A stretch of 34,812 nt of DNA from Anaerolineales bacterium (lineage in GTDB: Bacteria; Chloroflexota; Anaerolineae; Anaerolineales; UBA11579). Shown here piece after piece: positions 1 through 34,812 of this stretch; the first letter of the stretch is position 1, and the number at the start of each line of letters is the position of its first letter. A model generated the notes under the pieces. That model saw only the letters and a program-made list of their open reading frames with translations, did no database searches and was not told where the DNA came from. The translations under genes were made by a program, and so were the position numbers. The stretch spans positions 1 to 34,812 of the forward strand of contig JANJTX010000012.1 in assembly GCA_024710875.1 (NCBI GenBank). The letters are read 5' to 3'.

Positions 1-536
1 ACCCCATAAGTCTTCCCCCCGGCCACCAGCGGCGCATACACGCCATCCTGGCTGCCCAACGCCTCTACAATCTTACCCAGAAATCGGCGCGCCTTTTTGG
101 GCAACAGTTCCGCCACCACCGCGCGAGTATCCGGCACAAATACGGCTTGCCTGGTTTCCAGTACAGTTCGGAAAACCGCCACATCACGGGCGGCAAATTC
201 GTAACCACTGATTTTCAGACCGGTCAGGCTTTCCAGGGTTTTCATCAGCCGTGGGGCAATCGCCACGCTGGCCACCTGCAACGTTTCGCCATCTGCCTGC
301 AACAGATGAATGCCACCCCGCAAGCCCAGCACACGCAGTTCGCCTACAAACGCCTCAAATACCGCGGGGCGCGAAAGCGCTGCCCCTTGCAGGCGTGCTG
401 CGGCGGCATTCAGGGAGTTCATCAGTTCCAGTTCAGGCTGGTTGCTGCCCAGCCCTTTCTTCTTCACAAACACGGTCCTTCCGCCGGCGCCGCGGCAAGC
501 TAACCGCACAATAAAAGGTGGGTGCTCTCCCGGCAC
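1..536 (-). CDS. GAF-like domain protein, N-terminal part (continues off left edge)
   Basis: An open frame runs from about 536 off the left edge, giving about 178 visible residues. The visible part looks like a GAF-type sensor module: a helix near ELELMNSLNAAAARLQG, alternating hydrophobic strands (GGIHLLQADGE, QVASVAIAP), and near the edge VYAPLVAGGKTYGV, which resembles the GAF motif 'PL..GK.IGV'. The effector domain is outside the window, so kinase, cyclase or regulator cannot be told apart. Start choice: GTG at 536 has AGGAGG four bases upstream and a TATAAT box at 555-560. A second GTG at 467 has GGAAGGA at good spacing and would drop 23 residues. I prefer 536 because it fits the promoter. 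The GAF call is from pattern only. Confidence 0.6.
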   Translation of the reverse strand, partial: MPGEHPPFIVRLACRGAGGRTVFVKKKGLGSNQPELELMNSLNAAAARLQGAALSRPAVFEAFVGELRVLGLRGGIHLLQADGETLQVASVAIAPRLMKTLESLTGLKISGYEFAARDVAVFRTVLETRQAVFVPDTRAVVAELLPKKARRFLGKIVEALGSQDGVYAPLVAGGKTYG

Positions 537-554
537 TCCACCTCCTCTATCTTC

Positions 555-560
555 ATTATA
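555..560 (-). promoter_or_regulatory. -10 box (TATAAT) for the GAF-like gene
   Basis: A perfect TATAAT on the minus strand ends 18 nt before the GTG at 536 and is followed by AGGAGG. The best -35 is TTGAAC at a short 15-bp spacing. The layout gives a very short leader that still carries a Shine-Dalgarno sequence. Confidence 0.5.
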
Positions 561-621
561 AATCTATACCAACGGGTTCAAACCCGTACCCTGGTACAGT
601 ATTTGCTGTTTTCAGCCTATT

Positions 622-1167
622 TTATCCGAGTTTCAGTTGCTTTCTTACAAAACCCAATATTTTCGTGAGCAAGCGCTGCTTTAACGAAGGATTCTTGACG
701 CCCGCCAGCCCAATATCCATGCTCGCCAGCGCCTCCAGGTTGCGGCCGCTGCGTATCTGCAACGCCGTCAGGGCTTTCATCACGTCTGCCCGCAGGTCAT
801 TCTCACCCAGTTCTTTTAGCAGAGCCGAACTGCGGCCATACTCCGCTTCGGCTTCATCCAGCCGGCCCAAAGCATCCAGCGCCGCCGCCCGGTTGCCATA
901 AGCCAGCGCCTGTTTCAGCCGGTCACCTGCCTGCTGAAACACCGCGGCGGTGCCTTCCACTGCCGCCAGCGCCCTGGTGGCATCTTTGGCCTGCAAGCGC
1001 GCCACACTGACATTATTCGCCATTTCGGCAGCCAGAACAACCTCCCCGGCCAAGCGGTAACCTTCCGCCGCCTGTTCAAAACGACCCGCCGCCCCGGCAT
1101 AATCGCCGCGGCCGTATAACTCCCGGCCTTCTTCGGCAAGTTGTTCAGGGGCAAGAATTGTGTTCAT
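622..1167 (-). CDS. Tetratricopeptide-repeat protein
   Basis: A 181-residue, Ala/Leu/Glu-rich all-helical protein. It shows TPR-like helix pairs: ELYGRGDYAGAAGRFEQAAE (about 16-35), an NRAAALDALGRLDEAEAEYG unit (about 92-111) and weaker repeats between and after. There is no signal peptide or membrane segment, so it is probably a cytosolic protein-protein adaptor. Its ATG lies 28 nt downstream of the XRE regulator stop with no terminator between them, so the two are probably co-transcribed. The Shine-Dalgarno sequence is weak (AGAG). The partner is unknown. The TPR assignment is solid at fold level; the function is not known. Confidence 0.8.
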   Translation of the reverse strand: MNTILAPEQLAEEGRELYGRGDYAGAAGRFEQAAEGYRLAGEVVLAAEMANNVSVARLQAKDATRALAAVEGTAAVFQQAGDRLKQALAYGNRAAALDALGRLDEAEAEYGRSSALLKELGENDLRADVMKALTALQIRSGRNLEALASMDIGLAGVKNPSLKQRLLTKILGFVRKQLKLG

Positions 1168-1195
1168 GACTCTATATCGAAAAGGGGATAACGAC

Positions 1196-1879
1196 CTAGA
1201 TGGTTATTTCCAGCAGGCTCTCGGCAATCGAACGCAATTCAGCCGAAGACATTCGGCTGAGCTTCATCGCGATTTCGAGATACGGCTGGTTAACCCGTTT
1301 GCTCACAAAAGCCTGAATTTCGCGCGGCAACGCCCGGAATTCCGACCCCGCCCGTCGTTCCAGCAGGTAGCCGCCCACCGGAGTGGCCGGGTCGACAAAA
1401 TCCGGTACGGTCAGGTCCACCAGGCGCGCCAGCAATTCCAATTCCGGCAACGGCAACGCGTTCTCCCCGGCTTCGTACTTTTTCAGACGTGCCGGCGATA
1501 TACCTGTCTTGTCCTTTATCTGGGTAGCCGTCAGGTTGGCCTGCATCCGGGCCTGCTCCAGAGTCTTGCCCACATGGCGGTCTCGCAAAGCTAGGCTGTG
1601 TTCAATATATTCATCTTCCACCAGCGGCGGGTCATCCCCCAAAATGTCTTCCGTCCAAAAATGTTCCAGTGGCAGGTTTAGAAAATAGCACAGCAATTCC
1701 AATTCCGGCAGCGACGGGCTACGCCGCCCATTTTCAATTGACGTAATAGAGCCGGCCGATACGCCAATCGCCGCGCCAGTTTCTGACTTGGACTTCCCCG
1801 CGGTTTCCCGGGCATCCCGAATCAGAATTCCCAGTTTTTTGGCTCGCAAAGTCAGGGCGGTCTTAATGCTCTTGGTCAT
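1196..1879 (-). CDS. XRE-family regulator with two HTH domains
   Basis: A 227-residue protein with two successive Cro/C1-type helix-turn-helix regions. The first spans about 13-75 (LGILIRDARETAGKSKSETG ... SAGSITSIENGRRSPS), the second about 100-155 (VGKTLEQARMQANLTATQIK ... SPARLKKYEAGENALP). A C-terminal helical part of about 70 residues carries no recognised sensor domain. The repeated 'LPELELL..' after each HTH suggests an internal duplication. The start ATG at 1879 has AGGAG seven bases upstream. It is the first gene of a probable two-gene unit with the TPR protein. It is divergent from nothing, and its targets cannot be read from the sequence; autoregulation is possible but not shown. 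Confidence 0.85.
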   Translation of the reverse strand: MTKSIKTALTLRAKKLGILIRDARETAGKSKSETGAAIGVSAGSITSIENGRRSPSLPELELLCYFLNLPLEHFWTEDILGDDPPLVEDEYIEHSLALRDRHVGKTLEQARMQANLTATQIKDKTGISPARLKKYEAGENALPLPELELLARLVDLTVPDFVDPATPVGGYLLERRAGSEFRALPREIQAFVSKRVNQPYLEIAMKLSRMSSAELRSIAESLLEITI

Positions 1880-1925
1880 CCAGTGACTCCTTCAATAATT
1901 GCCTCGGCCATTCAGACCATGCCTG

Positions 1926-1954
1926 ATTATATATCCCCTTCCTTCTATGCACAA
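1926..1954 (-). promoter_or_regulatory. Promoter of the XRE regulator
   Basis: TATAAT at 1926-1931 on the minus strand, with a weak TTGTGC -35 at 17-bp spacing. The start codon at 1879 is about 46 nt downstream of the -10 box. Confidence 0.45.
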
Positions 1955-1977
1955 ATCCAGCCCGCCTCGGGTTCACG

Positions 1978-2016
1978 CGCCGCCATATTTTATACGCCGC
2001 CATATTTTATGCGCCG
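1978..2016. repeat. 17-bp tandem repeat at the 3' end of cpaF
   Basis: The unit CGCCGCCATATTTTAT occurs at 1978-1993 and again at 1995-2010 (period 17), followed by a partial GCGCCG. The repeat spans the cpaF stop codon (TAA at 2007-2009), so one unit lies partly inside the gene and the other in the spacer. It looks like a local slippage duplication and is not an obvious terminator. Confidence 0.7.
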
Positions 2017-3308
2017 CTGCCCGGCATAAATATCTGCGCACCCAGGTCAAAGCCGGCCGCTTTCAACCGTGCCATGAACATCGGCCGGATGCCTGTCGCC
2101 CGCAGTTCACCCTGCACCTTGCCTTCCGGGCTCACGCCGGTCTGCTCAAAGCGAAAGACATCCGTCAAAATGACTGTATCGCCTTCCATGCCGCCCACTT
2201 CGGTCACATAGGTCACTTTGCGGCTGCCGTCCGTCAGGCGCGTTTGCTGCACAATCAAATCCACCGCCGAGGCAATCTGCTGCCGAACGACCTTGATTGG
2301 CAGGTCCATCCCCGCCATCAACACCATCGTCTCAATTCGCGCCAGGGCATCCCGCGGTGCATTGGAATGCAGGGTGGTCAGCGAACCGTCGTGCCCGGTA
2401 TTCATTGCCTGCAACATATCAAAGGCTTCCCCGCCGCGCACCTCGCCCACCACAATCCGGTCCGGCCGCATGCGCAGCGAATTGCGCACCAGCCCCCGAA
2501 TATCCATGCCCCCCTTCCCGTCCACATTCGGCGGCTTGGTCTCCAGCCGCACCACATGCTCCTGCTGCAATTGCAGTTCGGCCGCATCCTCAATCGTTAC
2601 AATGCGCTCTTTATCCGGAATAAAAGAAGACATGATATTCAGCAAAGTGGTCTTGCCGCTGCCCGTCCCACCCGAGATGACGATATTCAGGTGTGCTTTT
2701 ACACACGCTTCTAGAAACTGCGCCATCGGCTCGGTAATCGAGCCAAATTTTATCAAATCCGCCACGCCCAGCCGTTCTTTGGCAAATTTCCGGATTGTCA
2801 GCGAAGGCCCATCAATCGCCACCGGCGGCACCACCGCATTCACGCGACTGCCATCCGGCAGGCGCGCATCCACCGTCGGATTGTCCGGGTCCACTCGCCG
2901 CCCCAGCGGTAGCACAATCCGGTCAATTATCCGCAGGACATGAGCATCATCCTGAAATGTTACCGGGGCACGTTCTACCTTGCCTTTCCGTTCTACAAAA
3001 ATATGCCGCGGCCCATTGACCATCACTTCGCTTACATCCGGGTCGTCCAGCAGCGGCTGGATCGGCCCATACCCCAGCAAATCATTGCTGATTTCGCGAA
3101 ACAGGGCTGCCTTATCCCCCCGCGGTAATACCAGCTTGGTTTGGGCAAAGGCTTGTTCCAGTAATCCCTGTACCGCTTCTTTGCGCTTATCCGGGGGTAA
3201 TTTATGTTCTTCCAGGTAACGGATGATTTGCTGAGTCAGATACCCGCGCAGCTTCTCCAGGTCTGGGCCCTTCAGCGCCGCCTCACCCTGCGTTCCCGCG
3301 TCAATCAT
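2007..3308 (-). CDS. cpaF: CpaF/TadA-family secretion ATPase
   Basis: A 433-residue hexameric ATPase of the type II/IV secretion superfamily, CpaF branch, expected to power Tad (Flp) pilus assembly or a related export machine at the inner membrane face. Visible motifs: Walker A GGTGSGKT (213-220), Asp box VTIEDAAEL (about 237-245), Walker [13 protein letters not shown] (about 284-295), His box [11 protein letters not shown] (about 305-315). The N-terminal part has the CpaF-type sequences [20 protein letters not shown] and [15 protein letters not shown] start at ATG 3308, which overlaps the upstream stop as ATGA and has AGGA six bases before it; this points to translational coupling. It is the last gene of the operon. 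The membrane partners TadB/TadC and the pilins are not next to it. Confidence 0.93.
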
Positions 3309-3586
3309 GCCATTTCCTCTTTGGGCAGCACCCACACGATCGCCTCCCGGTTCACCAGCAACAGCTCCGTCCGGTACAAGTCCTGCCCATTGGCATCCAT
3401 CACCACCGCGTCCGTTACCGCCACAAAGCGATCTTGATGGTTTAGTTCGTCTTTGAGCCGTTCGCCGGGGCGAATATGCAAAGACCCCTCGATCCGCTGG
3501 GATGTAGTCTGGACAATCACTTCTATCGGCTCTTTGGAAACCACATCGGTAAATATCTTGCCTTTATCATCAAAAGGTATTGTCAT
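3305..3586 (-). CDS. Small conserved protein of the Tad-type operon
   Basis: A 93-residue protein, predicted mostly beta, with no signal peptide or transmembrane segment. The pattern [18 protein letters not shown], then [20 protein letters not shown], resembles small beta-barrel proteins of the DUF6812 type, but I name that family only tentatively. The gene sits 20 nt after the CpaE-like gene and overlaps cpaF by 4 nt (ATGA). The Shine-Dalgarno sequence is AAGGGA. Its position between the two ATPases suggests an accessory role in the same machine, which is inference from context. Confidence 0.75.
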
Positions 3587-3606
3587 TGCAATCCCTTCTT
3601 ACTCCA

Positions 3607-4818
3607 CTAGTTGCTGCCCACTCTAATCGGTTGCGTGGTGCGTTTTTTCAAGTTTTTGTGCATCGCTTCCGCCAATTCACGCATCGCAATCGCTGCCACT
3701 TCGCCGGGGAATTTGTGTTGCATTGGCACATGCTGATTGTTCGCCAGCGAAAAATTCGCCTCGGTAAACGGATACGAACCTGGAATTTCCAAACCCAGGA
3801 CTTTCTCGATATCCCGCTTTGTCATACCCTCCAGGCCTACCGCCCGGTTAATAATCGGGAACAATTGCTCACGTTCCATGCCTTTCCCCTCCAGAAAGGC
3901 AATCACCCGCCCGGTCAAATCCACCGTCCCCGGGTCAACGCTCATCACCAGCGCCAGCTGGTCTGCCACCAGAATAATTGGCATGGCAATGCGGGAAAGC
4001 GAGCGGCCCAAATCTACAAACACATAATCGAAAATACCGCGCAAAGTATTTAAAATTACCGGCACTCGCGCGATATCCAGATCGTTGGATTCCTCCGGGT
4101 CCGGGCAACCCGCCAGCAATTGAAAATTCCACAATTTGAATTCCGGCAGAGATTCGGCGAAATATTCTGGAGTCGCCTCGGCCATCGTCATCCGGGTTGC
4201 CTCGACAATGTTCAGAGGCCCTTCATAACCCACTATCCCTGCCAGCGAGCCCAGCGGCAGCACCAGGTCCACTACCGCTATTTTCGCGTCTGGCTCCAGA
4301 TCGCCCAAACTGGCCGCCAGATTCACGCACAACGAGGAAGTCCCCGTCCCTCCTTTGGCGCTCAAAAACACCACCAGTTTGGCATCCTTGCGGTCCTTGC
4401 GGGTCGCCCGCGGGGAGGTCGATGCAACTGCCGCTGATGACGCTGGCCGCTGTGCGCTGGCATCCTGCAGGGCCGCCAGCAATAATGGGAGCGCATCCCC
4501 CTCTTTGGTGAAGTAGTTCGCAAATCCCACCTCAATGATCTGCTGGATTTCCACCGGGTCGCGCAGGCTGGAAAAGGCAATAATCGGCTTTCCAGCGGTG
4601 CGGCCATCCGAGCGCAACTTCGCTACAAAATCCTGCACGCTCATATCGGTAAAGGTCGGGTCAAGCACAATCACATGTGGGCGGTCGCGCCACGCGGCAA
4701 TCAGCCCCTCCTTGCCACCTGCCGCTGAAGATACCTCCAACCCGGCCTTCTTCAACTCGTAGGTCAGGTAATTAATCGTGGCAGCATCTTTATCAATTAT
4801 CAATACTCGGGTCGCCAA
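3607..4818 (-). CDS. cpaE: CpaE/TadZ-like protein: receiver domain plus MinD-type ATPase
   Basis: A 403-residue two-domain protein. Residues 1-120 form a response-regulator receiver domain that keeps the key residues: acidic pair D9/D11, phospho-acceptor D53 (VIVLDPTF) and K105 (YFTKEG). A Ser/Ala/Pro linker follows. From about 147 it is a MinD/ParA-type ATPase with the deviant Walker A KGGTGTSS (155-162) and the switch VVDLVLPLGSLAGI. CpaE/TadZ proteins place Tad pilus machinery at cell poles. The intact receiver suggests control by phosphorylation, possibly by the kinases of this operon. The start is TTG at 4818, two bases after the upstream stop, with AGGAGG nine bases before it inside the end of the regulator gene. 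Confidence 0.88.
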   Translation of the reverse strand: MATRVLIIDKDAATINYLTYELKKAGLEVSSAAGGKEGLIAAWRDRPHVIVLDPTFTDMSVQDFVAKLRSDGRTAGKPIIAFSSLRDPVEIQQIIEVGFANYFTKEGDALPLLLAALQDASAQRPASSAAVASTSPRATRKDRKDAKLVVFLSAKGGTGTSSLCVNLAASLGDLEPDAKIAVVDLVLPLGSLAGIVGYEGPLNIVEATRMTMAEATPEYFAESLPEFKLWNFQLLAGCPDPEESNDLDIARVPVILNTLRGIFDYVFVDLGRSLSRIAMPIILVADQLALVMSVDPGTVDLTGRVIAFLEGKGMEREQLFPIINRAVGLEGMTKRDIEKVLGLEIPGSYPFTEANFSLANNQHVPMQHKFPGEVAAIAMRELAEAMHKNLKKRTTQPIRVGSN

Positions 4819-4820
4819 GG

Positions 4821-5522
4821 CTATCTGCCTCCTGCTTCACCCGGCATGGTGTAGCCCATCCCGGAGCGCGTAACAATATGTAGTGGGCGTTTGGGGTTTT
4901 CTTCCAACTTCTGGCGCAAGCGCGAGATACACACCCAAAGGATTTCCTTGTCCTCGCCGTACTCTTCGCCCCAGACACTTCGTAGCAGTTCCTCGGCGGT
5001 CAGGGTCTTGCCAGCATGATGAGCAAATTGCAGCAGCAAGCGGTATTCCGTGGCCGAAAGATAAACCGGCTTGTCATCCACCCGCACTTCGGCGCTCGCA
5101 AAATCAATTTCCAGGTCTCCGTGGCGGAACACGCTCACCTCGCCCCGGTAGTCGCCCAGGGCAGCCCGGCGCAGCACCGCCCGCACCCGTGCCACCAGCT
5201 CCTGCGCCGAAAACGGCTTCACGATGTAATCATCGGCTCCGCGATTCAGTCCCTCCACCCGGTCAGGCTCTTCCCCTTTGGCGGTGAGCATAATTACCGG
5301 CAGCATGGAAAACTCGCGAATTCGGTCCAGGGCGCTAAACCCATCCATTACCGGCATCATTACATCCAGTAAAACCAGGTCTGGCTTGGCATCCACTACC
5401 TGCTGCACCGCCTCCTGACCATTGGCGCAGGTCAGCACTTCAAAACCCTCGGCGCTTAGATTGGCTTCAACCAGCCGCAGGAAGCGGGGTTCATCATCGA
5501 CTACCAGAATTTTTTCAGGCAT
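4821..5522 (-). CDS. OmpR-type response regulator
   Basis: A 233-residue regulator. The receiver domain (1-118) has D10/E11, phospho-acceptor D53 (LVLLDVMMP), T80 and K102 (YIVKPFSAQ). The winged-helix DNA-binding domain (about 130-228) has YLSATEYRLLLQFAHHAGKT, an ISRLRQKLE recognition helix and the wing ending VTRSGMGYTM. Start at ATG 5522: it overlaps the kinase stop by 8 nt (ATGCCTGA), and AGGAG lies four bases upstream; in-frame codons further upstream are not needed. It is the cognate partner of one or both upstream kinases by position. DNA targets are unknown. Confidence 0.95.
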   Translation of the reverse strand: MPEKILVVDDEPRFLRLVEANLSAEGFEVLTCANGQEAVQQVVDAKPDLVLLDVMMPVMDGFSALDRIREFSMLPVIMLTAKGEEPDRVEGLNRGADDYIVKPFSAQELVARVRAVLRRAALGDYRGEVSVFRHGDLEIDFASAEVRVDDKPVYLSATEYRLLLQFAHHAGKTLTAEELLRSVWGEEYGEDKEILWVCISRLRQKLEENPKRPLHIVTRSGMGYTMPGEAGGR

Positions 5523-6762
5523 GTTTCTCCTCGTCCGTCCCACTCTCATCGGCGGCCCGTGGCAACCACAGACTGAAAGTCGTTCCCTGTCCGGGGTGTG
5601 ACTCAACCCGGATTCTTCCCTGATGCGATTTTACAATTTGCTCGCAGATAAACAGACCCAACCCGGTGCCGCGCACGCCGGCGCTGCGCTCCGGAACCCG
5701 GTAAAACCGCTTAAACAGATTGGGCAGGTGCTCGGTTGGGATGCCCGGGCCGTCATCCGCCAGATGGATTTCCAGGCCTTCGGCCGCATTCGTTACCCAC
5801 AACCGCAGGCAACAGCCAGGCGCATATTTGGCCGCGTTGGCGGTCAGGTTTTCAAGCACCTGCCCCAGCCGCTTGCCATCTACCCGCACCCACACATCGG
5901 CTTCCTCCAAATCCACGCTCATCTCCAAATTATTATAGCGTGATTGCATCCGCCCCATCACATCCCCCAGGACGTCTGAAAGGCGTACCCGCTTCAGTTC
6001 CATCCGCAATGTGCCGCTCTGCAAGCGCGACGAATCGAGCAGATTTTCAATTAACTCGCTCAAACGGTCGCTCTCCTCATCAATAATCGTCAGGAACTCG
6101 CGCAAGGTAGCTTCATCCCACTGGGCGTCTTTGCGCAGCAAGGTCGTCGAATAGCCTTTGATAAAGCCCAGCGGGGTGAGCAGTTCATGCGAAACCATCG
6201 CAATAAAATCGTCCTGCAAACGCGCCAGCCGCCGTTCAGCCTCGAGGTTCGCCACGCGCGCCACCAGCAGCGAGCGCTCAAACAACTGGGTGACATGGGT
6301 TGCGATGAAGGATGCCAGCCCCACCTGCTCCTCGGTGTAACTCGGCCCCCCAAAACGAATGAATACCAGCGCCCCGGTCTTGCGCCCACCGGCGATCATC
6401 GGCAAGGCCAGGTAATAATGCTCGTCCAGGCGGTCGCCGCCCTTTACGCCCTCTTCCTGGATTACCACATCCCCGGCTTCCAGCGCCTGCTTGGCCGCCA
6501 ACTCGCCCCACACCAGGTCGGCCGGAGCCGAGCGCCCCCGCCCGACCACGCGCGCAAACAACGGCTCCAGCGGTTCTGGGCCATCAGCCTGTACCCGGTA
6601 CAATACCGCGCTATCAAATATGAAGACTGAACGAGTCAGGTTGGTAATCTGGTCCATTGCTGTATCAATGTCTTCAGCCATTGATACCACCCGGCTGATG
6701 GCATACACCGCTTCCAACTCATTGGGGCGCAACCGCCCTGCCGAAGTACCCGAATCAGGCAT
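5515..6762 (-). CDS. Sensor histidine kinase with GAF domain
   Basis: A 415-residue soluble kinase with no transmembrane segment. A GAF-type sensor domain spans about 15-160. A short coiled coil (about 165-185) joins it to HisKA with phospho-acceptor H192 in MVSHELLTPL. The HATPase_c domain (about 255-402) shows the N box NLTANAAKYAP, G1 ADDGPGIP, the F box LFKRFYR and G2 GTGLGLFI. The GAF ligand is not evident. It overlaps the genes on both sides by 8 nt with the same sequence, ATGCCTGA, so the three signalling genes should be translated as a coupled set. By family it would autophosphorylate and pass phosphate to the neighbouring OmpR-type regulator. Confidence 0.95.
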   Translation of the reverse strand: MPDSGTSAGRLRPNELEAVYAISRVVSMAEDIDTAMDQITNLTRSVFIFDSAVLYRVQADGPEPLEPLFARVVGRGRSAPADLVWGELAAKQALEAGDVVIQEEGVKGGDRLDEHYYLALPMIAGGRKTGALVFIRFGGPSYTEEQVGLASFIATHVTQLFERSLLVARVANLEAERRLARLQDDFIAMVSHELLTPLGFIKGYSTTLLRKDAQWDEATLREFLTIIDEESDRLSELIENLLDSSRLQSGTLRMELKRVRLSDVLGDVMGRMQSRYNNLEMSVDLEEADVWVRVDGKRLGQVLENLTANAAKYAPGCCLRLWVTNAAEGLEIHLADDGPGIPTEHLPNLFKRFYRVPERSAGVRGTGLGLFICEQIVKSHQGRIRVESHPGQGTTFSLWLPRAADESGTDEEKHA

Positions 6763-7903
6763 TGCTCAACCCCAGCACAAAGCTGAAACAGGCCCCCTGC
6801 CCGGCCTCTGAAACAACCTCCATCTGACTGTGATGGGCTTCTACAATCTGCTGCACCAGTGCCAGCCCCAGCCCGGCCCCGCCTACCTGCCTCGTACTGG
6901 AACCATCCAACTGGTGGAACGGCTCGAAAATTTCGTTGATTTTCTCGGCCGGAATCCCCACGCCGTTATCGCGCACTTCAAACCGGATACCCTGCCCCTG
7001 CCGACTGGCGCTCACTTTTACCCAGCCGCCTTCCTGATTAAATTTAATCGCGTTCTCCAGCAGGTGTTCCAGCGTCCAGCCGAGTTTCTCGGGGTCGGCC
7101 TCCACCGCTGGCAACCCCGGCTCGGCTTCCACACGGACCGTCACCCCGCGTTGCTGGGCTAGGCTCGCATTCCGTTCCACCGCCGCGGCCAACAAGTCCG
7201 CTGGCGCAATCAACTGTGGGTTAATTCCCATCTCACCCTGCGCCATCACTGCCACCTGAATCAGATTTTCAATCAGCCCATCCAGCCGCTTATAGGCCCG
7301 GATCATCACTTCCAGGGCGCTGTCCTGTGCTTCGCTCACCGGCCCCAGCGCCCCTTCGGCCATCAATTCCAGATAGCCGCTCAAATGTGTCAGGGGAGTG
7401 CGTAATTCATGCGATACATTCGAAATGAAGTTGTTTTTCAGTTCGCCCAGTTCGGTCAACCGCAGCAACGCATTCTCCAGTTGCTCGGTACGGGCTTTCA
7501 CCCGGCCATCCAGGTCCTGGTTGGTTTTACGCAATGCCTCCTGCAACGCCAGAATTTGCTCAGTCACGGCCGCGTCCAGATCGGCCCGCTCCAGCAAACC
7601 CAGTGCAATCAGGGCCTGCCCCAGCAGCACCGCCTGGCCCAGGGCTGCCTCGCGCTGCTGATAGGCCAGCCCGGCTTCCAACTGCTCCACCGTGATATAG
7701 CCGCGCTGTACCAAAAAATCCCCCAGCCGCGGGATTAGCAACTCGGGCGCTAACTGGGGCAGGGGGCGCGTCTCAATCCCGCGCGCCACCCGGCGCTCGG
7801 CCACCGCCACCGCCAACGCAATGTTGGCGCCGCAATGCGGGCATTCCATCGCCCGCCGGGGCGCGGCCTCCCCGCAATTCGGGCACTCCATCATTTCAGC
7901 CAT
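6755..7903 (-). CDS. Histidine kinase with zinc ribbon and MshEN-like domain
   Basis: A 382-residue soluble kinase. The N-terminus has a two-CxxC zinc ribbon (C7, C10, C21, C24). Residues about 58-120 contain two tandem copies of a motif like the N-terminal MshEN domain of type II secretion ATPases: RLGDFLVQRGYITVEQL then LGQALIALGLLERADL, each ending in a Gln. A coiled coil precedes HisKA (H165 in NVSHELRTPL) and HATPase_c (NAIKFN, RDNGVGIP, GAGLGLALV). MshEN domains in GspE/MshE bind cyclic di-GMP; binding here is inference. The start is ATG 7903: a TTG at 7915 touches the -10 box and cannot be the start. First gene of the kinase-regulator-CpaE-CpaF operon. Confidence 0.88.
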   Translation of the reverse strand: MAEMMECPNCGEAAPRRAMECPHCGANIALAVAVAERRVARGIETRPLPQLAPELLIPRLGDFLVQRGYITVEQLEAGLAYQQREAALGQAVLLGQALIALGLLERADLDAAVTEQILALQEALRKTNQDLDGRVKARTEQLENALLRLTELGELKNNFISNVSHELRTPLTHLSGYLELMAEGALGPVSEAQDSALEVMIRAYKRLDGLIENLIQVAVMAQGEMGINPQLIAPADLLAAAVERNASLAQQRGVTVRVEAEPGLPAVEADPEKLGWTLEHLLENAIKFNQEGGWVKVSASRQGQGIRFEVRDNGVGIPAEKINEIFEPFHQLDGSSTRQVGGAGLGLALVQQIVEAHHSQMEVVSEAGQGACFSFVLGLSNA

Positions 7904-7915
7904 CACAGTACTCAA

Positions 7916-7944
7916 AGTATACGCCAGACGCCAACCCCACGCAA
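7916..7944 (-). promoter_or_regulatory. Promoter of the kinase/Cpa operon
   Basis: On the minus strand, TTGCGT (7939-7944) and TATACT (7916-7921) are separated by exactly 17 bp. The start ATG at 7903 lies 12 nt after the -10 box and has no Shine-Dalgarno sequence, so the transcript should be leaderless or nearly so. Confidence 0.55.
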
Positions 7945-7976
7945 CGCGCTACCCTGACATCCCCCGGAAGCGCGCT

Positions 7977-9035
7977 CTACTCGCCCCCTTTCACATGCCG
8001 GTAGAAGAAGCTTAATGACCGCCCCATAGCGGCTACAAACTCAACCGAAAGGTTATGGTTGTCTCCCGGGTAAATGTACAACTCCGCTACCTGGCCGGCC
8101 GCCAGCAATTGGCTGTACAGCCGCTCCGATTGTGCCACCGGCACGCTTGTATCCAGCGTGCCATGATGCAATTGGATTGGTCCGGACAGGTCCTCCAGGT
8201 AGTAATTCGCCGAAAGCGACTGCCAGAGTTCCGGATTCTCGTCCGGCAGTCCGTACTGGGCTATCAAGAGGTCGCGCCCGCGCCGGAACCAATTCAACGC
8301 CAGATCATCATACGCCGCTACTACCCCGGCCCAGATAACGCCGGCCCTGATATCCGGGTCTACCACCATTGCCCGCAAGGTGATGTAGCCACCCATCGAG
8401 TGCCCCCACATCCCGATTCGTTGCGGGTCAGCCTGCGAAAATTTTTTCATCGCCTCGGTCGCGTTAAGCACATCAATCACATAATCCGGATGGCGATAGG
8501 CCCCGCGCGGTTCACCTTCCGAGCGGTCATGCCCGCGGTAATCCGGGCGCAGCACAATATAGCCTGAGCGCGCAAATGCATCCACATACGCCACATAGCG
8601 CTCGGTCGTCCGGTACTGGTCGGGCGGAATATATCCGTGGTTGAAGATAATCACCGGCCAGCCGGTTTCCGGCGGTTCACCATTCGGAATCGTCAGCAGG
8701 GCATAAATCGTCAGCCCTTCAGATTGATAAGAGACATAGTGTCGTGAGTAGTTCGCCCCCGACTCCAGCGTTTCAATAAATTGAATTTCCCCACCGTTAT
8801 AGGACTGCAGACGCAGGTACTCAATCGTCAACGGGTCGGGCGTGGGCGTGGGTGTCAGCGATGGCAGCGCCGTGGGCGTGGCGGTTGGGCTATCCGTCGA
8901 TGTCGGGGGTACCGGTGTGGCCGGTTCGGTACGCACTTCCGGTGCCGCAACCGGGGCGGGAGCGGCCTGCACCAAAGCGCACCCCGCCACCACTACAACC
9001 GCCAGAAGTAGAATTGCGTGTCGAAAAAACCCCAA
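7977..9035 (-). CDS. Alpha/beta-hydrolase lipoprotein (S9-like peptidase/esterase)
   Basis: A 352-residue exported lipoprotein. A signal peptide ends in the lipobox VAGC (Cys19). A Thr/Pro/Ser-rich linker (about 35-68) follows, then an alpha/beta-hydrolase domain like the catalytic domain of prolyl oligopeptidase/dienelactone hydrolase proteins. Catalytic triad by motif: Ser213 in GHSMGG, Asp295 in GTLDTSVP, His327 in GDNHNLS; the oxyanion region is FNHGY (131-135). It is probably a peptidase or esterase on the outer face of the cell; the substrate is unknown. The start is TTG at 9035, two bases after the L,D-transpeptidase stop, with a G-rich GGGGGTG upstream; no ATG gives a full signal peptide. 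Confidence 0.88.
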   Translation of the reverse strand: MGFFRHAILLLAVVVVAGCALVQAAPAPVAAPEVRTEPATPVPPTSTDSPTATPTALPSLTPTPTPDPLTIEYLRLQSYNGGEIQFIETLESGANYSRHYVSYQSEGLTIYALLTIPNGEPPETGWPVIIFNHGYIPPDQYRTTERYVAYVDAFARSGYIVLRPDYRGHDRSEGEPRGAYRHPDYVIDVLNATEAMKKFSQADPQRIGMWGHSMGGYITLRAMVVDPDIRAGVIWAGVVAAYDDLALNWFRRGRDLLIAQYGLPDENPELWQSLSANYYLEDLSGPIQLHHGTLDTSVPVAQSERLYSQLLAAGQVAELYIYPGDNHNLSVEFVAAMGRSLSFFYRHVKGGE

Positions 9036-9037
9036 TC

Positions 9038-10186
9038 TCAGGCACCCCCGGACCCATACAGGCTGGGGTCTGTTGGCGTGTTGCCAGAGCGGTCATGCAC
9101 GTACACCCAGTCTCCCAGGTCGGCCCATTGGTACAGCCAGTAGGCATCCGCATTGGAAAGATTGGCGCAACCATGTGATTGTTCAATCCCAAAATAGTCG
9201 TGCCAGTAGGCCCCATGAAAAGCACGTGCTTCATCAAAATACATCGTATAGGGCACATCTTCCAGATAGTAAAAATCCGAACGATCGGCCTCAAACGCGC
9301 CGGTCATATAGGTTGTTTCAACTTTCTCAAAAATCTGGAACAAGCCGGGCCGCGTCCACCAGCCGGGCACCCCGGTGGATACCAGCGTGGCAAACACCAG
9401 GCGGCTGTTCTCATACACCGCTATCGTCTGTTGCTCCAAATCCACGTCAATCCAACGTCCGTTGGTTACGCCCTCTGGCGCGGTTACAGACGGGAATACC
9501 ACGGCTGTGCCGCGCGACTCCACCCACTCTTCCGGCCCAATCCGGTACCACACCAGGCCATCCAACTCTGCCCGTTCATACAACTGGAATACCTGTTGTT
9601 TGCTGTACCACTGGCCGGTCAACGACACATTATTGAGCCCGGGGGCGCGCTGGCTTTCCATTGGCCACAGGAACCAGCCAAACGCCGTGTCTGGTGTGCG
9701 GGAAAACTCCAGCCCGGCGAACCGCGAGGGCGAAACACTCAATGAAATCTGGTCGCGGCGCACCCACTCGCCCGGCGCAATCATGTAATAGCGCTTGCCA
9801 TCCACTTCGCGCGAATCAATAAAAGTCAGGTAATTGAAACCTGCATCAATCACCCGTTTCGCCACTTTGCCCTCAATCGCATCTTCCAGACTGGCAAAAA
9901 TCTTCACCGGGCCTTCCAACGCCTTCACATAGTAATAGGGCACAATCCCCAGGTCCGGGTCAATCGGGCGGGCCGGCAGCACCTGGCGCGGATAAGTAAT
10001 GCCCAACGCCGCCAGTTCACTCAAGCTCGCTGCCGGGCCAGCCAGCAGGCAGTCTTCCGGCTGGCCAACATAAACCTCCGGCAGGCATACCGGCTCGGGG
10101 TGCGTGGCATTCACCGCCGCCGCCTGAACCGGGCGGGCGGCCAAGACCGCCAACAGCATGGAAACCACTAAGGATATTTTCATCAT
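9038..10186 (-). CDS. L,D-transpeptidase (YkuD domain)
   Basis: A 382-residue secreted protein with an N-terminal signal sequence (hydrophobic 4-16, AARPVQAAA cleavage area). The long middle part (about 45-230) contains SH3-like stretches repeating the theme 'W(Y/V)R(I/D)...EWV', then the YkuD domain at about 240-370. The catalytic signature is complete: His324 in FHGAYW and S337-H-G-C340-A-N-L-S. These enzymes make 3-3 peptidoglycan cross-links or attach proteins to the wall. It is followed within 2 nt by the hydrolase lipoprotein, so the two form a cell-envelope pair. The start is one of two adjacent ATGs (10186 or 10183). Confidence 0.93.
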   Translation of the reverse strand: MMKISLVVSMLLAVLAARPVQAAAVNATHPEPVCLPEVYVGQPEDCLLAGPAASLSELAALGITYPRQVLPARPIDPDLGIVPYYYVKALEGPVKIFASLEDAIEGKVAKRVIDAGFNYLTFIDSREVDGKRYYMIAPGEWVRRDQISLSVSPSRFAGLEFSRTPDTAFGWFLWPMESQRAPGLNNVSLTGQWYSKQQVFQLYERAELDGLVWYRIGPEEWVESRGTAVVFPSVTAPEGVTNGRWIDVDLEQQTIAVYENSRLVFATLVSTGVPGWWTRPGLFQIFEKVETTYMTGAFEADRSDFYYLEDVPYTMYFDEARAFHGAYWHDYFGIEQSHGCANLSNADAYWLYQWADLGDWVYVHDRSGNTPTDPSLYGSGGA

Positions 10187-10191
10187 CGGGA

Positions 10192-10200
10192 ATTATAACA
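10192..10200 (-). promoter_or_regulatory. Extended -10 promoter at the L,D-transpeptidase start
   Basis: The minus strand reads TGTTATAAT, a TGn-extended -10 box, ending only 5 nt before ATG 10186. A start point 6-8 nt downstream would fall on the paired ATG codons, giving a leaderless mRNA. No -35 box is visible, as expected for an extended -10 promoter. Confidence 0.55.
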
Positions 10201-10268
10201 AGCCGAGGTTTTACGCAGCCCGGCGCGGCGCTCCATCTTTCGGACGATTTTTGTGGCGCCGGTCTTAC

Positions 10269-11276
10269 TCACCCCACCGCCCACCAGTCTCGCCCTTCCA
10301 CCAACCCCATGCCGTTCAGCCGCGCCCGGATCAATGCCCGGGCCCCGCGCGCCGCCACCGCCGTCAGCACCACCGGCGGCTTGTCGCCCCCCAGCCACTC
10401 ACCCAGCGCTTCCGGTGCCAGTATCGGCAGGCCTCGCCGCGTCCGCCCAATCTTCTTCATATCCACATCCACAAAGGCGCGCAAGTCGGCCCCTTCCCGC
10501 AACAGGTGCTTGCTCAACCTACGGCCCATCATCCCCGCCCCCCACAGGATCGCCGGACGACCGGCCAATGGCCCGCGCCGCAGGTAATGAGCCTTGGCCC
10601 GCAGGAAATTTTCTACCGAGTAACGGCTATCTGTACGGGTGGCCCGTACCGGGTGATCACGCCAGGCCAGCAGGGTTTCCGGGGTCTTGGCAAACCGCAA
10701 ACCGGCTTCGGCCGCCCGCAGCCACAAGTCATAGTCTTCCGGCCAGCCGTGTTCGGCATAACCGCCCAGGCGTGCATACGCCACACGCCGAATCATTGCG
10801 CTGGGGTGCGCCAGCGGGCTTTCCACAAAACGCTCACGCAGCAATTCCGTCTCAGTTCGCAGGCCGTTCATCCATTCAATATAAATCGCAAATCCCGCGC
10901 GGACCGCCCCCAGGGCTTCAATCCGGCTGGCGAGGATGTCAGTTTCCGGGTAGCGTTCAAACCACGTCCGCTGGATTGCCAATCGTTCCGGGTGCATGGC
11001 ATCATCCGCATCCATTCGTGCCACAAATTCGCCACGTGCCAGCGCCAATCCGGCATTGAGGGTGTCCAACAGCCCGCGGTGCGGCCAGCTCTCATGCCGG
11101 ATGCGCTCATCCTGCCGGGCCGCCGCCGTGAGAATCTCCCCCGTCGCATCAGTTGAGCCGTCATCCAGCGCCAGGACTTCATAATCCCCAAAGGTCTGGG
11201 CCGCAATACTCGCCAGCGCTTCTGGCAACGTTTCGGCCGCGTTATAGCACGGCATCAGGATCGAGATTTCAGGCAT
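10269..11276 (-). CDS. Family 2 glycosyltransferase with C-terminal Rossmann module
   Basis: A 335-residue protein. Residues 1-215 are a GT-A fold glycosyltransferase 2: ISILMPCYNAAETLPEAL, LALDDGSTD (37-43), the metal-binding DADD (89-92) and the acceptor-side GWPEDYDLWLRAAEAG, typical of enzymes making surface polysaccharides. From about 236 a second module begins with RPAILWGAGMMGRRLSKHL, a GxGxxG dinucleotide-binding turn (246-251), then FVDVDMKKIGRT, resembling the nucleotide-binding part of polysaccharide biosynthesis proteins. The fusion is read directly from the frame. ATG 11276 is preceded by an in-frame GTG and a -10-like box, with no clear Shine-Dalgarno. Divergent to the MscS gene. 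Confidence 0.88.
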   Translation of the reverse strand: MPEISILMPCYNAAETLPEALASIAAQTFGDYEVLALDDGSTDATGEILTAAARQDERIRHESWPHRGLLDTLNAGLALARGEFVARMDADDAMHPERLAIQRTWFERYPETDILASRIEALGAVRAGFAIYIEWMNGLRTETELLRERFVESPLAHPSAMIRRVAYARLGGYAEHGWPEDYDLWLRAAEAGLRFAKTPETLLAWRDHPVRATRTDSRYSVENFLRAKAHYLRRGPLAGRPAILWGAGMMGRRLSKHLLREGADLRAFVDVDMKKIGRTRRGLPILAPEALGEWLGGDKPPVVLTAVAARGARALIRARLNGMGLVEGRDWWAVG

Positions 11277-11286
11277 CACAGGAATC

Positions 11287-11292
11287 AGTATA
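11287..11292 (-). promoter_or_regulatory. -10-like box close to the glycosyltransferase start
   Basis: TATACT on the minus strand ends 10 nt before ATG 11276. No convincing -35 is present. The very short distance again suggests a leaderless or near-leaderless transcript. Confidence 0.35.
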
Positions 11293-11350
11293 CCTTGCCA
11301 CAGGCGTTGTTATACTTGGGGGCGATCCCACCACTGGAGAACAGCCCTTC

Positions 11351-12178
11351 ATGGAAACCGTCCTCGCCAACCTGCTAACCATTCTCAACAACTGGCTGGA
11401 ACAGGCCGGCCAGAACCTGCCCAAACTCATCGCCGCAGTGGCCATCGTGCTGCTTGCGCTTGGGTTGGCTAACCTGGTGCGCCGCCTGCTGGTACGCACC
11501 CTGCGCGCCCGCCAAACCGACCCGGAGTTGATTGCCCTGCTCGCCCGCCTGGTACGCGGCGCCATCATTCTCCTTGGTCTCGTCCTGGCGTTGGAGCAAG
11601 CCGGCACAGATGTCAGCGCCCTGCTCACCGGCCTGGGCATCCTTGGCTTTACGCTCGGCTTTGCCCTGCAAGATATCAGTAAGAATTTCGTCGCCGGCCT
11701 GCTCATCCTCATCACCCAACCCTTTGACCTGAATGACACCATTGAAGTCGCCGGGTTTACTGGCAAAGTGCTGGATATTAACCTGCGTGACATGGTCATT
11801 GAAGCCGCCGATGGCCGCTACGTCCGCATCCCTAATGGGGATGTCATCACCAGCTCCCTGGTGAACTACACCCGTACCCAGCGCCGGCGCATCAGCCTTC
11901 GCTTCACGGTTGCCAGCCAAACCGACCTGCCGCAGGCGCGTGAAATCGCCCTGGCTGCGCTGCAAGACCTGCCCGGCCTGCTGAACCCGCCCGCCCCGGA
12001 AGTGGTCTTTGATACGTTTGGTTTGCTGGGGATTGAAGGAACTGCTCACTACTGGATAAACACTCGCCAGACCGACTATTGGAGTGGCCAAACCGCCGGG
12101 CTGCACGCTTTGCAGAGCGCCTTCCAGACCGCTGGCATTGAAATCCCCATCGCCGAGCCGCGGACCACGCCTCAGTAA
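11351..12178 (+). CDS. MscS-family mechanosensitive channel
   Basis: A 275-residue membrane protein of MscS small-channel length. TM1 is about 24-48, TM2 about 65-83, and the pore helix TM3 about 87-122 with the Gly/Ala-rich pattern GLGILGFTLGFALQDISKNF. The cytosolic beta domain follows (FDLNDTIEVAGFTGKVLDIN, then PNGDVITSSLVNYTR). The channel would open under membrane tension and release solutes during hypo-osmotic shock. The ATG at 11351 starts the protein just before TM1; a longer in-frame extension upstream overlaps the divergent glycosyltransferase and is not needed. Its end overlaps the convergent phosphoribosyltransferase gene by 7 nt. Confidence 0.93.
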   Translation: METVLANLLTILNNWLEQAGQNLPKLIAAVAIVLLALGLANLVRRLLVRTLRARQTDPELIALLARLVRGAIILLGLVLALEQAGTDVSALLTGLGILGFTLGFALQDISKNFVAGLLILITQPFDLNDTIEVAGFTGKVLDINLRDMVIEAADGRYVRIPNGDVITSSLVNYTRTQRRRISLRFTVASQTDLPQAREIALAALQDLPGLLNPPAPEVVFDTFGLLGIEGTAHYWINTRQTDYWSGQTAGLHALQSAFQTAGIEIPIAEPRTTPQ

Positions 12179-12666
12179 TCGCGCAGCATCCGGTCATCGC
12201 CGCGCTGTGCTTCCCACGGATACACAATGTGAGCGTCCGTGCTGGCGGCGTAATAATCTGGCCGGGCCGAGCCAAACAAGTTGCGGTGCGGGTTGAAATG
12301 CATCACCGCCGTACTGGGTAAGCCGCCCGCTGCAGACACCCGGTTCTTCACCGCGGTACTTGTCCTCCCCGAACCCCATACATCATCCACTACCAGCGTT
12401 CGTCGGCCAGAGAGCAACTCGTTTTCCGGGAACTGGATAAACTGCGGCCACACCAGCAATTTGGCGCGTTCGCCATCCATTTCTGCCGGAAAATCTACCG
12501 CCGCAGTCAAAATATGCGTCATCCCCAGCGCTTCGGCCAGCATCCCCCCCGGCACAATCCCACCGCGGGTGATAATCACCATGGCTTCAAATTCATGGTC
12601 AAATTGCACCACCAGGTGGTCAATCAACCGGTCCACTTCTTCCCAGGCTACCAATTCTCGACGCAT
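12172..12666 (-). CDS. Purine-type phosphoribosyltransferase
   Basis: A 164-residue type I phosphoribosyltransferase. The PRPP-binding loop is TLVVDDVWGSGRTSTA (90-105). The early segment MVIITRGGIVPGGMLAEAL (29-47) supplies the 'RGG' pyrophosphate loop of hypoxanthine/xanthine-type enzymes. It probably salvages a purine base onto PRPP; the exact base cannot be assigned, and regulatory or non-purine members exist. The start is ATG 12666 with GGAGG five bases upstream; an in-frame GTG at 12678 lies before that Shine-Dalgarno. It follows priA by 36 nt on the same strand and is probably co-transcribed. Confidence 0.85.
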   Translation of the reverse strand: MRRELVAWEEVDRLIDHLVVQFDHEFEAMVIITRGGIVPGGMLAEALGMTHILTAAVDFPAEMDGERAKLLVWPQFIQFPENELLSGRRTLVVDDVWGSGRTSTAVKNRVSAAGGLPSTAVMHFNPHRNLFGSARPDYYAASTDAHIVYPWEAQRGDDRMLRDY

Positions 12667-12702
12667 CCCAACCTCCACCAGCCTCCCCTTTCATCCGGCC
12701 AA

Positions 12703-15234
12703 TTATAGCAACGATTGCGGCTGGGTTTCCACTCGCCAACCTTCCAGCGGCAGATTCGCCAGCAGGGCGGCCGGGTCTGGTCCGCGCACCACAATCTGCC
12801 AGCGATACTCCTTATTAAGCCGGCCATGAAAACACGGCGCTGGGCCAATCAATTCCGTCGCTTGCCGGCTCTCCGTTTCAATTCGCTGCCGCAACTGGGC
12901 CGCCAGGCTGTGGGCCCGCACCTCAGCCGCCTGTGGTGTGGCTGCGCGCGTCTCCAACCGCACCAATCGCGCATAGGGCGGATAACCCAGCCACCGGCGG
13001 TTGGCCAATTCTTGGGTAATGAAGCCCTCATAATCATGCCCGGCGGCGAACTGAATGACCGGATGCTCCGGCAGAAAAGTCTGCAAAATCACCTGTCCAC
13101 CCAGCGGGCTGCGCCCCGCCCGCCCGGCCACCTGAGCCAGTACCTGGAAAACCCGCTCACTGGCAAATGGGTCGGGCAGCGTCAGCCCCACATCCGCCAG
13201 CACCACCCCCACCAGCGTCACCAGCGGCAGGTCCAGCCCTTTGGCCACCATCTGGGTGCCAATCAGTACATCCGCCTTGCGGTTGGTGAAATGCATCAAT
13301 ATCAGGTCATGGGCGCCCTTCTGGCGCGTGGTTTCATGGTCCCAGCGCAGCGTGCGCGCCGCGGGGAAAAGTGACTCCACCTCTGCTTCTACGCCCTGGG
13401 TGCCCAACCCATAATGCCGGATGCGCTCCGACCCACACGCCGGGCAGGTCGTTGGATTCTGGCGGGCGTATCCGCAATGGTGGCACAGCAGCCGCCCGCC
13501 TGCCGTTGCCGCTTCACTGACCGTATGCAGCGTGAGCGGGTTGTCGCAGCGCGGGCATTTCAGCGCCTGGCCGCAATCCCGGCAGAACACATACGTCGCC
13601 GCTCCACGCCGATTGAGAAACAGAATCGCCTGCTGATCGTTCGCCAGCACTTCAGCCAGGGCAGTCTGCAAGGCCCGGCTGAAGATGCCGCTGTGTCCGC
13701 TCTGCAATTCGGCCCGCATATCCACTACATGAACCGGCGGCAGCCCGGCCGCCGCGGCCTGCTCGCTGGCAGTCTGGTAATTCGCCGCCCCCTCCCCCAG
13801 CCGCTTTCGGTAGGAGGTCACCGTATCCTTGTGGGCCAATATTCGCGCCGGTAATTCCAGCCGCGTAATCCGTCCGTGCAGGCTGTGGTAATACGTCACT
13901 GCATCCGGCGTGGCCGACCCCAGCAGGCACACCGCCCCGGCCAAACGCGCCAATTCAATTGCTATCGGTCGGGCATGGTAAAACGGCAATTGCGTGTCCT
14001 GGTAATAGGCCGGGTCATGTTCTTCATCCACTACCACCAGCCCCACATCCGGCAACGGCGCAAACAAGGCGCTGCGCGGCCCGATAATCACCGGCAACTG
14101 CCCGCGCCGGGCGCGCCGCCAGGTATCGTAGCGCTCGCCATCTGAAAGGCCGGAATGCAGCAGCCCCACCTGGCCGGGGAAACGCGCCAGGAAGCGCCGC
14201 ACCATTTGCGGCGTCAGCGCAATTTCCGGCACCAGCACAATCGCACCCTGGCCCTGCGCCAACGCTTGCGCCACCGCCCGCAGGTACAACTCCGTCTTGC
14301 CGGCTCCTGTTACCCCATGTAGCAGAAATGGTGCGCTTTTCTCGCCCCGCTGCATCTGCTCAAACCCGGCGGCAATTGCCTGCCAGGCCCGTTGCTGGTC
14401 TGCCGTTAGAGCCAGGGGGGTAGCCGGGTCATACGTCAGCCCTGCCAGCGGGTCGCGCCATGCTTCTTCTTCCCGCAGCAAAATCAGCCCCTGCTCGGCC
14501 AGGCTTTTCAAGTCGCTTAAGTTCGCGCCGCTTTCGGCATACACCCAGTTCACATCCACCGCCGCCGGTTCCGCCAGCAGGAATTCCAGCGCTTTCTGTC
14601 GTCGTACCTGCGCCGCCCCCCGCCCCAGTTCCGGCAAGCGGGCGCGCGCCTGTTCGGGCGCGGCCGCCAGTTGCGCTGTCCGCACATACTTGGCCCGCAC
14701 GCGCGGCTCCGGTAAAAATGCCTCGCTCACCAGCGCCCCTTGCCGCACCAGCCGTTGGGCGGCCGCGCGCCAATCGCCTTTCGGGAACAGGCGCGCGAAC
14801 TGTCGCCCCTGCAACGGGCCACGCTTTTCAATTTCATTCAGTATCCGTTGTTGAATGGCCGTCATCGAAACGGGTGCAATCGCTCCCGTCCGGCGGTAGC
14901 GGGTATCCGCTTGAGGCGCCAGCCCGGGCGGCAACATCAGGCCAATGCAGGCCGCCAGCGGTGCCAGCGTCAGGGTTGCCATCCGACGCGCCAGTTCAAT
15001 CTGCACCGCCGTCAGGCTGGCATCTGCCGCCACCCTGGCCTGCACCGCCTTTGTCTCGGCCACTTCCGGCGTCGGAACAAACCCCAGGACCACCCCATAT
15101 GCCAGTTGCGCCCCAAATGGCACGCTGACCAGGTCGCCGGCTAGTACCTGGCCTTCCAGTTCATCAGGCAAATGATAATGGAAAACCCCGGCAACGCTGG
15201 GGTTATTGACCGCCACTTCTACATAAATTGGCAT
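12703..15234 (-). CDS. priA: Primosomal protein N' (PriA helicase)
   Basis: An 843-residue superfamily 2 DNA helicase that restarts stalled replication forks by loading the replicative helicase. An N-terminal 3' DNA-binding domain (about 1-105: FHYHLPDELEGQVLAGDLVS) is followed by the helicase core with Walker A GVTGAGKT (307-314) and Walker B DEEH (403-406). Eight cysteines bind two zinc ions: C551, C554, C560, C563, C584, C587, C597, C600. Motifs V-VI include GTQMVAKGLDLP and QVAGRAGRSPLGG. It is longer than the E. coli enzyme (about 730 residues), mostly through a region between the DNA-binding and helicase parts. The ATG has AGGA upstream and sits 28 nt after the PP2C-like gene. Confidence 0.96.
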   Translation of the reverse strand: MPIYVEVAVNNPSVAGVFHYHLPDELEGQVLAGDLVSVPFGAQLAYGVVLGFVPTPEVAETKAVQARVAADASLTAVQIELARRMATLTLAPLAACIGLMLPPGLAPQADTRYRRTGAIAPVSMTAIQQRILNEIEKRGPLQGRQFARLFPKGDWRAAAQRLVRQGALVSEAFLPEPRVRAKYVRTAQLAAAPEQARARLPELGRGAAQVRRQKALEFLLAEPAAVDVNWVYAESGANLSDLKSLAEQGLILLREEEAWRDPLAGLTYDPATPLALTADQQRAWQAIAAGFEQMQRGEKSAPFLLHGVTGAGKTELYLRAVAQALAQGQGAIVLVPEIALTPQMVRRFLARFPGQVGLLHSGLSDGERYDTWRRARRGQLPVIIGPRSALFAPLPDVGLVVVDEEHDPAYYQDTQLPFYHARPIAIELARLAGAVCLLGSATPDAVTYYHSLHGRITRLELPARILAHKDTVTSYRKRLGEGAANYQTASEQAAAAGLPPVHVVDMRAELQSGHSGIFSRALQTALAEVLANDQQAILFLNRRGAATYVFCRDCGQALKCPRCDNPLTLHTVSEAATAGGRLLCHHCGYARQNPTTCPACGSERIRHYGLGTQGVEAEVESLFPAARTLRWDHETTRQKGAHDLILMHFTNRKADVLIGTQMVAKGLDLPLVTLVGVVLADVGLTLPDPFASERVFQVLAQVAGRAGRSPLGGQVILQTFLPEHPVIQFAAGHDYEGFITQELANRRWLGYPPYARLVRLETRAATPQAAEVRAHSLAAQLRQRIETESRQATELIGPAPCFHGRLNKEYRWQIVVRGPDPAALLANLPLEGWRVETQPQSLL

Positions 15235-15262
15235 CGGAAATCCTGCAGGCCGGTCGCCCTGC

Positions 15263-17509
15263 TTATGGCAGGTAACTCAAATAGACCTGGTTGCCCACCG
15301 CCAGAAAAATTGCCCGAGTCGGGCTGACGGCAAAGGCCGTTACCAGTCCGGGTGGAAAGTCAGACTGAACCCGGTACTGGCGCACCAGGTTCACCCGCAG
15401 GCTGAAGTGATACACCGAGCGCGTGATAGGGTCCAGAAAAAACAGTGAGGGCTCCGGTGGGTCGGTCTGCTCCAGTTGCGAAAAGGTCGCCCCGGCCACC
15501 TGCGAACCGGCCGCGCGCCCCGGGCGGTCGTCTGTGTACACGGCCGGGTCTTCGCAACGAGTCGGCGACTCGCGCAGGCTGCTGAAAACGCACAGGGTGT
15601 AATGGCCATCGCTGTGCAACACAAACAGGTCAGCGCCATTTACGGCCAGGTCAATCGCGCCACCCAGCGCCGGGACCTCTGCCCCAAAGAAAAAGCGCGG
15701 CGGCCCGGGGAACTGGCCGTCTTCCCCGTCATACAACCACACGGCATTGGTCAGTGGGTCCAACACGTACAATCGTCCGCCATCCACCGCCAGGGCGCTG
15801 GGGTTGCCCCAGGCACTGTCGGGGGGGGTCAGAGGGGCAACCAGCGGAGCTTTCTCGGGAATGCAAAACATCAGGTTGCCGTTCCCGTCCATCGCCACAA
15901 TTTCAGCGCCTTGCTCATTTTGCGGCACGGCGACGATATCCACCACCGGTCCAACAATAAACTGGCCATGTTGCGCCGGCCCGCACGAAAAAGTCGGGTC
16001 GAGTTCATAGCCGCGCCCGGTCAGCCACGCTCGCAATACCCGCCCACTGTTGGCATCCAGCATATACAAGTTTGTGCCGGTCGCCACCATTTGCCGAATA
16101 CGAATCGAACCACTAAGCGACCCCGAAATTGCTGGCGTGAAGGTCAGGCGGAAAACTCCTTCCAGTTCATCCAGGGCGCCCTGGGCGCGCTGGCGCAAGG
16201 AGTCCGTCTCGGGCGTCCGGCTGTAAGCCTCGGCTCGCTCCAGCAATGCCAGCGTATTCTGCCAACCGGCCGCAGCTTCGCTACTATCGCTGGCCTCCGC
16301 CGCCGATTCAGCCGCCAATTGCGCCTGACCCAGGTACGTCTGGTAACCCTGCTCACGCCCCAGATTCAAGTAAATCACCAGTGCTACTGTCGTCACCACC
16401 ACCGGCACCGCCACCGCCACCAGCGCCATGGTCGAGGCTGGCAGATTCAACATTTCGTCTGTCGGCAGCATCCGCCCCAAGAAAGCTTTCAGGCGCGCCC
16501 CCGCCTGGCGCAGGGCAGCTCCCAGCCCACTGGCTGCACCTCCGGCCAGCGCACTTACCGCCGGCAACCGCCCCAACGCGATCTGAATGGGCGACGCCTT
16601 CTTTACTTCTGGCGTCCGTTCAGGCTTGATACGCTGGGCAGGCCGATCCAGCGGGGAACGCGCCGCCAGCGGCTCCTCAGCCTCGGCTTCGACTTCCCTC
16701 GGCCGATTCTTTATCGATTCAACCCGCGCCGGTGCCCCCACGGGCGGGCTGGCCTTTTCTTGCAGTATTTCTGGCGCTGCCGTTTCGGCTGGGCGCGCCA
16801 CCGGCTGCTGGGCCGCGGCAGGGGTGCGTAACAACGCCAGTTGCCCATTCCCCGGGCGGGCTTCGATCAACACCGCCTGTAAATCCGTACCGGCATCATC
16901 CAGAAAACGCCGTGCCGCGTACCCCAGTGGCCGCCCGACCACCTCCCGGAACGTCGCTGAATTCCAGCCCGCAGGCAGCTTCGGAACAAAAAGTAGCAGA
17001 GCCCCCGGGCTCAATGGAGTTTGAAAGAATCGAATTTGGGGCGTACGCGCCACCCCCAGCCCGCGTCCGCTGGTTTCCGGGTCATGCAGGTGTTCAATTC
17101 CGGCCCGCGTCATCAAAAAACCGTGCGCCGGGCCACACTGGGCCATGAACAGCATATCCTCGCGCAAGGCCATCAGCGTCAGGTACACCACGCTCGGTTC
17201 GCCCCCACCTTTTAGATTACGGTTCAACAGCGTCTCATTCAGCCCTTCGGCCAGTTCCCGCAGAGCAGCCGTGGCCGAACCCGGCGTACCGTAAAATGTG
17301 CGCTCTAAACTTTGCAGCAACGTCAGAGATTGCTCGCGCGAAAGGGTCGGCCCGCTGGCCACATGCAAATAGCCGATAAAGCCATCCTGCTTGCGCCCGC
17401 GCGCCACCCGCCGCGGCGGCTGGGCCACATGCACACCCGGCAGTCCGGGCAGGTCGCGCCCCGCGCTGCGGTGCAGCCCCACAAGGTTCAAATCATAGGA
17501 TTCAGTCAT
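15263..17509 (-). CDS. Degenerate PP2C-like domain, one TM helix and C-terminal beta-propeller
   Basis: A 748-residue protein with three parts. Residues about 1-225 follow the PP2C phosphatase fold (RGRKQDGFIGYLHVA; DMLFMAQCGPAHGFLMTRAG; FQTPLSPGALLLFVPK). Key metal Asp residues are missing: no DG.GG after the first strand, GPAHG where GDSR is expected, and no final SDG. A Pro/Glu/Ala-rich linker (about 230-330) precedes one TM helix (about 366-390: ALVAVAVPVVVTTVALVIYL), a short coiled region, then repeated strands of the type LYMLDANSGRV, LYVLDPLTNAVWLYD, LFFLDPITRSVYHF, typical of an NHL-like beta-propeller. The propeller is predicted outside the membrane. Function unknown; upstream of priA on the same strand. 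Confidence 0.8.
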   Translation of the reverse strand: MTESYDLNLVGLHRSAGRDLPGLPGVHVAQPPRRVARGRKQDGFIGYLHVASGPTLSREQSLTLLQSLERTFYGTPGSATAALRELAEGLNETLLNRNLKGGGEPSVVYLTLMALREDMLFMAQCGPAHGFLMTRAGIEHLHDPETSGRGLGVARTPQIRFFQTPLSPGALLLFVPKLPAGWNSATFREVVGRPLGYAARRFLDDAGTDLQAVLIEARPGNGQLALLRTPAAAQQPVARPAETAAPEILQEKASPPVGAPARVESIKNRPREVEAEAEEPLAARSPLDRPAQRIKPERTPEVKKASPIQIALGRLPAVSALAGGAASGLGAALRQAGARLKAFLGRMLPTDEMLNLPASTMALVAVAVPVVVTTVALVIYLNLGREQGYQTYLGQAQLAAESAAEASDSSEAAAGWQNTLALLERAEAYSRTPETDSLRQRAQGALDELEGVFRLTFTPAISGSLSGSIRIRQMVATGTNLYMLDANSGRVLRAWLTGRGYELDPTFSCGPAQHGQFIVGPVVDIVAVPQNEQGAEIVAMDGNGNLMFCIPEKAPLVAPLTPPDSAWGNPSALAVDGGRLYVLDPLTNAVWLYDGEDGQFPGPPRFFFGAEVPALGGAIDLAVNGADLFVLHSDGHYTLCVFSSLRESPTRCEDPAVYTDDRPGRAAGSQVAGATFSQLEQTDPPEPSLFFLDPITRSVYHFSLRVNLVRQYRVQSDFPPGLVTAFAVSPTRAIFLAVGNQVYLSYLP

Positions 17510-17536
17510 AAGTAAAAGGGGTTCGCGTGCCCCAAA

Positions 17537-17567
17537 TTGTCAGTTAATGGCTCGGAATCATTATACT
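17537..17567 (+). promoter_or_regulatory. Promoter of the acetyltransferase/aminotransferase operon
   Basis: TTGTCA (17537-17542) and TATACT (17562-17567) on the plus strand are 19 bp apart, a little long. The -10 shares bases with a minus-strand TATAAT (17560-17565) that would serve the PP2C-like gene, so the two divergent promoters physically overlap. Confidence 0.4.
17560..17565 (-). promoter_or_regulatory. -10 box of the PP2C-like gene
   Basis: TATAAT on the minus strand, 50 nt before ATG 17509. No good -35 was found. It overlaps the plus-strand TATACT of the divergent operon. Confidence 0.4.
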
Positions 17568-17647
17568 GGTAAAATCCCACCGGGCTATTCCGGCAGCCGC
17601 TACAACTCCGCCGACCGCCACTTTCCTTACAGGTACACACCCACCCC

Positions 17648-18676
17648 ATGCAACTCTCCCTCATCACCCAAGAAACCGACTGGTTGCCGCTCGCTGCCGA
17701 GTGGAACGCCCTCCTCATCCATAGTGCAAGCGATGTGCCGTTCCTGCGCCATGAATACCTGCTCGCCTGGTGGCAGCACAAGGGCGGCGGCGAATGGCCC
17801 GCCGATAGCCAGCTCGCCATCGTCCTTGCCCGCGACCCCGCCGGAGCGCTCCTCGGCATCGCCCCGCTGTTTCTCGCCCCCGCCAAAGACACCCAGCGCC
17901 CGGCTCTGCACCTGCTCGGCAGCCTGGAAATTAGCGACTTTCTCGACCTCATCGCCCGCCCCGCAGACCTGCCAACCTTCACCGCCGCCCTGCTGGGTTT
18001 CCTCACTGGCCCCGAAGCCCCCACCTGGCAGACCCTGGACTGGCAAAACATCCTCGAAGACTCGCCCACCTTGCCAGCCCTGCAAGCCGCCGCCGAAGCC
18101 ACTGGCCTCACATATACCCACAGCCGCCTCCAGCCCGCGCCTTTCATCCCACTCGCTGGCGATTTTGACGCCTGGCTCGAATCCATTGACGGCAAGGAAC
18201 GCCAGGAATTCCGCCGCAAACTCCGCAACGCCGCCCGCTACCCCGTGCCCGTCGGCTGGTACAAACTCACCGACCCTGCCACCCTCCCGGAAGAATTTGA
18301 GGCCTTCGGCAAATTGATGGTGCAGGAACGCGGCAAGCAGGACTTTCTCACCTCCGCCATGGCCACCCAGATGCTCGCCATCGCCCAGGCGGCCCTCGCT
18401 GGCGGCTACCTTGACCTGCGCTTTCTCACCGTCGGCAAGCAGAAGGCCGCCGCCCTGCTCTGTTTTGATTACAACAACCGCCTTTGGGGTTACAACTCCG
18501 GCCTGGAAAATCGCTTTGGCGACCTCTCGCCCGGCGCCGTCCTGCTCGGCTTTACCCTTATGGATGCCTGCGATACTGGCAAAACAGCCTTTGACTTCAT
18601 GCGCGGCGACGAAGAATACAAATTCCGCTACGGCGGCATCCCCCGCTGGGTCACCCGCGCCCTGATTCAACGTTAG
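17648..18676 (+). CDS. GNAT-fold acetyltransferase, BioF2-like/CelD family
   Basis: A 342-residue cytosolic protein of the Acetyltransf_6 (CelD/BcsL, FemAB-like) type. The N-terminal half has SDVPFLRHEYLLAWWQHKGG and a hydrophobic strand LLGIAPLFLAP. The C-terminal GNAT half has DGKERQEFRRKLRNA, then GKQKAAALLCFDYNNRLWGY and the family-typical ending FDFMRGDEEYKFRYGG. Such proteins transfer acyl or aminoacyl groups and often sit in exopolysaccharide or envelope clusters; the substrate here is unknown. The ATG has only a weak Shine-Dalgarno. The aminotransferase-like gene begins 16 nt downstream, so this is an operon. Both genes use C-ending codons more heavily than the neighbours. Confidence 0.88.
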   Translation: MQLSLITQETDWLPLAAEWNALLIHSASDVPFLRHEYLLAWWQHKGGGEWPADSQLAIVLARDPAGALLGIAPLFLAPAKDTQRPALHLLGSLEISDFLDLIARPADLPTFTAALLGFLTGPEAPTWQTLDWQNILEDSPTLPALQAAAEATGLTYTHSRLQPAPFIPLAGDFDAWLESIDGKERQEFRRKLRNAARYPVPVGWYKLTDPATLPEEFEAFGKLMVQERGKQDFLTSAMATQMLAIAQAALAGGYLDLRFLTVGKQKAAALLCFDYNNRLWGYNSGLENRFGDLSPGAVLLGFTLMDACDTGKTAFDFMRGDEEYKFRYGGIPRWVTRALIQR

Positions 18677-18692
18677 TCCCAAGGAGCCCCCC

Positions 18693-19955
18693 ATGCTGGA
18701 CCTCACCGAAATCCGCCGCCACTTCCCCGCCCTTCAACAGCGCCCGGCCATCTACTTTGATAACCCCGCCGGCACCCAGGTCGCCCGCCAGTCGGCTGAC
18801 CGCATGCTCGATTACCTTCTGCACACCAACAGCAACAAGGGCGGCGCCTTTGCCTTAAGCCGCGCCAGCGATGCCGTGCTGGACGAAGCCCGTCAGGCCG
18901 CCGCCGACTTCCTCGGCGCCGTCCGCAAGGAAGAAATCGTCTTCGGCCCCAATATGACCAGCCTCACCCTCCACCTCAGCCGCTCGCTCGCCCACCGCCT
19001 GAACCCCGGCGACCGCGTCCTCGTTACCCGCCTCGACCATGATGCCAACATCAGCCCCTGGACCCGCATCGCCGAAGACCGCCGCGCCGAAGTCGTGTGG
19101 GTGGATTTTGACATGGAAGACGGCACGCTCAACCCGGACAGCCTGCGCGCCGCCCTTGAACAACAACCCAAGCTGGCCGCCATCGGCTACGCCAGCAACG
19201 CTCTTGGCACTGTCAACCCCGTCAAAGACATCATTCGCCAGGCCCGTGCCGCCGGCGTCGAAACCATCTTCATCGATGCCGTCCAGTACGCCCCCCATGG
19301 CCCCATTGATGTACAGGATTTGGATTGCGATTTTCTCGCCTGCTCGGCCTATAAATTCTTTGGCCCGCACCTCGGCCTGCTCTATGGCCGTTACGAACTG
19401 CTGGACGAACTTACTGCCTACAAGGTCCGCCCCGCCAGCAACCAGCCGCCCTACAAGTGGGAAACCGGCACCGGCAACCATGAAGGCATCGCCGGTCTGC
19501 TCGGCGCGCTGGAATACATCGAGTGGCTCGGCGAAACCTACGGCGCTGACCAGCACGCCCGCCTCGCCGAAACCTACACCGGCCGCCGCCTCACCCTGCG
19601 TAAAGGCCTGGCCGCCCTGCGAGCCTACGAATTTGAGTTAAGCCGCGCCATGCTCGAGATGCTCGCCAGCATCCCCAAGCTGCGCCTGTACGGCCTGGCC
19701 GACCCGCGCCGCATCGAAGAGCGTGTCCCCACGTTCTCCATCAACATCGAAGGCCATCACCCCCGCGCCGTCGCCGAAGCCCTCGATAAGCGCGACATCT
19801 ACGCTTGGGATGGCAACTACTACGCCCTGGCCGTCACCGAGCGTCTCGGCCTCGAAGACCACGGCGGTATGGTACGCCTCGGCCCGGTCCACTACAACAC
19901 GCTGGAAGAAGTTCAGCGCGTCGGTCAGGCCCTCGCCGAAATCAGCGCTTCCTGA
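18693..19955 (+). CDS. Cysteine-desulfurase-like class V aminotransferase
   Basis: A 420-residue fold-type I PLP enzyme. The Schiff-base lysine is K221 in CSAYKFFGPH; H116 (LDHDAN), D195 and Q198 (FIDAVQYAPHGP) line the cofactor. The overall pattern (YFDNPAGTQV near the start, VRLGPVHYNTLEEV at the end) matches the cysteine-desulfurase-like subfamily related to SufS/CsdA. The C-terminal loop reads YAWDGNYYALAV, where true desulfurases have a catalytic Cys in RxGxxC; no Cys is present there. A lyase or other PLP reaction is therefore more likely than classic sulfur transfer. AAGGAG lies seven bases before the ATG. Last gene of the operon, followed directly by a terminator. Confidence 0.9.
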   Translation: MLDLTEIRRHFPALQQRPAIYFDNPAGTQVARQSADRMLDYLLHTNSNKGGAFALSRASDAVLDEARQAAADFLGAVRKEEIVFGPNMTSLTLHLSRSLAHRLNPGDRVLVTRLDHDANISPWTRIAEDRRAEVVWVDFDMEDGTLNPDSLRAALEQQPKLAAIGYASNALGTVNPVKDIIRQARAAGVETIFIDAVQYAPHGPIDVQDLDCDFLACSAYKFFGPHLGLLYGRYELLDELTAYKVRPASNQPPYKWETGTGNHEGIAGLLGALEYIEWLGETYGADQHARLAETYTGRRLTLRKGLAALRAYEFELSRAMLEMLASIPKLRLYGLADPRRIEERVPTFSINIEGHHPRAVAEALDKRDIYAWDGNYYALAVTERLGLEDHGGMVRLGPVHYNTLEEVQRVGQALAEISAS

Positions 19956-19960
19956 AAACC

Positions 19961-19987
19961 AAACGCCCCCGAAACCGGGGGCGTTTT
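19961..19987. terminator. Bidirectional rho-independent terminator
   Basis: An 11-bp perfect stem (19961-19971 with 19976-19986) with a four-base loop and a T run on the plus side. A-rich sequence on the other side makes it serviceable for the convergent arrestin-like gene too. Confidence 0.85.
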
Positions 19988-20006
19988 CAATTCAAGTCAA
20001 ACTCTT

Positions 20007-20918
20007 TTACACTACATCCAACTGCACCCCTGCACTGGTATCCTTGCGAAACGGCCGGTCCAACACACCATATAAATACCAGCGACACAGTCCGTGGGGG
20101 GTTCCGGCGCTGGGCGGATAGCCCTCGGGGATGGTTATTTCAAACGGGAAGGCATAACGCGCCCCTGCTTGCAGGCTTTGGCGATCGGCAACCTCCACCG
20201 CCTCAACCTCCTCTTCGTGGGAATTCATTACTGCGGTATCGCGGCCCGTCAAGCGGCTCTGCAATTCGGGTAAATCCCGCGGCACCGCTTCCCGGATTCG
20301 CAATTCAACCCGCACACCGGAGATATCTATATCCACCTTCGGCTGCACAACCAGTTCACCCCGCATAAGCTCTCCAACCGCCCAGTTCGTACCCGGCAGG
20401 TGGAGTTCCAGACTGGCTTCTTCCGGTTCGTTGCTCTGCCCAAAAACGCCAGCCGCGTTCTCAGCCAGTTGCCCGGCAATCAAAATCTCCACTTCTTCGC
20501 GAATATCAAAAGCCAGATTACGCCCGGCGCGCACCTCAACCGCCCAGCCATACTCCATCAAACGGCCATCCTCACAGGTTGGATGAGCCTCTGGCGGTAC
20601 GTGCAAAATCACTTCAAAGGTCTCGTTGGTGTCCTTGTTCAGCTCGGTTTCTTCCAGCAGCAGGACGGCATCATGTTCCACTTCTTCCGATTCCCAATGC
20701 TTGTTTTCTGTCTTTCCCCCGGCGGTTGCATCCATCTCACGCACCGCTACCTGATAAGATTCTTCGCTTTTCAGGACTGCCGTCAAGTCTGATATTTTCA
20801 AATCTTTCTTGCAGGACACATTCACCTGCAAATTGATCTCTTCCCCTGCTTGGTAAATCGGCGGGTCGCGGTCAACCACGACATCAATTGTCAGCTTCGG
20901 TCCAAACAGAGCGGACAT
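20007..20918 (-). CDS. Arrestin-like two-domain beta-sandwich protein
   Basis: A 303-residue cytosolic protein, nearly all beta strand. Features such as LTIDVVVDRDPPIYQAGEEI (a 'Y.aGE.v' strand), YGWAVEVRAGRNLAFDIREE and the second-half YAFPFEITIPEGYPPS ... RWYLYGVLD recall arrestin/Vps26/Spo0M-type double beta-sandwich folds. This is a fold-level guess; I recognise no catalytic motif. I start at ATG 20918 because AGGAGG lies exactly six bases upstream; the ATG three bases earlier is too close. The oppositely oriented aminotransferase ends just beyond a shared terminator. The gene may follow the amine oxidase in one transcript (35-nt gap). Confidence 0.75.
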   Translation of the reverse strand: MSALFGPKLTIDVVVDRDPPIYQAGEEINLQVNVSCKKDLKISDLTAVLKSEESYQVAVREMDATAGGKTENKHWESEEVEHDAVLLLEETELNKDTNETFEVILHVPPEAHPTCEDGRLMEYGWAVEVRAGRNLAFDIREEVEILIAGQLAENAAGVFGQSNEPEEASLELHLPGTNWAVGELMRGELVVQPKVDIDISGVRVELRIREAVPRDLPELQSRLTGRDTAVMNSHEEEVEAVEVADRQSLQAGARYAFPFEITIPEGYPPSAGTPHGLCRWYLYGVLDRPFRKDTSAGVQLDVV

Positions 20919-20953
20919 CATCCACCTCCTCAAGGTTTCATTGCGATTCTAAC

Positions 20954-22336
20954 CTACCTCCGACTGATTTCGCGCCCGGCCCGCACTCCGGAGAGATACG
21001 CCCCGTGCGCCGTACCAAAATATTTTCGTTCGGTAGCCTCACCTGCAAAAAACAACCGCCCTTCCAGCGGCTCCGCCAAGTGGTCGCGCATTCCCAGTTC
21101 ACTGCCCAACGCATTGAACGAATACGAGCCGCGCGCCATCGGGTCATTCCACCAGCGCGTGATCTGAAAATCCACCGGCTCCGGAATCCCCGCCCCAAAC
21201 ATCCGGCGCAAAGTTTGCATCGCGCTGGCCACAATTTGCGTGTCGGTCCAGGATTCCATCTCTCGGCCTTTATCCGCGGCGTTAAAACCCAGCAACACCG
21301 GCCAGCCTGTCGCGTTGGTCAGGCTCACCCAATCCGTCCACTCCCCGCGTTCCACCGGGATATGCTGCAACCAGTCGGCCTCGGCCGGCCAAAAGACCTC
21401 TTCAAACCGCAAATAGCACTTGTTCAACACCCCCACCCCCAGCGCTTCAATGGCCGTACGCTTGCGGGCTGGCAGGGCGGGAGTAAATTGAATATCGCCC
21501 GCCTTCAACACCCCCAGCGGCACGCTCACAATCGCATAGTCGCCGCTGTACGTCCCGCGATTGGTTTTAACCACCACCCCCGAACCAGACCAATCCACGC
21601 TCTGGACCACTTCATTCAGCGCCACCGGAATACCTTCCGCCAGCGAATCCACAATCCGCTGGTAGCCTTCCAGTAGCAACGCATCGCCCCCGCCAAAGGC
21701 CTCATCATCATCAAACCAATAGGCCGAGAGCTGTTCCGCACTGCCGGAATACTCATGCTCTAAAATTGTATTCAGCAGAAATTCCAACATCTGTCGGTCG
21801 GCCGTTGAGTAAACCTCATCCCGCGCCGCCGCTTCTACCGCGGCCCGCACGGATTGGTCTTCATCGCCATCCTGGGCTTCCCCAATGACTTCTTCCAGCC
21901 AATCCTGTATTTCTTCCAGCCGCTCTTCCCCGTCTTCATCCAATTCTGTCCCATCCGGCCCGTAAATCCAGGCGTTTTCTGCGTCCGTCTCGGCCAGTTC
22001 AGCCCCAGCCGCCTCGGCCAATTCAGTCAGCGGGTTGCCGCGCGTCCCATGGATCCACGAAGCGCCCATGTCCAGCGGTGCATCCGGCCAGTGCGTACTC
22101 GTCCAGGTTCGTCCCCCCAGCCGTCCCCGGCCTTCCAGCACCTGCACCTCAAACCCGGCTTGCATCAGGGTTTTGGCCGCCGCCAGGCCAGCCAGCCCGG
22201 CTCCCACTACCAGTACCCGCCGACGATCACCGGGCGCGCTGCTTTCTCCCATCGCCAGCGCCGTGCGGCAAGCCGCATTTGCCGCCCCCACGGCCAGCGC
22301 CAAACCTGCCAATCGCAAAAACTCTCGTCGTCGCAT
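20954..22336 (-). CDS. Tat-exported flavin amine oxidase
   Basis: A 460-residue flavoprotein of the monoamine/polyamine oxidase family. A twin-arginine signal RRREFLRLAG (2-11) with a short hydrophobic stretch indicates export in folded form. The FAD-binding Rossmann motif is VLVVGAGLAGLAAAKTL (41-57), followed by GRGRLGGRTWT. The C-terminal FAD signature is LFFAGEATERKYFGTAHGAY. An acidic insert (about 125-160, rich in Glu/Asp) is unusual. By family it oxidises an amine with O2 to an aldehyde and H2O2; the substrate is not known. The ATG at 22336 is the natural start of the Tat signal. A TATAAT lies at 22408-22413. Confidence 0.9.
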   Translation of the reverse strand: MRRREFLRLAGLALAVGAANAACRTALAMGESSAPGDRRRVLVVGAGLAGLAAAKTLMQAGFEVQVLEGRGRLGGRTWTSTHWPDAPLDMGASWIHGTRGNPLTELAEAAGAELAETDAENAWIYGPDGTELDEDGEERLEEIQDWLEEVIGEAQDGDEDQSVRAAVEAAARDEVYSTADRQMLEFLLNTILEHEYSGSAEQLSAYWFDDDEAFGGGDALLLEGYQRIVDSLAEGIPVALNEVVQSVDWSGSGVVVKTNRGTYSGDYAIVSVPLGVLKAGDIQFTPALPARKRTAIEALGVGVLNKCYLRFEEVFWPAEADWLQHIPVERGEWTDWVSLTNATGWPVLLGFNAADKGREMESWTDTQIVASAMQTLRRMFGAGIPEPVDFQITRWWNDPMARGSYSFNALGSELGMRDHLAEPLEGRLFFAGEATERKYFGTAHGAYLSGVRAGREISRR

Positions 22337-22450
22337 AAACGCCCTTCCCGGTTAAGTAATCCCAGCTGGCTGGCAACACAACCTTCTAGCAGTCTACCGA
22401 TTGGAAAATTATACACTTGGGGGAAAATGGGGAGTTCGGGAAAGTTAAAA

Positions 22451-22490
22451 GACAAACGCCAAGGTGAGGGGGGCACCCTAGCGTTTATCA
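22451..22490 (-). repeat. 40-nt hairpin repeat, copy 1
   Basis: A near-palindrome with up to 16 bp of stem and a seven-base G-rich loop (C-rich on minus). On the minus strand it is followed by GTCTTTTAACTTT, so it could end transcription from the minus-strand membrane protein. It is 35/40 identical to copy 2. Confidence 0.75.
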
Positions 22491-22592
22491 GGCCTCATTC
22501 TACACTAATTTGCTCGCTTGAAAACAGTACATCAGTACCAGAATTGTGCAGTTGTGGGGAGTGCTTGCTACTATTCCCCACCAAATTTAAAT

Positions 22593-22632
22593 GATAAACG
22601 CCGAGGTGAGGGGGGCACCCCGGCGTTCATCA
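22593..22632 (-). repeat. 40-nt hairpin repeat, copy 2
   Basis: Same structure as copy 1, 142 bp away in direct orientation. At stem positions 11/29 copy 2 has G-C where copy 1 has A-T, a compensatory change that keeps the stem. On minus it is followed by ATCATTTAAATTT. Confidence 0.75.
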
Positions 22633-22705
22633 ATACAGGATTATAAACCCAACTCTTCCCCTGTCAAGTGATTCGTGAGAAATCGTACAAAAGTAGGAAT
22701 GACGG

Positions 22706-22936
22706 CTACCCCAGCAAACTGCGAAAGAACAACAGCAGCCCAAAGGCCGCCAGCGGCACACCCACAATCGCCCCAATCAGAGTCAGGCACAGCAGAATCC
22801 CGATCACAAAAATCACAAACCCCAGAATCGCCCCCACCAGTCGTCCGGCCATCTCGATGATGAAGCCTACCAGCCGCAAGATTGCCCAAAACGGCCACAC
22901 AAACCAGGGAACCCGTTGCTTTGCATTTTCACTCAT
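22706..22936 (-). CDS. Small membrane protein, two TM helices
   Basis: A 76-residue hydrophobic protein. After a short polar start (MSENAKQRVPWFVWPFWAI) come two or three membrane-spanning stretches, roughly 14-30, 32-52 and 54-74, rich in Ile, Leu, Gly and Phe. No family is recognised. GGAGG lies ten bases before the ATG, which supports translation. It is divergent from the 58-residue membrane protein across a 135-bp spacer and is followed by the hairpin repeats, probably its terminator. Confidence 0.75.
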   Translation of the reverse strand: MSENAKQRVPWFVWPFWAILRLVGFIIEMAGRLVGAILGFVIFVIGILLCLTLIGAIVGVPLAAFGLLLFFRSLLG

Positions 22937-23021
22937 AATGGTTTTACCTCCACCACTCTATACGCAGGCCACCCAACCAGGTTGCAGCAAAGAATACCTC
23001 CCTGATTACACTTAACCACTG

Positions 23022-23027
23022 TATAAT
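23022..23027 (+). promoter_or_regulatory. -10 box of the 58-residue membrane protein
   Basis: A perfect TATAAT on plus, 44 nt before ATG 23072. No matching -35 at 16-18 bp. A TTGACA at 23033-23038 lies downstream of it and has no -10 partner. Confidence 0.45.
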
Positions 23028-23071
23028 GAAATTTGACATATTTTATTAACTGCGAACTTAGGAGCTATTCG

Positions 23072-23248
23072 ATGAAACTGAAACTTTCTGCCCCCAAAGA
23101 AATCACCTGGATTATCGCCGTCGTCGCCGGAGTGGTAGGCCTGCTGCTGCACTTTGGCGTGTTTTCCATCGGCGGTGTTTCCGCCATCTTCCTCGTCGGC
23201 CTCGGCTTTGTGCTGCTCGCCCTCGCCACCCTGCTGAAAAATCTGTAA
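23072..23248 (+). CDS. 58-residue membrane protein
   Basis: A short protein with a basic N-terminus (MKLKLSAPKE) and two hydrophobic helices, about 11-30 (ITWIIAVVAGVVGLLLHFGV) and 33-55, ending in KNL. I chose ATG 23072 because AGGAG lies eight bases upstream; the longer upstream frame has no start signal. Its own terminator directly follows. Function unknown; such two-helix proteins are common in this lineage's relatives, but I cannot name a family. Confidence 0.75.
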   Translation: MKLKLSAPKEITWIIAVVAGVVGLLLHFGVFSIGGVSAIFLVGLGFVLLALATLLKNL

Positions 23249-23264
23249 CTTTCCAAGCTAACAC

Positions 23265-23292
23265 AAAAGCCCCGGCTTTGGTCGGGGCTTTT
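23265..23292 (+). terminator. Terminator of the 58-residue membrane protein gene
   Basis: A perfect 10-bp stem AAAAGCCCCG / CGGGGCTTTT with an eight-base loop, 17 nt after the stop codon. Confidence 0.8.
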
Positions 23293-23321
23293 GATTCCCA
23301 GCAATTCACAAGCAATTAGTG

Positions 23322-23394
23322 TGCCCTGGGCAGGAATCGAACCTGCAACCTCAGCCTTAGGAGTGCTTTGCTCTGTCCATTGAGCTACCAGGGC
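23322..23394 (-). tRNA. tRNA-Arg (anticodon CCT)
   Basis: A 73-nt cloverleaf: acceptor GCCCTGG/CCAGGGC fully paired, D stem GCTC/GAGC, T arm GCAGG-TTCGATT-CCTGC, discriminator A. The anticodon loop CTCCTAA gives CCT, reading AGG. The anticodon stem AAGCA/GGCTG pairs only in its three central positions, with A-G mismatches at both ends. The 3' CCA is not encoded. Confidence 0.92.
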
Positions 23395-23418
23395 CTGGCC
23401 GAATTAAGTATAAACGAA

Positions 23419-23451
23419 AAGCCCCCGCCAGCAACAGGCTGGCAGGGGCTT
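23419..23451 (-). terminator. Terminator of the sdh operon
   Basis: On minus, a stem of 7 + 6 bp with one internal mismatch and a five-base loop, followed by TTCGTTTATA. It starts 17 nt after the sdhB stop and separates sdh from the tRNA. Confidence 0.8.
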
Positions 23452-23467
23452 GCTATTTCGCTAACAG

Positions 23468-24181
23468 TTAGTCAACCTTGCCCGTATTAATCGCCTGCTT
23501 CACTTCGGCAATCGCCTGCGTAATGTGAATTTCGCGCGGGCAGGCTTCCGTGCAGTTAAAGGCCGTCCTGCAGCGCCACACCCCGCCCTGCTCGTTCAAT
23601 ATCTCCAGCCGCTCGCCGGCCGCCTGGTCACGGCTGTCAAAGATAAAGCGGTGCGCATTCACAATCGTGGCCGGCCCCACATACTTGCCATCGCCCCAGA
23701 AAGACGGGCAGGAGGTTGTGCAGGCTGCGCACAGAATGCACTTGGTCGTATCATCAAAGCGCTCGCGCTGCGCCTCGCTCTGCAACCGTTCCTTGCCATC
23801 CGCCGGCACTTCATCATTAATCATGTACGGCAGCACCGAGCGGTACGACTCAAAGAACGGCTCCATATCCACAATCAGGTCTTTCATCACCTTCAGACCC
23901 ATGATGGGCTCGACCGTAATCGTGGTGCTGTTCAGGTCGCGTACCAGCACCTTGCAGGCCAGGTAATTGCGGCCATTAATCCGCATCGCATCTGAGCCGC
24001 ACACGCCGTGCGCGCACGACCGTCGGAACGAGAGCGTACCATCGTGGTAGCCCTTAACGAACTCCAGCAGGTCCAGCACCCGGTCCGTCGGGTCCACATC
24101 CGTCAGCGTCCAGGAATCGAATGAAGGTTTGGTACGCCCGGTTTCTGTGTTGTAGCGAAATACTCGCAGGGTAACTTCCAT
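23468..24181 (-). CDS. sdhB: Succinate dehydrogenase iron-sulfur subunit
   Basis: A 237-residue electron-transfer subunit of complex II. The 2Fe-2S site has C56, C61, D64 and C76; Asp in the third position is also found in the E. coli protein. The 4Fe-4S site uses C148, C151, C154 and C214; the 3Fe-4S site uses C158, C204 and C210. It passes electrons from FAD in SdhA to quinone at the membrane anchors. The start is ATG 24181 with AGGAG eight bases upstream; an in-frame TTG six bases earlier is a poorer choice. Last gene of sdhCDAB. Confidence 0.97.
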   Translation of the reverse strand: MEVTLRVFRYNTETGRTKPSFDSWTLTDVDPTDRVLDLLEFVKGYHDGTLSFRRSCAHGVCGSDAMRINGRNYLACKVLVRDLNSTTITVEPIMGLKVMKDLIVDMEPFFESYRSVLPYMINDEVPADGKERLQSEAQRERFDDTTKCILCAACTTSCPSFWGDGKYVGPATIVNAHRFIFDSRDQAAGERLEILNEQGGVWRCRTAFNCTEACPREIHITQAIAEVKQAINTGKVD

Positions 24182-24199
24182 AGCCAAATCTCCTGAGTC

Positions 24200-25993
24200 C
24201 TAGTAAACGCGTTCTTTGGGTTCGTATTTGGTAATCTTTACGTCTTTGTAGCCCAGCTTCACGCCATCCTTCTCCAACCACGCCAGCGAGTGCTTCAGCC
24301 ACTTCTTGTCGTCTCGCTTGGGGTAGTCTTCACGCGCATGGCCGCCGCGGCTTTCCTTGCGCGCCAGCGCCGCCACCGCCGTGATTTCAGCCGCATCCAG
24401 CAGGTTGCCCAGCTCCCAGGCGTTCAGCAAATCCGTATTGAAGATTTTGCCCTTGTCCTCCACGCCCATCTTCTGGTAACGCCCCTTCAGCTCGCGGATT
24501 TTCTCCACGGCCAGCGCCATCCCATCTTCCGTGCGGAACACGCCCACATGGTCCATCATCGTGGTCTTCATCTCGTTGGCGATGTCTACTACATTCTCGT
24601 CGCTCTCATTGTTCAAAATTCGGTCCAGTTGCGCCCGGGTTTCATCCGTGGCATCCGCCGGGAAATTGCCATACTCGGCGCCCTTGGCATACTCCGCCGC
24701 CCGCAGGCCGCAGTACTTGCCAAACACCACCAGGTCCAACAGCGAGTTCGTCCCCAACCGGTTGGCCCCATGCACGGAAACGCAGGCGCACTCCCCCGCC
24801 GCATAGAACCCCGGCATCACCGTGTTCTTGTCGTCAATGACCACTTCGCCATACATATTGGTCGGGATGCCGCCCATGGCATAATGCGCCGTCGGCATAA
24901 TCGGCATCGGTTGTTTTACCGGGTCCACCCCCAGATACGTCCGGCAGAAGTCCACGATATCCGGCAGCTTACCCAAAATCTCTTCCGCCGTCACCACATA
25001 CGGGCTGCCGTCCGGGTTGGTGCGGCCATCCAGCGCGGCGTAATGGTTAATCGTTTCCGGCCGCGCATCCAGGTACACATAGTTGCTGCCGCCAATCCCG
25101 TTGCCGTCCCGGATTTCCATATAAATCGAACGGCTGATGACGTCCCGCGAGGCCAGGTCCTTGACCGTCGGGGCGTACTTCTCCATGAAACGCTCGCCCT
25201 TGTCATTCAGCAGGATGCCGCCCTCGCCCCGCACGCCTTCCGTAATCAGAATACCCAGCTTGCGGATGCCGGTCGGGTGAAACTGGAAAAACTCCATATC
25301 TTCCAGCGGAATGCCGCGCCGCGCCGCAATTGCCACGCCATCGCCGGTATAGGCATAGGCATTGGAAGTTACATCCCACACCCGCCCGTGGCCGCCGGTG
25401 GCGAACACCACCGCCTTGGCATGGAAGGTATGCAGTTCGCCGGTGGCCAGTTCTACCGCTACCACGCCCACCGCCCGGCCTTTCTCCATCACCAGGTCCA
25501 GCACCTGAAACTCATCGTAAAAATTGACCTTGTTCTTGGTGCACTGCTGGTAGAGAGTCTGCAAACTCATATGCCCGGTGCGGTCAGCGGCATAGGCCGC
25601 CCGCCGTACCGGCTTCTTGGTCGTATTATTGGTATGCCCGCCAAAAGGCCGCTGGGCGATTTTGCCATCTGCCGTCCGCGAAAACGGCAGGCCCATGTGT
25701 TCCAGTTCATACACCACCGGAACCGCCTCGTTACACATAAACTCGATCGCGTCCTGGTCGCCCAGGTAATCCGAGCCCTTAACCGTGTCAAACGCGTGCC
25801 ACTCGGCCCGGTCTTCTTCGAGGTTTCCCAGCGCCGCCCCAATCCCACCCTGGGCTGCGCCGGTATGGCTGCGGGTCGGGTACAGTTTGCTCAATACGGC
25901 GGTATCTGCTCCGCGTGAGGCGTACAGGGCCGCCATCAGGCCCGCCCCGCCCGCCCCCACAATTACAACTTCATGTTGATGATGTTTTGCCAT
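24200..25993 (-). CDS. sdhA: Succinate dehydrogenase flavoprotein subunit
   Basis: A 597-residue catalytic subunit oxidising succinate to fumarate. It starts with the FAD-binding motif [18 protein letters not shown] (9-26). The covalent-FAD histidine is H43 in [17 protein letters not shown]. Substrate-site segments include QFHPTGI and [15 protein letters not shown], and the C-terminal domain has [17 protein letters not shown], the conserved 'SRG.H.R.D.P' element. Full length for the family. Lies 15 nt after sdhD with GGAGA upstream and is followed by sdhB. Succinate dehydrogenase is preferred over fumarate reductase because it sits beside icd, but sequence alone does not fix direction. Confidence 0.97.
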
Positions 25994-26008
25994 GAGAAGC
26001 TCTCCGCC

Positions 26009-26398
26009 TTAGGAATTCAGCAGGTTCAGGCGCGCCCCGCCAATAATGGCGACCGCCCCGATAAATGAGATGATGATCCAGGCGATGAAAATCACCCACG
26101 AAAGATTCTTGCGGGCTTTTTCGCTGGTAAAGAAATCGAACGACACCTGGCGCAGGCCATTCATGCCGTGCGCAAACGCAAACGCCAGCAACAGGATGTC
26201 ATACACCTGCCAGCCTACATTCGCCCAGCGCATCGCCACATAATTGATGTCAATGTTATGCACCCCCACAATCACATCTTGAATCGCCACATGAATCCAC
26301 ACCAGCGGGATGAGCAACACCCCGCTGTAGCGCATCCACTTCCAGGCGGTGGCCTCATAATTCGGTTTCGGTTTTACATTAGCAGTTGTAGTCGTCAT
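26009..26398 (-). CDS. sdhD: Succinate dehydrogenase membrane anchor subunit
   Basis: A 129-residue membrane protein with three helices, about 25-43, 66-86 and 98-120. The motif AHGMNGLRQV at the end of the second helix is the 'HG.nGLR' element common to SdhC/SdhD anchors and holds a candidate haem-ligand histidine. A further His lies in LVWIHVAIQD. It would form the quinone site with SdhC. Twelve nt after sdhC. The C/D labels follow gene order and could be swapped. Confidence 0.88.
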   Translation of the reverse strand: MTTTTANVKPKPNYEATAWKWMRYSGVLLIPLVWIHVAIQDVIVGVHNIDINYVAMRWANVGWQVYDILLLAFAFAHGMNGLRQVSFDFFTSEKARKNLSWVIFIAWIIISFIGAVAIIGGARLNLLNS

Positions 26399-26410
26399 GA
26401 GAGCACTTCC

Positions 26411-26824
26411 TTACAGGTGCGCCAGCAGCGTATTCAGCATGATCAACGCCGCCGGCAGCCAGATAATCACACTTAGAATCAGCGTCCAGCGCGCCGCCCG
26501 CCGCTGCCGCGCAATCGTCCAGGAGGCCGGGTTGACCATATCCTGGTAGATGATGCGCAGGCCATTCACGCCGTGGTAAATGACCGCAAACACCAGCCCG
26601 ATTTCGCCAACCAGGAAAATCGGCAACCGGTAAATCGCAATCGCGTGGTCATACAACTCCGGGATCCAGTACACCGTCGCTGTATCCACAATGTGGATCG
26701 CCAGGAACAACAGCGTCCCCAATCCGGTCAGGCGGTGCAGCAAAAACGAGTAATGCCCTTCACGCCCCCGGTAATTGATGTAACCGGCCAGAGTCGTGCG
26801 CAGGGAACTGATGAGGGTTGTCAT
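26411..26824 (-). CDS. sdhC: Succinate dehydrogenase cytochrome b556 subunit
   Basis: A 137-residue membrane anchor with three helices, about 30-50, 70-92 and 112-134. It carries SFLLHRLTGLGTLLFLAIHI, matching the SdhC signature 'S..HR.TG', and a second 'YHGVNGLRII' element. It binds haem b and quinone with SdhD. First gene of sdhCDAB. AGGAGG lies about ten bases before the ATG, and a TATAAT promoter box sits 37 nt upstream. Confidence 0.92.
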   Translation of the reverse strand: MTTLISSLRTTLAGYINYRGREGHYSFLLHRLTGLGTLLFLAIHIVDTATVYWIPELYDHAIAIYRLPIFLVGEIGLVFAVIYHGVNGLRIIYQDMVNPASWTIARQRRAARWTLILSVIIWLPAALIMLNTLLAHL

Positions 26825-26861
26825 TTCTTCCGAGCCTCCTTGTTAAGGCATTGCGCTTCAA

Positions 26862-26867
26862 ATTATA
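26862..26867 (-). promoter_or_regulatory. -10 box of the sdhCDAB operon
   Basis: TATAAT on minus, 37 nt before the sdhC start. The -35 position falls within the inverted repeat at 26876-26911 and has no TTGACA-like sequence, which suggests an activated promoter or one helped by the TTTTGC just upstream. Confidence 0.5.
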
Positions 26868-26875
26868 GCAAAAGC

Positions 26876-26911
26876 AGTGCGAGGTACAGAAAATTCTCTG
26901 TACCTCGCACT
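26876..26911. terminator. Perfect 15-bp inverted repeat between icd and sdhC
   Basis: AGTGCGAGGTACAGA (26876-26890) and its exact complement (26897-26911) enclose a six-base loop. It begins 4 nt after the icd stop and has an A-run before and a T-containing tail after, so it is probably the icd terminator. It also covers the -35 position of the sdh promoter. Confidence 0.7.
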
Positions 26912-26914
26912 TTT

Positions 26915-28213
26915 TTACATATGCTTGATGATTTCCTCGCCAAACTGCGAGCAGGACACTTTGGTCGCGCCCTCCATCAGGCGGTGGAAGTCATAGGTCA
27001 CGGTCTTGGCCCCAATCGCGCCTTCCATGCCTTTCACAATCAAATCCGCAACTTCTTCCCAGCCCATGTAGCGGAACATCATCTCACCCGAGAGAATCAC
27101 CGAGCCCGGGTTGACCACATCCTTATCCGCATACTTGGGAGCCGTACCGTGGGTCGCTTCAAAAATCGCGTGGCCGGTCACATAGTTAATGTTACCGCCC
27201 GGGGCAATCCCAATCCCGCCCACCTGGGCCGCCAGCGCATCCGAGAGATAGTCGCCATTCAGGTTCATCGTCGCCAGCACTTCAAATTCCTTGGCGCGGG
27301 TGATGGTCTGCTGGAACACAATGTCCGCAATCACATCCTTGATGAGCAGCTTGCCCGCCTTCAGTGCCGCATCCTGCTCGGCGTTGGCGGCTTCTTCGCC
27401 CTTCTCGGCCTTGGTCTGCTCCCAAGTCTGCCAAGTGTACACCTTATCGCCAAACTCCTGTTCGGCCAGTTCATAGCCCCAGTTCCGGAAGGCACCTTCG
27501 GTGTACTTCATGATATTACCCTTGTGCACCAAGGTTACATTCTTGTTCTTGTATTTCAAGGCATGCAGAATCGCCGCCCGTACAATCCGCTCGGTGCCTT
27601 CGCGCGAAATCGGTTTCAGGCCAATTCCAGATGAATCCGGAAAGCGGATTTTAGCAAACTCTTTCGGAAAGGCATCCTTCAACAATTGCTTGAATTTGGC
27701 ATTTTCCGGCGTGCCATCTTCAAACTCAATCCCGGTATAAATATCCTCCGTATTCTCACGGAAAATAACCATATCCACATCCTGCGGGCGCAACACCGGT
27801 GAGGGCACTCCGGCATAGTAGCGCACTGGCCGCACGCAGGCGTACAGGTCCAGCAATTTGCGTAAGGCCACATTCAGGCTGCGAATACCTCCGCCAATCG
27901 GTGTTGTGAGCGGGCCTTTGATGCCCACCAGAAACTCCTGAAAGGCGGTGATGGTTTCATCCGGCAGCCAGTTCTCAAACTGGGTGAAGGCCTTTTCCCC
28001 GGCGTATACTTCCATCCAATGCACTTTGCGCTGGCCGCCATAGGCCTTCTCGACCGCCGCATCAAAAACGCGCTGGGAAGCGCGCCAGATGTCACGGCCA
28101 GTGCCGTCGCCTTCAATAAAGGGCAGAATGGGGTTGTTGGGGACTTGCAATACGCCATTTTGGATTGTGACTTTGGCGCCATCGGAGGGGACTTGAATGT
28201 GGGTATAGGACAT
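26915..28213 (-). CDS. icd: NADP-dependent isocitrate dehydrogenase
   Basis: A 432-residue enzyme converting isocitrate to 2-oxoglutarate, CO2 and NADPH. The substrate segment is [20 protein letters not shown] with Ser112, equivalent to the phosphorylated serine of E. coli Icd, then [14 protein letters not shown]. The metal/substrate motif is [32 protein letters not shown] carries the Lys-Tyr pair linked to NADP preference. I start at ATG 28213 ([10 protein letters not shown]), the usual length; a longer in-frame start at 28285 would read through the promoter. GGAG lies nine bases upstream. A kinase/phosphatase gene for it is not seen here. Confidence 0.96.
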
Positions 28214-28264
28214 AGGGCGACGCTCCGTGAGGTAAGAGTTACAGGCAGGTTTGCATACGCCGCC

Positions 28265-28303
28265 ATTATACCCCGCCCCACCCACAAGTGAACTGTTTCA
28301 CTT
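28265..28303 (-). promoter_or_regulatory. icd promoter with operator-like palindrome
   Basis: TATAAT at 28265-28270 on minus and TTCACT (28287-28292) at 16 bp form the promoter. The -35 lies in the perfect palindrome AAGTGAA-CTGT-TTCACTT (28286-28303). This arrangement is typical of a repressor site. The regulator is not identified. Confidence 0.5.
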
Positions 28304-28320
28304 ATCCCCCTCCGGCTGTC

Positions 28321-29010
28321 TCAACCTTGCTTGTCCGTCTCCGGTGCAGTCGCCCACAAGTAGCCGATATATAACGCAATCACCCCCAGCAGCAAACTCA
28401 GGGAATGCCAGTCAAACGACCCCAATAGGATGCCGCTGCCCCCGCTGGCGGGCAACAGCCCCCCCAGCGCGATGAAGATATTCCCCAGCATCCGGTTGCG
28501 CAACACCCCTTTGCGCCAGAAGATAAAAATGGAATACAGCGCCCCACCCACCAGCGCCAGCGTGCCATAGATATTCAGCAAAATCGTCAGCCCAATCATT
28601 AAGCCATTCCGCCCCATGATTTCGCGATACTGCTCGGCCAGCGGCACGGCCGCGTCAAAGCCCGCCGGGTTTACTGGCGCGACCCGTAGCAATTCCACGC
28701 ACAGCAAACTCAATGCCACCAATACTGCCGTCAGGACGGCCGCCCGCCCCGGCTTGCGCACCAGCAAGGCCACCGTCCCCTGCCCCAGCCACGGCGCGGT
28801 CAGCATCGCCCCGGTCAGGTACCAGCTCTTCAAAGCCAGTTCAGAAAAACCCACACTCAACAAGGTTTCGGCAAACACCCCCACCCCGAACAGCAGCGCC
28901 CCAAAACCCCAGAACAGCAGGTGCAGACCCTTACGGTGGCGGTAGCGGTCCCACACCGAGCCGGCAAAAGCCAGCGCCACAATCGTTGCCAGGGCCGTAA
29001 TCAGATTCAT
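28321..29010 (-). CDS. Conserved multi-pass membrane protein
   Basis: A 229-residue protein with about seven hydrophobic helices: 2-20, 29-50, 62-84, 89-108, 135-160, 172-190 and 200-222. Short basic loops (DRYRHRKG, RKPGRAA, RKGVLRNRM) suggest the cytosolic sides. I recognise no named family and no catalytic motif. It overlaps the HTH regulator by 4 nt (ATGA), so it is translationally coupled to a regulator and a PucC-like carrier. The function may relate to pigment, lipid or light, but that is only a contextual guess. Confidence 0.8.
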   Translation of the reverse strand: MNLITALATIVALAFAGSVWDRYRHRKGLHLLFWGFGALLFGVGVFAETLLSVGFSELALKSWYLTGAMLTAPWLGQGTVALLVRKPGRAAVLTAVLVALSLLCVELLRVAPVNPAGFDAAVPLAEQYREIMGRNGLMIGLTILLNIYGTLALVGGALYSIFIFWRKGVLRNRMLGNIFIALGGLLPASGGSGILLGSFDWHSLSLLLGVIALYIGYLWATAPETDKQG

Positions 29011-29636
29011 GTCCGCTCCCCTTCAAAGCCCTGATACGTCTCCAGCAGGGCCAGCAAAATCGCGTCCGTATAATCGCTCACCCGCCGAAACATCTCACCC
29101 CAGGCGTGCGAAGACTGTATCGCCGCCGACTCGTACACGTGAAAGGTGGCATCCTGCAACACTTTACGAAAGAACAGAAAAGCCTGGGTGGCTTCCACGG
29201 CGCTCAATCCGGAGCGGCGGCCAATCCCGGCATAATCCACCCCTATTGCACGCGCTTCGCGTCCTGCCGATTCTGGATCGGTAGACTGAAAACGCATCAA
29301 CCCCTGCATCAATGCCCGCCCACTGCGCCGATAAGCCGAACGCGCAGTGCCATCCAGTTTCTGGTACCAGGGCTCGGCCTCCAGGTGTGCTTCGCTGATT
29401 TGCATTCTGGCATAGCCCAGGGCGCTCTGGGCCATGACATTGGCGCTTTCGGTCGAATCCGCCTGTTGCGCCTTCAACCATAATTCCACTTCTGTACGCC
29501 GAAAACGCCGATGCCCACCCTGTGTGCGGTGAACCGGCAGGCGCTGCTGGTCGGCCCAATTCCGCACCGTGCTGGGGTGTACCCCGAGCATTTCGGCTGC
29601 GGCACTCAAACTCATCCACTCACTCGCCACCGACAT
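29007..29636 (-). CDS. MerR/excisionase-type HTH regulator with RsbRD-like C-terminal domain
   Basis: A 209-residue protein. Residues 7-55 are a MerR-type winged helix (SLSAAAEMLGVHPSTVRNWA then TQGGHRRFRRTEVELWL). The C-terminal part (about 65-205) is all-helical; GVDYAGIGRRSGLSAVEATQ followed by AFLFFRKVLQDA and a final YTDAILLALLETYQGF resemble the RsbRD N-terminal sensor domain of stress proteins. It has no B12-binding motif, unlike CarH/LitR. It overlaps the upstream carrier by 1 nt (TGATG) and the downstream membrane gene by 4 nt. It may control its own operon, whose promoter carries direct repeats. DNA binding is likely from the HTH; the C-terminal call is tentative. Confidence 0.82.
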   Translation of the reverse strand: MSVASEWMSLSAAAEMLGVHPSTVRNWADQQRLPVHRTQGGHRRFRRTEVELWLKAQQADSTESANVMAQSALGYARMQISEAHLEAEPWYQKLDGTARSAYRRSGRALMQGLMRFQSTDPESAGREARAIGVDYAGIGRRSGLSAVEATQAFLFFRKVLQDATFHVYESAAIQSSHAWGEMFRRVSDYTDAILLALLETYQGFEGERT

Positions 29637-30940
29637 CAGCCCATATCCGCCAGGGCCGCCCGCTCGGCCACCGAAATCTTTTCAGCCGCCCGGGTTTGGA
29701 AAAGACCCACATCCACCCCGCGCAGAATCACCAGCGAAACCGCCAGCATCACCAGTTCCAGGCCAAAGGCCACCTTATAGCCCAGAGTCGGATTATCGAC
29801 CAGTAGATTAGCCACATCCCTGACAACCCCGCTGATCATATTGCCCATCAAGCGCGCCACCGCGCTTGCCATGCCCCACGCCCCAATGTACAACCCAATC
29901 TGGCTGGCGGTGGTCATATCCAGCATCAATGAAAGGTTCGAAACCGTCGAAAGCCCGGTGGCGACTCCCAGCGTCACCACGCCCAGATAGAATGTACCGC
30001 TGTGCTCCAAAAACCCGCTGGCAATAATCAGCCCAAATGCCACCATCCCAATCCACGCCCCCAGGCGCGCCTGCGTCAGCCGCGGGATTTTGCGTTCCAG
30101 CCCGCCGCCCAACCCCAACGCCAGCAGGAAGAAAGTGCCCCATATCGAAGTTATCCGGGTGGTCGCCCGTACATCCAGGCCAAAAGCCTCGGCCCCATAG
30201 GGTTCGAGCAAAATGTCCTGCCCCAAAATCGCGGTCAACAGCAACACCAGGTAAATGAAGAACCGCCACACCTGTGGGTTGTGGGTCAGGGCCGCGGTCA
30301 TGTCGCGCCAGGTGTATTCTTCACTGGGCTCAGCCAAAGTCGCGTGGCGCGGCTCCAGTCCGGCCAGGCCCAGCGTCCCCAGACCGAGCGCCAGCCCGGC
30401 CACAATCAAAAAGGAGCGCTGCAGGATTTCCGGCGTGTAGGTCTCCAGCAGTTCTCCCAACCCGTAGGAAGTAAAGATAATCCCCAAAATCATGATGAAA
30501 AACATCACCGCAATCGTACGCCCGCGCGCCGCCGCCCCGCTGAATTCAGTCGCCAGCGAGAAGTACGAAACCGTGGCGATATTAAAGCCCATGCCCCAGG
30601 CCCCAAATGCCAGCGCCCCAACCAGGAAACCCAACCCGGGCTGTTCGGCAATCAGGTAAGCGACCTGCGGCGCAGCCGCCACGCCCAACACACATAAAAG
30701 CAGACCAATGAAAATGTACGGTGTACGCCGCCAGCCCAAAATCGGGTGGCGGTCAGAGAATGAGCCAATCGCCACCTGAATCGGTGAAAAGAGGTACGGT
30801 AGCGAGGCAATCAGCCCGACCAAGGCCGCTGAAATCGCCAGCTCTTTTATCATAATCCGGTTGAGGGTGCTGTTTATCGGCACCAGAGTCATCGCCACTG
30901 CCGCGTGGATCAGGCCAACTTGTAATCGTTTGAGCAGCAT
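29636..30940 (-). CDS. PucC-like (BCD family) MFS transporter
   Basis: A 434-residue, 12-helix membrane protein. Family-typical sequences include TLNRIMIKELAISAALVGL, SLPYLFSPIQVAIGSFSDRH and ILGWRRTPYIFIG, as in PucC/LhaA proteins of phototrophs. Homologues also occur in non-phototrophs, where the cargo is unknown. I start at ATG 30940 because AGGAG lies five bases upstream; in-frame codons further upstream run through the promoter. First gene of a three-gene overlapping operon. No chlorophyll or carotenoid gene is in the window, so a pigment role is not supported here. Confidence 0.9.
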   Translation of the reverse strand: MLLKRLQVGLIHAAVAMTLVPINSTLNRIMIKELAISAALVGLIASLPYLFSPIQVAIGSFSDRHPILGWRRTPYIFIGLLLCVLGVAAAPQVAYLIAEQPGLGFLVGALAFGAWGMGFNIATVSYFSLATEFSGAAARGRTIAVMFFIMILGIIFTSYGLGELLETYTPEILQRSFLIVAGLALGLGTLGLAGLEPRHATLAEPSEEYTWRDMTAALTHNPQVWRFFIYLVLLLTAILGQDILLEPYGAEAFGLDVRATTRITSIWGTFFLLALGLGGGLERKIPRLTQARLGAWIGMVAFGLIIASGFLEHSGTFYLGVVTLGVATGLSTVSNLSLMLDMTTASQIGLYIGAWGMASAVARLMGNMISGVVRDVANLLVDNPTLGYKVAFGLELVMLAVSLVILRGVDVGLFQTRAAEKISVAERAALADMG

Positions 30941-31007
30941 TGCAACTCCTGAATTATCCGATGGTGAGGAAACAGGAGCGAATGTAATCGATTGTGAGAA
31001 CCTTCGC

Positions 31008-31048
31008 AATATAAGTTTACACAGATTTTGTAGATTTTGTAGAGATTG
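31008..31048 (-). promoter_or_regulatory. Promoter region of the PucC-like operon with three 9-bp direct repeats
   Basis: Plus-strand units CAGATTTTG, TAGATTTTG and TAGAGATTG lie back to back at 31022-31048. On minus they contain TCTACA twice (31029-31034, 31038-31043), 9 bp apart. A -10 candidate TATATT lies at 31008-31013; the -35 position is inside the repeats and is poor, as at activator-controlled promoters. The start codon is 67 nt downstream of the -10. Confidence 0.5.
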
Positions 31049-31057
31049 ACTTGTTTC

Positions 31058-31093
31058 GGCCGGGCGGGCGACGGCTCCCCTGCCCACCCGGCC
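31058..31093 (-). other. Strong GC hairpin after the trans-sulfuration gene
   Basis: GGCCGGGCGGGC (31058-31069) pairs with GCCCACCCGGCC (31082-31093), 11 of 12 positions. It sits 21 nt after the stop codon but lacks a T run on minus (GAAACAAG follows), so it is a weak intrinsic terminator at best, or an mRNA-end stabiliser. Confidence 0.6.
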
Positions 31094-31114
31094 ACTCCTC
31101 CTCCGGTTCAGGCG

Positions 31115-32365
31115 CTACACGCCTTCCAGTGCCTGTTCCAGGTCTTCCAGGATGTCTTCCACATTCTCTACCCCTACGGAGAGCCGCACCAGTCCATCTG
31201 TTATCCCGGCGGCCAGCCGTTCTTCCGGCGGGCAGGCGGCGTGCGTCATGCTGGCCGGGTGCTGGATGAGCGAATCCACCAGCCCCAGGCTGACGGCCAG
31301 CGTAATCAGCCGTACCCGCTCCATCAGGCGGACGCCGGCTTCAAAGCCACCTGCCAGCTCAAACGAAATCATGCCACCAAAGCCGCCCGGCATCTGCCGG
31401 GCCGCGACCGCATGCCCGGGGTGTTCCGGCAAACCTGGGTAGAGCGTCCGTGCCACCTTGGGGTGCTGGTTGAGGAACTGCGCCACCTCCCCCGCATTGG
31501 CATTGTGGCGGTCCATCCGCAGTTCAAACGTCTTCAAGCCGGTGTTCGCCAGCCAGGCATCAAACGGGCTGGGGATTCCGCCCAGGATTTTGGTTGTGAG
31601 GAACAGTGCCTCGCCATGCGGCTCCACAAATTCCGGATGGCGCGAAACCACCGCACCGCCCAAAATCAGGCCATGCCCGGTCAGGTACTTGGTGGTCGAA
31701 TGCACCACCACATCCACTCCCAGGGAGAGCGGCCGCTGGCAATACGGCGTGGCAAAGGTGTTGTCTACCATCACCCACGCCCCGAACTTATCTGCCAGCG
31801 CGGCCAGGTGCGCCAGGTCAATAATCTCCAATGTCGGATTCGCTGGCGTTTCGGCATATGCCAGTTTGGCATGTGGGTGGGCCTCAAAGGCCGCTTCCCA
31901 GGCGGCCGGCTGTGAGCCCTCCACCCAGACTACATTAATTCCGAGGCGCGGCGCCAGCTCATGCATAAAGCTGAAGGTGTTGCCATATAACGCTCGCTGG
32001 CAGATGATGGTATCGCCAGCGCTTACCACCGAGAGTATCGCCGTGGAAATTGCCGCCATACCGGATGCGAACACCCGGCCGCTCACCAGTTCATCCACCG
32101 GGCGCTGCGGTTCGGCCCGGATCAGGTCCAGGCCTTCCAAAATGGCATACTTGCGCCCCAGTTGGTGGATGTTGGGGTTGTCCATGCGTGAGTAGGCGTA
32201 GCCGGGTTGCTCGCCCGCCACAATCGCCGCCCCGGTGGCCACATCCGGGAAACTGAATGTGGAGGTCATATAGATGGGCATGATGTGGGCATGCTCCGGG
32301 TTGTTACCCTCCTCGGCGTGATTCACCAGGGTGGAGATGCCGTGACGCGGTTGGAAATGGATCAT
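31115..32365 (-). CDS. Trans-sulfuration PLP enzyme (Cys/Met metabolism family)
   Basis: A 416-residue fold-type I PLP enzyme of the cystathionine gamma-synthase/gamma-lyase/methionine gamma-lyase family. PLP-lysine in HSTTKYLTGHG; cofactor Tyr-Arg in GYAYSRMDNPN; the stacking Tyr in CQRALYGNTF; Asp in VMVDNTFATPYCQRPL; C-terminal VRLSVGVENVEDIL. Slightly longer than usual through a short insert near LIRAEPQRPVDELVSG. The reaction (gamma-elimination or gamma-replacement; substrate Met, cystathionine or O-acyl-homoserine) cannot be fixed by eye. Monocistronic, with its own TATAAT promoter and a strong AAGGAG five bases before the ATG. Confidence 0.94.
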   Translation of the reverse strand: MIHFQPRHGISTLVNHAEEGNNPEHAHIMPIYMTSTFSFPDVATGAAIVAGEQPGYAYSRMDNPNIHQLGRKYAILEGLDLIRAEPQRPVDELVSGRVFASGMAAISTAILSVVSAGDTIICQRALYGNTFSFMHELAPRLGINVVWVEGSQPAAWEAAFEAHPHAKLAYAETPANPTLEIIDLAHLAALADKFGAWVMVDNTFATPYCQRPLSLGVDVVVHSTTKYLTGHGLILGGAVVSRHPEFVEPHGEALFLTTKILGGIPSPFDAWLANTGLKTFELRMDRHNANAGEVAQFLNQHPKVARTLYPGLPEHPGHAVAARQMPGGFGGMISFELAGGFEAGVRLMERVRLITLAVSLGLVDSLIQHPASMTHAACPPEERLAAGITDGLVRLSVGVENVEDILEDLEQALEGV

Positions 32366-32403
32366 TCGTGCTCCTTAAAGTGAAGTTTGGCGCAACCGCT
32401 TTC

Positions 32404-32432
32404 ATTATAGGAAAACGATCCACGCCAAACAA
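32404..32432 (-). promoter_or_regulatory. Promoter of the trans-sulfuration gene
   Basis: A perfect TATAAT (32404-32409) on minus with TTGTTT 17 bp upstream. The leader is about 30 nt and has an AAGGAG Shine-Dalgarno. No S-box or T-box-like leader fits in this space. Confidence 0.6.
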
Positions 32433-32465
32433 CACCTGAATTTGTCCGAATTATCCGGGTTTTGG

Positions 32466-33329
32466 CTACTTAATCTCCCAATAGGCGATTTCGTCAAAGC
32501 GCACGGTGAAATTCGCGGTCTGGTCGGAGCCAAGGTTGAAGCCGAATTTGTTGGCGGCATTGAATTCGCCATCGGTCACTTCGGCGAGGAACACGCCATT
32601 GGCATACAGCCGGATCTTATTGCCAACCGCGTGCACGCCTATCCGGTTGGTCTGATTGGGACCGGCCAGAATCGCATCGCTGGGAGTCCAGTCTTTGAGG
32701 ATGTCAAAATTGGTGCCGTCCCACTTGGCAAGGCGGAAGTGACCATCACACGAAAAGCTATAGATAAAGCCGTGGTTGGGGTCCGGGGCGCGGAACATCA
32801 GGCCGTAGCGGTCCTTGCGGGCGCAGACATCCGGCGTGAGGGCCGTGGCTTCCAGATAGAAGTCTTGAATCGTCGGCCAGGAGATGGTCCAACTGCTGGG
32901 CCCCTGGATCTTCTTCATCGTGTAGTGGAAGTAGCCGTTCTTGATTTCGGTTTTGATTTCAGCCGTGTCGAACAGCGTCCAGTTGCCTTCATTATTGAAG
33001 GCATCCCGCCAGTCCGGGTCGCCGAGCAGGGCGCGCGGGTCATCGCTCGTCAGAGTGGCGGTTGGGCTGGGCTCCGGCGTGGGGCTGGGTTCGGGTGTGT
33101 TGGTCGGCGTTTCGGTGGCGGTTGGCTCGTTATTGGCGGGCGGCGCCTCGACCGTAGCGCTGGGCTGAATTTGCGCCGCTTCAACCGTCTGGGCGACCTG
33201 GGTGCTGATGACGACAAGGTCGAGCGTGGGTTCAGCGGCCGGGCCGGGGCTGGCAGGGGCAGCGGTGAGACTGCAGGCGAGCCCGAGCAGAGCGGCGAAC
33301 AGGAAGTAGAAGAGCGTTTTGGTTGGCAT
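32466..33329 (-). CDS. Lipoprotein with jelly-roll-like domain, paralogue 1
   Basis: A 287-residue exported lipoprotein. The signal peptide ends in the lipobox LGLAC (Cys19). A Thr/Pro/Glu-rich spacer (about 55-95) leads to a beta-rich domain of about 185 residues, beginning LLGDPDWRDAFNNEGNW and including DRYGLMFRAPDPNHGFIYSF and CDGHFRLAKWDG. The fold pattern resembles the concanavalin/LamG or DUF1080-type sandwich, without catalytic residues that I recognise. Two Cys (in PDVCARKD and SFSCDG) could form a disulfide and are conserved in the neighbour. Probably a surface-binding protein. Followed by no closely linked gene. Confidence 0.82.
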   Translation of the reverse strand: MPTKTLFYFLFAALLGLACSLTAAPASPGPAAEPTLDLVVISTQVAQTVEAAQIQPSATVEAPPANNEPTATETPTNTPEPSPTPEPSPTATLTSDDPRALLGDPDWRDAFNNEGNWTLFDTAEIKTEIKNGYFHYTMKKIQGPSSWTISWPTIQDFYLEATALTPDVCARKDRYGLMFRAPDPNHGFIYSFSCDGHFRLAKWDGTNFDILKDWTPSDAILAGPNQTNRIGVHAVGNKIRLYANGVFLAEVTDGEFNAANKFGFNLGSDQTANFTVRFDEIAYWEIK

Positions 33330-33504
33330 GGGTTTCCTCGCAATGGATGTGTGTCTTTACTCTACTGCGATTAACGCCGCCGGGCAAGTTTTGGTTCGCG
33401 GAGATGGTCATGCTTTTGGGGGATTTATTTGGTTTTCGATTCCAGCGAATCGCGATTCTAATACTAGCCGGGTCGAGATTCTTCACTTCGTTCAGAATGA
33501 CAAC
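33330..33504. other. Spacer between the lipoprotein genes, with repeat-like element
   Basis: A 175-bp spacer. It contains the hairpin CGATTC-CAGC-GAATCG (33437-33452) and, at 33472-33502, a sequence ending TTCAGAATGACA that matches an intergenic repeat style recalled from many Chloroflexota genomes. No gene seen. Confidence 0.5.
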
Positions 33505-34347
33505 TTACGGGATGGCCCAGTAGGCCATGTTGTCATAATAGACGCTGAATTGCTGGCTGCTGACCGCCCCGGCCAGCAGGCCAAAACGCCCGCCGCTGGG
33601 GTAGGTTTCATCCACAAAAGTGATGATGAGCACGCCGTTGGAATAGATGCTGATTTGCGAACCCTGCGCCCGCACGCCCACGCGGTTGACCGCCCCGGCC
33701 CCAGCGGCGATGGCCGGGTGGGCGGTCCAGTTCTGGATGGTGGTGAGGGTACCGCCATCCCAGGCGGTGAGGCGGTAGCGGCCATCACAGGAGAAGGCCA
33801 GCTGGTAGCCGTGGTTGGGGTCCGGGGCGCGGAACATGAGGCCGTACTGGTCCTGGCCGGAGCACGGGCCAGTGGTGGCTTCAACCTCAAGGTAAAAGTC
33901 ATAGAGGTTCAGGCCGGCCAGGGTCCATTGGGGGTAGCCGAGTTGCTGGAACATGGTCAGGCGCAGGCGGTTTTCGTCAATTGCCACACCGAAGCGGTCA
34001 TCGGTGTAGGTGGACCAGTAGGAGCCATCTTCAAATGTGTCGGTCCAGTCCGGGTCGCCGAGGGTGCGGCGCGGGTCGTTGGGGTCGGGCGTGGGGGTCG
34101 GGGTGACGGTGGGCGTTGCAGTTTTCGGTTCGGGCGTTTGAGTCGCAGTGGGCGGCGGGGTATGGGTGATGGTCGGTGGGATGCTGGTCTGGGTGGCGGC
34201 ATTGGCGGCCAGAGTAGCCTGCACAATCTGCGCCGCGAGGGTTTCGGCAGCGGCGCGTTGTTCTTCGGTGTTGCCGGAGAACACCAGGGTGCAGCCGGGC
34301 AGCCAGAGGGCAGCCACGAACAGGAGCAAAATCAGGGGGCGTTTCAT
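33505..34347 (-). CDS. Lipoprotein with jelly-roll-like domain, paralogue 2
   Basis: A 280-residue lipoprotein built like its neighbour: signal with lipobox WLPGC (Cys19), a short helical stretch (AAAETLAAQIVQATLAANAA), a Thr/Pro repeat linker (about 57-90), then the same beta domain with DQYGLMFRAPDPNHGYQLAF and CDGRYRLTAWDGG. The disulfide candidates (TTGPCSGQD, AFSCDG) match. The core motif is nearly identical between the two, so this is a tandem duplication that has diverged. The ATG overlaps the dihydrouridine synthase stop by 4 nt (ATGA), an unusual coupling of a surface protein to a tRNA-modifying enzyme. No strong Shine-Dalgarno. Confidence 0.82.
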   Translation of the reverse strand: MKRPLILLLFVAALWLPGCTLVFSGNTEEQRAAAETLAAQIVQATLAANAATQTSIPPTITHTPPPTATQTPEPKTATPTVTPTPTPDPNDPRRTLGDPDWTDTFEDGSYWSTYTDDRFGVAIDENRLRLTMFQQLGYPQWTLAGLNLYDFYLEVEATTGPCSGQDQYGLMFRAPDPNHGYQLAFSCDGRYRLTAWDGGTLTTIQNWTAHPAIAAGAGAVNRVGVRAQGSQISIYSNGVLIITFVDETYPSGGRFGLLAGAVSSQQFSVYYDNMAYWAIP

Positions 34348-34812
34348 GCGGCGGCGCGCTCCAGTACATCATCCAGCAGGGCGGTGAAGTCGTCGGGGTG
34401 GGTGGCGGTGAGCAGACGGCGGCGGCGGTCGTTATCCAGCGGGTAGGGGCTGATGTATTGCTTGGCGTGTTTGCGGAACAGCACCAGGCCCTGCTCCTCG
34501 CCGTAGAAGGCCCGCATACTGGCAAGGTGTTCGAGCATGGTGGCGCGCACGGTGTCGGGCGGGACTTCGCCGCGGTCGAGGCCGCTGAAAATCCAGGGGT
34601 TGCCGATGGCGGCCCGGCCGATGAGTACGCCATCCACTCCGGTGTGTTCGCGCATGCGGTGAATATCATCCACGGTTTTGACGTCGCCATTGCCCAGCAC
34701 GGGGATGGTGAGGCGGCGTTTGATTTCAGCGATGGCGTCCCAGTCGGCGTGGCCGCCGAAGGACTGGGCTTTGGTGCGGCCGTGCACGGCCAGCAGCGCG
34801 CCGCCGTTGTCT
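34344..34812 (-). CDS. tRNA-dihydrouridine synthase, C-terminal part (cut by right edge)
   Basis: About 155 C-terminal residues; the gene continues past 34812. Visible Dus motifs: LLAVHGRTKAQSFGGHADWD, IPVLGNGDVKTVDD (FMN phosphate-binding), GVDGVLIGRAAIGNPWIF. These enzymes reduce uridine in the D loop of tRNA with NADPH and FMN. The catalytic Cys region lies outside the window. The HGRT and GRAAIGNPW forms fit the DusB-like branch, but the subtype is not safely set. Overlaps the downstream lipoprotein gene by 4 nt. Confidence 0.92.
   Translation of the reverse strand, partial: DNGGALLAVHGRTKAQSFGGHADWDAIAEIKRRLTIPVLGNGDVKTVDDIHRMREHTGVDGVLIGRAAIGNPWIFSGLDRGEVPPDTVRATMLEHLASMRAFYGEEQGLVLFRKHAKQYISPYPLDNDRRRRLLTATHPDDFTALLDDVLERAAA

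Follow-up and report, generated by a model that had tools for sequence, protein, structure and literature searches.

What do the direct repeats do that precede an operon encoding a PucC-like transporter in a member of the Anaerolineales, and which protein would read them? The repeats are found in the window, that is, the whole stretch of 34,812 nucleotides analysed here, which belongs to a genome bin of 2.53 Mb (82.6% complete); on the minus strand, upstream of the pucC-like gene, the sequence is AATCTCTACAAAATCTACAAAATCTGTGTAAACTTATATTGCGA. The answer to which we assign a probability of roughly three in four, and which derives from the comparison of sequences, is that these repeats are a putative autoregulatory operator to which the product of the operon's second gene would bind head-to-tail. 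The product of the first gene, pucC, matches PF03209 with 263 bits, against a cut-off of 21, whereas the product of the third gene, denoted MEM, matches no Pfam family; its model consists of seven long helices and is confident (pLDDT 91.7). With the pucC, regulator and seven-helix genes overlapping or directly adjoining, the regulator would control the amounts of both the transporter and itself (Table 1).

Table 1. Features of the pucC operon and its promoter in the window
Feature	Position	Strand	Remark
Operator unit 1 (candidate), TCTACA core (AATCTCTACA)	31038..31043	-	
Operator unit 2 (candidate), TCTACA core (AAAATCTACA)	31029..31034	-	9 bp past unit 1
Operator unit 3 (candidate), degenerate TCTGTG	31020..31025	-	9 bp past unit 2
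Operator unit 4 (candidate), degenerate CTTATA	31010..31015	-	10 bp past unit 3
-35 element, TTGCGA	31004..31009	-	Comparative alignment; TTG inside anchor
-10 element, TACATT	30981..30986	-	17 bp spacer from -35; outside anchor
pucC, PUCC-family MFS transporter, operon gene 1	29636..30940	-	PF03209, E 5e-78
Regulator, wHTH plus globin-fold sensor domain (predicted), operon gene 2	29007..29636	-	Overlaps pucC stop
MEM, seven-helix membrane protein, operon gene 3	28321..29010	-	Start overlaps regulator stop

Two other features of the neighbourhood are worth recording. A GC-rich inverted repeat of 12 bp (31058-31093, 92% complementary) follows the gene for a Cys/Met PLP enzyme and is possibly the terminator of that gene; a terminator scan that requires a run of T did not report it. 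On the minus strand, 32466-33329 and 33505-34347 encode adjacent, similar predicted lipoproteins with the common motif YGLMFRAPDPNHG...FSCDG, apparently the result of a tandem duplication.

The array runs from TCTACA through a second TCTACA to TCTGTG in 9-bp steps (31043-31020), with the degenerate CTTATA 10 bp farther on. TRF detects a period of 9 with 2.3 copies at 100% over 31023-31043, so that both this program and the sequence place the repeats where the earlier note had put them. That note described three 9-bp repeats with TCTACA cores: two exact cores and the 9-bp steps are indeed there, but the third core is TCTGTG, and the fourth, degenerate unit had been missed; thus, the third unit and the -35-proximal one are both degenerate in the window itself. 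The promoter was located by comparative alignment of orthologous upstream regions, and a sigma70 scan yielded no site at its thresholds. The combination of TTGCGA, 17 bp and TACATT occurs once in the window against 0.06 expected, a comparison in which this very site supplied the letters of the -35. Given that unit 4 directly abuts TTGCGA, the array lies beside the -35 element and ends against it (31009-31004) rather than covering it, as had been claimed.

Taken in isolation, the window would hardly settle whether this array is anything more than an AT-rich UP element, or a microsatellite due to chance or slippage, preceding an ordinary promoter. The A+T content of the array is 75% within an otherwise GC-rich window, and the statistics of its periodicity are modest, with p = 0.0024 for Markov shuffles of the intergenic region and p = 0.011 for shuffles of the AT-rich stretch itself. 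A dispersed genomic repeat family is ruled out since the exact 14-mer AATCTACAAAATCT has a single site in the window genome. With window-only statistics of this kind, the decisive evidence for the reality of the array is its conservation across orthologous promoters.

Such conservation is readily apparent across the order, and here the expectation on which the earlier note had staked its claim was confirmed. With at least 10 of 12 bases matching, AAATCTACATTG is present in 59 of the 65 distinct pucC-regulator promoters, which come from two overlapping sets of relatives made distinct by promoter sequence; in the same 65 regions, the antisense control matches once (1/65) and the mirrored consensus twice (2/65). 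The anchor contains TTG, so the conservation of this trinucleotide is not independent evidence. Independent evidence of conservation comes from two features that lie outside the anchor, namely, the -10 element, found at 17-18 bp in the orthologous promoters, and the upstream unit. Among 50 non-redundant promoters, 35 have a second, AATCTACA-like unit 10 bp upstream and 6 have it 9 bp upstream; accordingly, the 9-bp spacing noted previously is valid for the window but is a minority variant in the order, where 10 bp prevails. The position of unit 4 in the window is that of the most conserved unit of the orthologues, AAATCTACA followed by TTG, and unit 3 lines up with the upstream member of the pair that is conserved among the relatives. 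The window promoter belongs to the divergent end of the set (9/12, shuffle p 0.095) but has more units. When five promoters were aligned with MAFFT, the upstream part yielded no information because gaps disrupt the register. In a separate observation, the -10 element at L057, L065, L070, L073 and similar loci is GGTAGATTT or GATAGATT, that is, the operator unit inverted (AAATCTACC on the other strand).

The distribution of the element across the related genomes bears on its specificity. When up to one mismatch is allowed, TCTANNNAAATCTACATTG matches in 28 of 151 genomes and never more than once per genome, compared with 3 matches of the reversed control across the same 151 genomes. Of these 28 matches, 23 fall within the system, 21 of them beside pucC or the regulator gene and the other two at L210 and L196; BLAST identifies pucC, the regulator or MEM adjoining the match at 22 loci, L210 included. 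At L210 (G147, contig C39), a MEM paralogue located on a contig other than that of the regulator has an operator copy of its own, TCTATGAAAACCTACATTG, which suggests a second target. L196 is a contig end with almost the same sequence as the pucC promoter in a relative. Among the five matches outside the system, four are located in open reading frames (queA-like in two cases) and look like coincidences. The fifth, at L187, is intergenic and has no explanation. All this makes the interpretation of the array as an UP element or a microsatellite very improbable: positions other than A/T are conserved (C at 0.80 in the upstream unit, outside the anchor, and at 0.90 in each of two positions of the proximal unit), the register of 9-10 bp is fixed, each of the 28 genomes with a match has a single copy, and the 14-mer is not dispersed through the genome.

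If the repeats are an operator, which protein would bind to them? Judging by its phyletic pattern, the element follows the regulator gene rather than pucC. It is retained in front of the regulator gene where pucC is missing (L058, L060, L061, L085, L094), whereas the pucC orthologues in G035, G082, G125, G095 and G088, genomes that yielded no match to the regulator (the bins are incomplete), show repeat-pair scores of 10-11 of 18, which is background; upstream of the G088 pucC there is a 10/12 match that involves the -35-proximal half only. Among loci where the regulator gene comes first, the element is present at 12 of 38 only. Matches to the regulator were found in 82 of the 151 relatives, weak ones counted, mostly as one full-length copy; in most of the close ones among these, pucC lies upstream of the regulator gene and is its conserved partner in the order. 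The records that contain close relatives of the regulator bear the names Chloroflexi, Anaerolineae or Anaerolineales. MEM homologues are encoded near the regulator at 31 of 81 order-level loci and at 3 of 40 loci across the phylum. As to other neighbours, a DUF6391 (PF19928) gene is found near the regulator in 26 order-level loci, for example, at L133 (4620-5153). Copies of pucC distant from the regulator exist at L220 and L221 (G032, G057), with a repeat-like AAATCTACGCGAACCTCTATA upstream of the latter and a degenerate version only upstream of the former.

The association can be traced, in part, beyond the order. Of 301 genomes from the phylum, 129 contain a member of the regulator family, and although the exact order-level operator consensus is absent from 40 upstream regions of regulator orthologues outside the order, pairs of AAATCTAC spaced by 9-11 bp occur in a minority of them, reaching a score of 14 in 5 of 40 regions versus 5 of 1600 AT-matched windows from the same loci, and a score of 15 in 3 of 40 versus 0 of 1600. 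At L273, L274, L277, L279, L280, L284 and L285, from other classes, such pairs with 9-10 bp spacing are found close to where the regulator gene begins, and most of them are on the opposite strand. Because these pairs are a minority and are mostly on the opposite strand, they support a shared site preference but not a shared promoter layout.

It could be argued that the repeats are bound by a different protein, such as a CarH/LitR paralogue, with the adjacent HTH protein binding elsewhere, given that TCTACA agrees with the TnnACA half-site of CarH (PMC9304148), a resemblance that the earlier note, giving the half-site as TnTACA, had recognized. A different binder, however, would not be expected to have its site accompany the regulator gene whether pucC is present or not and fall to background at pucC orthologues of genomes without a detected regulator, nor would it account for the near absence of other copies of the element in the genome scan or for the similar sites near the regulator gene in other classes; we therefore regard this alternative as improbable, even if less so than the absence of any operator.

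What kind of protein, then, is the regulator? In the AlphaFold2 model (mean pLDDT 82, pTM 0.64), the C-terminal domain is helical, and comparisons of sequence and structure indicate that the protein is a BldC-like winged HTH (residues ~5-58) fused to a globin-fold domain (~62-207) resembling the non-haem sensors of the RsbR type. The wHTH is closest to BldC (6amk, E 2.3e-9, compared with E 0.57 for CarH), and the structural comparison with BldC 6ama gives a VIA Z of 9.2 at 37% identity; in Foldseek, BldC is in the top rows with E only 0.02, and there is no match with E <0.001. Trp31, Thr42, Gly44 and His46 of BldC are kept in all 43 regulator members (43/43), whereas the base-contacting Arg30 is replaced by N, L or S, and Leu43, involved in the head-to-tail contact, mostly by Q or K. 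The protein contacts must therefore differ from those of BldC, and we do not claim membership in the BldC family; the regulator also misses the cut-off of NF033787 (47 bits vs 77) and, with its extra domain at ~62-207, is not the lone wHTH without an effector domain that characterizes BldC.

The assignment of the sensor domain to the globin fold is well supported by the model. In VIA-align, the best matches are 3pmc (Z 14.0), 3pmd (12.7), 2bnl (11.0) and 3zta (10.7), namely, pXO2-61, pXO1-118, the N-terminal domain of RsbR and a stressosome protein, in alignments of 125-142 residues with 4-13% identity that reflect fold similarity only, and helical folds may reach high scores by chance. The 'RsbRD-like helical domain' of the earlier note thus holds at the level of the fold (2bnl, Z 11.0). 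Haem globins and phycobiliproteins score below the RsbR-type matches, with Z ~10. This ranking, together with the lack of a conserved haem-ligand histidine (the commonest histidine column of the sensor domain is occupied in 13 of 43 members) and the weak matches to Pfam Rsbr_N (PF08678) in 8 of 43 members (best E 0.0012; none in the window protein), underlies the assignment to the RsbR branch; RsbRD_N (PF14361) is weakly matched in 3 of 43 (0.02) and likewise not in the window protein. The regulator had been described as devoid of a B12 domain, and in agreement with this, no Pfam match to a B12-binding domain was found in the window protein or in the 25 commonest families of the 43 members.

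The simplest mechanism that would accommodate these findings is one in which the wHTH of the regulator binds successive units of 9-10 bp, each an A-rich tract followed by TCTACA. Every unit would take up a single protomer, and the protomers would line up head to tail along the same face of the double helix, in the manner of BldC and CarH on direct repeats; the steps of 9, 9 and 10 bp fit such a register. As the array ends against the -35 element, its occupancy would control the access of RNA polymerase to that element, and a signal sensed by the globin-fold, apparently haem-free C-terminal domain would alter oligomerisation or DNA affinity. We infer the binding, its head-to-tail mode and the sign of regulation rather than observing them here. 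With the same operator and the same protein, the regulator might instead be an activator, its protomers upstream of the -35 element recruiting RNA polymerase in class II fashion upon loading of the sensor, and indeed, an array upstream of, not over, the -35 is in the usual place of a class II activator, while the promoter elements of the window (TTGCGA and TACATT) are only moderate. Nevertheless, activation seems to us a doubtful, if by no means far-fetched, reading considering that many orthologous promoters, with a near-consensus -35 (TTGACA or TTGACC) and a 17-18 bp spacer, should need no activator, and that the placement of the tandem sites in other classes, near the start codon and for the most part on the opposite strand, is better suited to a repressor. 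Repression by denying the -35 element to RNA polymerase is thus favoured over activation by about two to one.

To what signal would the regulator respond? The earlier note proposed a light circuit, which is not upheld: none of the 151 related genomes contains PF00124 (Photo_RC, the type II reaction centre) or BchZ, the latter (TIGR02014) giving no more than a sub-cut-off signal in two. This search covered type II reaction centres and BchZ only, and the window genome is 82.6% complete. A photosynthetic role of pucC is accordingly unsupported: the transporter belongs to the same family (PF03209, 263 bits) as PucC/LhaA, the MFS proteins of light-harvesting assembly, but neither a type II reaction centre nor BchZ is detectable in its hosts. 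Among the titles and abstracts listed for PucC in Chloroflexi or Anaerolineae, none was relevant. Only the analogy of fold points to a stress or lipid signal. We would venture, quite tentatively, a still broader scheme, namely, a family of one-component regulators, found throughout the phylum Chloroflexota, that combine a BldC-like wHTH with a haem-free RsbR-type globin sensor, bind cooperatively to 9-10 bp direct repeats of AAATCTACA through a wHTH-wHTH contact other than that of BldC and, on sensing a lipid-like or other hydrophobic signal, autoregulate a PucC-type transporter that has no part in photosynthesis. Once found, the signal of the regulator would inform the role of PucC-type transporters in non-photosynthetic bacteria. 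More immediately, a candidate operator, regulator and target operon are now defined for the mostly uncultured order Anaerolineales.

How does this arrangement compare with known systems? In classical MerR regulation, a palindromic operator lies within a 19-20 bp spacer between -35 and -10; the array discussed here consists of direct repeats outside a 17 bp spacer. The globin fold with no conserved haem ligand is shared with RsbR-N and other stressosome sensors, pXO1-118, pXO2-61 and the N-terminal domain of MabR, but RsbR functions within the stressosome and contains a STAS domain, whereas here the fold is C-terminal to a wHTH, such that a sensor fold of the stressosome type would be tied directly to DNA, without a stressosome. 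MabR of M. tuberculosis demonstrates that a haem-free globin domain can belong to a transcription factor, although, unlike the present regulator, it combines this domain with a PucR-type HTH and a GGDEF domain (PMC11617747). CarH, CarA and LitR (5c8e; CtMerR, 8jbs) resemble our case as one-component sensor regulators with a MerR-like wHTH (GGHR wing) and tandem direct repeats with a TnnACA core at the -35, but they are B12 photoreceptor repressors, and CarH recognizes 11-bp repeats, nnnnTnnACAn, with the -35 within a repeat (PMC9304148), compared with steps of 9-10 bp and a -35 beside the array. BldC of Streptomyces (NF033787; 6ama, 6amk), the closest solved wHTH, binds head-to-tail to 9-bp direct repeats, AATTXXXX(C), in variable copy number (PMC5859096); the array here similarly combines an A/T-rich part with a C and varies in copy number, with AAATCTACA as the unit and steps of 9-10 rather than 9 bp, but BldC is a lone wHTH of 68 residues, whereas the regulator carries a sensor domain. 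By analogy, the operator and its regulator are most simply read as an arrangement of the same sort as the direct-repeat operators of BldC and CarH, and this case tests the reach of head-to-tail binding to direct repeats beyond these two.
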